From Planctomycetota bacterium (lineage in GTDB: Bacteria > Planctomycetota > B15-G4): 64,000 nt of DNA. Below are positions 1 to 64,000 of this stretch, piece after piece. The translations under genes and the position numbers were made by a program. Under the pieces are notes generated by a model, which saw nothing but the letters and a program-made list of their open reading frames with translations, was not told where the DNA came from and searched no databases. The DNA is taken from assembly GCA_029259725.1 (NCBI GenBank), contig JAJDER010000178.1:25557-89556 (forward strand), given 5' to 3'. Position 1 is the stretch's first letter. Every line of letters starts with the position of its first letter.

Positions 1-1039
1 CGTCGGTGACGTCGATCAACGTGCCGTCGCCCTCGTTGGCGAAGAGCCGGTTCCCGCTGTCGCACCAGGTCGCGTCGGGCAGCGGCACGGCGCCGTCGTA
101 GTAGATCGAGCTGATGAAGAGATCGGGGTCACCGTCGTTGTCGTAGTCGCCGACGGAACACCCCATGCCGCAGACCCCGACACCGAGATGGCCGGTCACG
201 TCGATGAAGTCGAGCGCGCCGTCGTTGCGCCAGTGCTTGCTGGTCTCGAAGTCCCCGGCCCAGACCACGTCCTGGTCCCCGTCGCCATCCATGTCCACGA
301 TGTGCGGGGAGAAGCCGCGGCTGAAGGTGTCGACGACGAGCGCCGGAGTCCGGTCCCTGAACGTCCCGTCGCCCTGGTTCAGGAGCATGCGGTTGTGGTC
401 GTTCTGCTGGCTCGTGCCGACCAGGTCCGGCCGCCCGTCGCCGTCCAGGTCGCCGGCCGCGAGCCCATGGCGTCCGGTGTGGAGGGCGCCGGCCTGCTCC
501 GCCACCTCCGTGAACGTCCCGTCACCACGGGCGCGGAAGAGGGCGTTGCGGTACTCCTGGAGCGTCGTGCCCGACACCGACTTGCCCATCGGAGCCGGGG
601 GCAACGGGCCGAGCGGACCGTTGGGGCCGGAGACCATGGGCCCGTCGACCTGGTCCTCGTAGGTGAGCAGGAAGAGGTCGAGGTCCGCGTCGCCGTCGAA
701 GTCGAACCACATCGGCATGGAGCCCGGGACCATCACGTCCAGGCCGGAGCCGGGTGCCACGTCGATGAAGGTGCCGTCCTGCTGGTTGCGGAACAGGCGG
801 CAGGGTTGCCCGTTGCCGCCGTGCCAGAAGATGTCCTGCCAGCCGTCCTCGTCGAAGTCGGCCACGGCGATGCCCGAGGTCATGACGTGCATGATGTGGG
901 CGGACGGCGTGGCGACGAAGGGGCCGCCCAGCCCCGCCGCGTCGGTGACGTCCGTGAAGGACTGCGCGAAGCCACTGCCGGCGATGGCGACGACGCCCGC
1001 AAGGGCCACGGAAGACCGACGACGATCGATGCGAGACAT
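1..1039 (-). CDS. CRTAC1-like FG-GAP/VCBS repeat secreted protein (3' end truncated by window edge)
   Basis: Reverse-strand translation MSRIDRRRSSVALAGVVAIAGSGFAQSFTDVTDAAGLGG... with repeated DxDxDGxxD motifs; parallels the 5481-7103 and 10119-11813 proteins (e.g. RDRTPALVVDTFSRGFSPHIVDMDGDGD). Confidence 0.85.
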   Translation of the reverse strand, partial: MSRIDRRRSSVALAGVVAIAGSGFAQSFTDVTDAAGLGGPFVATPSAHIMHVMTSGIAVADFDEDGWQDIFWHGGNGQPCRLFRNQQDGTFIDVAPGSGLDVMVPGSMPMWFDFDGDADLDLFLLTYEDQVDGPMVSGPNGPLGPLPPAPMGKSVSGTTLQEYRNALFRARGDGTFTEVAEQAGALHTGRHGLAAGDLDGDGRPDLVGTSQQNDHNRMLLNQGDGTFRDRTPALVVDTFSRGFSPHIVDMDGDGDQDVVWAGDFETSKHWRNDGALDFIDVTGHLGVGVCGMGCSVGDYDNDGDPDLFISSIYYDGAVPLPDATWCDSGNRLFANEGDGTLIDVTD

Positions 1040-1144
1040 GCGTGGGCCTCCTCCCGTTCCTGACCGAACTCTGCCCGTGGTCTCATCAGGGTGTCGGACG
1101 AGATTCTAGTCCCCGCGCGACCGGCGTGGGAAGCGCCCCGGCCC

Positions 1145-1220
1145 TCAGGCCCCCACAACGGGCGGTCAGGCCCCCACGGCGGGCGGTCAGGCCCCCACGG
1201 TCAGGCCCCCGCCGCGGTCG
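1145..1220. repeat. Short tandem repeat (21-bp unit tcaggcccccac(a/g)(a/g)cgggcgg, then shorter units)
   Basis: TCAGGCCCCC recurs at 1145, 1166, 1187 and 1201; the last copy carries the lgt stop codon. Confidence 0.85.
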
Positions 1221-2013
1221 GACTCGTCGTCCGCCGGGAGAGCACGAGCATCCAGACGCCGACCAGCACGGCGGGCACGCTCAGCCACTGCCCCATGCTC
1301 AGGGTCATGTCGATCGAGAAGGCGGCCTGGCGTTCCTTGATGAACTCGATCAGGAAGCGACTGCCGAAGATCAGGATCATGAACAGGCCCACGAGCCGGC
1401 CCGGTGGTGACGAGGGCCCGGCCCTGCGGTACATCGCGCGCAGCAGGAAGAAGATGCCCAGGTAGCTGAGCGCCTCGTAGAGCTGGGCCGGGTGGCGTGG
1501 CACCACCGGCGGCGCGCCGCGCTCGAAGACGACCGCCCAGGGCACGTCGGTGGGCACGCCGATGATCTCGGAGTTGAACACGTTGCCCAGGCGGATGAAG
1601 CAGGAGGTGAGCGCGACCGGCACCGACATGCGGTCGAGCAGCCAGAGGTAGGGCTGATCCGGGTGGCGACGGCTGTAGAAGATCATCGCGATCAGGATCG
1701 CCAGGGTGCCGCCGTGGCTGGCCAGGCCGCCTTCCCAGACGCGCAGGATGGCCAGTGGATCGCCGAGATAGCGCTCGGGCTCGTAGAACAGGCAGTGCCC
1801 GAGCCGCGCCCCCACCACCGTGGCGATCATCATCCAGCCCAGCAGGTTGTCGACAGCCAGCGGGTCCTTGCCTTCACGCCGGTACATGCCCTGCAGGATG
1901 CGATGGCCGATCAGGAAGCCCGAGACGAACATCAGCCCGTACCAGCGCAGCTTGATCGGCCCGAGCTCGAACAGGATCGGGTCCGGGTTCCAGTGGAAGG
2001 CTTCGGCGGGCAC
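1201..2013 (-). CDS. lgt: Prolipoprotein diacylglyceryl transferase
   Basis: 270 aa multi-TM protein with LRWYGLMFVSGF, RLGHCLFYEPE, EGGLASHGG, RLGNVFNSEIIG and PRHPAQLYEAL motifs typical of Lgt. Confidence 0.95.
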   Translation of the reverse strand: MPAEAFHWNPDPILFELGPIKLRWYGLMFVSGFLIGHRILQGMYRREGKDPLAVDNLLGWMMIATVVGARLGHCLFYEPERYLGDPLAILRVWEGGLASHGGTLAILIAMIFYSRRHPDQPYLWLLDRMSVPVALTSCFIRLGNVFNSEIIGVPTDVPWAVVFERGAPPVVPRHPAQLYEALSYLGIFFLLRAMYRRAGPSSPPGRLVGLFMILIFGSRFLIEFIKERQAAFSIDMTLSMGQWLSVPAVLVGVWMLVLSRRTTSPTAAGA

Positions 2014-2166
2014 GGCGGCTCTTCGGGCGGGATCGGGACGACCGGCGCGATCAGGCGCGGACGTCGACCATCGCGCCTGCCGGCCCCCGGATCAATGCCT
2101 CCGGCGATTCCCCGACGCAGCGGCCGCCACTAGGATGAGTCCGTCGTCCCGCCTCCGGAGACCCCG

Positions 2167-3141
2167 ATGCGTTCCCGCCCACGCCGCAATCGCCGCACCG
2201 CCGCCCTGCGCGGCCTGGCCCGCGAGACGCGGCTGGACCCGGGCGCCCTGGTGCTGCCCGTGTTCCTCCACGACGCGGCCGACGAGCCCATCGACGCCAT
2301 GCCCGGCTGCTCGCGCCTCGGGCCCGACGGCCTGCTGACCGAAGTCGAGCGCGCGCTCGAAGTCGGGGTCCACGCCGTGGTGCTGTTCCCCAGGATCCCG
2401 GACGACCAGAAGTCCCGCACCGGCGAGGAGTGCTTCAACGAGCGGGGCCTGATCCCACGCTCGGTCACCGCGCTGAAGGAGCGCTTCGGTGACGAGCTCG
2501 TGGTCATGACCGACGTCGCCCTGGACCCGTACAGCAGCGACGGGCACGACGGCCTGGTCGACGACGACGGCCGCATCCTCAACGACGAGACCGTCGACGT
2601 GCTCTGCCGCCAGGCCCTGGCCCAGGCCCGCGCGGGCGCCGACGTCATCGCGCCGAGCGACATGATGGACGGCCGCATCGGCGCGATCCGCGACACCCTC
2701 GACGACGAGGGCTTCACCGAGGTCGGGTTGCTGAGCTACACGGCCAAGTACGCGTCGGCGTTCTACGGCCCCTTCCGCGGGGCGCTCGACAGCGCGCCCA
2801 GGGCCGGCGACAAGCGCACCTACCAGATGGACCCGGCCAACGTGCGTGAGGCCCTGCGCGAGTTGCAGCTCGATCTCGAGGAGGGCGCCGACATCGTCAT
2901 GGTCAAGCCGGCCGGCGCCTACCTGGATGTGATCTCGGCCCTGGCCGACGAGTCCGACGTGCCCGTGGCCGCCTACCAGGTCAGCGGCGAGTACCTGATG
3001 ATCAAGGCGGCGGCGGCGAGCGGCTGGCTCGACGAGCGCGCGGTGGCGCTCGAGAGCCTGGCTTGCATCCACCGCGCCGGCGCGGACGTGATCTTCACGT
3101 ACTTCGCGCGCGACGCGGCGGCGTGGTTGCGTAGCGGTTGA
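2167..3141 (+). CDS. hemB: Delta-aminolevulinic acid dehydratase (porphobilinogen synthase)
   Basis: 324 aa; active-site segments SYTAKYASAFYGPFR and IVMVKPAGAYLD; Asp-type metal loop DVALDPYSSDGHDG. Confidence 0.96.
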   Translation: MRSRPRRNRRTAALRGLARETRLDPGALVLPVFLHDAADEPIDAMPGCSRLGPDGLLTEVERALEVGVHAVVLFPRIPDDQKSRTGEECFNERGLIPRSVTALKERFGDELVVMTDVALDPYSSDGHDGLVDDDGRILNDETVDVLCRQALAQARAGADVIAPSDMMDGRIGAIRDTLDDEGFTEVGLLSYTAKYASAFYGPFRGALDSAPRAGDKRTYQMDPANVREALRELQLDLEEGADIVMVKPAGAYLDVISALADESDVPVAAYQVSGEYLMIKAAAASGWLDERAVALESLACIHRAGADVIFTYFARDAAAWLRSG

Positions 3142-3165
3142 GGAGCGCGGCGTCCGAGAATCGGA

Positions 3166-5004
3166 CTACTTGACGACAAGCGTGGCGGCGCTCGTGAGCG
3201 TCCCGCCCTGGGTTGCACCGGTCTCGTGAACCCAGGCCTGGAGCAGGATCGGCAATCCCACCAAGACCGGGTCGGTCGGAATCACGGCCGGAAGGTCCAG
3301 GCGCCCCGAGGGCCCGAGTGGCAGGGCGATGGGGCCGAGGAAGGGCGGCAGCATCGCCAGCTCACCACCGAACTTGGGCAACGGAATCGTCCCAGGGATG
3401 GCCCCGACCAGGAGTTCGGCGACGTGATCCGGAGGCCCCACGACGGTGATCGTCACACGACCACCGAGTTGCACGACACCGCCGATGAGGATGCCTGTCT
3501 CGATCAGATCATGCCGCGTGTCGACGGCCGGCGCGTACAGGCTTTGAGTGATGCCACTGGGCCAGAAGACGACAATGCGATCGAGAGCGTCGTCGGTACC
3601 GAGGCCGATCTGCCGGATCGGGCTGTCCGTGTTGCCGAATCCCTTGCCGGCGGCAAGATGTGTCCAGAACTGGTTCCCAGCTGTCGTGACCGCCTGAAGG
3701 CGCGCCCCCACCGCTGATCTGTTGCTGGCGACGCCCTCCAATCCGACCTTCACCCAGTGGTTGGCATTGCCGTGGTTGAGCAGCAGGTAGTTGGCCTCGA
3801 GCGTGTCGAGCAGTGGGTGGGGCCCGCCTGAGTTGATGTACATGTCCACGTCGCCGTCGTCGTCGATGTCGCCGAAGACACTCCCGTGGCTGCGGGTCAT
3901 CCCCAAGGCGGCCAGGCCGCTGCTGAACGTCACGTTGGTCGCGATCAACCCTCCGGATCCGTTCGGGGTCATCTTGAGCAAGACGTCCGTCGAGGCTGCC
4001 TGGGGGCTGCCCGTGCCCATGTAGATCTCGGGGTATCCGTCGTTGTCGAGATCGCCGCTGTTGTGGCCCATGTCCTCCTGTCCGGTCATCCCGACGGCCG
4101 AGGACACGTCCAAGAACGTCCCGTCGCCCAGGTTGATGAACAGCCGCGAGATCGTGAGGACGACTTCCACCTGGTACTTGGGGTCGTACAAGTCCATCCA
4201 ACCGTCGTTGTTGAAGTCCTCGAACACGAGGCCGAAGTTCCGGCCAGGGGAGGACACCCCCGCAGCCTCGGCGATGTCCTCGAAGGTGCCATCGCCGTTG
4301 TTGCGGAGGAGCAGGTTGGCGCCCTCCGCGTCCCCTGCTGCGAGATCTGGCCAACCATCGTTGTCGATGTCGCCCGAACTGCAGTGACGGAAGCCGCCAA
4401 GGATCCCGGCAAGTCCCGCACTCGCGGTCTGATCCGAGAAGACCAAGTCGCCCTCATTGTGGAGCAAGGCGATCTGGCCGAGTCCGAAGGAAAGCACCGC
4501 ATCGCCCGTGAGGAACACATCGAGCAGGCCGTCGCGGTCGTAGTCCAGGAGCGTGATACCGTGGTTGGCGAGGGGTCCACCTAGATCACCCGCCTGCGTG
4601 GACACATCGGTGAAGACCCCGAGCGTGTCAAGGTCGTTACGCAGGACCGTCACCACTTGCAGCGCGTAGAACCCTCCGTTGGCGATGACGACATCCGGAT
4701 CGCCGTCGTTGTCGAGGTCCGCGGCGGCCATGCCCCAACTGTTGCTGTCGAAGTCCGGCGCGATGCCCCACGCGGCGCTCATGTCCGTGAAGGTGTGGTC
4801 CGGGTTCTGTTTGAAGAACCTGTTCGGTTGGGAGTCGTTCGAGGTCGCGAGGTCGAGGAGCCCGTCGCCATCGAAATCGACCATGGCCGCACCCCGGCCG
4901 AACGTGGGGACATTCACGCCGAACTGGCCTGCCGCCTCGGTGAATTGAAGCTGGGCCGCGGCGGCACCGGACAGGAGCAGGATGCCAATGAGACTTTGCA
5001 ACAT
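3166..5004 (-). CDS. FG-GAP repeat / ASPIC-UnbV (CRTAC1 family) secreted protein
   Basis: Start MLQSLIGILLLSGAAAAQLQFTEAAGQFG; many DxDxDG repeats; UnbV-like GNANHWVKVGLEGVASNRSAVGARLQAVT followed by a C-terminal beta-rich extension. Confidence 0.88.
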   Translation of the reverse strand: MLQSLIGILLLSGAAAAQLQFTEAAGQFGVNVPTFGRGAAMVDFDGDGLLDLATSNDSQPNRFFKQNPDHTFTDMSAAWGIAPDFDSNSWGMAAADLDNDGDPDVVIANGGFYALQVVTVLRNDLDTLGVFTDVSTQAGDLGGPLANHGITLLDYDRDGLLDVFLTGDAVLSFGLGQIALLHNEGDLVFSDQTASAGLAGILGGFRHCSSGDIDNDGWPDLAAGDAEGANLLLRNNGDGTFEDIAEAAGVSSPGRNFGLVFEDFNNDGWMDLYDPKYQVEVVLTISRLFINLGDGTFLDVSSAVGMTGQEDMGHNSGDLDNDGYPEIYMGTGSPQAASTDVLLKMTPNGSGGLIATNVTFSSGLAALGMTRSHGSVFGDIDDDGDVDMYINSGGPHPLLDTLEANYLLLNHGNANHWVKVGLEGVASNRSAVGARLQAVTTAGNQFWTHLAAGKGFGNTDSPIRQIGLGTDDALDRIVVFWPSGITQSLYAPAVDTRHDLIETGILIGGVVQLGGRVTITVVGPPDHVAELLVGAIPGTIPLPKFGGELAMLPPFLGPIALPLGPSGRLDLPAVIPTDPVLVGLPILLQAWVHETGATQGGTLTSAATLVVK

Positions 5005-5124
5005 GATGGAGACCTTCCTGCCCGAAGATGCACCGACGATACCACGCGGAGAAACCGGCGGAGTGCCTCTCCCGTTGATGATCCCCGGTTCGTGGGGTGG
5101 TCGCTGCCGAGCACTTGGCATCGA

Positions 5125-5424
5125 TCAGCGCTTCTGAGGCGGATCCGCGGTCTCGACGACGACGATGCGCCGGTTGACGGGCACGGGGAGCCGAACCAGA
5201 CCTTGTGGGAGCCCTGCGACATGAAGTGGCTCCCGGCCTCGACGTGCCGGTGCTGCCGCGTGCCGTCGCCCTGGGTCACGATGATGCGCGCGCCGATCCC
5301 CTTGGAGTTCGACTCGACACCCTGCAGCTCGACTTCGAGCCAGCTGCCCAGGCCCGTCGGGTCACCGCTCCACAGCGTCAGCCCCACGTCGCTGTTGCTG
5401 ACCAGGATGTCGCCCGGCGGGCCC
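5125..5424 (-). pseudogene. Remnant of a CRTAC1/ASPIC-UnbV paralog (5'-truncated, internal frame-disrupting deletion)
   Basis: Minus-strand GDILVSNSDVGLTLWSGDPTGLGSWLEVELQGVESNSKGIGARIIVTQGDGTRQHRHVEAGSHFMSQGSHKVWFGS matches the UnbV region of neighbours; the terminal VPVNRRIVVVETADPPQKR* continues in another frame and the N-terminal repeats are absent. Confidence 0.75.
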
Positions 5425-5480
5425 GGGTAAGTGCGTGCGTGCTCCCCGCTCGTAGCCGGCGCACACTCCAGAGTTGCCGG

Positions 5481-7103
5481 TCAGCGAGGCTCGGTCACGA
5501 TGAGCTTCTGGTCTACCGGTACGTTGAGTAGGGTCTGGATGACACCGTTCGGCCAGACGACTTTGATGCGCACGACCGTGTTGTCTGCCGTGCCGAAGCG
5601 CGCAGCCAGTGGGGGCTGGGAGAGGTAGTTGCTCCCGCACTCCACGACATGCGTCTGCTTGGGCAGCGTCCCCGCACGCACTTCGATCTTTGCCCCGATG
5701 CCCCTTGAGTTCATGGATGTGGAGCGCAACTCCACATCTATGTAGTGGCCTACCACCGAGCCCGGATCATTGCGGTAGAGGGTCAGGCCCGTGTTGTTGT
5801 TGGAGATCAGGATGTCGAGAGCGCCATCATGGTCGTAGTCGAGCAGGACGAGGCCGCGCCCCTGGTCGCCGTCATCGATACCGAGCGCGACCGCCTGATC
5901 CGTGAAGACACCGGAACCGTCGTTGACGAACACCCGGACCTTGTCCTGATTGAATCCGAAGACCTCGTCCGCATACCAGCCGTTGGTCATGACGATGTCG
6001 AGATCGCCGTCGTTGTCGATGTCGCCGAAGTCTGTGCCCCAGCCCCAGCCGCCGTCACGAACGCCGGCCTGATCCGTCATGTCGGCGAAGGTCCCGTCCC
6101 CGTTGTTCACGTAGAGACGGTTGCCGGAGTCGCCCCAATTCGACTCGGGGAGTGGCTCGACGCCGTCGTAGTAGATCGAAGTCGTGAAGACGTCGATGTC
6201 ACCATCATTGTCGTAGTCGGCGACTGTGCACCCCATGCCGTTCTCGTCGGTCCCGAAGCCGACGGCAGCCGTGACGTCCACGAAGTCCAGGTTTCCGTCA
6301 TTTCGGAAGAACTTCGACGTGTTGAAGTCGCCCGACCAGAAGACGTCATGGTCACCGTCGCCGTCCATGTCGACGATGTGCGGGGAGAACCCGCGGCTGA
6401 AGGTGTCACCGATGACCGCCGGCGTCCGGTCCTTGAACGTTCCGTCGCCCTGGTTGATGAGCATGCGGTTGGTGTCGCCGTTGTGGCTCACACCGACGAG
6501 ATCGATCAGCCCGTCGCCGTCGAGGTCACCGGCGGCGAGACCATATCGCCCGGTATGGAGCACGCCCGCCTCCTCGGCGACCTCGGTGAACGTCCCGTCG
6601 CCGTCATTGCGATACAGGAAGTTGCGATAGGTGTGGACCCAGTGGCCCAATCCGCTGCCGAGCCCTCCGCCTGGCGCCGGCGGCCCCGAGAAACCGCCAC
6701 CCGGCCCCTGGGCCATCGCCGGTGGGAGGGAGTCCTCGTAGGTCAGGAGGAAGAGGTCGAGGTCCGCGTCATTGTCATAGTCCATCCAGAGGGGCATCGA
6801 ACCGGGAACCTGATCGTCGACGCCCGCTTCCGCGGCGAGATTGGTGAATGTCCCGTCCCCGTTGTTGTGGAACAGCTTGTTCGGCTGACCGCTGCCGCCG
6901 TGCCAGAAGATGTCGTCCCAGCCATCGTCGTCGTAGTCACCAACGGCCGCCCCGGACGTCATGACCCACGTCTTCCAGAACTCCGAAGCCTTGACGAAGG
7001 GACCCCCGAGACCTGCGGAATCCGTGACGTCGGTGAAAGACTGGGCTGCCATGCCGCCAGCAAGAAGGAGCGTCGACGCCCCCGCGATCCATGCCCGAAT
7101 CAT
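5481..7103 (-). CDS. CRTAC1-like FG-GAP/ASPIC-UnbV secreted protein
   Basis: Start MIRAWIAGASTLLLAGGMAAQSFTDVTDSAGLGG; repeated DYDDDGWDDIFWHGGSGQPNKLFHNNGDGTF; ends in UnbV IDVELRSTSMNSRGIGAKIEVRAG...KVVWPNGVIQTLLNVPVDQKLIVTEPR. Confidence 0.88.
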   Translation of the reverse strand: MIRAWIAGASTLLLAGGMAAQSFTDVTDSAGLGGPFVKASEFWKTWVMTSGAAVGDYDDDGWDDIFWHGGSGQPNKLFHNNGDGTFTNLAAEAGVDDQVPGSMPLWMDYDNDADLDLFLLTYEDSLPPAMAQGPGGGFSGPPAPGGGLGSGLGHWVHTYRNFLYRNDGDGTFTEVAEEAGVLHTGRYGLAAGDLDGDGLIDLVGVSHNGDTNRMLINQGDGTFKDRTPAVIGDTFSRGFSPHIVDMDGDGDHDVFWSGDFNTSKFFRNDGNLDFVDVTAAVGFGTDENGMGCTVADYDNDGDIDVFTTSIYYDGVEPLPESNWGDSGNRLYVNNGDGTFADMTDQAGVRDGGWGWGTDFGDIDNDGDLDIVMTNGWYADEVFGFNQDKVRVFVNDGSGVFTDQAVALGIDDGDQGRGLVLLDYDHDGALDILISNNNTGLTLYRNDPGSVVGHYIDVELRSTSMNSRGIGAKIEVRAGTLPKQTHVVECGSNYLSQPPLAARFGTADNTVVRIKVVWPNGVIQTLLNVPVDQKLIVTEPR

Positions 7104-7426
7104 GTGCGCTTCCCCGGGGGCCCGGAGAGCGCAGCGCCGAGCCCGCGTTGTCGATGAATCTGCCCATTGCGCCAGCCCTTGCCGGGCGGGCTCTGCTGGC
7201 AGTCTAACCGACTTCGAGGACGGCGTGGGGGGAGGCACGAGACCGGTGCACGTCCGAGACTCGTCGCCCGTGCAGAACCGAGACGGAGACTGGGTTTGCT
7301 CCCAGGATGCCTGCATGTCAGCTTCAGAACTGGAACAGCCAAACGGCGCGTCGTGCGTGGCACAGGACGGCCGGACGAGGCCGAAGAGGACCACGAACGA
7401 GAGCCCGGCAAGGGGGGTCCTGACAG

Positions 7427-10021
7427 TCAGTACGCGTAGGCTTCGGTGTGCACGATCACACCGTCGACGAGGACGTCGAAGGTCCCCGTCGCCTGCGGCC
7501 CGTAGGTGAAGGCGATGTCCTTCTCCAGGATGATCGGGAACTCGCCGTCGTCCTGCGGCGCCATCAGATCGGTGCGCACGGTGAGCTCCGGGGTCCCCGG
7601 ATCACTGTGCACGTCGATGACCAGGTTGGCGGCCGGTCCGAGCCGGCGCCCCGCGGCGTCGCGCGGCGTCAACACGGCCTTGTACATGTGCGCGCCCGCC
7701 TGGTGGATCGGGTTCGGCTGCTCGGCGTAGAAGCTGGTTTGTCCCGGGTCGACGGCGCCGCCCACCTCGACCCGGATGTTCATGCCGGTGAGGATCCCAT
7801 CGACCTTCACGTTGAAGACCACTGTCGTGGCGATCGGCGGGCCCGTGAAGGTGAAGACGTAGCGGCCGTCACCGAGATCGCTGCTGCTGTCGGGCTGGGC
7901 GCCGCTGGTCGCGGCGATGTCCACGTCGTGGCCCGGGCCGAGCGCCACACCACGGCTGTCACAGGGCGTGCACTCGATGCTGAAGCTCTGGCTGGTGGGG
8001 CGGATCGCCTCGGGGCGCACGAACACGTGGCTCGACGGGCCGTCACAGCCCCCCACCACCTGCACGCTCGGGCGGATCATGGGCACGAAGCCGTTGAAGC
8101 TCGTCTCGACGCGGTACTCCCCGGACACGGCCGGCACGTCGAAGGTCCGAGTGAACTCGTTGCCGGCCACCCAGGCCACCGGACCCGTCGCCGTGGCGCC
8201 GGGCATCTCGATGGTGACGACGGCGTTCTCGTCCAGCGGGACGCCCTGGGCGTCGTGGGCGAAGACCGTGACCGGAAGGGTAGTCGGTGCGCCCGACAGG
8301 CCGGAGCCCAGCGCAGGCACGGTCTGGATCGGGACGTCGAAGAGCACCGGTTCGACCGCCAGCAACTCGCTCCCCGCGGGCACGGCGCCGTAGCGCAGCC
8401 GCAGGCCCGAGGGCATGGTCACCACGAGGTCCGCGTCCGGCTCGTAGCCGAGGGCGAGGAGTTCCTCCTTGGCGTTGTCGCTCACCGTGGAGCCCTGCGC
8501 GCCGATCATGCGCAGGTGCGAGAGGCCGCCGGCCCCGTTGCGCTGGATCTTGGCGCCGATGCCGTGGGGCGCCGACGTTCCCGCCTGCACCTCGACCATG
8601 ATGCCGCCCTGGCCGTAGCGCGGGATCTGGTTCTCGTAGTACCGCAGGCGACCGGCGGTCTCGACGATGAACACGTCGACGTCACCGTCCCCATCCATGT
8701 CGCCGATGGCGGCGGCGCGCTCGTCGTTCAGGTCGGTCAGGTCGAAGCGATAGCTCCCGTCACCGAAGACGAAGTCCACTTCCGGCCCGAGGCCACGGAA
8801 CAGGAAGTCACGCTGCTTGAGCGGCCACTGAGTCTGAGCCCCGCCGCCCGTGACGTGACCGTTCACGACGAGCAGGTCGACCCACGGGTCCATGTCGGCG
8901 TTGAAGAAGCTGGTGCCCCAGCCCACGGCTCCGTCGGTGAGCCCGAAGTTGAGGTAGTCGGGGACCACGGCGGCCGAGACGTTGTACTCGTCGTCGGCAC
9001 GCTCCCACGGCGTGCCCGTCGTCTCCCACTCGTGGTTGATGAGCAGGTGGTTGGCGTGGACGTCGGTCTTGTAGATGTCGAAGTCGCCGTCGTAGTCCAC
9101 GTCGGCGATGGCGATCCCCATGATGCCGGCCTGCGTGTTGGCGCCGCTGTCGGGCGCGGTGTCGATCCAGGTGCCGTCGGGCTGACCGGCCAGGAAGTTG
9201 TCCAGCGAGTTGTTGGCCATGCCGGTGGCGTTGGTGGCCAGCCAGTCCTGGCCGGTGACGACGTCGGGCAGGCCGTCGCCGTTGAAGTCGCCCAGCGCCA
9301 CGACGTGGGTCGAGCCGGCGACGTCGAGGCCCACCTCGGCCGACAGGTCGGTGAAGGTGCCATCGCCGTTGTTGCGGTAGTAGTGGTTCGGCGTGGCGTG
9401 GAACTCGGCCACGTACAGGTCGAGCCAGCCGTCGAGGTCCAGGTCGTGGAAGCGGGCGTGGAGGCTGTGGCCCGACCCGATCGTGCCGGTCAGGCTGGTG
9501 ATGTCGGTGAAGACACCCGTCCCGTCGTTGCGGTACATGCGGCTGCGGCCGGGTGCGGGCACGCCGTCGAAGCCGGGGTCCAGGGAACCCAGGAACAGGT
9601 CCAGGTCGCCGTCGTTGTCGATGTCGCCCAGCGCGACGCAGCGATCGAACTCGCCGGTCTCGATGCCGGACGCGGCGGTGACGTCGACGAACTGGGTGCC
9701 CTCGTTGAGGAACACCGCGTTCCTGGAGAGACCGCCGGCCGCGACGAGATCCAGGTCACCATCGCCGTCGAGGTCGCCCAAGGCCACGCCGCTGCCCGAG
9801 AAGCTGTGCATGGGCGAGCCGTTGATGCGGTCAATGCCACTCACCGCCGTGTGCGCGATGCCCAGCTCGAGGGCGCGCTCGACGAAGCCTTCCGAGGGTG
9901 GGTGGATCTTCGCGCTCGAACGAGGATCCAGGCTGAAGCCCTGGGCGGACAGGGCAGTCGCCGTGACGACGAGCGCCACCGCGAGACGAATCGTGTGTGA
10001 GGTCCGGGTGTCATGCCCCAT
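7427..10021 (-). CDS. FG-GAP/VCBS repeat secreted protein with long C-terminal Ig-like region
   Basis: 864 aa; signal peptide, many DxDGDGDxD repeats, UnbV-like VQAGTSAPHGIGAKIQRNGAG, then several beta-rich segments. Confidence 0.85.
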   Translation of the reverse strand: MGHDTRTSHTIRLAVALVVTATALSAQGFSLDPRSSAKIHPPSEGFVERALELGIAHTAVSGIDRINGSPMHSFSGSGVALGDLDGDGDLDLVAAGGLSRNAVFLNEGTQFVDVTAASGIETGEFDRCVALGDIDNDGDLDLFLGSLDPGFDGVPAPGRSRMYRNDGTGVFTDITSLTGTIGSGHSLHARFHDLDLDGWLDLYVAEFHATPNHYYRNNGDGTFTDLSAEVGLDVAGSTHVVALGDFNGDGLPDVVTGQDWLATNATGMANNSLDNFLAGQPDGTWIDTAPDSGANTQAGIMGIAIADVDYDGDFDIYKTDVHANHLLINHEWETTGTPWERADDEYNVSAAVVPDYLNFGLTDGAVGWGTSFFNADMDPWVDLLVVNGHVTGGGAQTQWPLKQRDFLFRGLGPEVDFVFGDGSYRFDLTDLNDERAAAIGDMDGDGDVDVFIVETAGRLRYYENQIPRYGQGGIMVEVQAGTSAPHGIGAKIQRNGAGGLSHLRMIGAQGSTVSDNAKEELLALGYEPDADLVVTMPSGLRLRYGAVPAGSELLAVEPVLFDVPIQTVPALGSGLSGAPTTLPVTVFAHDAQGVPLDENAVVTIEMPGATATGPVAWVAGNEFTRTFDVPAVSGEYRVETSFNGFVPMIRPSVQVVGGCDGPSSHVFVRPEAIRPTSQSFSIECTPCDSRGVALGPGHDVDIAATSGAQPDSSSDLGDGRYVFTFTGPPIATTVVFNVKVDGILTGMNIRVEVGGAVDPGQTSFYAEQPNPIHQAGAHMYKAVLTPRDAAGRRLGPAANLVIDVHSDPGTPELTVRTDLMAPQDDGEFPIILEKDIAFTYGPQATGTFDVLVDGVIVHTEAYAY

Positions 10022-10118
10022 GGTTGCGCCCCCAGCGCGTGCTTGCTCGTGTGTGTGGTCGAATCACGGGCCCGCTCCGTGCCCCGGAGCGGACCCGCGG
10101 GTGTCCTCTTGCTTCGAT

Positions 10119-11813
10119 TCAGTGGCCTGCGCGTCCGGTCTGCGGCGGACCTGCGGTCGCCGGCGCGGGCTTGGAGATGGTCACGCGCTGCATGGTCGTG
10201 ACGCCGTACACGTGCGTGGACTGGCCGTCGGGCCAGACCAGTTCGAGATCCACGGCTCCGGCGTACTGGCCGAGCCCGAACCAGGCGCGCGTCGGCGCCT
10301 GCGACATGAACTGGTCGCTGCACTCGAGCTCGCGCAGGTAGCGGGTGTTGCCCGGGATCGTGAGCGTGATCCGCGTGCCCACGGCGTGACTGTTGGTGCC
10401 GCCGGTGCGGGCCTCGATCTCGATCCAGCGACCGACCGTGGCCGGGTCGTTCTTCCACAACTGGAGACCCACGTCGTTGCTGGAGGTGAGCACGTCGAGG
10501 GCGCCGTCGCGGTTGTAGTCGAAGACCACGAGCCCGCGTCCCTGCTGGTCCTCGACGAGCCCCATGGAGGCGGCCTCGTCGGTGAAGTTGCCGAAGCCGT
10601 CGTTCATGAAGGCGCGGGTGGTGTCGAACAGGTACTCGGGGTAGGTCGGCTCCATCGGCCAGCCGTTGGTGTGGAGCAGGTCCAGGAAGCGGTTGTTGTC
10701 GATGTCCGCCCACTGCGCGCCCCAGCCCCAGCCGCCGTCGCGCACGCCGGCGGCATCGGTGCCGTCGGTGAAGGTGCCGTCGCCGTTGTTGACGTAGAGG
10801 CGGTTGCCGGACCAGCCCCAGTTGGGCTCCGGCAGCGGGCCGACGTCGTTGTAGATGGCCGAGACGAAGACGTCGAGGTCGTTGTCGCCGTCGAAGTCGG
10901 CGATGGTCGAACCCATGCCGTTCTCGTCGGTGCCGAATCCGGCCGCGACCGTCGTGTTGACGAAGGTCATGTTCCCGTCGTTGCGCAGCAGCGTGCTCGT
11001 GTCGAAGTCGCCGGCCCAGAGCACGTCCTTGTCTCCGTCACCGTCGATGTCCACGATGTGCGGCGAGAAGCCATGCGCCCAGTTGGCCGGGTCCGTCTTG
11101 ATGTTGACCGGCGTGCGGTCCCTGAAGGTGCCGTCACCCTGGTTGAGCAGCATGTTGATCGGACGCGGGCCGTCGTGCGGCAAGGACCAGCTGACGCCGA
11201 CGAGATCCACCAGGCCGTCACCGTTGATGTCGCCGGCCGCGACGCCCCAGTAGCCGCTGTCGAGCAGGCCGGCTTCCTCGGCGGACTCGGTGAAGGTGCC
11301 GTCGCCGTCGTTGCGCCAGAAGTAGTTGCGGTGGAACTGGAGCTTGGGACCCGGACTGAGGTCGACGCCGGCCGGCGAGTTGGGTCCGGTGAGCGTGCCT
11401 CCGCCGGGCAGCATCGCCACCGGGCCGGGGTAGACGTCCTCGATCGTGGTGAGCAGCAGGTCGAGGTCGCCGTCGTCGTCCGCGTCGAACCACAGCGCCT
11501 GCGCGCCGGAGGCCATGACACCCACGCCTGCGGCCTCGGTCACGTCGATGAACGCGCCGCGCTGGTCGTTGCGGAACAGCTTCGTCGACTGACCGCTCCC
11601 GCCGTGCCAGAAGATGTCGTCCCAGCCGTCGCCGTCGTAGTCACCCACGGCCACGCTGTCCGTCATGATCTGGAAGTGAGCGGTCAGGGGCGCGACCACG
11701 TGGGCCCCGCCGAGACCTGAGTCATTGGTGACGTCGGTGAAGCTCTGCGCGGAGAGACCGGTGGTCAATGCGAGAGCGGCGGTACCGACGCAAGAGAGGC
11801 GGGTCCACGCCAT
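10119..11813 (-). CDS. CRTAC1-like FG-GAP/ASPIC-UnbV secreted protein
   Basis: Start MAWTRLSCVGTAALALTTGLSAQSFTDVTNDSGLGG; same architecture as 5481-7103; ends WPDGQSTHVYGVTTMQRVTISKPAP. Confidence 0.88.
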   Translation of the reverse strand: MAWTRLSCVGTAALALTTGLSAQSFTDVTNDSGLGGAHVVAPLTAHFQIMTDSVAVGDYDGDGWDDIFWHGGSGQSTKLFRNDQRGAFIDVTEAAGVGVMASGAQALWFDADDDGDLDLLLTTIEDVYPGPVAMLPGGGTLTGPNSPAGVDLSPGPKLQFHRNYFWRNDGDGTFTESAEEAGLLDSGYWGVAAGDINGDGLVDLVGVSWSLPHDGPRPINMLLNQGDGTFRDRTPVNIKTDPANWAHGFSPHIVDIDGDGDKDVLWAGDFDTSTLLRNDGNMTFVNTTVAAGFGTDENGMGSTIADFDGDNDLDVFVSAIYNDVGPLPEPNWGWSGNRLYVNNGDGTFTDGTDAAGVRDGGWGWGAQWADIDNNRFLDLLHTNGWPMEPTYPEYLFDTTRAFMNDGFGNFTDEAASMGLVEDQQGRGLVVFDYNRDGALDVLTSSNDVGLQLWKNDPATVGRWIEIEARTGGTNSHAVGTRITLTIPGNTRYLRELECSDQFMSQAPTRAWFGLGQYAGAVDLELVWPDGQSTHVYGVTTMQRVTISKPAPATAGPPQTGRAGH

Positions 11814-12192
11814 GGTGATGTTCCTCCTGCCCGTTCCGCCGGGGAACGCGAGAAGCGCCCGGCGGGGTGTCATGCCTGATGGTCCGAAGGCTTGGTTGCC
11901 CGAAGCCCTGGTCGAGTTGCCCGAACGATGCGGAGGCCCGGGGAGGGTCCGCATATGGCCTACAGCCTATCTCAGACTCAATGAACCGGCGACTGCATCC
12001 TCGACGCGGTCGACGGGAGGGCCGTCAGCGGCAGGGTCCGGCGGCAGGGATCGGCGGCACCGGCACACCCGTCCTCGCCGGAAGAGGCCCTCCGGCACGC
12101 TTTCGAAGACACACCGGGTCCCGCGCCCTCGCTGCCCGTTCAGGCCTGCTTCGAAGAAGCCGGCGTCCCGGACCCGACTCTCGGAACCGGAA

Positions 12193-13596
12193 TCAGAACT
12201 GGAAGTAGACGAAGGGGGTGTAGCCCGCGGCGCAGAACGGCAGGACCAGACCGAAGGCCAGCCCGTAGACGACCGAGAACGCCGGGTCCGAGAGCGACCG
12301 GAACGAGGGTGCCAGCCAGCGCCGGGACATGGCCACGTGGGTCACGGAGAAGGCCGCGATCAGCGCCCACCAGAGTGTCGGGATCGTCTGCGGGTTCAGC
12401 ATGCCTCGACCGGCCTCGATCACGCCCACCAGCCCGAGGTAGTAATTCCCGGCGATGCCCAGGTCCGCGGCGCGGAAGGGGACGAACGAGAGCACCACGA
12501 TGCCCGCCGCGTAGGGCAAACCGAGCACCGAGAGCCTCCCGAAGCTGCGCCCGCGCAGCAGCCGTTCGACCACCAGGAAGGCCCCGTGGTAGAGCCCCCA
12601 CAGGACGAACCGGGCGTCGGCGCCGTGCCACAACCCGCACAGGAAGAACACGATCAGCAGGTTCACGTAGATCCGCACGGGCCCCTTCTTGTTGCCGCCC
12701 AGGGGGATGTAGACGTAGTCGCGAAACCAGGTCGCGAGGCTGATGTGCCAGCGTTGCCAGAAGGCTGTGACGCTGCGGGAGAGCCAGGGGAAATCGAAGT
12801 TGAGGCCGAGTTCGTAGCCGAGCAGGCCCGCCGTGGCGATGGCCATGTCGCTGTACCCGGAGAAGTCGCAGTAGACCTGCAGCGCGCACAGCAGCAGCGC
12901 CAGCCAGCGCGCCGAGATCGCGAAGGCATCCGGGTTGGCGAAGACCTGGTCCACCACCGGCGCGACGTTGTCGGCGATGCAGGCCTTCTTGATGAACCCG
13001 AACAGGAACAGGGTCAGGCAGGGTCGCCAGGCGATCTCGCCCCAGCGCTTGATCGTCTCGAGTTGCGGCAGGAAGTCGGTGGCGCGCACGATCGGGCCGG
13101 CCACGAGCTGCGGGAAGAAGGCCACGAACACCGCGAAGTCACGTAGCGACGTGATCGGCGCGAGGATCCTGCGGTAGACGTCGATGGTGTAGCTGAGCGT
13201 CTGCAGCGTGTAGAAGCTGATGCCCACGGGCAGCACGACCGAGAGCGTCGCGAGCGGGAAGCCCAGCCCGATGCTCGTGAAGAACGCGTGACCCGACTCG
13301 ACGAAGAAGTCGTAGTACTTGAAGACACCCAGCAGGCCGAGGTTGGCGACGAGGCTCACCAGCAGCCAGCGGCGGCGGATGCCGGGGCGTTCCTCCGTGG
13401 CCAGCTTGAGTCCGACCACGTAGTCGATCACCGTCGACGCCGCGATCAGGGCCAGGAACCGGTAGTCCCAGCTGCCGTAGAACACGTAGCTGCAGACCAG
13501 CAGCCAGGTCTTGCGCCAGCCGTTGCGCGGCAGGGCCCAGTAGACGCCGAAGCACACGGCGAAGAAGACGAAGAACACCGCCTGGGTGAAGAGCAC
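12193..13596 (-). CDS. MBOAT family membrane O-acyltransferase (AlgI-like)
   Basis: 467 aa polytopic; FYGSWDYRFLALI, PVGISFYTLQTLSYTIDVYR, FWQRWHISLATWFRDYVYIPLGGNKKG, GLWHGADARFVLWGLYHG. Confidence 0.93.
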   Translation of the reverse strand: MLFTQAVFFVFFAVCFGVYWALPRNGWRKTWLLVCSYVFYGSWDYRFLALIAASTVIDYVVGLKLATEERPGIRRRWLLVSLVANLGLLGVFKYYDFFVESGHAFFTSIGLGFPLATLSVVLPVGISFYTLQTLSYTIDVYRRILAPITSLRDFAVFVAFFPQLVAGPIVRATDFLPQLETIKRWGEIAWRPCLTLFLFGFIKKACIADNVAPVVDQVFANPDAFAISARWLALLLCALQVYCDFSGYSDMAIATAGLLGYELGLNFDFPWLSRSVTAFWQRWHISLATWFRDYVYIPLGGNKKGPVRIYVNLLIVFFLCGLWHGADARFVLWGLYHGAFLVVERLLRGRSFGRLSVLGLPYAAGIVVLSFVPFRAADLGIAGNYYLGLVGVIEAGRGMLNPQTIPTLWWALIAAFSVTHVAMSRRWLAPSFRSLSDPAFSVVYGLAFGLVLPFCAAGYTPFVYFQF

Positions 13597-13602
13597 GGCC
13601 GG

Positions 13603-14703
13603 TCAGCCCTCCTCTTCGAGCAGCTCGACGATCTGATCGGCGAACAGACGACTGAAGAGCACGGCGGCTTCGGTGGTGAGGTGGTTGACGTCGTAGCGCC
13701 GCTCCAGCTCGTACAGCTCGGGGTACGCGTCCGGCTGGTCGAAACGCAGCAGCTCGGGCAGGTGACCCTCTTCGTGCAACGCCGTGACCACCGGGAGCGT
13801 GATCGAGTTCGGGGGCATCACGTAGATGACCCGGATGCCCGCCGCCGTGAGCCGCTCGAGTTGCCGCCGTTGCGCGTCGAGGTGCCAGATCTCCGCGGGG
13901 AAGCGCTTGCGCAGGTCGGCTCGCAGTTGGCGCAGACGGCCGAGGTACTCGTTCGGATCGGCGCGATGCCGCTGCCCGGCGGCCCGCAGGCCCGGTTGCC
14001 AGACGCTGCTCATGCCCTGGAAGCCGGCGCCCGTGTCCATCTGGCCGTCCGCGAACTGCGACGCCGGGCCATGGCCGAGGAGGTCCTTCAGGATGCGCGC
14101 GCCCTGGCCGTAGGCCGTCTGGCGCCAGCCGAAGAGCCGCAGGTGGATCTGGATCATGTTGAGCCGCGCGACCAGCGAACCGTCCATGCCCCAGGCCGCA
14201 TCGATGGCCGAGAGCGTCTGCTCCGTCGAGTGCCACCACACGCTGCGCTCGGTGAAACGGTTGCGCTTGGTGATGAACGGGTCGTAGGCGCGCGGTTCGA
14301 TGAACACGAAGCGCAGTTGCTGCCCGGGGAACTCGAGCAGCGACGCGAGCATGTCGTCGATCTCGTAGCCCTTCATGCCCTCGCCGCCGAGGTTGAACGA
14401 ACGCAGCGAGATGCCGCGCTCGGCCAGTCGCTTGTCGATGACGCGCGGGGCGAACGAGCGCCAGACCATGCTGGAGCCGACGAACACGGCGTCGTATTTC
14501 GCGATGTGCTCCTCGAGGTAGGCCATCTTCTCGGAGACCGAGAAGCCGGCCGGGCGCGGCATCAGCCCCGATGCCGTCAGGCTGACCGCCAGGAAGCTCG
14601 CCGCGAAGAGCCCGAACAGCCGGGCCAGCCGCGCGCCGGACACCGGCTCGAGCGCGGGCGCGGCCGGCGTCGGGACGTCGTGCGGAGTGGACTCGAGGGG
14701 CAT
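13603..14703 (-). CDS. SGNH-fold-like partner protein (AlgJ/AlgX-like role) paired with MBOAT acyltransferase
   Basis: 366 aa; one N-terminal TM, DAVFVGSSMVWRSFAP (GxS block) and C-terminal DVNHLTTEAAVLFSRLFA; 6 bp upstream of the MBOAT gene. Confidence 0.65.
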   Translation of the reverse strand: MPLESTPHDVPTPAAPALEPVSGARLARLFGLFAASFLAVSLTASGLMPRPAGFSVSEKMAYLEEHIAKYDAVFVGSSMVWRSFAPRVIDKRLAERGISLRSFNLGGEGMKGYEIDDMLASLLEFPGQQLRFVFIEPRAYDPFITKRNRFTERSVWWHSTEQTLSAIDAAWGMDGSLVARLNMIQIHLRLFGWRQTAYGQGARILKDLLGHGPASQFADGQMDTGAGFQGMSSVWQPGLRAAGQRHRADPNEYLGRLRQLRADLRKRFPAEIWHLDAQRRQLERLTAAGIRVIYVMPPNSITLPVVTALHEEGHLPELLRFDQPDAYPELYELERRYDVNHLTTEAAVLFSRLFADQIVELLEEEG

Positions 14704-14822
14704 GGCGGACCGGACCGGGGGACGGGACAGGGGAGTCTATCTTCGTCCTCGGGACGTTTCCCCCGCGCCTTCGCCCCGGACACCCATCGGCTAACATCCA
14801 CTCGGGCAAGAGGAGCACGACC

Positions 14823-15527
14823 ATGGCGGTCCTCACGGGGACGAGCGGCTTCAGCTACAAGGAGTGGAAGGGTTCCTTCTACCCGGCCGACGTCCGCGCC
14901 GAGGACATGCTCGCCGCCTACGCCGAGCGCCTCGGCGCCGTCGAGATCAACAACACCTTCTATCGCATGCCCAGGTCCGCCGTCCTGGAGGGCTGGGCCG
15001 AGCAGGTGCCGGAGGACTTCCGGTTCGCCATCAAGGCCTCGCGTCGGATCACGCACTTCTCGCGGCTGAAGGAGCCGGACGAACTCCTCGGCTACCTGCT
15101 CGCGGCCACGGCGCACCTCGGGAGCAAGCTCGGCACGCTCCTGTTCCAGCTCCCGCCGAACATGAAGGCCGACGTCGACCGACTCGCGACCTTCCTGGCG
15201 GCGCTGCCCGACGGCACCCCGGCCGCCTTCGAGTTCCGTCACCCGTCCTGGCACGACCAGGCGGTGTACGCGCTGCTGACCGAGCACGACTGCGCGCTGG
15301 TGACGAGCGAGTCGGACGAGGAGGACGAGCCGCCCGCCGTGGTGGCGACCGCGGGCTGGGGCTACCTGCGCCTGCGCCGCACCGACTACGACGAGGCGCG
15401 CCTCGCCGCCTGGAGATCGGTCATCGACGCGCAGGCGTGGAGCCACGCCTTCGTGTTCTTCAAGCACGAGGACGCGGGCGCCGGCCCGGCCCTCGCGGCG
15501 CGCATGGCCGCGCTGTTCGGCTCCTGA
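14823..15527 (+). CDS. DUF72 family protein (YecE-like)
   Basis: GTSGFSYKEWKGSFYP, AVEINNTFYRMP, FAIKASRRITHFSRLKEP, LLFQLPPNMK, FEFRHPSW, FVFFKHEDAG. Confidence 0.93.
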   Translation: MAVLTGTSGFSYKEWKGSFYPADVRAEDMLAAYAERLGAVEINNTFYRMPRSAVLEGWAEQVPEDFRFAIKASRRITHFSRLKEPDELLGYLLAATAHLGSKLGTLLFQLPPNMKADVDRLATFLAALPDGTPAAFEFRHPSWHDQAVYALLTEHDCALVTSESDEEDEPPAVVATAGWGYLRLRRTDYDEARLAAWRSVIDAQAWSHAFVFFKHEDAGAGPALAARMAALFGS

Positions 15528-16687
15528 GCAGCAGTGCCACGCCCACGAACGAGACGAGAAGCAGCTCGAAGCGCGTCGTCACCCGCCACAGCCTCGGGGC
15601 CGGTGAACAGGGTCACCTCCGCCACCAGGCCGGGGCCGAAGGCGAGGGCCACGCAGGGCCCGCGGGCCGCCGCTCGCCACAGCGCATCGAGCACGAAGAG
15701 CACCGTGGGCGAGGACATGTTGCCGTGACGGCGCAGCACCTCGCGCGAGGTGGCCAGGGCGTCCGGCCCGAGCCCGAGGGCACACTCCACTGCGCCGAGG
15801 ATGCGCGTGCCGCCGGGGTGCACGGCCCAGCAACCCACGTCGTCCACGCCCAGACCGGCCTCGGCCAGCCAGCGGGAGAGCCAGGGGCCGAGATGCTCGG
15901 CGAGCAGCGCCGGCACCCGCGCCGAGAGCCCCATGCGGAACCCGTGGTCCCCCACCGTCCACGTCATCAGCTCGGCGCTGTCCCGGAACAGATGACTCCC
16001 GCTTCGCGCGATCCGCCAGGGCCGCGGCATCGCGGCTGGCTCCGGCGCCGTACCGATCACCGCCGCCGCCGCGCCGTCGCCGAAGAGGGCGTTGGCCACG
16101 ACCTGTTCCTCGTCTTCCCAGCCGTGCTGCACGTGCACACTGCAGATCTCGGCGGCGACCAGCAGCACCCGCGCGTCGGGCTCGGCCTCCACGAACGCAC
16201 GAGCGACGCGCAGACCGTTGAGCGCTCCGTGGCAGCCCATGAAGCCGATGTGCGTGCGCTGCACCGAGGGCGACAGGTCCAGATCGCGGATCAGCAGCTG
16301 ATCGATCCCGGGCGCGCCGAAACCGGTGCAAGAGACCGTCACCAGATGAGTCATGCGGGACACGGCGACGTCGGCACGCTCGAGCGCCTCGGACGCCGCC
16401 GCGACGGCCAGGGGGCCGGCCACCTCGGCGTAGAGGGCCATCCGCGCCGCCGTGCCCGGCCCGTGCTCCGCCGTCGGGTCGGCGCCGGACGGCCAGGGGC
16501 TCGCGGAGCCCGGATCGAAGACGGCCGTCCGGCGGGTCTCGATCCCCGTGCGTCGATACAGCGCCCGGACGCCGCGCTCCTGTTCGGGCGGCAAGGGCGA
16601 GAGGCGCGTCATCAGCGCCAGGGCGGCGGCGCGATCGAGCTCCTGGGCCGGCACGGCGCGTCCCAGGCCGAGCAGGTACGCGCTCAC
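15386..16687 (-). CDS. Type III polyketide synthase (chalcone/stilbene synthase family), GTG start
   Basis: Catalytic triad contexts VTVSCTGFGAPGIDQLL (Cys), CWAVHPGGTRIL (His), RRHGNMSSPT (Asn); GFMGCHGALNGLRVA. Extra ~72 aa after the usual FGPGLVAEVTLF end. Confidence 0.92.
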   Translation of the reverse strand: MSAYLLGLGRAVPAQELDRAAALALMTRLSPLPPEQERGVRALYRRTGIETRRTAVFDPGSASPWPSGADPTAEHGPGTAARMALYAEVAGPLAVAAASEALERADVAVSRMTHLVTVSCTGFGAPGIDQLLIRDLDLSPSVQRTHIGFMGCHGALNGLRVARAFVEAEPDARVLLVAAEICSVHVQHGWEDEEQVVANALFGDGAAAAVIGTAPEPAAMPRPWRIARSGSHLFRDSAELMTWTVGDHGFRMGLSARVPALLAEHLGPWLSRWLAEAGLGVDDVGCWAVHPGGTRILGAVECALGLGPDALATSREVLRRHGNMSSPTVLFVLDALWRAAARGPCVALAFGPGLVAEVTLFTGPEAVAGDDALRAASRLVRGRGTAAQEPNSAAMRAARAGPAPASSCLKNTKAWLHACASMTDLQAARRASS

Positions 16688-17895
16688 GGGGTCACCCGCC
16701 GACCGTATCCATGGCGCACGAGTGCGCGCGCAACCCGCGGACGCGCCGCCAGTCCGAGCAGGGCCGCGGTCCACCGGGGTCGACGCAGCACGGCGCCCAT
16801 CAGGCCGCAGGCGAAGCGGCGCGCACCCACCCGACGTCGCAGGCCACGGACGTAGTTCCGCCCGAGCCGCGGGTTCCAGGCTGCCCCGCACCGCGCGAGC
16901 AGCAGAGCCTCTTGCACCGCCGGGAGCACTTCGAGGGCCGAGGCCAGGGCCCAGCCCATGCCCTCCCCGGTGAAGGGCTCCACGTATCCCGAGCGGTCAC
17001 CGATCAGGAAGGCCCAGGGCGCCGCCAGCCGCGTCGGCCGCCGCGTCAGCGCGGGCGTCCCGGTCCAGCGTGCGCCCGCCAGCTCGGGCAGGTCGAGGCC
17101 CGCCGCCACGAGGATCGATGCCGCCCGGACGCCGACCCAACCGGCCGGGTGCGGCTCGGGACGAGCCAGCGCCGCGGCGACGCTCGCGCGCCCATCCTCC
17201 AGGCGCGCGATGCCGACGTAGCCACCGGCTCCGCAGGCCATGACCAGCTGCGCCTCGCCCAGGCCGGCACCCGCGAGCCGCGACGCGTCGATGAGCGTTC
17301 CCGCGCCGAGGCGTGAGTGGCGCACGGTGCGCACCGGGATCTCGTCGGCGAGCAGGCCCCCGGCGAGGCCGTCCCCGACGAGCACCACCCGCGCATGTTG
17401 CGACCAGCACATACCGTCGCGTTCCAGCTGCAGGCGTCGACCGCCGGGATGCACGGCGGCGGCGCGCACCCGCGTGCCGTCGAGGAAACGGGCACCGGCG
17501 GCCACGGCCTCCTCGGTCAGCGCCGCATCCAGCGCCGACCGCGAGACCGTCACGAGCGACGGGAGCGCGAACGTGCGCCGTGCGCCCGGCGTGCGCACCT
17601 CGACCTGCGCGACGCGCCGCCCCCCGAGCCGGTCGGGCAGCTCGCCGAGGCCGACGTGGTTCAGGCGCGAGAGTGCATCGGGATGCAGGCAGCAGCCGCA
17701 GACCTTGTCGCGCGGGAAGCGCGCGGCGTCGAACAGCATCACGGACAGCCCGGAACGTGCCAGCTCGCGGGCCGCCAGCGCCCCGGCAGGACCAGCCCCG
17801 ACGACGGCGACATCGCAACCGGCGACCTCGCAGCCGGTGCCATCGCGCGCGTCGGGGTTCGAGCGCTCCGTGGGCGGCGACGTCGGTTCCGTCAC
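16684..17895 (-). CDS. FAD-dependent oxidoreductase (geranylgeranyl-reductase / monooxygenase-like), GTG start
   Basis: CDVAVVGAGPAGALAARELARSGLSVMLFDAARFPRDKVCGCCLHPDAL; FLIGDRSGYVEPFTGEGMGWALASA; GTGA overlap with both neighbours. Confidence 0.88.
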   Translation of the reverse strand: MTEPTSPPTERSNPDARDGTGCEVAGCDVAVVGAGPAGALAARELARSGLSVMLFDAARFPRDKVCGCCLHPDALSRLNHVGLGELPDRLGGRRVAQVEVRTPGARRTFALPSLVTVSRSALDAALTEEAVAAGARFLDGTRVRAAAVHPGGRRLQLERDGMCWSQHARVVLVGDGLAGGLLADEIPVRTVRHSRLGAGTLIDASRLAGAGLGEAQLVMACGAGGYVGIARLEDGRASVAAALARPEPHPAGWVGVRAASILVAAGLDLPELAGARWTGTPALTRRPTRLAAPWAFLIGDRSGYVEPFTGEGMGWALASALEVLPAVQEALLLARCGAAWNPRLGRNYVRGLRRRVGARRFACGLMGAVLRRPRWTAALLGLAARPRVARALVRHGYGRRVTP

Positions 17896-18674
17896 GGGGC
17901 GGCCTCGGCGGGAATCCGACCCGTGCCCGTCGCGGAACCGGAAGGGAGGGCCCGGCCAGGTGCCCGCAGCAGGAAGCGCGCGGGCCAGCCGCAGGCCACC
18001 CTCGCGCCGGAGAGCCCCGCCTCCCGGGCCAGCGCCTCGACCTCGTCGGCGGAGAACGCGCCCTCCACGGACAACAGGGCATCGGCCCGCACCACGGGCG
18101 AGCGGGTCAGCAGCCGCGAGCCGAGCCAGGCCAGGATCCAGCCGCGTCGGCACCGCAGCAGGTCGTGCACGAGCACACCGACTCGCGCCGCCGTCGCCAT
18201 GCGCCGCAGCAGTCCGCGGGCGTCTCCCTCGTCGAGGTGGTGCAGCAGCAGCGAGCACAGCACCACGTCGAAGTCGGAGCCGTCCTCGTCGAGGGGCAGG
18301 GCGTCGGTCACATCGTGCTCGGTCACGAGGACATCGAGGCCTGCCGCGGCAGCCTGTCGGCGGGTGCGCGCCACGGCGAAGGCGCTGCGATCGCAGCCGG
18401 CGAGGCGCAGGGGCAGGCCGGAACGCCGCGCCCCGCGCCCGAGATCCGCGAGCAGGTCTCCGCCGCCGCAGCCCACGTCGAGCACGCGCAACGGGCGGTC
18501 CAGCTCCAGCGCCCAGGGTCGCAGCGCGTCCAGGATCGTGACAGCCGAGCGAGAGATCCGCTGCAACCGTGCCAGGCCCACGAGCGCCGCCTCGTGCAGG
18601 GCCGGGTCGAGGGACGGGCGATCCATCCACTCGTCCTGCCGACGGCGGCGCGTGAGATCGGGGAGCGGCAACAC
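17892..18674 (-). CDS. Class I SAM-dependent methyltransferase (likely GTG start at 18674)
   Basis: RVLDVGCGGGDLLADLGRGA, DVVLCSLLLHHLDEGDARGLLRRM motifs; stop overlaps the FAD gene start. Confidence 0.85.
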   Translation of the reverse strand: MLPLPDLTRRRRQDEWMDRPSLDPALHEAALVGLARLQRISRSAVTILDALRPWALELDRPLRVLDVGCGGGDLLADLGRGARRSGLPLRLAGCDRSAFAVARTRRQAAAAGLDVLVTEHDVTDALPLDEDGSDFDVVLCSLLLHHLDEGDARGLLRRMATAARVGVLVHDLLRCRRGWILAWLGSRLLTRSPVVRADALLSVEGAFSADEVEALAREAGLSGARVACGWPARFLLRAPGRALPSGSATGTGRIPAEAAP

Positions 18675-18923
18675 GGGCGCAGCATAGCGTGGTGCCCAGG
18701 CCGTCCTGCATCGGCCCGGAACATCCGTTCCCGGCACCGGCGCGCGCGTCCGCTTCCGGGACGACGGACACACAGCGCCAACACCCTCTCTCCGCCACCG
18801 TTACGTCAGCACGCGGTCTCGCAAAAACAGGGACTCGCGCTGCGCCCCTTTCGGGGACGGCAGTAGGATCGGGAACCGTCACGTCGGGAATCCGCGCCCA
18901 CCAAGATCGGATGGAGGAACAAG

Positions 18924-19298
18924 ATGCTGAAGAAGCTGGCCATCGTCGCCGCCGTGCTGCTCGCCTTCGGAGCGACGCAGGCGTTCGCCACCCCCGCACC
19001 CTTCTGCTGGGACAACACGGACCAGGTCATCAAGAAGCTGAAGCGCCTCGACCTGAACACCGAACAGCTCAAGGACGTGTTCGTCTACCAGGAAGCGCAC
19101 CGCGACGTCATGAAGCGCGCGCACACCGAAGGTCTCGGCTGCCGCGTCCACGAGAACCACGAGGCCCAGTTCGTGAAGCAGTCGGTGGGCGTCCTCACGG
19201 ACGAGCAGTTCGAGAAGTACACCGGTCGCGAGCGCAACGAGGAAGAGGTCCTCATCTACGACAACTACCTGCTGGTCAAGGAGGTCGCGGCACTCTAG
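18924..19298 (+). CDS. Small secreted protein of unknown function
   Basis: 124 aa; clear signal peptide MLKKLAIVAAVLLAFGATQAFA, helical mature region. Confidence 0.65.
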   Translation: MLKKLAIVAAVLLAFGATQAFATPAPFCWDNTDQVIKKLKRLDLNTEQLKDVFVYQEAHRDVMKRAHTEGLGCRVHENHEAQFVKQSVGVLTDEQFEKYTGRERNEEEVLIYDNYLLVKEVAAL

Positions 19299-19435
19299 GC
19301 GCAGATCGCCGAGCTCTAGGCGGCGTTGGCCAAGGTCTCGGCCGGCCGCTGAGTCGCACCCCTGATCCGGCTCCGCCGGACCCTCGCGGGCGCAGTGCGG
19401 GAGGTTCCCGGACTGCGCCCGCGCTGCATGCGCCC

Positions 19436-20887
19436 ATGCACACCCGCTCCCTCCCCCTCGTCGTGGTGCTGCTCGGCACGGTCACCGCCTGCTTCGGCCA
19501 GGCGGAGACGCCGGAGGTGGCCCGCGGTGGCGCGCCGCGCGCCGAGGTCGCGGGCGCCTCCTGGGACGGGCCGCTGCTCGAGATCGCGATCGATGTCGCG
19601 CGGGGCGACCATCCCGACCTCGACGCCGACGCCGTGCGCGCCGAGATCCGGCGGCTGGCCGAGCGCTGGCGGCGCCTCGTGGCCGACGAGTCCGACCCGA
19701 TCCTCCGCGCCGATGCGTTCGCCACCGTGCTCTTCGAGCAGGAGCGCTTCGCCTCGGTGGCCGACCTCGACTCGCCCGAGAACCTGCACATCGACTCGGT
19801 CCTGGAGCGCAAGCGCGGCTACTGCCTCTCGCTCTCGATCGTCGCCCTGGCCCTGGCCGAAGAGGTGGGCGCACCGCTCCACGGCGTGGCGGCGCCGAAC
19901 CACTTCTACGTGCGCTGGGATGATGGCGTGGTCCGCCGCGCCCTGGAACTCACCCGGCGCGGGGAGCCCCTCGACGACGCGCGGATCAAGGCGCAGATCG
20001 ACGACTTCCTGCTCGACGACACGCTCTACTTCCGCAACCTGACCACGCGCGAGGTGGCCGGCGTGCTCATGCACAACCGCGGCTTCGTGGCCCTGGTCGA
20101 GGGTCGCGGCGATCGCGCCCGCGCGGACCTGCTGGCCGCCGCCGAGCTCGTTCCGGGACTGCCCGAAGTGCACCGCAACCTCGGGGTGCTGCACGGCGAG
20201 GCCCAGGAGTGGCAGGCCGGCATCACCCGACTCGAGCGCGCGCTCATGCTCTACCCGGGCGACGTCGACGCGCTGGTCAACCTGGCCCTGTGCCGCCACG
20301 GTGCCGGCGACCTCGAGCGCGCCCGCGAGGACATCGACATCGCGCTGCTGCTGGACCCGTCCCACGCCCGTGCCGCGGACCTGCTCCACGCGTGGGAGCA
20401 CGACACCGCCTTCACGTCGAGTGGAGCACGCCGACTGTCGGACCCGCCTCCCGGATTGCAGCCGGGCCTGCTGGGCACCTTCCATCGCGGCAAGACCCTC
20501 GGCCGCCCCGCCGAGCGGCGGGTCGCCCGGACGCTCGAGTTCGACTGGGGCCGCAGCCGCCCCCTGCGGGCGGTCAGCGACGACGACTTCAGCGTGCGCT
20601 GGGAAGGCTGGCTGAAGCTCCCCGTGGGCGGCCGGCTGACCTGGTTCGTGGTGGCCAACGACGGGGTGCGCATCGACGTCGGCGGCACGCGCATCCTCGA
20701 CCAGTGGCGCGACGTCGGCTACTCGAGCTGGACGGGCACCGCCGACGTGACCCTGCCGCCGGGCTGGCATCCGCTGCGGATCGACTACTTCGACAGCAGC
20801 GGCAACGCCCGTCTGGTCTGCCTCGTGAGCCGCGACGGCGACGAGTTCCCGCTCGACCTCAGCAAGCACCTCTTCCACCAGCCCTGA
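19436..20887 (+). CDS. Secreted protein: SirB1/transglutaminase-like domain + TPR + PA14-like domain
   Basis: DSVLERKRGYCLSLSIVALALAEEVGAPLHGVAAPNHFYVRW; TPR-like LPEVHRNLGVLHGEAQEWQAGITRLERAL; PA14-like FSVRWEGWLKLPVGGRLTWFVVANDGVRIDVGGTRILDQW. Confidence 0.78.
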   Translation: MHTRSLPLVVVLLGTVTACFGQAETPEVARGGAPRAEVAGASWDGPLLEIAIDVARGDHPDLDADAVRAEIRRLAERWRRLVADESDPILRADAFATVLFEQERFASVADLDSPENLHIDSVLERKRGYCLSLSIVALALAEEVGAPLHGVAAPNHFYVRWDDGVVRRALELTRRGEPLDDARIKAQIDDFLLDDTLYFRNLTTREVAGVLMHNRGFVALVEGRGDRARADLLAAAELVPGLPEVHRNLGVLHGEAQEWQAGITRLERALMLYPGDVDALVNLALCRHGAGDLERAREDIDIALLLDPSHARAADLLHAWEHDTAFTSSGARRLSDPPPGLQPGLLGTFHRGKTLGRPAERRVARTLEFDWGRSRPLRAVSDDDFSVRWEGWLKLPVGGRLTWFVVANDGVRIDVGGTRILDQWRDVGYSSWTGTADVTLPPGWHPLRIDYFDSSGNARLVCLVSRDGDEFPLDLSKHLFHQP

Positions 20888-20930
20888 GATCACCCGGCCG
20901 GAGCCCACCCGGCCCGAGGCCGCCCCCACC

Positions 20931-21497
20931 ATGACCACCTCGCTGAAGCAGCCCGCTCTCGCCCACTGGGAGGACGCCCTCGCCTGGGGCCCCTACCTCG
21001 AATCCGTCGCGCAGAAGCGCGACCTGTGGCTCGCCAACAGCCGCCGCGCCGAGGTCGGTGAAGCCGAGGCGGCACGCCTGGCCGCGCTGCCCGGCCCGCG
21101 CCGGGTGCTCGTGATCACCGAGGACTGGTGCGGCGACGCGATCCGCAGCGTGCCCAGCCTGGCCGCTGCGCTCGGGTCCGCCCCCGACGTCGAGGTGCGC
21201 TTCCTGCCGCTCGACAGCCATCCCGAAGCGGTCGAGGGGTTTCGCACCCACGGCGGCCGCGCGATTCCCATCGCGCTGGTCTTCGACGAGCACGACGCGC
21301 TGCTCGGCGCCTGGGGCCCGCGGCCCGCGCCGCTGCAGGCGATGCTGCGCGAACGGTTGGCCACCGAGGGTCGACCGACGGCCGAGACCATGGGCGAGTT
21401 CTACGCGCCGATCATGGCCTGGTACGCCCGGGATCGCGGCGTCACCGTGATCCAGGAAGTCCTGATGCTGCTCGAACGGGGTGGCGCACCGCGCTGA
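20931..21497 (+). CDS. Thioredoxin-family protein (single-Cys EDWCGDA motif)
   Basis: RRVLVITEDWCGDAIRSVPSLAAAL...VEVRFLPLDSHPEAVEGFRTHGGRAIPIALVFD. Confidence 0.8.
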   Translation: MTTSLKQPALAHWEDALAWGPYLESVAQKRDLWLANSRRAEVGEAEAARLAALPGPRRVLVITEDWCGDAIRSVPSLAAALGSAPDVEVRFLPLDSHPEAVEGFRTHGGRAIPIALVFDEHDALLGAWGPRPAPLQAMLRERLATEGRPTAETMGEFYAPIMAWYARDRGVTVIQEVLMLLERGGAPR

Positions 21498-21511
21498 CGC
21501 CGTGCCGCAAG

Positions 21512-21560
21512 GCCATCCACCGGGCCCGGCCACCGGGCCATCCACCGGGCCGGCACCCGC
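21512..21560. repeat. Short imperfect tandem repeat (ccatccaccgggcc units)
   Basis: ccatccaccgggcccggccaccgggccatccaccgggccgg between two convergent genes. Confidence 0.7.
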
Positions 21561-21561
21561 T

Positions 21562-21930
21562 TCAGATCTTCTCGAGGTCGGCCGCCTCGATCGTGAAGCC
21601 GTGATCGACATCACCGGTGTTGCGCGTGCTCACCGGCTCGAAGAGCAGGCACTCGACCAGATCCTCCGACGCGGGCTTGTGGCGGACGCCGCGCGGGACG
21701 ATCACGAACGATCCCGGCCCGACGTCGAGCACGCCGTCCTCGAGGTGCAGGTGCAGCGTGCCCTCGAGGACCAGGAACATCTCGTCCTCGTGCTCGTGCG
21801 CGTGCCAGACGTACTCGCCCTGGAACTTGGCGACCTTGACGTACTGGCCGTTGAGTTCGCCCACGACCTTGGGCACCCAGGTCTCGTCGAAGCCGTCGAG
21901 CTTGCCCTGAAGGTGGACGACGTCGAGCAT
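21562..21930 (-). CDS. Cupin domain protein
   Basis: FQGEYVWHAHEHEDEMFLVLEGTLHLHLEDGVLDVGPGSFVIVPRGVRHKP. Confidence 0.92.
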   Translation of the reverse strand: MLDVVHLQGKLDGFDETWVPKVVGELNGQYVKVAKFQGEYVWHAHEHEDEMFLVLEGTLHLHLEDGVLDVGPGSFVIVPRGVRHKPASEDLVECLLFEPVSTRNTGDVDHGFTIEAADLEKI

Positions 21931-22006
21931 CGTTCGGGCTCCGTGGCGCACGAGCGCGCCTGCACGGCGCGGGTGGCGCCGGGCGCACCTCGACCGTAGC
22001 AGAAGT

Positions 22007-23473
22007 TCAAGCCGGCGTGGATCCGGCTGCGCCGCGCGAGAAGCCCCACCAGGCCCCGAGCCCCAGCAGGCACAGCAGCGCGCCGACCAACGAGGAGCCG
22101 GGGCTGCTGACCACCGCACCGATGGTGACGATCAGCGCGAAGACCACGAAGATCCCCGCCACCACACCGCCGCCCGGTGCCCTGAAGCCCGGTGCCCGGG
22201 AGCCTGGGGCCCGGAGGCCTTCTGCGCGGAGACCATCCGCGCGGAGTGGCGCCGCCCGCTCGCGGCGACGCAACCGCAGCAGCGCCGCGCCACACAGCCC
22301 GTAGAACAACCAGTCGACGAAGACCACCCCGTCGAGCAGGAAGCCCAGCACGTCCTGCGGCCGGGCCGTCGCGAGGGAGAGCACGCCGAGCAACACGGCA
22401 CCCCAGAGTCCCTGCACCAGCACGGCCGTGACCGGCGCGCCCGAGGAACGGTTGAGTTCCCCGACGCTCTTGAAGAAGAGGCCCTCGCGCGCCATCGCCA
22501 CGAGCACGAAGGGTGGCGCCAGGCAGATGGTGTTGAGGATGCCGAGGGACGAGAGCACGACCAGGCCGGCCAGCAGTCTCGCCGCGAGGTCGCCGTGGCC
22601 CAGGGGCTCGAGCGCCGCCCGCGCGGCGTCGGCGGCGATGGCGTCGGACGCCCGTGCGCCCTCGAACCCGAGCAGGTGCAGGAAGGCCACGTTGATCGAG
22701 AGGTAGGCGACGACGACGACGCTCACGCCGACGCACAGCCCGAGCGGCACGTCCCGTCGGGGATGGCGAGCCGCGCCGGCCACGAAGCTGCCCTGTTGCC
22801 AGCCACCGAAGGAGAACAGCACGGGCATGAGCGCCGCCGACAGGGCCACCATCCACCCGCGCGGCGCGGCTCCAGTCGCAGCCAGTCCGGCACCGACGCC
22901 CCCCGCAGTGTCGCCCAGTTCGGCCACCGCGTCGCTCCCGGTCAGCACCGCCAACCCCACCAGCGCCGCCACCCCGAGCAGCTTCGACACCGTGAGCGTG
23001 TTCTGCACGCCCTTGCCGAGCCGGAGCCCGGCGACGTTCACCAACGTGAAGACCACGATCGCCGTGACGGCGACCAACACCTTGCCCCCGGCCGAGGTGG
23101 CCGCCTCCCCGTGCAACGCGATGTCGAGGTTGTCGGCCAGGACCAGACCGATCACGCCCAGCGCGCCGGACTGGATCACCAGCCAGTTGGCCCAACCGTA
23201 GAGGAACGCCAGCGGGCGCCCGAAGGCCTCGCGGATGTAGAGATAGGTCCCGCCGTGGCCCGGCAGTCGCCCGGCCAACTCGGCCGTGACCAACGCACCG
23301 CACAGCGCGATGAAGCCACCGAGAGCCCAGGCGCCCAGCGCCTGCGAGGCATCATCGACGCGGCGCGCCACCTCGGCCGGCGTGAAGAAGATGCCCACGC
23401 CGACGATGCCGCCCACGACCAGACAGCCGATGTCGAAGGCGGACAGCGTACGGCGCGCGTCGGGGTCGTCCAT
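22007..23473 (-). CDS. APC family amino acid permease
   Basis: 488 aa polytopic; DIGCLVVGGIVGVGIFFTPAEVAR, FIALCGALVTAELAGRLPGHGGTYLYIREAFG. Confidence 0.92.
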   Translation of the reverse strand: MDDPDARRTLSAFDIGCLVVGGIVGVGIFFTPAEVARRVDDASQALGAWALGGFIALCGALVTAELAGRLPGHGGTYLYIREAFGRPLAFLYGWANWLVIQSGALGVIGLVLADNLDIALHGEAATSAGGKVLVAVTAIVVFTLVNVAGLRLGKGVQNTLTVSKLLGVAALVGLAVLTGSDAVAELGDTAGGVGAGLAATGAAPRGWMVALSAALMPVLFSFGGWQQGSFVAGAARHPRRDVPLGLCVGVSVVVVAYLSINVAFLHLLGFEGARASDAIAADAARAALEPLGHGDLAARLLAGLVVLSSLGILNTICLAPPFVLVAMAREGLFFKSVGELNRSSGAPVTAVLVQGLWGAVLLGVLSLATARPQDVLGFLLDGVVFVDWLFYGLCGAALLRLRRRERAAPLRADGLRAEGLRAPGSRAPGFRAPGGGVVAGIFVVFALIVTIGAVVSSPGSSLVGALLCLLGLGAWWGFSRGAAGSTPA

Positions 23474-23608
23474 GAAGCCTCGGCCAAGGGACCGGCATGG
23501 TAGTCGACCGACGAGGGGGTGGCCCTGGCGCGCGAGCTCGCGCGGGAACGTCGCCCGGCGGGGGAATCGGGCGGGACCTGATCCGGGCTTGGGTGCAGGC
23601 GGTCACGG

Positions 23609-24535
23609 GTGCAGGATGTCTCCGTGGGCACCAGGCGAGAGCGGCGGACCGGGACAGCGCTTCGGAGGGCCCTCGCCCGTGGCGCCGCGGCCGCACTCGG
23701 GCTGGCGCTGGGTGCCTGCACGAGCCCACCGGTCGGGCCTCCGGCCCCCGCCGCGGCGACCCGCGAGGCATCCACCGCCGAAGCCTCCACCGCCGAGGCG
23801 GACTCACGCGGTGCCGCGATCACGGCGGGTCGGCTCGCGCTCCCCGTCACGCGCGTGGCCGGCCTCTCCGTCGACGGTCGCCCGCTCGAGCTGCGTTCCC
23901 TCGGTGCGGGACCGCGCACGGTGTTCGTGCTGGCCTCGATCCACGGTGACGAGGGGCTCGGCACGCCGCTCGTCGAGGCCGTCTGGGAGCACCTGCTGCG
24001 CCATCCGGCGCTGCTCGACGGCCTGCGCGTCGTGCTGCTGCCGGTCGCCAACCCCGACGGGCTGCGGGCGGGGCGGCGCGCCAACGCCCGGGGCGTCGAC
24101 CTCAACCGGAACTTCCCGGCGAGCAATCGGCGCACTGCACCGGCACGGGGTGACGGTGAGCTGCCGCTGTCCGAGCCCGAGAGCCGCCTGATCCACGACA
24201 CGATCCTCGCCCAGGGCCCGAGCCTGGTGTTGACGCTGCACCAGACCCGTCGGGATCTCCCGGTCGGGTTCATCGACTATGACGGCCCCGCTGGTGACGT
24301 CGCGCGCGCGATCACCGAGCACTCCGACTTCACGTTGAAACGGCTCGGTGCCAAGCCCGGTTCGCTCGGCTCGTGGGTCGGGATCGATCTCGGCGTGCCC
24401 ATCCTGACCATCGAACTGAGCCACGAGGCCGACGCGCTCGATGCGGAGCAGCGCTGGGCGCGCCTGTCGCCCACGGTGCTCGAGCCGTTGCGCTGGTTGC
24501 GCGAGGCGGACCCGCGACCCGGCAACGCGCCCTAG
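23609..24535 (+). CDS. M14-like zinc carboxypeptidase / murein peptide amidase (MpaA-like)
   Basis: VLASIHGDEGLGTPLVEAVWEHLL (HxxE), PVANPDGLRAGRRANARGVDLNRNFPA, LTLHQTRRD, TIELSHEAD. Confidence 0.85.
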   Translation: MQDVSVGTRRERRTGTALRRALARGAAAALGLALGACTSPPVGPPAPAAATREASTAEASTAEADSRGAAITAGRLALPVTRVAGLSVDGRPLELRSLGAGPRTVFVLASIHGDEGLGTPLVEAVWEHLLRHPALLDGLRVVLLPVANPDGLRAGRRANARGVDLNRNFPASNRRTAPARGDGELPLSEPESRLIHDTILAQGPSLVLTLHQTRRDLPVGFIDYDGPAGDVARAITEHSDFTLKRLGAKPGSLGSWVGIDLGVPILTIELSHEADALDAEQRWARLSPTVLEPLRWLREADPRPGNAP

Positions 24536-24570
24536 GTCAGCGCGCCCTAGGTCAGCGCGCCCCAGGTCAG
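24526..24570. repeat. 3 x 15-bp tandem repeat (cgcgccc(t/c)aggtcag)
   Basis: Copies at 24526, 24541 and 24556; includes the stop codons of both convergent flanking genes. Confidence 0.95.
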
Positions 24571-25646
24571 CGCGCGTTCGACACCCCGCGCTCGGCGAGC
24601 CGGATCTCGATGTCGCGATAGCGACCGTCGCGCCAGACGCGCATCGTCACCTCGTCACCGGGCGCCTGCTCACCGATGTAGTTGAGCAGCTCCTGCTGGT
24701 TCTCGATGTCGACGCTCTCGAATCCCACCACGATGTCACCCATGGCGAGGCCGGCCGCGGCGGCGGGTCCCTCCGCGAAGACCTCGTCGATGACGACGCG
24801 TGCCTCCCCCGGGAAGCCGCGGAGCTGAGCGCCCCGGTCGGAGATCGAGGTCATGCGCACGCCCATCCAGCCGCGACGCACCTCGCCGTAGTGGACGATG
24901 TCATCCACCGCACGCCGCACCATGCGCGCGGGGATCGCGAAACCGAGTCCGTTGCTCCCGCCGAACATCGTGCCGACGGCCGTGTTGATGCCGACGATCC
25001 GGCCTTCGAGGTCGATCAACGGCCCGCCGCTGTTGCCGTCGTTGATCGCGGCGTCGGTCTGGATGAAGTCCTCGAAGGTGGCGACATCGAGATCCTGTCG
25101 CGCGAGACCGCTGACGATCCCGGCGGTGACGGTGTGCCCGAGTCCGCGCGGATTGCCCATGGCGAGCACCCACTCGCCGACTTCGACTTCCCGGTCGGAA
25201 GCGATCTCGGCCACGGCGAAGTCGTCCAGGAGGTTCACGTCGAGACGCAGCACGGCGAGGTCGGATTCCTCGTCGACACCCAGGATCTCGGCACCGACCT
25301 CCACTCCGTTCCCGAGGCGCGCCGTGCAGGAGCCCGCGTTGCGCACCACGTGGTTGTTGGTGACCACGAGGCCACTGCGGTCGATGATCACGCCGGAGCC
25401 GAGCGTGATCTGGCGCCCCCGGCGGCCATTCGCCGCAGACTCGCCATAGGCGCGGACGCTCACCACCGCGGGTCCGACCTTCCCGGCGACGGCCTGGAAG
25501 GCCCCGGACAGCTCCAGAGGCGAGGCCGGGGCGTTCGGCAGCGGCGCGGGTGTCCCGGTTCCGAACTGGGTTCCCAGTCCGAATCCGGTGCCGAGAAGAC
25601 CAACGAGCAGAGCCGTCTGGATCGGTATCAGGCGGGTCCTGGACAT
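24567..25646 (-). CDS. HtrA/Deg-like S1C serine protease with PDZ domain
   Basis: GSGVIIDRSGLVVTNNHVV (His), ESDLAVLRLD (Asp), IQTDAAINDGNSGGPLIDLEG (Ser), C-terminal PDZ-like region. Confidence 0.95.
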   Translation of the reverse strand: MSRTRLIPIQTALLVGLLGTGFGLGTQFGTGTPAPLPNAPASPLELSGAFQAVAGKVGPAVVSVRAYGESAANGRRGRQITLGSGVIIDRSGLVVTNNHVVRNAGSCTARLGNGVEVGAEILGVDEESDLAVLRLDVNLLDDFAVAEIASDREVEVGEWVLAMGNPRGLGHTVTAGIVSGLARQDLDVATFEDFIQTDAAINDGNSGGPLIDLEGRIVGINTAVGTMFGGSNGLGFAIPARMVRRAVDDIVHYGEVRRGWMGVRMTSISDRGAQLRGFPGEARVVIDEVFAEGPAAAAGLAMGDIVVGFESVDIENQQELLNYIGEQAPGDEVTMRVWRDGRYRDIEIRLAERGVSNAR

Positions 25647-25751
25647 GGCACTCCTTTCAAGTCGAACCAACGGTCGAGCGACACCTGCGTCCTACCACGG
25701 CTTCGCGGTTCGATCAGCACTCAACAACGCTTGCCCGAGAAGTGCCGCGTG

Positions 25752-25800
25752 GTTTTTTTGCCGACATCCCCCACGGCTGGACGATTTATCCTAGGACCCG
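25752..25800 (+). promoter_or_regulatory. Candidate A/T-enriched regulatory segment upstream of the Cys-rich gene
   Basis: T7 tract and GATTTATCCTAGG in a 272-bp divergent intergenic region, unusual in this GC-rich window. Confidence 0.3.
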
Positions 25801-25918
25801 GACCCCGAGAGGCCGATCGTCTCTTATCCTCGGTGCCCAGTCCGCTGCACCTCGCCCAGTCATCCAACCCGACCACCTGCGCGACCGACGCTCCGGTCGC
25901 CCGACACGAAGGCCCACC

Positions 25919-26923
25919 ATGATCAAGGCTGTCCCGACCCTCCTCGCCCTCGCGCTCCTCGGCGCGCCGGCGATGGCCCAGACCGAGTGTCCCCTCTCCA
26001 AGGCCTGCGACGAAGCCGTGCAGGTCGTCGCCGTCGTCAGTGACTGCGAGCAGTCCACCAGCTGCGAAGAGATCGAGCTCGTTGCGGACGACGGCGACTG
26101 CCCGTTGTCCAAGGCCGCCAGCCTCGTCGCCGACGTGACGAGCGCATGCTCCGCTTCCAAGTCCGACTGCTCGGCGTCGACATCGGTTGCCAGCCTGGTC
26201 GCGAACGTGAGCGCATGCTCCGCCAGCAAGGCCAGCCTGGTCGCCGACGAGAGCGAGTGCTCCGCGTCGAAGATCGAGTGCTCGGACAGCAAGGCCAGCC
26301 TGGTCGCCGACGAGAGCGAGTGCTCCGCGTCGAAGACCGAGTGCTCGGACAGCAAGGCCAGCCTCGTCTCCGATGACGGCGAGTGCCCGCTCGCGAAGGC
26401 CGCCGCCGCCCTGGTCGCCTCGACCAAGAGTGAGTGCTCCGCCAGCAAGGCCAGCCTGGTCGCCGACGAGAGCGAGTGCACGAGCAAGGCCGCCCTGATC
26501 GCGAGCAAGCAGAGCGAGTGCTCGGCGAGCAAGGCCAGCCTGGTTGCGGACGAGAGCGAGTGCTCCGCTTCCAAGACCGAGTGCACCGCGAGCGCGGTGA
26601 GTCTGGTGGCCGAGAAGAGCTGCTGCGACGAGGCCGTCGAGACCGTGGGTTGGGCCACCAAGTCCGAGGTCGCCGCCCTGCGCGATGAGCTCGCCGACCT
26701 GCGGACCCAGCTCGCCCAGACCCGTGCCCGCCTGGCCGCCTTCGGTGGCGAGACCGAGTGCGAGTCCAGCAAGCAGGCCTGCAGCTCCGAGGCGACCACC
26801 GTGTCCGCGTCGGCCTGCGAGGTCACCACGACCTGCACCGCCGAGGCCGCCACCGTGGCGGAGACCGTGGTCGAGTCCTGCACCAGCAAGGCCACCTGCA
26901 CGCTGAGCGTCGGCACCAACTGA
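25919..26923 (+). CDS. Secreted Cys-rich repeat protein with heptad-spaced cysteines, unknown function
   Basis: 334 aa; signal peptide MIKAVPTLLALALLGAPAMAQ; repeats ECSASKASLVADES and ECSASKTECSDSKASLVADES; downstream coiled-coil KSEVAALRDELADLRTQLAQTRARLAAF. Confidence 0.88.
   Translation: MIKAVPTLLALALLGAPAMAQTECPLSKACDEAVQVVAVVSDCEQSTSCEEIELVADDGDCPLSKAASLVADVTSACSASKSDCSASTSVASLVANVSACSASKASLVADESECSASKIECSDSKASLVADESECSASKTECSDSKASLVSDDGECPLAKAAAALVASTKSECSASKASLVADESECTSKAALIASKQSECSASKASLVADESECSASKTECTASAVSLVAEKSCCDEAVETVGWATKSEVAALRDELADLRTQLAQTRARLAAFGGETECESSKQACSSEATTVSASACEVTTTCTAEAATVAETVVESCTSKATCTLSVGTN
26225..26350 (+). repeat. Two 63-bp direct repeats differing by one base (partial third copy follows)
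   Basis: 26225-26287 and 26288-26350 differ only at agatcgag / agaccgag. Confidence 0.92.
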
Positions 26924-26956
26924 GCCGACGTCCTCGATCAGTTTCGGGGAACATGC

Positions 26957-26986
26957 GAGGAGCCGGTCCTTCGGGGCCGGCTCCTC
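26957..26986 (+). terminator. Strong hairpin with TTCG tetraloop downstream of the Cys-rich gene
   Basis: gaggagccggtcc-ttcg-gggccggctcctc, 13-bp stem with one G-T pair; no long T tract. Confidence 0.7.
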
Positions 26987-27096
26987 GTCGTTGACGGGGA
27001 TCGGCACCGGCGGGTCTTGGATCCTCGCGGTGTGCGTCGTACCGTGACGCGCCTGTTCCTGCACCCGCCCACCGACCAAGGATCGCCCGAGTCCCC

Positions 27097-27900
27097 ATGC
27101 CCGCCAAGACCAAGTCGTCACACCCGAAGTCGTCCCGCGCCAAGTCGGCCGTCACGGCAAGCTCCGCAGCCAAGACGCCGAAGCCCAGCAAGACAGCCAA
27201 GTCGAGCAAGAGCGCCAAGACAGGCCACGCCGGCAAGGCGACGAAGGCCTCGAAGGCGAAGCCGATGGCTCCCGGCAAGGACGGCAAGGGTGGCAAGAGC
27301 GGCAAGACCGCGGCGACCGGCCGGCTGGTGGCCACGGGCACGGCCGCGAGCGCGGTGGGCGCGCTGCGGACCGTCGCCGACATCATGAGCACGCCGGCGG
27401 TGACCTGCACGCCCCAGGCGACGCTGGCCGAGGCGGCCTTCCTGATGTGGCGCCACGATTGCGGCGTGCTGCCGGTGGTGTCCGCCGAGGACACTCTCGA
27501 GGGCATGGTCACCGACCGCGACGTGTGCATGTCGGCGGCCATCGAAGGCGGCTCCATGCACGAGCTGGGCGTGGCCGCGGCCATGACCGCCGTCGTCGCG
27601 ACCTGCCACCCCGGCGAACGCCTGGGGCTTGTCCACGAGCGCTTGCGCCGGCACCAGCTGCATCGCCTGCCCGTGATCGATGACGAGGGGCAGGTGCTCG
27701 GCCTCGTCACCCTGGCGGATCTGGCCCGCGCCGCGATGGCCCACGGCAAGCCGGCGGGGCTGCGCGATGTGGCCCAGACCCTGGGTCACGTGCGGACACC
27801 ACGCGAGGGGCTCGACCCGGCGGCGGCCATGGGCGAAGCGACCGGGACCAAGGCCAAGGCCGCGCGAAGCAAGCGAGCCGCCAAGGCGCGCCGCTCCTAG
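27097..27900 (+). CDS. CBS-domain-pair protein with Lys/Ala/Ser-rich histone-H1-like N-terminal tail and basic C-terminal tail
   Basis: N-tail KTKSSHPKSSRAKSAVTASSAAKTPKPSKTAKSSKSAKTGHAGKATKASKAKP; CBS VADIMSTPAVTCTPQATLAEAAFLMWRHDCGVLPVV / HRLPVIDDEGQVLGLVTLADLARA; C-tail KAKAARSKRAAKARRS. Confidence 0.88.
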   Translation: MPAKTKSSHPKSSRAKSAVTASSAAKTPKPSKTAKSSKSAKTGHAGKATKASKAKPMAPGKDGKGGKSGKTAATGRLVATGTAASAVGALRTVADIMSTPAVTCTPQATLAEAAFLMWRHDCGVLPVVSAEDTLEGMVTDRDVCMSAAIEGGSMHELGVAAAMTAVVATCHPGERLGLVHERLRRHQLHRLPVIDDEGQVLGLVTLADLARAAMAHGKPAGLRDVAQTLGHVRTPREGLDPAAAMGEATGTKAKAARSKRAAKARRS

Positions 27901-28265
27901 CTCCGCACCTCGACCACGGTGTCGAGGGCGCACAGGCACCGACCCAGGCTGTCCAGGACCTCCGCGCGCACGGGGTGACGCCCGGTCTCGCGCAGACGGG
28001 GGCAGGCGGTCGAGCTGCGCAGCGTCGCTGCGATCTCGCGTGCGCCACTCCAGCGCACGTCCAGGTCCGGCCCCACGTCGACGCGCAGGGCGACGGTGTC
28101 ACCGGCGTGCACCGGAACCAGCCGCGGAGCCTCGCTCCAGTCACCGGCGCCCGGATCGACTGCGCTCACGAGCATCCGGAACACGCCTGACGAGCGGTCG
28201 GCGGCCGAGGACGGCGCGTCGGCGCCGTGCAGCCAGGTCAGGATCCTGTCGAGGATGGTCTGCAT
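27897..28265 (-). CDS. Hypothetical protein
   Basis: 122 aa ORF; stop overlaps the convergent CBS gene stop (CTAG). Confidence 0.5.
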   Translation of the reverse strand: MQTILDRILTWLHGADAPSSAADRSSGVFRMLVSAVDPGAGDWSEAPRLVPVHAGDTVALRVDVGPDLDVRWSGAREIAATLRSSTACPRLRETGRHPVRAEVLDSLGRCLCALDTVVEVRS

Positions 28266-28458
28266 CGTGAAGCCCTCCGGGGCGTCCCGGGACCGGAGTG
28301 GCCGGGGACCTGATAGGAGTCGGTGCACAGGACCATCGATCTCTGCGCCAGCTCGCCGACGAAGCCGTGCGTCACGAGCCCGTCACCGCGCAGAGGCCTC
28401 GTTCGGACGGGCCGGCCCGCCCCCGGGACGGACGGCCGGTCCAGGACGCGCGAGCCGC

Positions 28459-29628
28459 TCAGCCGTCGCCGAAGGCTCCGTCCTCGAGCAACCACGTGGC
28501 CAGGGCCTCCCCGGCGAGGGCGTGGCCGGAGGGGCGCCAGTGGGGATCGTTGGCGTAGAAGTGCTCGCCGTGGGTCTCCGGGGGCAGGAAGTCGGCCGAG
28601 TCGAGTCGCGGCACGTCCCGGGGCGAGTTCCAAGCGCGCAGGGCTGCGCCGGCCTCATCCGCCACGCGGCTGCGCTCCTCGACGACCAGCAGGCGCAGCG
28701 GGACACCACGCTCGTCACAGGCGGCGGCCATGCCCCGCACGACGTGATCGAGGTAGCGCATGCGGAACGGAGTCCCGGTGTCCAGCCCCCGGCGCAGCTC
28801 GGTGGGCTTGAGCTCGCGCAGGGGGCCCTGGGGAGGATCGCCCGCCAGCTTGCTCCGCAGCATCGCGAGCTCGCTGGTGATCTGGGCCGTGACCGTGTTG
28901 CGCAAGCCGTCGGGCAGCTCGGCGAAATCCGCGGCATCCACCCCGTGCTCCTGCGCCAACCCGGCGAGCAGCCGGTCGCGCTCCTCGGGCGGCAAGCGCG
29001 GCCGCACCCGCACGGCCACGGGCATCCTGTCGTCATCGAAGATCAGGATGTTGCCGGCCAGGTCGACCAGGTCGTTGGTCGTGAGCTGCAGCAGGATCAG
29101 GTCCGGCTCCCAGTCCCAGCCGCGTTGCTGGAGCAGCACCCACTCGTGAGCCGCGCACCAGGTGGGCGCCCCCGCGGCGAGCAGTTCGACCCGACGCCCG
29201 GCCGCCCGCAGCCGCCGCTCGGCTTCCGCCACGAACGTCTCGTGCTGTTCCACTCCCCAGCCGAAGGTGAAGGAGTCCCCCAGGACGAGGATCCGGAAGA
29301 CACCCGGTGGCTTGCGCTCGCTCCACGGCTCGCCGCGGAAGCCGTGCGCGCCGATCGCCACCTCGACGTCAAAGGCCTCGACGGTGTGGCGGCCCTCGAA
29401 GCCCGGGTCCAGCAGGAAGCCGAAGGTCGGGTCGGTGCTGCCGGGGCGGAAGGGTGGACGGTCGATCTCGCTCGTCGGCGCAGCGCCCCGCGGCGAAGCG
29501 TCCCCGGACGCGACCGGACCACGTCCGAGCAGCGTGAGCACGACCAGGGCCAGACACAACGCGAACGCCGTGGCGGCGGCAGCCAGGGTCAAGCGCTTCG
29601 CGAGTCGTTGTGCGCGGTCCTCGGTCAC
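28459..29628 (-). CDS. SGNH/GDSL-type hydrolase with N-terminal membrane anchor (likely GTG start)
   Basis: FRILVLGDSFTFGWGVEQHETFVAEAERRL (GDS block), LILLQLTTNDLVD, DPHWRPSGHALAGEALATWL (DxxH). Confidence 0.85.
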   Translation of the reverse strand: MTEDRAQRLAKRLTLAAAATAFALCLALVVLTLLGRGPVASGDASPRGAAPTSEIDRPPFRPGSTDPTFGFLLDPGFEGRHTVEAFDVEVAIGAHGFRGEPWSERKPPGVFRILVLGDSFTFGWGVEQHETFVAEAERRLRAAGRRVELLAAGAPTWCAAHEWVLLQQRGWDWEPDLILLQLTTNDLVDLAGNILIFDDDRMPVAVRVRPRLPPEERDRLLAGLAQEHGVDAADFAELPDGLRNTVTAQITSELAMLRSKLAGDPPQGPLRELKPTELRRGLDTGTPFRMRYLDHVVRGMAAACDERGVPLRLLVVEERSRVADEAGAALRAWNSPRDVPRLDSADFLPPETHGEHFYANDPHWRPSGHALAGEALATWLLEDGAFGDG

Positions 29629-29665
29629 GGCTCGGACTCGGGTCGCCTCATGGGCACGCAGCCTA

Positions 29666-30523
29666 TCAGGGCAGGCCCACGCTCCACAGCGCCGTGGCGA
29701 TCCACCCCGCGCCGCAGGCCAGCAGCACCGGCGAACCGAGCACCAGGTCCACCGGCATCGCACCCTCGTCCTTCACGTGCACCCGGCGCAGGTACTCGAG
29801 CACGCCGAAGACCACGAAGGGCAACGTCGCGAACTCGCGGCCCGGCACCAGCACCTCGGCCTCGATGCAGTACAGCGCATAGGCGATCACCGCCATCGCC
29901 GAGGTGATGGCCAGAGCCTGGTCGAGGAAGCCGCGGTCGTAACCGGCCAGGCTGGGGCGATGCTCGCCGTCCACGCCGGCCACGAGGTCGGCCCGTCGCT
30001 TGGCGAGCGCCAGGAACAGCGCCAGCGCGGACGTGCACAGCAGCAACCAGTGGCTCGGCGGCGCGCCGACGAGCACACAGCCCAGGATCACGCGCAGCAC
30101 GTAGCCGGTCGAGAGCAGGAACACGTCCAGCAACGGCACCTGCCGGCCGGCCACCGAGTAGGTCAGGTTCAGGAGGATGTACGCGGCGAGGACCGAGACC
30201 ACGTCGAGCACACCCGTCATCCAGCCCAGCGTCATGCCGGCCAGCAGCAGACACAGGCCGAGCAAGCGTGCGCTCGTGAGCCCGACCCGCCCCGCCGCGA
30301 CGGGACGCTGCGCCTTGGTCGGGTGGCGCCGGTCGTGCTCGACGTCGAGCACGTCGTTGCACACGTAGATGCCCGAGGAGACGAGACACTGCGCGGCGAG
30401 CCCCAGCAGCAGCAGCCCCGGTCGCAGCGTGGCCCCGGCGGCCACCGCGAAGGGCACGGGCATGAGCACGAAGGCGTTCTTGATCCAGTGCCGCGGGCGC
30501 GCGAGAAGCAGCAGGTCCGGCAT
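29666..30523 (-). CDS. UbiA-family prenyltransferase, decaprenyl-phosphate phosphoribosyltransferase-like
   Basis: LLLLARPRHWIKNAFVLMP, YVCNDVLDVEHDRRHPTKAQRPVAAG, YSVAGRQVPLLDVFLLSTGYVLRVILG, FLALAKRRADL. Confidence 0.88.
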   Translation of the reverse strand: MPDLLLLARPRHWIKNAFVLMPVPFAVAAGATLRPGLLLLGLAAQCLVSSGIYVCNDVLDVEHDRRHPTKAQRPVAAGRVGLTSARLLGLCLLLAGMTLGWMTGVLDVVSVLAAYILLNLTYSVAGRQVPLLDVFLLSTGYVLRVILGCVLVGAPPSHWLLLCTSALALFLALAKRRADLVAGVDGEHRPSLAGYDRGFLDQALAITSAMAVIAYALYCIEAEVLVPGREFATLPFVVFGVLEYLRRVHVKDEGAMPVDLVLGSPVLLACGAGWIATALWSVGLP

Positions 30524-30525
30524 GG

Positions 30526-31272
30526 TCAGAACTCGACCCGGCGCATGACAGCGCGCGGCAGACGGCGCACGACGGCGAGGACCCAGCGCCAGATCGACGG
30601 GGCGTAGATCACGCGCCGGCCGCGGTCGAGCCCGGTCATCACCGCCTCGGCGATCTCGTCCGCCTCGGCTGCGAAGGGCGGCGGCGAGAGCCCCTCGGTC
30701 ATCGAGGTGCGCGCGAAGCCGGGCTTGACGGTGACGACGTGCAGCCCCTCGCCCGCGTGACGCAGGTCGAGACCCTCGAGGTAGCGGGTCAAGCCCGCCT
30801 TGGCCGCCCCGTAGAGCACGCTCGAGCGGCGGGCCTGCTCCCCCGCCACGGAGGAGAACACGCACAGCGTCCCGCCACCGCGATGCAGCAACCGACGCTT
30901 GGCCTCCTCGCAGAACCGGATCGTGCGCACCAGGTCGACCATCAGCAGGTGCTCGGTGGCCTCGGCATCCCGTTCGAGTTCCTCCTGGGTGGCGAACACG
31001 CCGGCCGTGACGACGACCAGGTCCAGGCCCCCCATGAGTTCCTCGGCGCGCTCGAGGGCCGGCGCGAAGGATTCGGCCTCCAGCAGGTCGCAGCGCGCCA
31101 TGCCGACCGGCCGACCCGCGGCGCGCAGGCTCAGGTCCTCGGCCGTGCGCGCCAGGCTCGTGGGATCCCGACCGAGAACGACGAGGTCATCCCCGCGTGC
31201 GGCGAAGCGACGAGCGAGGGCGCGACCCAGCCCGGCCGTGGCCCCGAGCAGGGCGATCCTGCGCGTGCTCAC
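30526..31272 (-). CDS. SDR-family oxidoreductase, DprE2-like (GTG start)
   Basis: RRIALLGATAGLGRALARRFAARGDDLVVLGRD, CVFSSVAGEQARRSSVLYGAAKAGLTRYLEGLDLR; located between the UbiA-like and DprE1-like genes. Confidence 0.85.
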   Translation of the reverse strand: MSTRRIALLGATAGLGRALARRFAARGDDLVVLGRDPTSLARTAEDLSLRAAGRPVGMARCDLLEAESFAPALERAEELMGGLDLVVVTAGVFATQEELERDAEATEHLLMVDLVRTIRFCEEAKRRLLHRGGGTLCVFSSVAGEQARRSSVLYGAAKAGLTRYLEGLDLRHAGEGLHVVTVKPGFARTSMTEGLSPPPFAAEADEIAEAVMTGLDRGRRVIYAPSIWRWVLAVVRRLPRAVMRRVEF

Positions 31273-32690
31273 CGCGGGGTCTCCCGGCGCCGGCGCTGGG
31301 CGGCGGTCGCAGCGCGCCCCCCCGCGGGCGCATCGCCGAGCAGGCGCACCGAGAGCGCGCTGCGCAACCGACGCTCGGGATCGACACGATCCCGTACGGC
31401 GTTGAACCGTGGCAACCGATCGGCCTCCATGCGGCGCAGCACGTCGGCCCGGGTGAGCGCGTCCTTGGCGAGGTAGATCCTGCCACCGGCTTCGGCGACG
31501 AGGGCGTCGAGAGCATCGACCAGGGCGGGCGTCGTCGGGCGACCCGGCAGGTCCAGGGCCACGCTCACCCCGGGCGCGGGGAACGAGAGCAAGCCCTCCC
31601 CCGCCGCGCCGAAGTCCTTGCTGACGGTGAGCCAGGAACGCCCGCCGTGAGCCGCGAGCGTCGCCAGCAACCGAGCGACCGCGGGCCCCGGATCCGGGCC
31701 GGGCAGCAGGCCCTGGTGCTGGACCAGGCCGCCTCGACCGTAGAGCCGGTTCCAGCCGGCGAAGGCATCGAGCGGGTGGAGCACCTGAGCGGGGCTCACC
31801 AGGCGCGGACCGCGCCGTCTCGCCGCCCGGGCGAAGTGACGGCCGTGGTGCGCTCGGACCAGCGCCTCCGTCAGCGGGATCGGAGGCACACGCCAAGACC
31901 GGGGCGCGGCCGGCGGCATGGCCGGCGCCTCGTCACGCTCGGCCCACCGGGCGCGGAGCACGTAGCCGCGCTCTGCTGCGCTTCCGCGTGCCAGGCCGTC
32001 CGTCCAGGCCGCCGTGTAGGGCCAGCCCGCGCTGGCCTCCGCCAGGCCGGTCAAGGTCGCCGCGATGTCCGTCACCGGTTCGGTCTCGACGATCATCCAA
32101 GCGCTCGGCACGCGCATCAATGCGCACTCGACCTCGAGGATGTGCCCCGTCAGTCCGAGCCCACCGAGGGTCGCGGCGAACAACTCGGCATCGGTCTCGC
32201 GGGTGACCTCCACTTCGCCACCGTCGGCGAGCGCGAGGCGCAGCGCACGCACGTGTCGCCCGAACGTTCCGGCGACGTGGTGGTTCTTGCCGTGGACGTC
32301 GGCCGCGACCATGCCGCCGAGGGTCACCTGCGCCGTGCCGGGAACCACCGGGCAGGCCAGGCCACGTGGCGTGAGCAGTGCCTCCAGGGCGGCCAGGGAC
32401 AGCCCGGCCTCCGCGCGCAACACGCAGCGCGCCTCGTCGAGGGCCAGGATGCGATCGGCGCGCACCGAGCAGGCCACGATGTCCGTCTCGCCGGCCGGCA
32501 GGGAGGCGTCGCCATAGCTGCGGCCGAGGCCGCGCGTGAGGGCCGCGCCGGCACAGGCGCGGGACAGGTCCTCATCCCGGTGCACGACGCCACGCACGAC
32601 GGGGAAGCGACCCCATCCGGACAACTCCTCGGTGCGCTGGCGCGATCGTGCCACGAGACGACGGTACCCGCCCGCGACGCATCGCGCCAA
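31269..32690 (-). CDS. FAD-binding oxidoreductase, DprE1-like (alternative GTG start at 32654)
   Basis: LTRGLGRSYGDASLP, PVVPGTAQVTLGGMVAADVHGKNHHVAGTFGRHV, GLGLTGHILEVECALMRVPSAWM, RIYLAKDALTRADVLRRM. Confidence 0.85.
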   Translation of the reverse strand: MARCVAGGYRRLVARSRQRTEELSGWGRFPVVRGVVHRDEDLSRACAGAALTRGLGRSYGDASLPAGETDIVACSVRADRILALDEARCVLRAEAGLSLAALEALLTPRGLACPVVPGTAQVTLGGMVAADVHGKNHHVAGTFGRHVRALRLALADGGEVEVTRETDAELFAATLGGLGLTGHILEVECALMRVPSAWMIVETEPVTDIAATLTGLAEASAGWPYTAAWTDGLARGSAAERGYVLRARWAERDEAPAMPPAAPRSWRVPPIPLTEALVRAHHGRHFARAARRRGPRLVSPAQVLHPLDAFAGWNRLYGRGGLVQHQGLLPGPDPGPAVARLLATLAAHGGRSWLTVSKDFGAAGEGLLSFPAPGVSVALDLPGRPTTPALVDALDALVAEAGGRIYLAKDALTRADVLRRMEADRLPRFNAVRDRVDPERRLRSALSVRLLGDAPAGGRAATAAQRRRRETPR

Positions 32691-32730
32691 ACCGCGACCC
32701 GAGGTGTCGGCCCGGCCGGTCGGCCCCGGA

Positions 32731-34131
32731 TCAGCTCCCGGCCTGCCTCAACTCGGTCACCACGGCGTCCATGCTGTCACGCGCGTCGCCGAAGAACATG
32801 CGCGTGGACGCATGGTAGAAGAGCGGGTTGTCCACGCCCGCATAGCCCGCCGCGCGACCCCGCTTGAGCATGAAGACGTCCCTGGCCTTCCAGACCTCCA
32901 GCACGGGCATGCCGAAGATCGGCGAGCTCGCGTCGGTCTGCGCCGCCGGGTTGACGATGTCGTTGGCGCCGATGACCAGCACCACGTCCGTGGACGGGAA
33001 GTCGGCGTTGACCTCGTCCATCTCCAGCACGATGTCGTAGGGCACGTTGGCCTCGGCCAGCAGCACGTTCATGTGGCCCGGGAGTCGGCCGGCGACCGGA
33101 TGGATCGCGAAGCGCACGTCGGCGCCCCGACCACGCAGCAGCTCCACCGATTCCCGCACCGCGTGCTGGGCCCTCGCGACGGCCATCCCGTAACCCGGCA
33201 CGATGATCACCGACTTCGCACTCTTCAACGCGCCCACCACGTCGGCCACCAGGGCCTCGCGCACCTCGCCCGCCGCCGCGTCACCCGCGGCCGATCGCGC
33301 CGGCGTGCCGCCCGCGTCCGAACCGAAGCCGCCGAAGACCACGCTCAGGATCGAGCGGTTCATCGCGCGGCACATGATGATGCTGAGGATCGCACCGCTG
33401 CTGCCCACCAGCGCGCCGGTGACGATGAGCAGGTCGTTGCCGAGCATGAAGCCCGCGGCCGACGCGGTCCACCCCGAGTAGCTGTTGAGCAGCGACACGA
33501 CCACCGGCATGTCGGCGCCGCCGATGGCCGCCACCAGGTGCACGCCGAGGATGCAGGCCAGCACCGACGTCCAGACCAGGAGCGGAAGCCCGTCCGTGGA
33601 GGCCTCGCCCACGAAGCCGACACCGAGTCCGAGGCAACCACTCACCAGGGCGATGTTGAACCCGTGGCGCCCCCGCAGCAGGTACGGCTTGCCGCTGACC
33701 GACCCGCGCAGCTTGAGGAAGGCCAGCACCGACCCCGTGAAGGTCACCGCGCCGATGAACACGGCCACGAAGACCTCGGCCTGGTGGATCACGCCTTGGT
33801 CGCCGCCGCCGAGGTAGCTGGCGAAGCCCACCAGCACCGCCGCGATGCCCACGAAGCTGTGCAGCAGGGCCACCAGTTCGGGCATGGCCGTCATGGCCAC
33901 GCGTCGGGCCACGACCAGCCCGATGCCGCTGCCCGCCACGAGCGCGAGGAGCACCCACTGGAGCGTCAGGACCTGCGGGCTGGTGAGTGTCGCCGCGACC
34001 GCGATGACCATGCCCAGCGTGCCGTACAGGTTGCCGCGCTGCGCGGTCTCCTGGCTCGACAGCCCACGCAGGCTGAGGATGAACAGCACGCTCGCGGCGA
34101 GGTAGGCGACGGTGAGCAGCACCCCGGCCAT
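32731..34131 (-). CDS. pntB: NAD(P) transhydrogenase subunit beta
   Basis: [79 protein letters not shown]. Confidence 0.96.
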
Positions 34132-34135
34132 CGCT

Positions 34136-35776
34136 TCACCTCTTCCGGAACATGCGCAGCATGCGCTGGGTGACGAGGAACCCGCCGGCCACGTTGATCG
34201 TGGCGAAGAGCACGGCGACGACGCCCAGGACCGACGCCGCCCCACCGCTGCCGGCGGCACCGGAGAGCAGGCCGCCGAGGATGATGATCCCGCTGATCGC
34301 GTTGGTCACGCTCATCAGCGGCGTGTGCAGCGCCGGCGACACGTTCCAGATCACCTGCCAGCCGACGAAGCACGCCAGCACGAACACGGTCAGGTGCTGC
34401 ATGAACGCGGCCAGGGCCGGTGACGCCGTGGCCTCGCCCTGCCCGACGCGCAGCCCGATCCAGAGCGCGGCGACGATCAGGCCCACGAAGAGGACACCTC
34501 GGTTCGAGCGCCTCGTCTCGCGAGCGGCCCTGCCGGCCCCGGCGACGGATGGCCGCGCATCGGGCGCGCCGACGGCCGTCGCTTCGGAGGGCGCGGCGGG
34601 GCCGGTGGCAACCGCGGCCGCCGGACTCGGCGCCACGCTCTCGGACGGCGGCGGCGGCCAGCACACCACGCCCGCGTGGGTCACCACGGCGGGCCGGATG
34701 ACGTCGTCGTCCATGTCCACGGCCAGCACGCCGTCGTCGCTGATGTCGTCGACGAGGTGCATCAGGTTGGTCGCGTAGAGCTGGCTGGCCGTGGTGGCCA
34801 TGCGGCTGGTGAAGTCCTCGTGCCCGACGATGGTCACGCCGTGCTCGACGACGACCTCGCCGGGCCGGGTCAGCTCGCAGTTGCCGCCCTGCACCGAGGC
34901 CAGGTCGACGACCACCGAGCCGGGCGTCATGGCCGAGACCATGTCCGCCTCCCAGAGCTTGGGCGCCGGCTTGCCCGGAATCAGCGCCGTCGTGATGACG
35001 ATGTCGACTTCGCGCGCCTGCTCCGTGAACAGCTTGCGCTCGGCCGCGAGGAATTCCGCGCTCATGACCTTGGCGTAGCCGCCGGCGCCGTCGCCCGACT
35101 CTTCCAGCTCCACCTCGAGGAACTCGGCGCCCAGGCTCTCGACCTGTTCGCGCGCGGCGGCGCGGGTGTCGAAGGCGCGCACGCGGGCACCCAGGCCCTT
35201 CGCAGCGGCGATGGAGGCCAGTCCGGCCACACCGGCCCCGATGACCAGCACCGTGGCCGGCGGCACCGAGCCCGCGGCCGTGATCTGGGGTGCGAACGTC
35301 CGGCCGAAGTGGTGCGCCGCCTCGATCACCGCGCGGTAGCCGGCGATGTTCGCCATCGAAGAGAGCGCATCCATCTTCTGCGCGCGCGTGACCCGCGGCA
35401 CCTGGTCCATCGCGATCACGGTCGCGCCCCGCGCGGCCAGGCGCTCGAGCAGTGCGCCGTTCTGCGCGGGCCAGACGAAGCTGACCAGCGTCGCTCCCTG
35501 GGGGATCAGCTCGGCCTCGTGGCGTCCGAGTCCGGGGTGCTCGGCCGGCGGGCAGACCTTGAGCACCAGGTCGGCGTCCTGCCAGGTCGCCTCCGGGCCC
35601 TCGAGGATCCCCGCCCCCGCCGCGGCGTAGGCCGCGTCCGGATACGCGGCGCGCACGCCGGCACCGGCCTCGACGACCACGTCGAAGCCCAGCTCCCTCA
35701 GGCGCGCCACGCTGGCCGGTGTCGCGGCCACTCGCTGCTCGCCGGGGAACACCTCCTTGGGGATGGCGATCCTCAT
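34136..35776 (-). CDS. pntA: NAD(P) transhydrogenase subunit alpha
   Basis: [67 protein letters not shown]-terminal TM segments with [29 protein letters not shown]. Confidence 0.95.
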
Positions 35777-35877
35777 GACGAGCGGCTGGTTCTACCCGGG
35801 CATCGGTCGACCTCACAAGGGTCGAGCGGGGATGTCGGGACTTCACTTGGTCGCGGATCGTGGTTGAATGGAGCGCG

Positions 35878-36477
35878 ATGTCCGCCCAAGTCCTTGATCG
35901 ACGCGCCCTCGTCCTGAACACGGGATGGACGGCGATTGCCACCGTGCCGGTGCGCTCGGCGCTCCAGTTGCTCGTGCGCGGCGCCGCACGGGTCGTCCGC
36001 CCGGAGACGGACGAGACGCACGATTTCCACTCCTGGGCCGACCTCGCGGTGGCTCCGTCGGCGCCCTGCATCCGCAGCATCCGGCTGTCGATCCGCGTGC
36101 CCGAGGTGATCGTGCTCACCGGCTTCAACGGCTTCCCGCGGGGCTCGGTGACCTTCAGTCGGCGACAGCTCTACCGCCGCGACCACTTCACCTGCCAGTA
36201 CTGCGGCGCGCGCCCCGGGTCGCCCGAGCTCTCCATCGACCACATCGTGCCGCGCTCCCGCGGTGGGAAGGCCACCTGGGTCAACTGCGTGCTGGCCTGT
36301 GTCCGCTGCAATCGCCGCAAGGCCGACCGGACGCCACAGGAAGCCGGCCTGACGCTGCGGAGCCGTCCGGTGGAACCGCGCTGGACGCCGACGCTCGAGA
36401 TCCCGATCAGCACCCGCTGCGTGAGCTGGCAGCGCTACCTGAGCGAGCGCTACTGGGACACGCCGCTCGAGCCGTAG
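35878..36477 (+). CDS. HNH endonuclease domain protein
   Basis: RRDHFTCQYCGARPGSPELSIDHIVPRSRGGKATWVNCVLACVRCNRRKADRTPQEAGLTL. Confidence 0.92.
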   Translation: MSAQVLDRRALVLNTGWTAIATVPVRSALQLLVRGAARVVRPETDETHDFHSWADLAVAPSAPCIRSIRLSIRVPEVIVLTGFNGFPRGSVTFSRRQLYRRDHFTCQYCGARPGSPELSIDHIVPRSRGGKATWVNCVLACVRCNRRKADRTPQEAGLTLRSRPVEPRWTPTLEIPISTRCVSWQRYLSERYWDTPLEP

Positions 36478-36534
36478 TCGCCGCCTACCAGGAGCGCCCG
36501 GGGTCGGGGGGCGCGTCGTCGCGGACGAGCAGGG

Positions 36535-38049
36535 TCACGCCACCACCCCCTGGATCACGTGGGCCTCCTGCGGCCCGGTGAGCCGACGATCCAGACCGCC
36601 GTACAGGTAGCTGAGTCTCAGGTGGTCGAGGCCCATCAGGTGCAGGACCGTGGCGTGGAAGTCGCGGATGTGGTGGCGGTTCACAGCCGCCTCCTCGCCG
36701 ATCTCGTCGGTCTCACCGTAGGAGCCGGGCTTCACGCCGGCGCCCGCCAGCCACATGGTGAAGCCCTTGGGGTTGTGATCGCGCCCGCCGGGGGACTCCT
36801 CCTGGAACTCGCCCTTGAGCTGGCTCACCGGCATGCGCCCGAACTCGCCGCCCCAGATCACCAGGGTCTCGTCGAGCAGCCCGCGGCGCTCCAGGTCGGT
36901 CAGCAGCGCGGCGATGGGACGGTCCACCTCGGGGCCGTGGATCGAGAGGTTCTCCTCCACGCCGTAGTGGGCGTCCCAGGTCTGCTGCTGGTGGCCGCCG
37001 CCGTGGTAGATCTGCACGAAACGCGTGCCGCGCTCGATCAGCCGGCGCGCGATGAGGCACTGCTGGCCGAAGGGCGCCGGGCCCACGGAGAGGCGGTGCT
37101 CGCCGGGCGGCGCGTCGACGCAGTACATCGCGCGCGTGGCCTCGTCCTCGGTGGAGAGGTCCAGCGCCTCGGGCGCCGAGACCTGCATCTGGAACGCGAG
37201 CTCGTAGGCGGCGATGCGCGCGGCCAACTCGTCGTGCCCGACGCGATCGGCGGCGTGGGCCTCATTGAAGCGCTGCAGCGCGTCGATCTGCCGGCGTTGC
37301 ATCTCCGCCGTGGTGCCGGCGCGTCCGGAGCGCGTGGGCTCGGGCGACAGGTACAGCAGCGGGTCACCGCTGGCGCGGAAGAGCGTGCCCTGGTACGCCG
37401 CCGGCATGTACCCGCTGCTCCAGTTGGACGCGCCCGAGATCGGTCCGCCGCGCGGGTCGTGCATGACCACGAAGGCCGGCAGGTTCTCGTTCTCGCTGCC
37501 GAGCCCGTAGGTCGCCCAGGTGCCCAGCGCGGGGTGCCCCGTGAAGGGCTGACCCCCGTTCATCTGCAGCACGGCGGACCCGTGTGCGAAGCTGTCCGTG
37601 TAGAGGCTCTTGATCACCGCCAGCTTGTCCATGTGCGGCCCGAGCGAGGGCAGCGCGTCGCTGCACCACTGTCCGGTCTCGCCCCACCGGCGGAAGCTGC
37701 GCCGGCTCGCGAGCAGCTGGGCCTCGCGCACCTCGTTGCGGCGGCGCTCGGCGTTGATCCTGACGCCGTCGCGCTTCTGCAGCTCCGGCTTGTAGTCGAA
37801 CAGGTCCATCTGCGACGGACCGCCGAACATGAACAGGAAGATGCAGTGCTTGGCCGCCGGCGTGAAGTGCGGCGCGCGCGGAGCCAGCGGGTCCACGAAG
37901 CCGTCGGCGGCGTGGGCGCGCGGGCCGAGCAACCCCTGGGCATCGAGCATCGAGGCCAGCGCCATGGTCGCGAACCCCGAGCCCGCACCGCCCAGGAAGC
38001 GGCGGCGCGAGACGCGCGGATCGGGCGGCGGCAGCGGAGGGCCGGACAT
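36535..38049 (-). CDS. DUF1501 domain protein (secreted, Tat-like signal)
   Basis: SRRRFLGGAGSGFATMALASML; KHCIFLFMFGGPSQMDLFDYKP; VIWGGEFGRMPVSQ; GRDHNPKGFTMWLAGAGVKPG. Confidence 0.94.
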   Translation of the reverse strand: MSGPPLPPPDPRVSRRRFLGGAGSGFATMALASMLDAQGLLGPRAHAADGFVDPLAPRAPHFTPAAKHCIFLFMFGGPSQMDLFDYKPELQKRDGVRINAERRRNEVREAQLLASRRSFRRWGETGQWCSDALPSLGPHMDKLAVIKSLYTDSFAHGSAVLQMNGGQPFTGHPALGTWATYGLGSENENLPAFVVMHDPRGGPISGASNWSSGYMPAAYQGTLFRASGDPLLYLSPEPTRSGRAGTTAEMQRRQIDALQRFNEAHAADRVGHDELAARIAAYELAFQMQVSAPEALDLSTEDEATRAMYCVDAPPGEHRLSVGPAPFGQQCLIARRLIERGTRFVQIYHGGGHQQQTWDAHYGVEENLSIHGPEVDRPIAALLTDLERRGLLDETLVIWGGEFGRMPVSQLKGEFQEESPGGRDHNPKGFTMWLAGAGVKPGSYGETDEIGEEAAVNRHHIRDFHATVLHLMGLDHLRLSYLYGGLDRRLTGPQEAHVIQGVVA

Positions 38050-41000
38050 CAGTCGACGTACGCGAATTCGTTGAGGTTGAAGACCAGCAGGCACAGCGAC
38101 TCGAGCGCGCGCTGGTCGGCCGGTCCGGGATCATCGGGGCCCACGGCGTGGCGCGCCGCCACCGCGTCCCCGGGGGCCTCGATCACGAGATCGTGCAGCG
38201 CCACCGCCTCGCCGACCACGCGCACACCGAAGCGGCCGGGGCCGAACGCGCCGGTCGCCGCGGCGCCCGCCACGCCGACGGGCAGCTCCTGCGACAGCAC
38301 CGGCACTCCATCGACGGCGAGCCGCAACGTCGCGCCGGCCAGCTCGATCTCGACCGGGACGTCACGCCCTGCCTGCAACCGCGCGACGCCCGTGGCCAGG
38401 ATCTCCGAGGCCTCCGCGACGTGGCCCAGCAACTCCACGGTCTCGTCCTCGGGGCTGAAGCGCAGTTCCAGCCCGGCGACCTCCTCGAGATCCGCCCGGG
38501 CCCGCAGCAGCAGGCCGAGACGGCTGCTGCTCTCGGTGACTTCGATCCGCATCCTCACGATCCCGTCCGCGAAGACCGGTTCGTCGAGCAGCGCGGCCGG
38601 TGACTGCCAGGCATCCGCCTCGAGCGTCTCGTTGTAGCGGTTGCCCCAGCGTCCCTCGAGGTAGGTCCAGCCCTCGCGCGGCCCGATGAGCATGTGCGTC
38701 CCATCGAGCTGATCGAGGAACCGCTGGGCGACGCGCTCGGGCACGCCGGGCCCGAACACGAGCGGCGCGGGCGCCTCCGCGAAGGCGTCGGTCTGCTGCG
38801 CGAGGTAGTCCTGGGCCCAGCCCGCCTCGTCCGGCGTCGGGTCGCGCCCGAGCGCCAGCCGGAACAGACGCCCGACCCGCGCGCGGCCGTCCGGTCCCGC
38901 CTCGGAGTCGACGCGCCGCGCGAGAGCCGCCGCGCGCTCGTTCACGAACTCGCTGTTCAGCAGCAGCAGGGCCTGGGGCGCGATGGTGGTGACCGTGCGC
39001 TTGCCCACCGGCAGCGACGTGTTGGTGTAGTCGAAGGTCTCCCACATCGGCGCGAGCATGTTGCGCTTCACGAAGCCGTACAGGCTGCGGCGTCGACGCT
39101 CGTCCGCATCGGAGAGGTACCAGCCGTCGCCGGGCTTGGACGCTCCGGCCAGCACCGCCCGGTTGACGCGTGGGAAGAAGGACTCGCCCCCCAAGCGCGG
39201 ATCGAGTTCACCACTGACCGCGAGCAGGCTGTCGCGCAACGCCTCGGCGTCGAGCCGACGCAGCTCCTGACGCCACAGCAGCAGGTTGTCCGGATCGAGG
39301 GCCTCCGCCGCCGCGGGCCGACGCGAGGATCGCTGGTACGCATCGCTGCCCAGGATCAGGCGATGCATGGCCTTGATGCTCCAGCCGCCGCGCACGAACT
39401 CCGAGGCGAGCCAATCGAGCAGCTCGGGGTGACTGGGTTCCTCGCCCATGCGGCCGAAGTCGTTGGGCGTGGTCACCAGCCCGCGGCCGAAGTGGTGCTG
39501 CCAGATGCGGTTCACCATCACCCGCGCGGTGAGCGGGTTGTCCTCGGCCAGGATCCAGTCGGCCAGAGCCAGGCGGCGACCCGAGCTGCGCGGCACCTCC
39601 GGAACGCGCGGGACGGCCCGCGCATCGGTCTCGCACAGGACGCCCGGGTAGCGCGGCTCCACCTGAGCGCCCGGCGCCGACGCCCGCCCGCGGACGAGCA
39701 CGTGCGTCGGCGGCGTCTCGCGGTACTCGCGCACGGCCAGGGCCCACTCCAGCTCGCCCTTGAAGTCGCTGTCGAGCGACTCGAGCTCGCCGCGCAGCTC
39801 GTACATCCGGCGGCGGTCGTCGTCCGGCAGCGCGCCGACGATCGCCGGCCGGTTCGGCTTGCCGAGGGACTGCACCAGGGCCTGCTGGCGGGGGTTGCGA
39901 CGCTCCTCGGGCGTGAACCAGGCCTGTCGGGTCTCGCGCGGCGCCTGCTCGACGAGTCCGGCCATCACGAGCCGCTCGCCCAGCGCCAGCAGCTGGCCCT
40001 CCTCGTACTCGAGCAGAGCGCCTCGCCGCTCACGGCCGAGGTGCCAGCGCTTCAGGGACGCGTCGTCGAGCCCCAGCGGTCGCATGGTCGCGGACTCGAG
40101 ACTGAACTTCGTCAGGGCGTACGGGCGCACGCCGCTCACGAACGCCAGCATGGAGTAGTAGTCCTCCTGCGGGAACGGGTCGAACTTGTGGTCGTGGCAG
40201 CGCGCGCAACCGACGGTCACGCCGAGCACGCCCTCGCTGATGGTGCGCACCACGTCGTCGAGTTCGTCGAACAGGGCCTGCTGCTTGTCGTCGGGCTCGG
40301 AGTCCCAGGTCCCCAGCCGGTAGAAGCCGGTGGCCACCAGGGCCTCGTCGGTCGCCGGCTCGAGTTCGTCGCCGGCGAGCTGCTCGAGCAGGAACCGGTC
40401 GTAGGGCTTGTCGCTGTTGAAGGCATCCACGACGTAGTCGCGATAGCGCCACGCGTAGGGCTTGAACTCGTCGCGCTCGTAGCCGACGGTCTCCGCGTAG
40501 CGCACCACGTCGAGCCAATGGCGGCCCCAGCGCTGGCCGTACTCGGGACGCGCGAGCAGCTCGTCGACCAGCCGGGCGAAGGCGTCGGGCCGCGCGTCGG
40601 CCTCGAAGGCGGCCAGCTCCTCGGGCGACGGCGGCAGCCCGATCAGGTCGAAGAACGCGCGCCGCGCCAGCTCGCGTCGGTCGGCACGCGGGTTGGCCGG
40701 GATCCCGGCGGCGTCGAGGTGCGCGAGCACGAAGGCGTCGATGGGCGCGACGTCGCGTCCCACGTCCGGAGCCTCCGGACGTGTCACGGGACGGAAGGAC
40801 CACCAGGCACGGCCCGCCTCGACGTCGATGCCCTCGCCGCCGACCTCGACCGCGTCGGCGCCACCGGGCCAGTGGCCGCCCTCGGCCACCCAGCGCTCGA
40901 GCACGGCGATCTCGTGGGGCGGCAGCTTGGCCTTCGGCGGCATCTCCAGCCCGCCCTCGTAGCGCACCGCGCGGACCAGCCTGCTGGCATCCGGGTCTCC

Positions 41001-41276
41001 CGGCACGAGCGCGGGTCCACTCTCGCCGCCGACCAGCAGCGACGCCTGCCCGCTCATGAGCAGGCCGCCCTTCAGTTTCTCGGCCTCGGGGCCGTGGCAG
41101 GCGAAGCAGCGCTCGACGAGCAGCGGCCGCACCTCCCGCTCGAAGCGGTGCCGGGCGTCCGCATCCATCTCCGCCTCGCTTGCGGCGAGCGGAGACGCTT
41201 GCGCGGCGGCACCACCCAGGCCGGCAAGGCCCGTCGCGGCGACGACGACGGTGAGAAAGCGCCTGCAGGGGCTCAT
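38049..41276 (-). CDS. PSD1-type protein: planctomycete cytochrome C-like + DUF1549 + DUF1553, with LamG-like insert
   Basis: FEREVRPLLVERCFACHGPEAEKLKGGLLM; RRELARRAFFDLIGLPPSPEEL; NRIWQHHFGRGLVTTPNDFGRMGE; LLLLNSEFVNERAAALA; TGATG overlap with DUF1501 gene. Confidence 0.94.
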   Translation of the reverse strand: MSPCRRFLTVVVAATGLAGLGGAAAQASPLAASEAEMDADARHRFEREVRPLLVERCFACHGPEAEKLKGGLLMSGQASLLVGGESGPALVPGDPDASRLVRAVRYEGGLEMPPKAKLPPHEIAVLERWVAEGGHWPGGADAVEVGGEGIDVEAGRAWWSFRPVTRPEAPDVGRDVAPIDAFVLAHLDAAGIPANPRADRRELARRAFFDLIGLPPSPEELAAFEADARPDAFARLVDELLARPEYGQRWGRHWLDVVRYAETVGYERDEFKPYAWRYRDYVVDAFNSDKPYDRFLLEQLAGDELEPATDEALVATGFYRLGTWDSEPDDKQQALFDELDDVVRTISEGVLGVTVGCARCHDHKFDPFPQEDYYSMLAFVSGVRPYALTKFSLESATMRPLGLDDASLKRWHLGRERRGALLEYEEGQLLALGERLVMAGLVEQAPRETRQAWFTPEERRNPRQQALVQSLGKPNRPAIVGALPDDDRRRMYELRGELESLDSDFKGELEWALAVREYRETPPTHVLVRGRASAPGAQVEPRYPGVLCETDARAVPRVPEVPRSSGRRLALADWILAEDNPLTARVMVNRIWQHHFGRGLVTTPNDFGRMGEEPSHPELLDWLASEFVRGGWSIKAMHRLILGSDAYQRSSRRPAAAEALDPDNLLLWRQELRRLDAEALRDSLLAVSGELDPRLGGESFFPRVNRAVLAGASKPGDGWYLSDADERRRRSLYGFVKRNMLAPMWETFDYTNTSLPVGKRTVTTIAPQALLLLNSEFVNERAAALARRVDSEAGPDGRARVGRLFRLALGRDPTPDEAGWAQDYLAQQTDAFAEAPAPLVFGPGVPERVAQRFLDQLDGTHMLIGPREGWTYLEGRWGNRYNETLEADAWQSPAALLDEPVFADGIVRMRIEVTESSSRLGLLLRARADLEEVAGLELRFSPEDETVELLGHVAEASEILATGVARLQAGRDVPVEIELAGATLRLAVDGVPVLSQELPVGVAGAAATGAFGPGRFGVRVVGEAVALHDLVIEAPGDAVAARHAVGPDDPGPADQRALESLCLLVFNLNEFAYVD

Positions 41277-41448
41277 GGCTGCGGATCCGTGACGACCGTC
41301 CACCGGCCGCGGCACGCGCTGGACGTGCACCGAGCAAGTCTATCACGGGGCACCCGGAACTCCGGGGCGCCGGCGGCCCCTCGGGATCTGCTCCGGCCGG
41401 CCGGCACGGCGCTCGGAACCGCGCCTCTGTCGCCTATCCTGTGCGCCC

Positions 41449-42690
41449 ATGTCCCTACCCCACCCCGCTCCCGACGGCGCCGACGAGGCGACGGCCCGCT
41501 CGCGCGTGCTGGCCCTGCACGACTCGCGCTTCGGGCGTGCCGCCGAACTCTGCGCTCGCGCTCCAGGACGGGTCAACCTGCTCGGGGCCCACGTCGACTA
41601 CAGCGAGGGCTGGGTCATGCCCGCCGCCCTCGACCGCTCCCTGTGGCTGGCGGCATCGCCGCGCGACGACGGCCGGATGGTCCTGGTCGCCACGGACCTG
41701 GACGAGCAGGCCGAGCTGGACCTCGCCGCGCTGCCGCCCGTCCGCGCCGACCGCGCCGACGACCGCACCAGCTGGATCGACGTGCCCGCCGGCGTCGCCT
41801 GGGCCCTGGCCGAGCGCGGGCTCCCGTTGCGCGGCATGAACGTCGCGTTCGGAGGGGACCTGCCCATGGGTGCGGGCGTGTCGTCCTCCGCGGCGGTCGA
41901 GGTGGCCTTCGTCCTGGCTTTCGAGGCCCTGTCCGGCGATGCCGAGGCCGACGGCTGGACACTCTCCGGGGTCGACAAGGCGCTCGTCGGTCGCCGCACC
42001 GAGAACGCCTACCTGGGCGTGGGCTCAGGCGTGATGGATCAGTACGCGTCGTTGCACGGTCAGGCCGGCCACGTTGTGTTCCTCGACTGCCGCACCCTGC
42101 GTCACGAGCTGCTGCCCCTGCCACCGGGCACCACGGTGCTGGTCACGGACACCGGCGTGAGGCGTCGGCTGGTGGACGGACACCTCGACGACCGGCGGAG
42201 CGAGTGCGAGCGAGCCGTCGAGATCCTGGCCAGGCACCGGCCCGGGATCACGGCCCTGCGCGACGCGACCCTGGAGGATCTCGCGGCCGTCGCCCTGGAG
42301 CCGGTGCTCGCTCGCCGCGCGCGCCACGTGATCGAGGAGTGCGGACGCGTCCTCGCCGGCGCCGCGGCTCTGCGGGCGGGCGACGCAGCGGACTTCGGGC
42401 GCCTCGTCTCCGCCAGCCACGACAGCTCGCGGGACCTCTACGAGGTGGCCATCCCCGAACTGGACGTGCTCGCCGTCGCCGCGCGCGGCGTGCCCGGGTG
42501 CCACGGGGCCCGCCTCACCGGAGCGGGCTTCGGCGGCTGCATCACCAGCCTGGTGGACGGCGACGCCGTGCCGCGCGTCCGCGAGGCCCTCGATCGGGCT
42601 TTCGAGTCGGCCTTCGCTCGCCGCCCCGAGCACCTGCCCTGCCGCGTGGGTGATGGAGCCGGGATCGAGAGGCTCGCCCTGACCCGGTGA
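41449..42690 (+). CDS. Galactokinase-family GHMP kinase
   Basis: CARAPGRVNLLGAHVDYSEGWVMPAALDR, DLPMGAGVSSSAAVEVAF, GVGSGVMDQYASLHG, ARLTGAGFGGCITSLV. Confidence 0.88.
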   Translation: MSLPHPAPDGADEATARSRVLALHDSRFGRAAELCARAPGRVNLLGAHVDYSEGWVMPAALDRSLWLAASPRDDGRMVLVATDLDEQAELDLAALPPVRADRADDRTSWIDVPAGVAWALAERGLPLRGMNVAFGGDLPMGAGVSSSAAVEVAFVLAFEALSGDAEADGWTLSGVDKALVGRRTENAYLGVGSGVMDQYASLHGQAGHVVFLDCRTLRHELLPLPPGTTVLVTDTGVRRRLVDGHLDDRRSECERAVEILARHRPGITALRDATLEDLAAVALEPVLARRARHVIEECGRVLAGAAALRAGDAADFGRLVSASHDSSRDLYEVAIPELDVLAVAARGVPGCHGARLTGAGFGGCITSLVDGDAVPRVREALDRAFESAFARRPEHLPCRVGDGAGIERLALTR

Positions 42691-42698
42691 CGAAGCCA

Positions 42699-42737
42699 AG
42701 CAGCCCGTACGCAAAGTCATCCGCGTCGAGGGCTGCT
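42699..42737. repeat. 39-bp miniature palindrome-ended repeat, apparent internal-deletion copy of the 63862 element
   Basis: agcagccc...gggctgct 8-bp terminal inverted repeats; right end overlaps the TAG stop of the 42736-44382 gene. Confidence 0.7.
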
Positions 42738-44382
42738 AGAACGCCACCAGGCTGGTCTGGATCTTCACCGACAGCTTGAGCTTCGTCGTCGAGATGCCGT
42801 CGAACACCTCGAAGGTGAACGGGTTGCCGCCCAGGCTGTCCACGTGGGGAGCGTCCCAGGTGAAGACCCCGGTGCCCGCGTCGTAGCTGGCGCCCTCGGG
42901 CAAGCCCTTGTTCGGCACGACGAGCGTGACGGTGAGGGCGTCGCCATCCGGGTCCGAGACGAGGATCGGCTGGGTGTAGACGACGCCCTGCAGCCCGGTG
43001 GCCTTGCTGATCTTGCCCACCAGCGGCTTGCTGTTCTTCTCCGGATCGGTGTCCGGTGCCTTGAGCGTGACCTTCTGCTTGGCGACGACACTCTTGGTCT
43101 CGCCGTCGTCCACGTCGACCACGATCGTGTAGACGCCGGCCGGCCCCGCGGCGGGCCAGACGACCGAGCGCGTCTTCTCGTCGTAGGCCGCGCCGGCCGG
43201 GAGCGTCGTCTCGTCGACCGTGTAGATCAGGTTCTCCACCGGCGTGTCGCGATCGACGGCCAGGATCGGAAAGGCGACGTCGTCGCCCACGGTCGACTGG
43301 ATGTTCCACTTGCTCGGCTGCGGACGGGAGTCCTTGACGTTGCTGGTATCGGGGAACTCGGTGCCGATCCCGAGGCGACGCCAGGTCTTCTTCTTCATGT
43401 TGATGACGGGCTGCTCGTCGGTGTTGCGGTACACGCGTCCGTCCATGCGCAGCGTGTAGACGTCACTTCCGGCCGTCTGCAGGTCGCGGTAGTCCTCGCC
43501 CTTCTTGCTCGTCGGCTTGCCCGGGAAGTCGACCAGGACGGTGTCCGGATCGACCGACGAGTGCAGCCGACCGTCGCCGCGGATGGCCCACCAGGTGCCG
43601 TCGTCGGTGAAGCGGATCGAGTTGTAGTACTTGTCCAGACTCTTGTCGCTGTTGTTGGGCAGCGCGACCACGAACGTGCCGGAGGACGGATCGCCGCCGT
43701 CCGCGCCGTCGCCGCCGAGCAGGTCGGGGTCGCCCTTGACCACCGTGCCGTCGCGGCGCAGCGCGTAGATCTCGTTCGTGATCGGGTGCACGGTGAACGA
43801 GAACCAGCGTTGCTTCTTGCCGTCCCCGTCTCCGCCTCCGCTGCTCTCGTTGAAGAAGAACACGGGTTCTTCGTCCAGGCCGCGGAAGAGGCGGCCGTCG
43901 GCACGCAAGGCCCAGATCTCGCCATCACGAATGAGCACGTCGCTGAAGAGCGAGCCGCCGTCCTGGTACTTCACGAGGATCTCGCCGTCCTGGCTCACGC
44001 GACCCTTCTTGCGCACGGCAGCCCAGGAGCCGTTGGCGGCGGCGATCGCGATCCACGGATCCGAGTCGTTCAGCTCCTTGATCTTCTTGCCGTTCTTCGC
44101 GACGCGGCCGTCCCGTCGGATCGTGTAGCGGTCCGGCCCGTCGACGGCGATGTCCCACCAGCTGTTGGGGTCGAACGCGTCCCCGTTCTGGTTCGACCCC
44201 GCGCCCTTCAGCTTGTCGACCTCGAATCCGTTGATCGTGACCACACCCCGTTCGCTCACGGCGTAGATGAACAGCGAAGCCTCCTCTTCCCCGGCGCTGA
44301 CGGACATGCCGAGGCCGAGCAGGAAGGCGAGGACCGACAGCAGGCCGGCCGCGGGGCGGGCCACGGAACGGGACGAGGGCAT
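42736..44382 (-). CDS. Secreted protein with repeated GEIWALRADGR-type motifs and C-terminal Ig-like/putative cadherin-like domains
   Basis: Signal peptide; repeats (YTIRRDGRVAKNG, WALRADGRLFRG, YALRRDGTVVKG, WAIRGDGRLHSS, YTLRMDGRVYRN); DEKTRSVVWPAAGPAGVYTIVVDVDDG and DAGTGVFTWDAP modules. Confidence 0.82.
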   Translation of the reverse strand: MPSSRSVARPAAGLLSVLAFLLGLGMSVSAGEEEASLFIYAVSERGVVTINGFEVDKLKGAGSNQNGDAFDPNSWWDIAVDGPDRYTIRRDGRVAKNGKKIKELNDSDPWIAIAAANGSWAAVRKKGRVSQDGEILVKYQDGGSLFSDVLIRDGEIWALRADGRLFRGLDEEPVFFFNESSGGGDGDGKKQRWFSFTVHPITNEIYALRRDGTVVKGDPDLLGGDGADGGDPSSGTFVVALPNNSDKSLDKYYNSIRFTDDGTWWAIRGDGRLHSSVDPDTVLVDFPGKPTSKKGEDYRDLQTAGSDVYTLRMDGRVYRNTDEQPVINMKKKTWRRLGIGTEFPDTSNVKDSRPQPSKWNIQSTVGDDVAFPILAVDRDTPVENLIYTVDETTLPAGAAYDEKTRSVVWPAAGPAGVYTIVVDVDDGETKSVVAKQKVTLKAPDTDPEKNSKPLVGKISKATGLQGVVYTQPILVSDPDGDALTVTLVVPNKGLPEGASYDAGTGVFTWDAPHVDSLGGNPFTFEVFDGISTTKLKLSVKIQTSLVAF

Positions 44383-44546
44383 GGGCGGGGCTCCAGGGTG
44401 GACGACCGGGGGACGCCCCGACCGAACGCGCATTCTAGCGAGCTGGGCCCGTACCGTACCTGCCGCGCCGGTCAGGTCGACGCCTGGCAGGCGTTGCGGG
44501 CCGCGCCAAGACTCGTTCCGGCCCGCGGCAAGCGCCCGCTGGGGCT

Positions 44547-44957
44547 CTACGCGCGCCACGGAGGGTCGACGCCGAGCCCCTCGGGACCGAAGGAATCGGG
44601 CAACACGTCGTCGATGCGCCGCTCGCGGAAACGGCCCGCGGCATCCGCGAGCAGCAGGCGCGAGTCCCCGTCGGCGAACTCGCGCACCACCTGGCGACAG
44701 GCCCCGCACATCGACGCCCCCGGGCCGGAGACCACGGCCAGCACCGCGATGCGTCGCACGCCGGCGGCGACGGCCTGGAACACGGCGTTGCGCTCGGCGC
44801 ACAGCGTGATCGCGAAATTCCGGTTCTCCACGTTGCAGCCCGCGAAGACGCGACCGTCGGGGGCGAGCAGCGCGGCCCCCACCGTGAAGGACGAGTACGG
44901 CGCGTGGGCGCGCTCGCGCACCTCGATCGCCCGGCGGATCAGCTCGCCGTCGTCCAC
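44547..44957 (-). CDS. cdd: Cytidine deaminase
   Basis: APYSSFTVGAALLAPDGRVFAGCNVENRNFAITLCAERNAVFQAVAAG...GPGASMCGACRQVVREF; start assigned to GTG. Confidence 0.92.
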   Translation of the reverse strand: MDDGELIRRAIEVRERAHAPYSSFTVGAALLAPDGRVFAGCNVENRNFAITLCAERNAVFQAVAAGVRRIAVLAVVSGPGASMCGACRQVVREFADGDSRLLLADAAGRFRERRIDDVLPDSFGPEGLGVDPPWRA

Positions 44958-44959
44958 GC

Positions 44960-46384
44960 TCAGATCGGGCGCTTGCCCGCCATGACATGCGGGTCCAGCA
45001 GTTCGGCGATCTGCTCCTCCGTCAGCACGCCCTTCAGGCGAACCAGCTCGACCACGCCCATGCCGGTCCGCAACGCCTCGGCCGCGAGCTCGGTCGCCTT
45101 GTCGTAGCCGATCACCGGGTTGAGCGCGGTGATCACGCCGATGCTGCGCTCGATGAACTCGCGGCAGACATCCTCGTTGGCCGTGATGCCCTCGATGCAG
45201 TGCTCGCGCAGGGTGCGCGCCGCATTCATGAACATGGTCTGCGATTGCAGCAGCGACACGATGATCACCGGCTCCATGACGTTGAGCTGAAGCTGCCCGG
45301 CCTCGGCGGCCAGGGAGACCGTCAGGTCGTTGCCGATGGCACGGAAGCAGACCTGGTTGACCACCTCGGGGATCACCGGGTTCACCTTGCCCGGCATGAT
45401 CGACGAGCCCGGCTGCATCGGTGGCAGGTTGACCTCGTTGAAGCCGGCGCGCGGCCCCGACGACAACAGGCGCAGGTCGTTGCAGATCTTGGAGAGCTTG
45501 ATCGCCAGGCTCTTCAGGCACGAGCTGTAGAGCACGAAGGGCTGGGTGTCCTGGGTGGCCTCGACCAGGTCGCGCGCGAGGGTGATCTGCTTGCCGCTGA
45601 TCCCGGCCAGGTGGTCCGCGCAGAGCTTGCCGTAGCCCACGGGCGCGTTGAGGCCGGTGCCGATGGCCGTGCCGCCCATGTTGACCTCGAGCAGGCTGCT
45701 CTCGACGTCTTCGAGCGCGTCGATCTCGTTGCGCAGCGACGAGGCCCAGGCATCGAACTCCTGTCCGAGCGTCATCGGCACCGCGTCCTGCAACTGGGTG
45801 CGTCCCATCTTGAGGATGTGGTCGAACTCCCGGGCCTTGACGCGCAGCGCCGCGACGAGCTGATCGAGCTCGAGGTTCAGGTGCGTGTTCATCAACGCCA
45901 CGGCCACGTGCAGCGCGCTGGGGTAGGCGTCGTTGGTGGACTGGCTGCAGTTGACGTGGTCGTGGGGATCGCAGTGCTCGTACTGCCCCTTCCGGTGCCC
46001 CATCAGCTCGAGCGCCCGGTTGGCGATGACCTCGTTGGCGTTCATGTTCGTCGAGGTCCCCGCGCCGCCCTGCATGCAGTCGATGGGGAACTGCTCGTGG
46101 AGCTTGCCGTCCATGAGCTCCTGACACGCGCCCTCGATGCCGGCCAGGATCTCGTCGGAGAACCGGCCGCACTCGTGGTTGGCGCGGGCCGCGGCGAGCT
46201 TGACCATCGCCAGGGCGCGGATCAGCTCGGGGTACTGGTGCAGCGGAACGCCGGAGATGTAGAAGTTCTCGAGCGCGCGCATGGTCTGCACGCCGTAGTA
46301 GGCCGAGGCGGGCACGGCCTTGGTCCCGAGCATGTCGCGCTCGAGGCGGGTCGCATCGGCGTCGGAGACGTCAGGGGCGGTCAT
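44960..46384 (-). CDS. aspA: Aspartate ammonia-lyase
   Basis: GGAGTSTNMNANEVIANRALELMGH, VNCSQSTNDAYPSA, GSSIMPGKVNPVIPEVVNQVCFRAIGND (AspA-like rather than FumC-like signature). Confidence 0.92.
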   Translation of the reverse strand: MTAPDVSDADATRLERDMLGTKAVPASAYYGVQTMRALENFYISGVPLHQYPELIRALAMVKLAAARANHECGRFSDEILAGIEGACQELMDGKLHEQFPIDCMQGGAGTSTNMNANEVIANRALELMGHRKGQYEHCDPHDHVNCSQSTNDAYPSALHVAVALMNTHLNLELDQLVAALRVKAREFDHILKMGRTQLQDAVPMTLGQEFDAWASSLRNEIDALEDVESSLLEVNMGGTAIGTGLNAPVGYGKLCADHLAGISGKQITLARDLVEATQDTQPFVLYSSCLKSLAIKLSKICNDLRLLSSGPRAGFNEVNLPPMQPGSSIMPGKVNPVIPEVVNQVCFRAIGNDLTVSLAAEAGQLQLNVMEPVIIVSLLQSQTMFMNAARTLREHCIEGITANEDVCREFIERSIGVITALNPVIGYDKATELAAEALRTGMGVVELVRLKGVLTEEQIAELLDPHVMAGKRPI

Positions 46385-46515
46385 CGAGGGGAACTCCGGT
46401 CGGGGTCCCCTGCCACGCCGGGGGACGAGCGAAGCCACGGTAGAGGCTCGCGGCCCCCCGGTCGACACGGGAACGCCCCAGGATCGGGCCCGCGGGTCGC
46501 CCTACCCTGGAGGGC

Positions 46516-47526
46516 ATGGGTCTTTCCTCGCGACGGCTGCTCGCCGGACTCGTCGGTGTCCTGGCGGCCTGCTCGACGCCCGACCAGGGTCCATCCGAGA
46601 GGGCCGCGCGCGTCCCGGCGTCGGAGTCTCCGCTGCAAGCCCGTGCCGCCGCTTCGGAACAATCCGCCATGCCCTCGCTGCCGGACCCGCTCCCGAACCT
46701 CGCCCTGCCGACCTTCGGCGGCCTGCAGTTCTGGTCCGACGTGGACCTGCGAGACGGGTGGCGCGTCCAGCAGCACGCCATCACCGGGCACCACCGCCTG
46801 ATCGACGCCGACGACGTCCGTCGCGCCTGGGGCTCGCGGGCGGCCTGCGCGGCCGAACTCGACCAGCTCGGACCGCCGCGCGTGCCGCGGGCCGAGATCG
46901 TGATGCTGATCCACGGGCTGGGGCGCACGCACCATTCGCTGGCCGAGCTCGAGGCGTCGTTGCGGGAGCGCGGGCACCACACCGAGCACCTGCGCTACGC
47001 CACCACGCGTCTCGCGGTGCGCGAGCACGCCGAGCACCTCGCCGACTGGCTCGATGCGCAGGCCGACGTCGAGCGCGTGTCCTTCGTCACGCACAGCCTC
47101 GGCGGGCACGTCGTCCGCGATGCGCTCAGCTTCCGCGAGGCCGGGCCGGACCGCCCCGAGATCGGCGGCGTGGTCATGCTCGCCCCCCCCGCCCGCGGCG
47201 CCGCCATGGCCGATCTCGTGGGCGGCGTGCCCCCGGCGCGGTGGGTGTTCGGCCCAGCCCTGCAGGACCTGAGCGCCGAGGCCAGCGCGAGCCTGCCCGC
47301 GCCCACGGCGCCCTTCGGCATCGTCGCCGCCGGCCGCGGCACCGAGGACGGCCTCAACCCGTTCATCCCGGGCGACGACGACGGCGTCGTCGGCGTGGAC
47401 GAGACGCTGCTCCCCGGCGCGACCGACGTGCTCATCGTGCGCGGCACGCACACCTTCCTCATGGACGACGAGGAGGTGCAGGCGGCGGTGGACCGCTTCC
47501 TGCGAACGCGGAGCTTCGAGCGCTGA
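46516..47526 (+). CDS. Lipase-like alpha/beta hydrolase, lipoprotein
   Basis: Lipobox LAAC; EIVMLIHGLGRTHHSLAEL; VSFVTHSLGGHVVRDAL (GxSxG variant); C-terminal HTFLMDDEEV. Confidence 0.85.
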   Translation: MGLSSRRLLAGLVGVLAACSTPDQGPSERAARVPASESPLQARAAASEQSAMPSLPDPLPNLALPTFGGLQFWSDVDLRDGWRVQQHAITGHHRLIDADDVRRAWGSRAACAAELDQLGPPRVPRAEIVMLIHGLGRTHHSLAELEASLRERGHHTEHLRYATTRLAVREHAEHLADWLDAQADVERVSFVTHSLGGHVVRDALSFREAGPDRPEIGGVVMLAPPARGAAMADLVGGVPPARWVFGPALQDLSAEASASLPAPTAPFGIVAAGRGTEDGLNPFIPGDDDGVVGVDETLLPGATDVLIVRGTHTFLMDDEEVQAAVDRFLRTRSFER

Positions 47527-47533
47527 GCACTGA

Positions 47534-49357
47534 TCAGTGCGCGATCGTGAACCACTCCAGCTCGAGGATCTCGAGCAGCTTGACCGACATGACCAGCAGG
47601 ATCGCGAGCACCGCGCCGGCCGCGAAGATCGACGCGCCCGCGAGCATGGTGTCGTTGCCGGCCTCCTGCGCCGCGTCGATGCGCGCCTCGCCGGTCTTGC
47701 CGCTGGTGTAGAAGAACGACACGACGCCCTTGATCAGGCCACCCACGAAGATCGCCGCCGAGGGCCCGATGCCGACCAGCATGCCGATGCCGATGCCGAA
47801 GATGCTCGGCATCCATCGCGCCGTCTTGGGCCACACGGTCAGGTAGGCGTAGGCGCTCCCGATCACGCTCACCGCGATCACGGCCTGGACCAGCTGGGCG
47901 GAGGGTTCGAAGCCGCCGGTCATGGTGTCGGCCATGGCCGCCCAGACCTGCGCACCCGGCGCCGGCAAGGAACTGCCCTGGCCGATGCCCAGTTCTCCGA
48001 GCAGCAGGACCAGCACGGGCACGGACACGATCGCACCGACCACCGTGCCGAAGAACTGCACCGTGGTCTGCTGCAACGGATCCGCGTCGACCAGGTAGCC
48101 CGTGCGGTAGTCCTGCATCATGTCGACGGCCACCGCGGCCAGGGTGCCGCCGACCACGGCCATGCCCAGCAGCGTCGTCGCGCCGCTGTCGATCAACCAG
48201 AAGAAGCCGGACAGGATCACGACGGCCACGAGGCGCACCGGGTTGATGTCGGTGTCGCCGGTGACGCGCCCGTTGACGATGCACATGGGCCAGGCGATGG
48301 CCATGGTCACGATCGTCGCCTGCCAGGGGATGCCGAAGATCGACTCGGCGCAGTAGCCCACCACCAGCGCGGCGATCACGCCCAGCAGACCCAGCACGAA
48401 GGTCCGGTTGGCCGGCGGCGTGTAGCCGGTCACGCCCGGAGTGAACCCGGGCGGGATCACCGGCGGTGTGCGGAAGAGATACGCGTAGACGATGGTCGCG
48501 AAGGTCGGGAGCGTCAGCACCGCGATCGCGACCCACCGGACCCAGTCGCCCGTGGCCGGCTCGTGGTCCGTTCCGGCGAGCGCGGGGGTGATCCAGAAGG
48601 GCGTGGCCAGCGCACCGAGCAGCATGCCGATGCCCACGCGCGGCCCGACCACGATGCCGATGCCGTAGTAGAGCGGATCGACGCCGACCGAGACGTTCTC
48701 GCGCAACTCCAGGTCACCGATCACCGCGGCGCCGTCGTCGCGCGTGCTGATCTTGGTCGGGATCGTGAGCAGCGCCGCAATCGAGCCCCACAGCTTCAGC
48801 ATGAACAGCGGCCGGTTGCGCTCGCCCGGCGCGGGCTCCTTGGTGACCGCGTGCTGGATCACCGCGCAGGCCGTGCCCGACGGGAAGAAGTAGCGCACCA
48901 TCGACTTGCGCACGGTGGAGCCGATGATCGCGCCCAGGGTGCCCATGGCCGCGAAGAGCGTCATGAGCACGGGCCAGCTCGGGTTCCAGTCCGGCTCCAG
49001 GATGTGCACCGCGGCGTAGCTGGCCACGGCGAAGCCCACCGAGCCGCCGGCGGACACCATGGTCTGGCCGAGGTTGAGCGTGTGGACCGACGGCCTGTGC
49101 TTGGAGATGACCCCGAGCATCAGCGTCGCGGCCAGCACGGCGATGATCGAGCCCGTGTCGCCCCAGCCGATGAGCAGCGTGGAGTAGATGTTGGTCGCCG
49201 CGATGACGCCCGCGAGGACCGTGAAGACCAGCCACTCGCCGAAGGTGAGCGAGGGCATGAAGCGCGACGGCGGGAGCGGCTCGGGCGACGGGGGGCCGGA
49301 GGCGTCGGGGCGGGCGTCGTCGGGCCGGGCGTCGTCGGCGGAGGGCGGCGGGCTCAT
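47534..49357 (-). CDS. OPT family oligopeptide transporter
   Basis: 607 aa polytopic; LTFGEWLVFTVLAGVIAATNIYSTLLIGWGDTGS, FFPSGTACAVIQHAV, WPMCIVNGRVTGDTDINPVRL. Confidence 0.92.
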   Translation of the reverse strand: MSPPPSADDARPDDARPDASGPPSPEPLPPSRFMPSLTFGEWLVFTVLAGVIAATNIYSTLLIGWGDTGSIIAVLAATLMLGVISKHRPSVHTLNLGQTMVSAGGSVGFAVASYAAVHILEPDWNPSWPVLMTLFAAMGTLGAIIGSTVRKSMVRYFFPSGTACAVIQHAVTKEPAPGERNRPLFMLKLWGSIAALLTIPTKISTRDDGAAVIGDLELRENVSVGVDPLYYGIGIVVGPRVGIGMLLGALATPFWITPALAGTDHEPATGDWVRWVAIAVLTLPTFATIVYAYLFRTPPVIPPGFTPGVTGYTPPANRTFVLGLLGVIAALVVGYCAESIFGIPWQATIVTMAIAWPMCIVNGRVTGDTDINPVRLVAVVILSGFFWLIDSGATTLLGMAVVGGTLAAVAVDMMQDYRTGYLVDADPLQQTTVQFFGTVVGAIVSVPVLVLLLGELGIGQGSSLPAPGAQVWAAMADTMTGGFEPSAQLVQAVIAVSVIGSAYAYLTVWPKTARWMPSIFGIGIGMLVGIGPSAAIFVGGLIKGVVSFFYTSGKTGEARIDAAQEAGNDTMLAGASIFAAGAVLAILLVMSVKLLEILELEWFTIAH

Positions 49358-49488
49358 GGAGGTCCTCGGGGGCGAGACGATGACGGCTGCCTTGTATCAA
49401 GGCGGCCGCGGCGGCGCACGTCTCGCCCCTGGGACCGGCGCGGCGTAGCTGGCACGATGGCGCCGTCGACCCGGGAGAGGAGACTCAC

Positions 49489-50334
49489 GTGAGGGACCGC
49501 CGCTACGTCGCCTGCGAGAAGTGCCTGCGCCAGTTCGACGTGACCTGGCTCGACGCGGGTCAGAGACTGCGCTGCGCCTGCGGCCACCGCGTCCCCGTCA
49601 AGCACCACACACCGCATGCCCCGCGCGTCCAGCGCTGCCCCGGTTGCGGCGCCGACCTCCAGGACGGCTCGCGCACGTGTGCGTTCTGCACGCTCGTGAT
49701 CGCCCCCGACGAGCGTCGGCTGACGTCGATCTGTCCGACCTGCTTCGCGCGCATGGCCAGCGATGCGCGATTCTGCATGGACTGCGGCGTGCCCATCGAA
49801 CCCCAGGCGCTCGTGGCGTTGCCCGAGGACTCGGTGTGCCCGCGATGCGAGTCGGAGCTGTCGTCACGCACGGTCGACGACGTCATGCTCGTGGACTGCG
49901 CAACCTGCGGCGGCCTGTGGATGCCGCCGGACGTGTTCGAGCAGCTCGCCGCCCGCGCCGTCAAGGAACGCCTCCCCGAGCGTCTCACCGGGCCGGTGCG
50001 CCAGGTCTTGAAGCTCGACCCCGAGGTCCACTACCGACCCTGCCCGGTCTGCAAGTTGCCCATGACGCGCCGCAACTACGCCGGCCGCTCGGGCGTGATC
50101 CTCGACGTGTGCGCGCGGCACGGCGTGTGGCTCGACCGCGACGAACTCGAGCACATCCTGGACTACATCCGCACCGGCGGTGGCGTCGACGATCGGCGCC
50201 ATGACCTCCCGCGGCCTCCGGAGGGCTTCCCCCAGCCGCCGATGCGCCGCGTCCCGGACAGTCAGGCGCGCGACCTCTTCGATGACTTCACCGACTTCGC
50301 GATGACCTTCCTGTTCCTGGACCTGTTCGACTGA
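49489..50334 (+). CDS. Multi-zinc-ribbon protein (zf-TFIIB-like), GTG start
   Basis: CEKCLRQFD, CPGCGADLQDGSRTCAFC, CPTCFARMASDARFCMDCG, CPRCESELSSRTVDDVMLVDCATCGGLWMP, CPVCKLPMTRRNYAGRSGVILDVCARHGVWLDRDELEHIL. Confidence 0.88.
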   Translation: MRDRRYVACEKCLRQFDVTWLDAGQRLRCACGHRVPVKHHTPHAPRVQRCPGCGADLQDGSRTCAFCTLVIAPDERRLTSICPTCFARMASDARFCMDCGVPIEPQALVALPEDSVCPRCESELSSRTVDDVMLVDCATCGGLWMPPDVFEQLAARAVKERLPERLTGPVRQVLKLDPEVHYRPCPVCKLPMTRRNYAGRSGVILDVCARHGVWLDRDELEHILDYIRTGGGVDDRRHDLPRPPEGFPQPPMRRVPDSQARDLFDDFTDFAMTFLFLDLFD

Positions 50335-50407
50335 CGCGAGGGTCTTGGCCCCGGACATCCCGGGCGGCGGTTGGCAGGCCGCGGGATGCGGCGTAGGTTC
50401 GAAGCCC

Positions 50408-51598
50408 ATGCACGCTGTTCTCACTCTCTCCGCGTCGCTCCTGCTCACCGGCCTGCTGCCGGCCCAGTCCCTGATCGTCGTCGACGAGGCCGGGGGCCGG
50501 GGCAGCGACTTCACGGACCTCCCCGCCGCCGTCGCCGCCGCGCGTTCGGGCGACCACGTGCTCGTCCGCGACGGCAGCTACACGGGCTTCGCACTGGACG
50601 GCAGATCGGTCGAGGTCGAGGCCGAGTCCTCGGCGACCCTCTCGGGCACCGTCACGCTCACGAACCTGCCGGCGGACGGCGTGATCGTGCTGCGCGGCCT
50701 GACGCTGCAGGGCGGCCAGGGACCCGCCCTGGATCTCGGCGCCTGCGCCGGTGCGGTGCTCGTCCAGGAGTGCGTCCTGATCTCCGCCGTCGACACCGTG
50801 CTCGTCACCGACTGCGACAGCGTCACGTTCGTGCGCAGCTTCGTGTCCGGGGGCAGCGGGACGGGGGCGGGCGAGACCGGCTGCTCCGGCCTGGTCGCTC
50901 ACGAGTCGTTCGTGTCCATCCACGGCGGTTCGTTCCGGGGCGGCGACGGCGGTCCGTCGGACTGCCTGGCCCTCGACCTGGACGGCGGCAGCGGCGGGGA
51001 CGGCGCGCGCATCGAGGACACCTTCCTGTTCTCCGGCGCGCCCGACTGGATCGGCGGCTTCGGCGGCGACGGTTGCGAGAACGCCGCCCTCGGTTGCCAG
51101 GAGGGCGGTCCGGGAGGCCACGGCCTGGTGCTCGCCGGCACGGCGTCGGCCCTCGAGCTGGGCGGCGGTTCCCTCGTCGGCGGTCCCGGCGGCAACGGCG
51201 AGGGCTGCTGCTGTATCGGCGGCGCCGAGGGCCACGGCTGGGTCGGTGACGTCGGGTTCCTTGGCCAGGACCCGCGTCTGCTCGAGGTCTTCTCCCCGGT
51301 CCAGGCCCGCACGGTCACGATCCTCTCGCTGTTCGGCGAGGAGGGTGACAGCGCCCTGGTGGCCGTGGGCGACCTCGGCCCGGGCACCTTCCTCCCCGGG
51401 CTGAACGGCGTGCTCGGCATCCCCGACCCGCTGCTCGTCTTCGCCGTGGGCCCGACGCCCGGGCACGTGACCCTGCCCGCCGCCGTGCCCGACATCTTCC
51501 CGGCACCCTTCGTGCGCGTCGCGGTCCAGGCCCTGTTCCTCACCGCGAGCGGTGACAAGGTGCTCAGCGGCGTGAGCCGCCTGACGATCCTGCCCTGA
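50408..51598 (+). CDS. Secreted parallel beta-helix-like protein
   Basis: Signal MHAVLTLSASLLLTGLLPAQS; FTDLPAAVAAARSGDHVLVRDGSY typical of right-handed beta-helix starts; Gly-rich repeats. Confidence 0.72.
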   Translation: MHAVLTLSASLLLTGLLPAQSLIVVDEAGGRGSDFTDLPAAVAAARSGDHVLVRDGSYTGFALDGRSVEVEAESSATLSGTVTLTNLPADGVIVLRGLTLQGGQGPALDLGACAGAVLVQECVLISAVDTVLVTDCDSVTFVRSFVSGGSGTGAGETGCSGLVAHESFVSIHGGSFRGGDGGPSDCLALDLDGGSGGDGARIEDTFLFSGAPDWIGGFGGDGCENAALGCQEGGPGGHGLVLAGTASALELGGGSLVGGPGGNGEGCCCIGGAEGHGWVGDVGFLGQDPRLLEVFSPVQARTVTILSLFGEEGDSALVAVGDLGPGTFLPGLNGVLGIPDPLLVFAVGPTPGHVTLPAAVPDIFPAPFVRVAVQALFLTASGDKVLSGVSRLTILP

Positions 51599-51623
51599 GG
51601 CCGCCTCGCTCCGCACCCGCCGG

Positions 51624-51690
51624 CGCGAACACGCGCGAACACGCAGGGACACGCGGGGACGCGCGGGGGTGCGGGGACACCGCGGGCCGA
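51624..51690. repeat. Degenerate ~10-bp periodic tandem repeat (cgcgaacacg/cagggacacg units)
   Basis: cgcgaacacg cgcgaacacg cagggacacg cggggacgcg between convergent genes. Confidence 0.65.
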
Positions 51691-51698
51691 CGTGGGAC

Positions 51699-53933
51699 TC
51701 AGCGCGGGCCGACGGCCCAGGCTGCCCCGTTGAGCACGAGCCGGTGCGCAGCCGGTGCCAGCAGGTCGCTCTCGCGCAAGACGGTCACGAACACGCGACC
51801 GCCCTCGTGGCGCAGGGTCCAGGCGACGGGCTCGTCCCCCGCCGCGACCAGCACCTCGCAACCGGGAGCGAGCCGGGTCTCGTCGGTGTGCACGGTGGCC
51901 AGGCGCGAGGCGTTCGACCAGGAGCCGACGCCCTCGAGGATGCGATGGCTGCCGTGGTCACCTTCGGGGCCGCGACGGTAGTCGCCTTCGTCGTCGTCGG
52001 CGTCGCTCTCCTCGGAGCCTTGCTCGTCGACGTCGTCGACCCGCGGGTCACCGCGCTCCCCGGTGATCCACGGCACGCTCACCGGAGCGATGGACGCGGC
52101 GGCGCCGAGCTGCTGGGCGTGCCCGCCGAGCGTTGCGGCAGCGAAGACGCCGGGGTCCCCGGTGGACTCTCCCTCGTCCGGGAGCCCTGCTCCTGAGAGC
52201 GCCTCACCGAGAGCGACCACGGCGCGGCCCGCGTCGGCGTAGTGGCGGATCGGCTCGAACAACGCGGGATCGGTGGCGCGCAAGTCGCAGGCGAGCACGA
52301 GCAGGTCCGCGTCGCGCACCGCGCCCTCCGCATCCGACCCCGGTGCGCCGGCCTGGAGCACGCGCACCGACCAACCGCGACCACCGAAGGCCTCGAGCAG
52401 CGCCGCCAGTCCCTCGCTCGGCTCACCGTCGGTCACGACCACCACGCGCGTCGGCACCGGATCGCCGGGCAGGCGACGCAGGGTGTAGTACGCATCGGGG
52501 TGCACCAGCGTCTCGCCGTCCGGGTCGGTCACGCCCTCGGCGCGCAACTCGTGCACCGAGCCCTCGCGCAGGCCGTCGACGCGCAGGTCCACCGACAATC
52601 CGTCGCCCGACACCTCGGCCGCGCGCACGTCGAGCTCCCAGTCGTCCACCTCCGGGCTGCCGTAGTCGCTGTGCAGTCGATACGTGTAGCGCTGCAACGA
52701 GTAGCTCTCGGTGTCGCCCGCGGTGTCGGGATCCACGGGCCGCGTGAAGACCAGCCGGAAGCCGTCGGGCAGGACGCGCAGCTCCTGGATCTCGAAGGGC
52801 ACCGCGCCCGTCCAGGTGATGCGCTGCAGGCCCCACTCCGCGGTCCCGAGCGACGGCCAGCCGCGATCGGAGCAGCCCACCAGCAGGCCCCCCGCGTCGT
52901 CGAAGGCCACGCGGATCACTCCCGACACGAGCCCGTGCCGGAACGGAAAGACGGCGCCCTGCAGCACGCCGTGCACGCTCTCGAAGGCGACGCGCAGCAG
53001 GGAGGCCTCGTACTGATCACCCACGAAGGCCTGGCCCGCGAAGGGGCCGAAGGCGCCCGCGCTCTCGTCGAAGTCGAAGCCGCTGGGTGACCGCCCGGCC
53101 TTGTCGTAGGGGAACCAGACCGCGGGGAGCGCCAGGTGCTCCATCTCGCGCGCGGCCTGCTGATACAGGATGCCGTCGGGCATCGGCCCCGGGTGCGCGA
53201 CGCGGGACTCCGGGAGCTTCGCGCTGTGGATGCCGCGCGGATGACCGTGGAAGTCACCCTCGCGGAGCACCGACAGCTTGCTCGCGCCGTTCCACTCGCC
53301 CTGGTTGTCGGTGTAGAGCATGTCGCCCCACGGGGCGCACTCGAGGCCGGCGGGCGAGCGCAGGCCGCCGCAGACCGGCTCCATGTTCCCCGCGGCATCG
53401 ATGCGCACCGCGAAGCCGCGCCAGTCCGCCACGCCGAAAGGCTGGTCGCCGAAGGGCACGTTGAGCGTGACCCAGAGGTTGCCGTCGTCATCGCGTCGCG
53501 GGCCGAAGGCGTACTCGTGGTAGTTGCCGGAGATCTCCCACCCGTCGCACACCACCGTGAAGCCGTCGGCGCGCCCGTCCTGGTCGCGGTCGATGATGCG
53601 CGTGACCTGGCCGCGCTCAGCGACGTCGATCTGCCCCATCGGCGCCGCGAGCAGCCCGAGCGGTTCTTGCAGCCCGTCGGCGAAGAGCGAGAAGGTGGGC
53701 GTGTCGGTCGAGACTCCCTCCACCCGCCAGATCTCGCCGCGGCGCGTCGAGACCAGCACCGCATCATCGGGGCGCGGCAGCAGCCCCCCGACCTCGAGCA
53801 CGATGCCATCGGGCATGGCGACGTCGTGCACCGCGTAGGCCGCGGCCTCGCGCTCGGCTTCGGACGGCACGACCTCGGCTTCCTGCATCGCCACGAGCAG
53901 GGACACCATCGACAACAGCCAGGCCATCAACAT
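51699..53933 (-). CDS. Sorbosone/glucose dehydrogenase-like beta-propeller protein with C-terminal region resembling ThuA-like domains
   Basis: DDAVLVSTRRGEIWRVEG, DQDGRADGFTVVCDGWEISGNYHEYAFGPRRDDDGNLWVTLN, GLRSPAGLECAPWGDMLYTDNQGEWNGASKL; later TRVVVVTDGEPSEGLAALLEAFGGRGWSVRVLQ. Confidence 0.82.
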   Translation of the reverse strand: MLMAWLLSMVSLLVAMQEAEVVPSEAEREAAAYAVHDVAMPDGIVLEVGGLLPRPDDAVLVSTRRGEIWRVEGVSTDTPTFSLFADGLQEPLGLLAAPMGQIDVAERGQVTRIIDRDQDGRADGFTVVCDGWEISGNYHEYAFGPRRDDDGNLWVTLNVPFGDQPFGVADWRGFAVRIDAAGNMEPVCGGLRSPAGLECAPWGDMLYTDNQGEWNGASKLSVLREGDFHGHPRGIHSAKLPESRVAHPGPMPDGILYQQAAREMEHLALPAVWFPYDKAGRSPSGFDFDESAGAFGPFAGQAFVGDQYEASLLRVAFESVHGVLQGAVFPFRHGLVSGVIRVAFDDAGGLLVGCSDRGWPSLGTAEWGLQRITWTGAVPFEIQELRVLPDGFRLVFTRPVDPDTAGDTESYSLQRYTYRLHSDYGSPEVDDWELDVRAAEVSGDGLSVDLRVDGLREGSVHELRAEGVTDPDGETLVHPDAYYTLRRLPGDPVPTRVVVVTDGEPSEGLAALLEAFGGRGWSVRVLQAGAPGSDAEGAVRDADLLVLACDLRATDPALFEPIRHYADAGRAVVALGEALSGAGLPDEGESTGDPGVFAAATLGGHAQQLGAAASIAPVSVPWITGERGDPRVDDVDEQGSEESDADDDEGDYRRGPEGDHGSHRILEGVGSWSNASRLATVHTDETRLAPGCEVLVAAGDEPVAWTLRHEGGRVFVTVLRESDLLAPAAHRLVLNGAAWAVGPR

Positions 53934-53937
53934 GGGC

Positions 53938-56745
53938 TCACCATGCGATCTCCAGTTCGGCTCGTGGCGCATGGAGCTCACCGACGGGCACCTCGATCCG
54001 CAGCTCCTGAGAGCCGTCTCCGCTCCAGATCCAGGCCCGGCCGGCGGTCACCGTGAGGCGCACGCCCTCCGCGGTGGTGAAGACACCCGCAGGCCTCTCC
54101 TCGATCATGGTGGACACGGCTGCGCGCCAGCCCAGGGACCTCGTCTCGGTTCCCATCACGCTCATCGCTCGGACGACAACACCGCCCTCCGCGCCGAAGC
54201 GGGCCCACACGCTTTCGTTCAGCTGAAGATCGCCCGCTCGCAGCGCCGACCACTTGTCAGCGGTGCTCGCACGTCGCATCACGAAGGACGCCCCCTCGCC
54301 GTCGGGGAACTGGTCCCGACCACGGCCATGGTAGCGCCAGCCGTCGTCGCCCTCCGGCCACGGGTCTCGTTCCGCGTCGTCCAGCACGGCCACCGCCGGG
54401 CCCGGTGGAAGCTCGATCACCTGCTCGGACGGGGGCACCTCCAGCTTGCCGGCCCGCCCCCGCCAGGTGCCCTCGGCGTCGAAGAAGTCGCCCTTCCAGA
54501 GCAGACCCAGGCGCCCGTGCTGCATGTCGTAGGCCGCCGCCACCTTCTCGGGGAAGCCCACGGCCAGCACGCGCGCGGAGAGCCCGTCCATGAACGCGCC
54601 GACGTAGCGCGGCGCGTCCACCGGCACGACTGCATAGGCTCCGCCGTCGACGATCAGCCCCGGCGGCAGCGGCATGGTCACGCCCAGCGAGAGGTACCGG
54701 TACATGGCGTCGATCTGCGCGGCCGCGTCGCCATGCAGGCTGTCGCGCTTCACCGAGCGGCCCTCGTCGAAGAAGGTGGGCATGCGCGTGCCCGGGCGCA
54801 CGGCCAGGGGCTCGCGCATCCAACGCTCGAACCACGCCGGGCGCAGACGCTCGCCCATCGAGCCCAGGTCCAGCCCGGGGATGCCCAGCGACGCGTGGCC
54901 GTGGGTCGTGTGGCAGCTGATGCACGACAGCCCGCCGGTGCCCGTGAGCGCGCGGCCTTCGGCGACGAGATCGACGTCGAACGCGGGCGGACCCGGGTCG
55001 AGCGGCGCCCCATCCGCGAGCGCCAAGGCCTGCACGAGGTGGCCCACGTTCTCCTCGCCGAAGGTCGGCATGCGCGTGTGCATGTAGGGGCGCACCGAGG
55101 CGCCGTCGGCGAGCACGCGGCCCAGCCAGTCCGGGCGCAACTTGGCGCCGACACCGGTGAGCGTGGGCGGCAGGCGGCCCTCGTCGCCGAGATCCTCGTC
55201 GCTGGTGAAGAGCGCGCGGGCCTCACCGCGCGGGCCCGGGTGGTCGTCGCGAGCGTGACACGACAGGCAACCCAGGCGACGCAGGGTCAGGTCCACCTCG
55301 GCGGTCGGCTCGAGCGGGCGGGACAGGTCCGCGGCGCCGGCCAGCGCGCGGGACAACGCGGTGCGCTGCGCGTCGTCGAGATGGAAATCGGGGACACCGG
55401 CGCCAGGGTCCTCGGCGAGACAGCCGGCGAGACGCCCCTCCGTCACGACCACGGCCAGGTCCAGCAGGTCCGGCACCCGCGGCGGTCGCGGAGGCACCGG
55501 TGAACGCCGGCCGACATCGCCGCCGGGATCGCCGTGGCAGGCGACACAGCCCAGCTCGGTGAAGGCGCGGCGCCCGCGCTGGGCGAGGCGCGGTCCCACG
55601 AGGAGCCCTGGGCCGGGCGGCCCCCAGCGCGGCTGGATCGTGCGCAGGTCCTCCACGCCGAAGGCGCGGTCGTCGCCGTCCTCGACGACGCCCGCGGAGA
55701 CCTCCTGGCCGCCGTTGTTCTCGAAGAAGGTGATCGTGAGTGCGTGCCAGCCCGCGTCGGCGCGCACCGTGCCCGCCTTGCGCGTCGGCGACTGCAGCCC
55801 GTCGTTGTCGATCACGACCTCGCCGTCGATGGACAGGCGCGAGCCGTCGTCCGACGTGATCCAGAGCTGCGATTCGCCGCCGGCGAGGTACAGCTCGCCC
55901 GTGAAGCGCAGGGCGAAGCGGTCCTCGCGCTCGAGGCCCTCGCAGCCGACGGCACGCACGATGTCCACGGCGTCCGGCTTCAGACCGTCTAACGCCGGGA
56001 TCGCGTCGAGGTCGTCGTCGAAGAGGTACAACTCGCGACGCAGACCCGGGCCCTCGCGCGCATCGAGGGGCCCGGCTTCGAACTGATCACGCAGCAGGTG
56101 GCTGGCCAGGGCGCGGGCGTCGTCGTCGCTCAAGCGCAGGTCGGGCATCTCACCGGACGGGCGCGTGGTCAACGGGTCGAGCAGGAACGCGGTCAGGTGC
56201 GACAGGTCGGTCATCGCCGGCAAGTCGCGCCCGGCGAGATCGTCGCCGTGGCAGGCGCGGCAGCCGACCTGGTCGAACAGCACGCGCCCGGCCTCCGGAT
56301 CCCAGGCATCCTCCCAGCCTGCCTCGGCCTCGAAGGGCCCGCCGAGGGAAGTCAGGTAGTGGACCAGCTCGGCACGGCAGGCGGCCCGGTCGTGCTCGGG
56401 CAGACGCGCCAGCAGGTCCGGCATGCGGGTTCGGGGCCGCAACTCGTGCGGCGCGGTGAGGTAGGCATCGAGCCACGCAGGCGACACCCGGGCCCCGATT
56501 CCATCGAGACGCGGCGCCGCCAGGGGCCGCAGGCGCTCCTCGACCGCCTTCGGGGCCGCATGGCACGCCGTGCACTGCAGCCTCGACAGAAGCACTTCCC
56601 CGGCGGCATCGGTGGGCGCGGCGGGCAGCCCGCCGGGGCGGCCGGTGGGTGTGAGACCATCAGGTCCGACGCCACAGCCACCGGGCAGCGCGACCAGCGC
56701 CCACCACGCCAACCAGATCGGTAACCAGCGGTCGCGACGGCGCAT
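53938..56745 (-). CDS. Multi-heme c-type cytochrome (five CXXCH) with internal PA14-like domain, probable lipoprotein
   Basis: CTACH, CRACH, CVACH, CLSCH, CISCH; PA14-like LRFTGELYLAGGESQLWITSDDGSRLSIDGEVVIDNDGLQ; N-terminal LVALPGGCG. Confidence 0.9.
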   Translation of the reverse strand: MRRRDRWLPIWLAWWALVALPGGCGVGPDGLTPTGRPGGLPAAPTDAAGEVLLSRLQCTACHAAPKAVEERLRPLAAPRLDGIGARVSPAWLDAYLTAPHELRPRTRMPDLLARLPEHDRAACRAELVHYLTSLGGPFEAEAGWEDAWDPEAGRVLFDQVGCRACHGDDLAGRDLPAMTDLSHLTAFLLDPLTTRPSGEMPDLRLSDDDARALASHLLRDQFEAGPLDAREGPGLRRELYLFDDDLDAIPALDGLKPDAVDIVRAVGCEGLEREDRFALRFTGELYLAGGESQLWITSDDGSRLSIDGEVVIDNDGLQSPTRKAGTVRADAGWHALTITFFENNGGQEVSAGVVEDGDDRAFGVEDLRTIQPRWGPPGPGLLVGPRLAQRGRRAFTELGCVACHGDPGGDVGRRSPVPPRPPRVPDLLDLAVVVTEGRLAGCLAEDPGAGVPDFHLDDAQRTALSRALAGAADLSRPLEPTAEVDLTLRRLGCLSCHARDDHPGPRGEARALFTSDEDLGDEGRLPPTLTGVGAKLRPDWLGRVLADGASVRPYMHTRMPTFGEENVGHLVQALALADGAPLDPGPPAFDVDLVAEGRALTGTGGLSCISCHTTHGHASLGIPGLDLGSMGERLRPAWFERWMREPLAVRPGTRMPTFFDEGRSVKRDSLHGDAAAQIDAMYRYLSLGVTMPLPPGLIVDGGAYAVVPVDAPRYVGAFMDGLSARVLAVGFPEKVAAAYDMQHGRLGLLWKGDFFDAEGTWRGRAGKLEVPPSEQVIELPPGPAVAVLDDAERDPWPEGDDGWRYHGRGRDQFPDGEGASFVMRRASTADKWSALRAGDLQLNESVWARFGAEGGVVVRAMSVMGTETRSLGWRAAVSTMIEERPAGVFTTAEGVRLTVTAGRAWIWSGDGSQELRIEVPVGELHAPRAELEIAW

Positions 56746-56830
56746 CGGTAGCGGGCCGTCCTCCGGAACGGGGTGCGCATCATGCCACGAGGCTGGCGTA
56801 CGCGCCCGAGTCCGCTAGTTTGGAGCGCCC

Positions 56831-57526
56831 ATGCACACCTCTCCGCTGACCCACCTCGCCCTGACACTCGCCCTGACACTCGCCCTGCTCGCCGGCGCCT
56901 GCACGCCGGGCTCCGACGCCGTCACGGCCGTCAGCACCGTCTCCACCATCCCCGACGACACCACCTCGCCTGGAGCACCCGCCGTGACCGACGCCTCCCC
57001 CACACCGGCCCGCACGGAGATCGCCACGTTCGGCGCCGGTTGTTTCTGGTGCGTCGAGGCCGTGCTCGAGCAGGTCGACGGCATCCACGACGTGAGCTCC
57101 GGCTACATGGGCGGTCACACCGAGAATCCGACCTACAAGCAGATCTGCAACGGTGACACCGGGCACGCCGAGGTCGTCCAGGTGAGCTTCGACCCGGACA
57201 CGCTCTCCTACGCGGCCGTGCTCGACTGGTTCTGGCGCTTGCACGACCCGACCACGCTCAACCGCCAGGGTGGCGACGTGGGCACACAGTACCGCTCTGC
57301 CATCTTCGTGCACTCCGACGACCAGCGGCGCGTGGCCGAGGCCAGCAAGGCCGCGGCCGACGCGTCGGGCGCCTTCTCCAGCAGGATCGTGACCGAGATC
57401 ACGGACGCGTCGACCTACTATCCGGCCGAGGAGTATCACCAGGACTACTACCGGGCCAACAAGAGCCAGGGCTACTGCCGGATGGTGATCGCACCGAAGT
57501 TGGGAAAGCTGGGGCTGGACCCGTAG
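56831..57526 (+). CDS. msrA: Peptide-methionine (S)-S-oxide reductase with lipoprotein-type leader
   Basis: ATFGAGCFWCVEAVLEQVDGIHDVSSGYMGGHTENPTYKQICNGDTGHAEVVQVSFDP; leader ALLAGAC. Confidence 0.95.
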   Translation: MHTSPLTHLALTLALTLALLAGACTPGSDAVTAVSTVSTIPDDTTSPGAPAVTDASPTPARTEIATFGAGCFWCVEAVLEQVDGIHDVSSGYMGGHTENPTYKQICNGDTGHAEVVQVSFDPDTLSYAAVLDWFWRLHDPTTLNRQGGDVGTQYRSAIFVHSDDQRRVAEASKAAADASGAFSSRIVTEITDASTYYPAEEYHQDYYRANKSQGYCRMVIAPKLGKLGLDP

Positions 57527-57566
57527 CCGTCCTCCGGGGCGGGACGACCTCCGGCGGAGTCGATCC

Positions 57567-60164
57567 ATGGCCGCATCCCGCAACACCGTCCTGCCCGTGA
57601 TCCTGGTCGTCGCCGTGCTGGCGGTGGCCGGCGGTGCGTGGTTCCTGCTGTCGGAGCCGAGCGGCATCGACGACGTGGCACGGGTCGAGGACGACGCGGA
57701 CACGGGCCCGGGCGAGGTCTACGACGCCGCCGTGCGCGAGGTCGTGCCGGACCGTGAAGTGGAGCGCATCGCCGCACCCCGCGTGGACGACGACGGGCAT
57801 GCGTCCGAACGGCCGACCGCCGCGGCCCGCCTCGCCGGCCGGGCCGTGCGCGCCTCCGACGGCTCACCGCTCGTGGGTCTGGCGATGTCGGGCTCGTTCC
57901 AGCCGCAGAACCTCGACGAGGCCGCCAGCCGGCTGGTCACGGGCGAGGACGGCGGCTTCGAATTCGCGCTGCCCGTGGATGGCAAGGCCTGGTGGATCGA
58001 GATCGAGGCCGGCCCGCGCACGCCGCGCCATCGCCATCGCGAGGAGATCGCGCTGCATCGGGGCGAGACCGTCGAGGTCGAGCTGCGCGTCCCCGATGGT
58101 GGGCTCCTCTCCGGGAGCGTCGAGGACGGGGCCGGGCGCCCCCTCGCCGAGGTCACCGTGGCTGGCTGGAGCGGTTCGCGCTGGAGCCTGTCCGAGGAGC
58201 CCGACCGCACCTTCGTCACGGACGGTTCCGGGCACTGGGAGCTGCCGGCGCTGGGTCCGTCGTTCGTGCTCTCCGCCGAGGCCGACGGGCTGGTGCCGTC
58301 CTATCGGCTGCATGGCACGGTCGACGACGACGAGCACAAGCAGGGCCTGGTGCTCTTGCTCGAGCGTGCCGTGCCGGTGCGGGGACGCGTCGTGGACGCC
58401 TTCGAGCGGCCCGTCGAGGACGCGCGGATCCGAGCCGAGTCCCGCATGCCCGAAACCCCCACCGACGTGGACGGCGTCTACCGCATGGCGCTCACGGAAC
58501 GGGAGGGGAAGAGCGACGCGCAGGGGCGCTTCCTCCTCGAGGACGGCAGCGCACGGGAGTGGCGCGTGCACGTCGACCAGCAGGGCTACGCGCACTGGGA
58601 AGCGTGGCACGATCCCACCGGAGGCGACCTGCTCGTGCGCCTGTCCCGGGGGGCGACCGTGACCGGCACGGTGCTCTCCAGCGCCGGTGTGCCCTTGCCC
58701 GAGGCGGAGGTGATCCTCGACAGCGCGGGCCTCGAGTCGGCCAACAGCTCGCGGACCCGGACCGACGAGACCGGACACTACGCGATCGACAACCTGCGGC
58801 CCGACGACGTCGCGATCCTCTCGGTCGTGGCGCCGGGACACGCGGTCGAGGTGAAGCAGCCGGTCAGCCTGTCCGCCGACGGCGCGGCGCGGATCGACTT
58901 CGTGCTCGCGGCCGAGCGCGTGATCTCCGGCGTGGTCGTCGACACGGCCGGGCGCCCCGTGGTCGAGGCCAACGTGGCCATCGAGGGCGAGCGGATCGTG
59001 GACTACGTCGGCGGCCTGCGCCTGCCCACGCCGACCTGGGAGGTCCGCCACCGGCTCCACCAGCGTGCCACCGATGCCGACGGTCGCTTCCGCTTCGGCA
59101 ACCTCTACCCGGGGCTGTTCGCGGTCACGGTCACCGCACCGGACGACGACGCCCTGGTGGCCCAGGTCGACGCGGCTTCGGGAACCACCAACCTGCGCGT
59201 GGTGCTCGACCCCGACGCGGTGGTCGGCGTCACTTTCGAGGGCATCGCGCGCGATGCGCTGACGCTGCAACCGCTGCCGGTGTTCGAGGTCACACCGATG
59301 GTCGCCGGGGAGAACGGCGGCATGGCGGGCTACAGCCATCGGTTCGAGGACCCCACCGGCGCGTATCGCCTCACCGGCCTCGAGGGCGGCGTGATCCTGC
59401 TCATGGCGAACGCCGAGGACTACGCCACCTGGACCACCGAGCCGCTGGTCTACGCGCCGGGCGTGCACACCCTCGACATCCTGTTCCAGCCGCGGCGCAC
59501 CGCCGTCTTCCAGGTCGTGGACAGCCACGGGCAGCCGATCACCGGCGCCCAGCTGAACTTCCGGGACCAGGAGGGCCGCGACCTGACCGTCGAGCTCAGC
59601 GCGTCGACCGCGGGCGCATCGCTCTACGCCGACGGCCACGGCATCGCCCGCGCCTCCGGGCTGCCGGCCGAGTGGATCACGGTCTCCGTCTTCCGCTACG
59701 ACCTGCGCCAGACCGTGGACTTCCCGGTCGACCTCCGCGCCGCACCGCTCGGCCCGATTGAACTGGCCATGCCCGACCCGGGCGAGGTACAGGTCCCCGT
59801 GCACGTGTTCACCGCCGGCCTGCTCGCTCCGTCGCCGCAGGTGAGCACCGGGCTCGCCACCTTCGAGGACGACCTGGCCTCGGGACGGATCCGCTCCCTC
59901 GGGGTGCCGATCGAGATCGTCGTGACCGACGCGAGTGGCCTCGAGGTCTCCCGCGGGCGGGTCGAACCCGGCGAGACGACCGAGCCCGCGATCCACCTGC
60001 CGGCCCACGGCGCGCTGGGACGCTGGACGTCGGTGCCCTGGAAGCAGGAGATGTCGATGACCGTCCACGCGCCGGGCTACGCGCCGAGCGAGCTGGCCGG
60101 GTGCATCGGCTGCCTGGATGACTCGGGTGTGCCGGCGCTCTTCGTGGTGCTGATCCCCGAGTGA
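57567..60164 (+). CDS. Carboxypeptidase-regulatory-like-domain protein, membrane-anchored, 865 aa
   Basis: N-terminal TM; repeated GTVLSSAGVPLPEAEVILDSAG...TDETGHYAIDNLRPDD modules. Confidence 0.85.
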   Translation: MAASRNTVLPVILVVAVLAVAGGAWFLLSEPSGIDDVARVEDDADTGPGEVYDAAVREVVPDREVERIAAPRVDDDGHASERPTAAARLAGRAVRASDGSPLVGLAMSGSFQPQNLDEAASRLVTGEDGGFEFALPVDGKAWWIEIEAGPRTPRHRHREEIALHRGETVEVELRVPDGGLLSGSVEDGAGRPLAEVTVAGWSGSRWSLSEEPDRTFVTDGSGHWELPALGPSFVLSAEADGLVPSYRLHGTVDDDEHKQGLVLLLERAVPVRGRVVDAFERPVEDARIRAESRMPETPTDVDGVYRMALTEREGKSDAQGRFLLEDGSAREWRVHVDQQGYAHWEAWHDPTGGDLLVRLSRGATVTGTVLSSAGVPLPEAEVILDSAGLESANSSRTRTDETGHYAIDNLRPDDVAILSVVAPGHAVEVKQPVSLSADGAARIDFVLAAERVISGVVVDTAGRPVVEANVAIEGERIVDYVGGLRLPTPTWEVRHRLHQRATDADGRFRFGNLYPGLFAVTVTAPDDDALVAQVDAASGTTNLRVVLDPDAVVGVTFEGIARDALTLQPLPVFEVTPMVAGENGGMAGYSHRFEDPTGAYRLTGLEGGVILLMANAEDYATWTTEPLVYAPGVHTLDILFQPRRTAVFQVVDSHGQPITGAQLNFRDQEGRDLTVELSASTAGASLYADGHGIARASGLPAEWITVSVFRYDLRQTVDFPVDLRAAPLGPIELAMPDPGEVQVPVHVFTAGLLAPSPQVSTGLATFEDDLASGRIRSLGVPIEIVVTDASGLEVSRGRVEPGETTEPAIHLPAHGALGRWTSVPWKQEMSMTVHAPGYAPSELAGCIGCLDDSGVPALFVVLIPE

Positions 60165-60184
60165 CGGTCCCTTCCACGAGACGA

Positions 60185-60210
60185 CGGCGCCCGCCGTGAA
60201 GCGGGCGCCG
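60185..60210. terminator. Bidirectional hairpin between convergent genes
   Basis: cggcgcccgc-cgtgaa-gcgggcgccg, perfect 10-bp stem. Confidence 0.7.
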
Positions 60211-60239
60211 CCGGTTGTCTCGCGAGCAGGGGAGTGGCG

Positions 60240-62549
60240 TCAGAGCACGAAGGTGCCCAACACGGTGTTGACCCAGTCCGGGAAGGCCTCGAAGTTGCTG
60301 TCCGCCGAGACCTCGGCGAGCAGCATCCCGGTCTGCCCGTCGATCAGCAGAGCCAGCGAGTCGAGCGCCGCGGCCCGAGCCTCGCCCTTGACGGAGCGGT
60401 CCTTCAGCAGCCCGACCAGGCCGGCCACCATCTCGGACGACCCGTGGAACCACGCCGCCACGGTGAGCTGGTTGCGCAACATCGGATCGCGCAGATCGCG
60501 GATCTCGGCCACCAGCAGGCCTGCGTCTTCGGGGTGCCCCAGCAATCCGACCGCCTGGGCCACGGCCGCGCGTGCGGCGGGCCAGCTCTCCTCGGACAGG
60601 CGTTCGAGCAGGACCGGCCGCGCGGTGTCGGTCTCGAGCATGGCGAGGCTCAGGGCGGCGAACATGCGATGCCGCGGATCGGCGGACTCGACCAGGCGCT
60701 CCTGCAGGTCGTCGAACGCGAGCGGGTCCCGGGCGATGCCGCTGGCCAACACGTAGGCGCCGCGCGCGTCGGCATTGGACTCGCGCTTCACGCCCGCGCG
60801 CAGTGCGGCGCGCGCCACGTCGTCGCGCGTCTCCCGGGCGAGGACGCCCAGACCCAGCGCCGCCCAGGGTCGGTCGGCGTTCTTGCCGTGGCTCAGCTGC
60901 AGCATCAGGTAGTCGCGCGCCTGCTCGGTGGCCTGTTCGCCGATGGCGATCAGTGAGAAGCCGCGAGTGAGTGCATCACTCTCCAGCTCGTAGGCCGTCA
61001 ACAGGCGTTGCAGGACGTGCTCGTCGGGCATGGCGCCGAGAGCCAACGCCGCGGCGCGGCGTACCTCCAGGCTGTCGCCGGCGAGAGCGCGCACGAGGCT
61101 CGCTCCGAGGGCCGGGTCACCGTGCTGCACGAGCGCCTGCGCGGCCCGGCATCGCATGGCGTCGTCCAGGTCCGTGTCCTGCAGCGCGGCCTGGGCCGGC
61201 AGGATGAACGCCGAGCTCGGCGACAGACGGTCGTAGATGAACGCCGCCGCGCCGATCTCCTGGTGCTCGTCGCCGGCCATGCCGGCCAGGACGTCCTCGA
61301 CGAACCCGTCCACCGAGGCGGGCATGCCGTGGCGACGACCGATCCCGAGCCCCACCACGGCCAGGCTTCGGCCATACGCCGAGAGCATGCCGGTCTCTCC
61401 TCGCGCGCGGCCCGTGGTGGCCACCTCGAGCAACACCGTCGCCGCGGCCGGGCTCCCCGTGGCGCCCAGTCCGAGCAGCGCACAGTGGCGGACGAAGACC
61501 GAGCTGTCGCCGAGCAGTTCCGTCAGGTCCGCGACCGCGGTCCCCCCGGCAAGGCGTCCGTAGGACATGGCGGCGCTGCCGCGTACCTTCTCGTCGTCGT
61601 GATCGAGGTCCTTCTCGACCAGCGCGAGGACCTCACGACGATGGGACTGGGCCACGCCGGGTGGCAGACGCGGGATGATGGCGTAGCGTCCGCTCGAAGC
61701 CGCGACGTCCTGCTCCTCGAGCAGGCGCGACGGCCTCAGGAAGCGCGCCTTGTTCAGCTCCCACCACTGCCACCAGGCAGACTCCGCCAGCCCCGTGATC
61801 GGGCCCCCGCCCGCGCCGTCGCCCAGCGTGGTGCCGCTCCGCCCGCGCACGTTCCCGGTCCTGGCGCTTCCGCGAGTCGAGTTGGGATGGCCCGCCGGTG
61901 AGGTCGTCGTGGACGCCTTGGGTGCGCCGGCCTTGCCTCGCGAGCGCTTGCTCGCCGCGCCTCCCGTACCCGCCTTGGACGACGTGCCCGCGGCCGGCTG
62001 GGACACGGCGACGGTCTTCCCGGCACTCGCACTCGACGAGCTCCCCGACGCCGGCTTGGGGGGGAGCAGGGGCGCGTGGATGCGCGCTGCCTCGAGCATG
62101 GTCAGACCCACGCCTTCGGCCCAGCCGTGCAATCGCGCATCGTCGCGCAGGTCCATGATGTACGCGTGCGGACTCTCGCGCACGAAGGTCGCCAGCAGTT
62201 CCTCGGCACCGGAGACATCCATCAGATGCGCCACGGCGCAGTGGCGACCCGCGCTGTCCTCGAAACCCGGCAGACGGCGGGTTGCATCGGTCGTGTTCAC
62301 CGGGAACAACTCGGTGGACTCTCGGTACACAGCCAGCGCGTCGATCATCTCGGCGCGCTTCTCCCACTGCGCGGCGTCGAGGCCCTCCGGCTGGCGCGCG
62401 CGCAGCTCCTCGATCACCGTGGCGTAGTGGTCCTGCCAGCGCGCGACCGCATCGAGGTCGGGGCGGACACACTCACCCGCGTCATCCTGGACCAGCATCG
62501 TGGCGGCACCCAAGGCGCACAGGCCGAGCAGCATCGGGAGGATCTTCAT
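60240..62549 (-). CDS. Secreted HEAT-repeat protein with N-terminal FEDSAGRHCAVAHLM-type domain
   Basis: Signal peptide MKILPMLLGLCALGAATMLVQ; Ser/Thr/Lys-rich linker; HEAT-like VFVRHCALLGLGATGSPAAATVLLEVA and others. Confidence 0.83.
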   Translation of the reverse strand: MKILPMLLGLCALGAATMLVQDDAGECVRPDLDAVARWQDHYATVIEELRARQPEGLDAAQWEKRAEMIDALAVYRESTELFPVNTTDATRRLPGFEDSAGRHCAVAHLMDVSGAEELLATFVRESPHAYIMDLRDDARLHGWAEGVGLTMLEAARIHAPLLPPKPASGSSSSASAGKTVAVSQPAAGTSSKAGTGGAASKRSRGKAGAPKASTTTSPAGHPNSTRGSARTGNVRGRSGTTLGDGAGGGPITGLAESAWWQWWELNKARFLRPSRLLEEQDVAASSGRYAIIPRLPPGVAQSHRREVLALVEKDLDHDDEKVRGSAAMSYGRLAGGTAVADLTELLGDSSVFVRHCALLGLGATGSPAAATVLLEVATTGRARGETGMLSAYGRSLAVVGLGIGRRHGMPASVDGFVEDVLAGMAGDEHQEIGAAAFIYDRLSPSSAFILPAQAALQDTDLDDAMRCRAAQALVQHGDPALGASLVRALAGDSLEVRRAAALALGAMPDEHVLQRLLTAYELESDALTRGFSLIAIGEQATEQARDYLMLQLSHGKNADRPWAALGLGVLARETRDDVARAALRAGVKRESNADARGAYVLASGIARDPLAFDDLQERLVESADPRHRMFAALSLAMLETDTARPVLLERLSEESWPAARAAVAQAVGLLGHPEDAGLLVAEIRDLRDPMLRNQLTVAAWFHGSSEMVAGLVGLLKDRSVKGEARAAALDSLALLIDGQTGMLLAEVSADSNFEAFPDWVNTVLGTFVL

Positions 62550-62735
62550 CGCGCACTCCTTCTCATCGGGGTCTTCCCCGGGCGCGATCGCCCTCTCCAC
62601 CCGGCGATCGAACCCGGGCTCTCCGTCCTTCGTCCCCCACAGTAGTGGAGATCGCTGGGGAGGACACACGCCCCACGGTCCGTATTCGCCGCGATTCGGC
62701 CGCTTCCGGAACGGGCCTGGCGACGGCATCCTGGG

Positions 62736-63863
62736 GTGCCGATGACCACACAGATCTCCCTACGCCGTGCGGTGATGCTCGCGCTGCTCACCGTGGTCGC
62801 CGCGGGGCTGGCCTCGCTGAACGCTTGCCAGGGCCCCTTGCGCGTCGATCCGCTGCGGTACGCCACGCGCGAACCGAGCGTCGATGAACACCTCGCCGTG
62901 GCCCGGGAGTATGCGCCCTGGGTCCTGCATGCCGCCGACGCCGGCCGCGTGCGCGACGACATCCCGGCGGCCTTCGACTTCGACGGCGATCTCGACGGCG
63001 GCAACAACTGGGACAACCTGACGCGCTACGTGATCGAGCCCACGCTGGGCTACTCCGTCGTCGGCACCGAGACGCATTGGTTCCTCACCTATCACCTGTT
63101 CCACCCGCGCGATTGGTCGGACATCGACCTCGGGCTGCACATGACGCACGAGGGCGACGGCGAGAATCTCCAGGTGGTCGTGCGGCGGGAGGACGGACGG
63201 GTCGTGCTGCTCTACACCCAGGCGCACTACGTCGGCGAGGCCTACGTCCGCGAGGGGTTCGAGGCGTCCGCGGCCGAGGTCGAGCCGCGCGGCACGTTGC
63301 GCCTGGTCGACGACGACGGCCACCCCGATCCGGACGGAGCCCACGTGCTGGTCTACGTGCAGTCGGGCGGTCACGGCATCTACGGCGTGCCGGACTCCTG
63401 TGCGGACGTCGTGCTCGATGATGCGGGTGGCGTGCGTTTCGACGGTGCCGGCCTGCTGCTGCGGCCGGCTCGCCCCGACGAGCCGATCGCCGAGCCCGAC
63501 GCGGCCTTCACCCGGATCGATCCCGCCGACGCCTGGCCGTACCGGCTCGAGTCGGTGCCCGCCCAGCTGTGGCCAGGGCTGCGCGACGGATCCCTCATCG
63601 GCGAGGACCGCCTGCTCGATGGCACCGTCCCCTATCGCGACGCGCGACGCAGCCTGGACGTGCCGCGCTACCACGAGGGCGATCGCTTCAGCGGACCCTT
63701 CGGACCCGACCGCGGCATCTCGCCCTTCGCCGTGGACTTCGAGTTCGACGCGCCCCACCTCGGCGCGTTGCTCTTCGACCCGGCGCGTCGCTGGAGCGAG
63801 GCGCTGCTCCTGCCCGAGCCCTGGTCGACAGACTACGTCGTGGACCCGTTCACCGACGCCTAG
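62736..63863 (+). CDS. Putative lipoprotein, weakly Vps62-like
   Basis: Lipobox-like SLNAC; THWFLTYHLFHPRDWSDIDLGLHMTHEGDGENLQVVVRREDGR; VLVYVQSGGHGIYGV. Confidence 0.6.
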   Translation: MPMTTQISLRRAVMLALLTVVAAGLASLNACQGPLRVDPLRYATREPSVDEHLAVAREYAPWVLHAADAGRVRDDIPAAFDFDGDLDGGNNWDNLTRYVIEPTLGYSVVGTETHWFLTYHLFHPRDWSDIDLGLHMTHEGDGENLQVVVRREDGRVVLLYTQAHYVGEAYVREGFEASAAEVEPRGTLRLVDDDGHPDPDGAHVLVYVQSGGHGIYGVPDSCADVVLDDAGGVRFDGAGLLLRPARPDEPIAEPDAAFTRIDPADAWPYRLESVPAQLWPGLRDGSLIGEDRLLDGTVPYRDARRSLDVPRYHEGDRFSGPFGPDRGISPFAVDFEFDAPHLGALLFDPARRWSEALLLPEPWSTDYVVDPFTDA

Positions 63864-64000
63864 CAGCCCGTGCGCGAAGTGCTCTGCAGGCGAGGGCGTC
63901 TCGAGAGCGTCGGATCAAGGCGCAGGACCGGAGGCGAATCCGTGGATTCGTCGAGGATCCTGCAACGCCGAGCCGGCGTTCTCGAGGCGTCCTCGACGCG
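63862..64000. repeat. Long imperfect palindromic (MITE/REP-like) element, truncated by window end
   Basis: Nested arms 63891-63913 with 63973-63995 and cgaatcc 63935-63941 with ggattcg 63944-63950; left end agcagcccgt(g)cgc(g)aagt matches the 42699 copy. Confidence 0.75.

Follow-up and report, generated by a model that had tools for sequence, protein, structure and literature searches.

The repeat that closes the window, i.e., the 64,000-nucleotide stretch of DNA analyzed here, is a MITE: it carries terminal inverted repeats, is flanked by YTAR-type target duplications, occurs in many near-identical copies, and shares its ends with complete insertion sequences of related genomes. The explanation that best accounts for all observations, and that we consider probable, is that this element entered a CTAG holding the upstream gene's stop codon and that a long fold of one of its strands matters for its propagation. 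The common view of MITEs is that of passive leftovers requiring nothing but their ends; in this case, conservation extends to an internal fold and across a phylum, and if our reading is right, these elements depend on a folded strand for their mobility.

Within the window, a plus-strand host ORF of 375 amino acids (62736..63863; from the ORF list, with its frame supported by GC at codon position 3 and 300 open codons) ends in a TAG stop codon at 63861-63863 that lies inside a CTAG at 63860..63863, the left 4-bp target copy as judged from the sequence and the matched YTAR duplications of the family. The repeat starts at 63862, and re-reading confirmed both the sequence and the coordinates (63862-64000, plus strand) given in a preliminary description of this DNA. 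These are the 5' 139 bp of a 162-bp element, the remainder of which is lost past the contig end: the window comprises contig bases 25557-89556, base 64000 is the last one of the contig (89556 of 89556), and the sequence stops there due to the assembly breaking inside the repeat. Contigs C5, C6, C24, C28, and C152 of the same assembly also end inside the repeat. On the plus strand, the left terminal inverted repeat AGCAGCCCGTGCGCGAAGT (63862..63880; delimited from sister copies and ends common to IS1182-like elements, with its partner beyond 64000) is followed by the 5' arm of a middle stem (63891..63916), an apical region (63922..63963), and the 3' arm of the middle stem (63970..63995), which deviates from its partner mostly by G-U differences. 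The apical region shows the strongest conservation within the family and consists of a stem, a 3x2 internal loop with a bulge, and a terminal hairpin, GGCGAATC-CGTG-GATTCGTC (63933..63952), that is near-invariant in 13 aligned copies and common to subfamilies with other terminal repeats. The nested near-complementary arms noticed previously are indeed present: those of 26 nt are 81% complementary and those of 20 nt are 75% complementary, with differences that are mostly G.T on the plus strand.

A full length near 162 bp and the ending of the element had been predicted beforehand, and both are seen in sister copies on other contigs. The full copy at C186:1078-1239 ends exactly as predicted (GATGACTTTGCGTACGGGCTGCT), and the same ending is found in full copies of C191 and C16 and, with small changes, of C139; three of these copies measure 162 bp and the one of C139 measures 161 bp. 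Both MITE ends begin with AGCAGCCCGT, and a transposase ORF cannot fit in 162 bp. With 32 BLAST matches to the repeat in its own genome, many of them at 97-100% identity, and 25 matches to the terminal-repeat pattern compared to 0 for a reversed control pattern, the copy number is far above chance. The stretch at 42699 that had been taken for another copy is related, but it is only a 39-bp internally deleted derivative (42699..42737) that starts with an inverted right end and has a CTAG at its right end. By eye, a downstream minus-strand reading frame seems to take its stop from the CTAG of this fragment (42699-42739). Short versions of ca. 76 bp that have lost the interior and kept both ends were also seen (L341, C53:11312-11387; L343, C163:11566-11641), and several copies in genome G002 (L174, L175, L176, L166, and L169) form directly abutting tandem or inverted pairs, which suggests insertion at the CTAG-like end of a pre-existing copy.

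The search for a RAYT-type or other transposase with matching ends, proposed earlier, led to an IS1182-like enzyme in related genomes. G005 carries an element of ca. 1.48 kb with the same ends as the MITE (CAGCCCGTTGAAGAAGTG / AACAGCCCGTTGAAAAAGTG) and a 453-amino-acid transposase matching PF05598 and, below threshold, PF01609. The best NCBIfam model for the partner transposases is IS1182 (NF033551), with 163.6, 101, and 175.7 bits; these scores are under the curated cut-off of 270, so we call them IS1182-like only. In the B7T1B5 MAG, insertion sequence and MITE share their ends within one genome and abut each other. Relatives of the IS1182-like transposase were found in five of 12 carrier genomes tested and, at E<=1e-8, in none of the own genome, G002, G006, G010, G011, and Pan216; the transposase-negative carriers are mostly incomplete MAGs, while Pan216 is a complete chromosome. 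No autonomous copy was detected in the own, incomplete assembly after checking every terminal-repeat match: C75:77 has an end but a fragment instead of a transposase, an inverted pair on C135 encloses no transposase, and the PF01609 gene of this genome (L286) lacks matching ends. An autonomous partner of the own genome would be expected to carry the ends AGCAGCCCGTGCGC. We infer that an IS1182-like DDE transposase, or a different DDE transposase in other lineages, would cut and insert the MITE in trans. The complete insertion sequences are devoid of the hairpin core, and their transposase thus does not need the core for its own element. Pan216 (G393) additionally encodes several copies of a 404-amino-acid PF01609 transposase without the MITE terminal repeats (L290, L294, L297, L299, and L300).

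Across 126 copies from eight genomes, a YTAR tetramer is present on both sides in 43 cases, and the two are identical in 34 of these 43 compared to 16.7 expected after shuffling. Where the tetramer is non-palindromic (CTAA or TTAG), 11 of 16 cases are direct repeats and a single one is a reverse complement, and these sequences therefore represent duplicated target rather than hairpin. Since YTAR contains TAA or TAG and is duplicated, an insertion into a stop codon leaves this stop intact. The element had been thought to supply the AG of the TAG stop of the upstream gene, but this TAG belongs to the target CTAG that is duplicated at insertion. Such sites are rare in the window (13 CTAG, where base composition predicts 169 and a Markov estimate 51, i.e., a strong depletion), and the MITE would have entered one that happened to contain the upstream gene's stop; the duplicated target would have kept this stop intact. 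Stop codons are not specially targeted in the own genome, contrary to an enrichment that the preliminary description had made a test of its proposal: with genes and stops called by GC at codon position 3, element ends fall on a gene stop in 9 of 25 cases, compared to 8 of 26 for other YTAR sites (p=0.46). Pan216 does show an excess (14 of 44 versus 49 of 481, p=2e-4) that the loss of gene-disrupting insertions could explain. Copies that end on gene stops lie in sense and antisense about equally often (18:24), i.e., without orientation bias. The insertions at stop codons are thus explained simply by a YTAR target that itself contains stop codons.

The fold of the element is conserved far beyond these copies. 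The DNA fold of the repeat in the window has a z-score of -2.9, and the RNA fold of this copy, completed with the C186 ending, reaches -122 kcal/mol for the plus strand versus -87 for the reverse; among the 126 copies, the plus strand folds better than its reverse in 124. Homologues at 70-75% identity occur in the same family and order, and relatives in many Planctomycetota families, down to ca. 68% identity and with other terminal repeats, have kept one long (160-nucleotide) fold. An alignment of 13 copies supports 57 pairs, 34 of them with compensatory changes, and 96.8% of its cells are paired. No shuffle out of 500 attained any of these measures, and versions slid along the alignment reach 36-45%, a control that is flattered by the derivation of the structure from the same sequences, though individually folded copies give the same architecture. 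Columns 74/92 form a conserved G-U pair, and the internal loops contain potential G-A pairs. With a covariance model of this fold, G002 yields at least 121 copies and the complete chromosome of Pan216 yields 116. Of 150 Planctomycetota genomes sampled, at least 19, belonging to many families, give matches, a lower bound given the strict filters. Across its subfamilies, the element has kept one long one-strand fold with conserved internal loops and apical hairpin.

The level at which this fold is selected can be read from one-sided changes at paired positions, which we sorted in five sets of copies into those private to a copy and those shared (total minus private). Shared changes strongly favor G-U over A-C (154:35) compared to private ones (40:42; p=1.4e-7), with a private class that depends on sampling. 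Among G002 singletons, private double changes still favor pairing (11 versus 2) because lineage history is included there. In the five sets, constraint on the fold is thus visible in propagating lineages and not detectably in resident copies, and we infer that the fold matters for propagation rather than for the respective host gene at an insertion site. Selfish and host selection on a bacterial repeat are separated in this way without an experiment. On the Pan216 chromosome, 40 copies have their plus strand running with the replication fork and 76 against it (p=0.001; genes, 111:124), based on one genome with an origin near 0 and a terminus near 3.8 Mb placed coarsely from GC skew. This bias suggests a strand-specific DNA process and may arise either at insertion or through the loss of copies with the better-folding strand on the lagging-strand template. 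The most likely mechanism, which we advance tentatively and with slightly less than even confidence, is that the folded plus strand, as DNA hairpin or cruciform, would be part of the mobilization substrate; we favor it because of the selection on propagation, the replication bias, and the structure-dependent transposition proposed for IS1272 (PMC5678879).

The same hairpin also occurs between unrelated ends. Pan216 harbors a second subfamily of 160 bp in which the same apical hairpin lies between ends GGCTTCGTCTCAAAAGT, and an element of 948 bp on this chromosome with ends matching this subfamily carries PF13340 and PF01609 genes of the IS5 type. A role specific to IS1182 can therefore not be the whole story, since the same fold is found with IS1182-like as well as IS5-like ends. 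It might be that we are looking at a modular mobile hairpin, a conserved single-strand fold that became combined with ends from two or more transposase families and whose formation, as single-stranded DNA or RNA, is required for spread; we give this idea somewhat less than an even chance, and if true, a DDE-type MITE would pass through a structure-dependent step when it moves. A further subfamily in G002 (L377, L383, L394, L405, L407, and L409) combines the same apical hairpin with ends GTGGTGTGATTCAAAAGT.

A serious rival to the folded DNA strand as mobilization substrate is that the fold is selected as RNA, with plus-strand transcripts acting in cis, e.g., tethered to their parent copy or processed by RNase, and thereby aiding the mobilization or tolerance of this copy. 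The strong preference for one strand with G-U kept and A-C avoided would be readily understood in this way, as would the conserved G-U pair and the potential G-A pairs in the internal loops that resemble RNA motifs, and the transcribed MITEs ERIC and BOX have been reported to affect mRNAs (PMC2229807, PMC3049150). However, the balanced sense and antisense orientations at gene stops and the lack of a private G-U preference make a read-through function at resident sites unlikely, and folded single-stranded DNA tolerates G-T as well. Rfam gave no match over the gathering threshold in the window, with a best stray match of E=2.3 in seven loci searched. All in all, we regard a cis-acting RNA as rather unlikely while taking it seriously.

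Alternatively, the fold could have no function and be a by-product of long terminal repeats whose arms template switching or gene conversion keep complementary. Quasi-palindromes are indeed correctable by template switching, but such correction would erase unpaired internal loops and wobble pairs, both of which have been retained between genera and at identities as low as 68%, and it does not predict a preference for G-U over A-C in shared changes only. We thus disfavor this explanation as improbable, though hairpins are general in prokaryotic MITEs (PMC10969869). The preliminary description had left the choice between a non-autonomous MITE, which its terminal repeats, target duplications, copy number, and ends matching complete insertion sequences bear out, and a REP-type element mobilized by a RAYT. 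The palindrome, the strand-specific fold, and the overlap with stop codons would fit the latter as in GTAG REPs (PMC3733652), but the matched 4-bp duplications of the target argue for a DDE transposase, the ends are common to DDE elements, the length is 162 bp instead of 20-40, and Y1_Tnp (PF01797) has 0 matches in three carriers, i.e., the own genome (G000), G002 with its at least 121 copies, and G005. A REP/RAYT identity is refuted in the tested features, barring a RAYT in missing genome parts, and we consider it extremely improbable.

By sequence string or topic, we found no published mention of this element in open papers, which is weak evidence. Among known systems, GTAG REPs and their RAYTs (PMC3733652) are similarly palindromic with ends that often provide a TAG stop, but they differ in size and in their tyrosine transposase, which is absent here, as well as in the target duplications seen here. 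The Chunjie MITE of Geobacter uraniireducens is likewise recently active and intergenic with full and shortened copies, but it measures 178-235 bp, resides in another host, and has no fold conservation described in the review covering it (PMC10969869). ERIC, BOX, RUP, and Correia/NEMIS elements share a size of ca. 100-200 bp, many copies, terminal repeats in one long stem, and a location at gene ends, and the 3' stop codons of genes are often located within BOX elements (PMC3049150). In the limited literature consulted, we found no report for them of phylum-wide compensatory change, selection restricted to propagating lineages, or a common core combined with ends from two families of transposases. 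IS1272, an IS1182-family member for which structure-dependent transposition was proposed, recognizes an inverted-repeat structure and replaces stem-loop targets without leaving a target duplication (PMC5678879). The terminal repeats of our MITE match IS1182-like elements of related genomes, but here YTAR is duplicated, the hairpin is the element itself, and the model match of the partner lies below the curated cut-off. What is new compared to these systems is a long fold that is found phylum-wide and is common to relatives with different terminal repeats.
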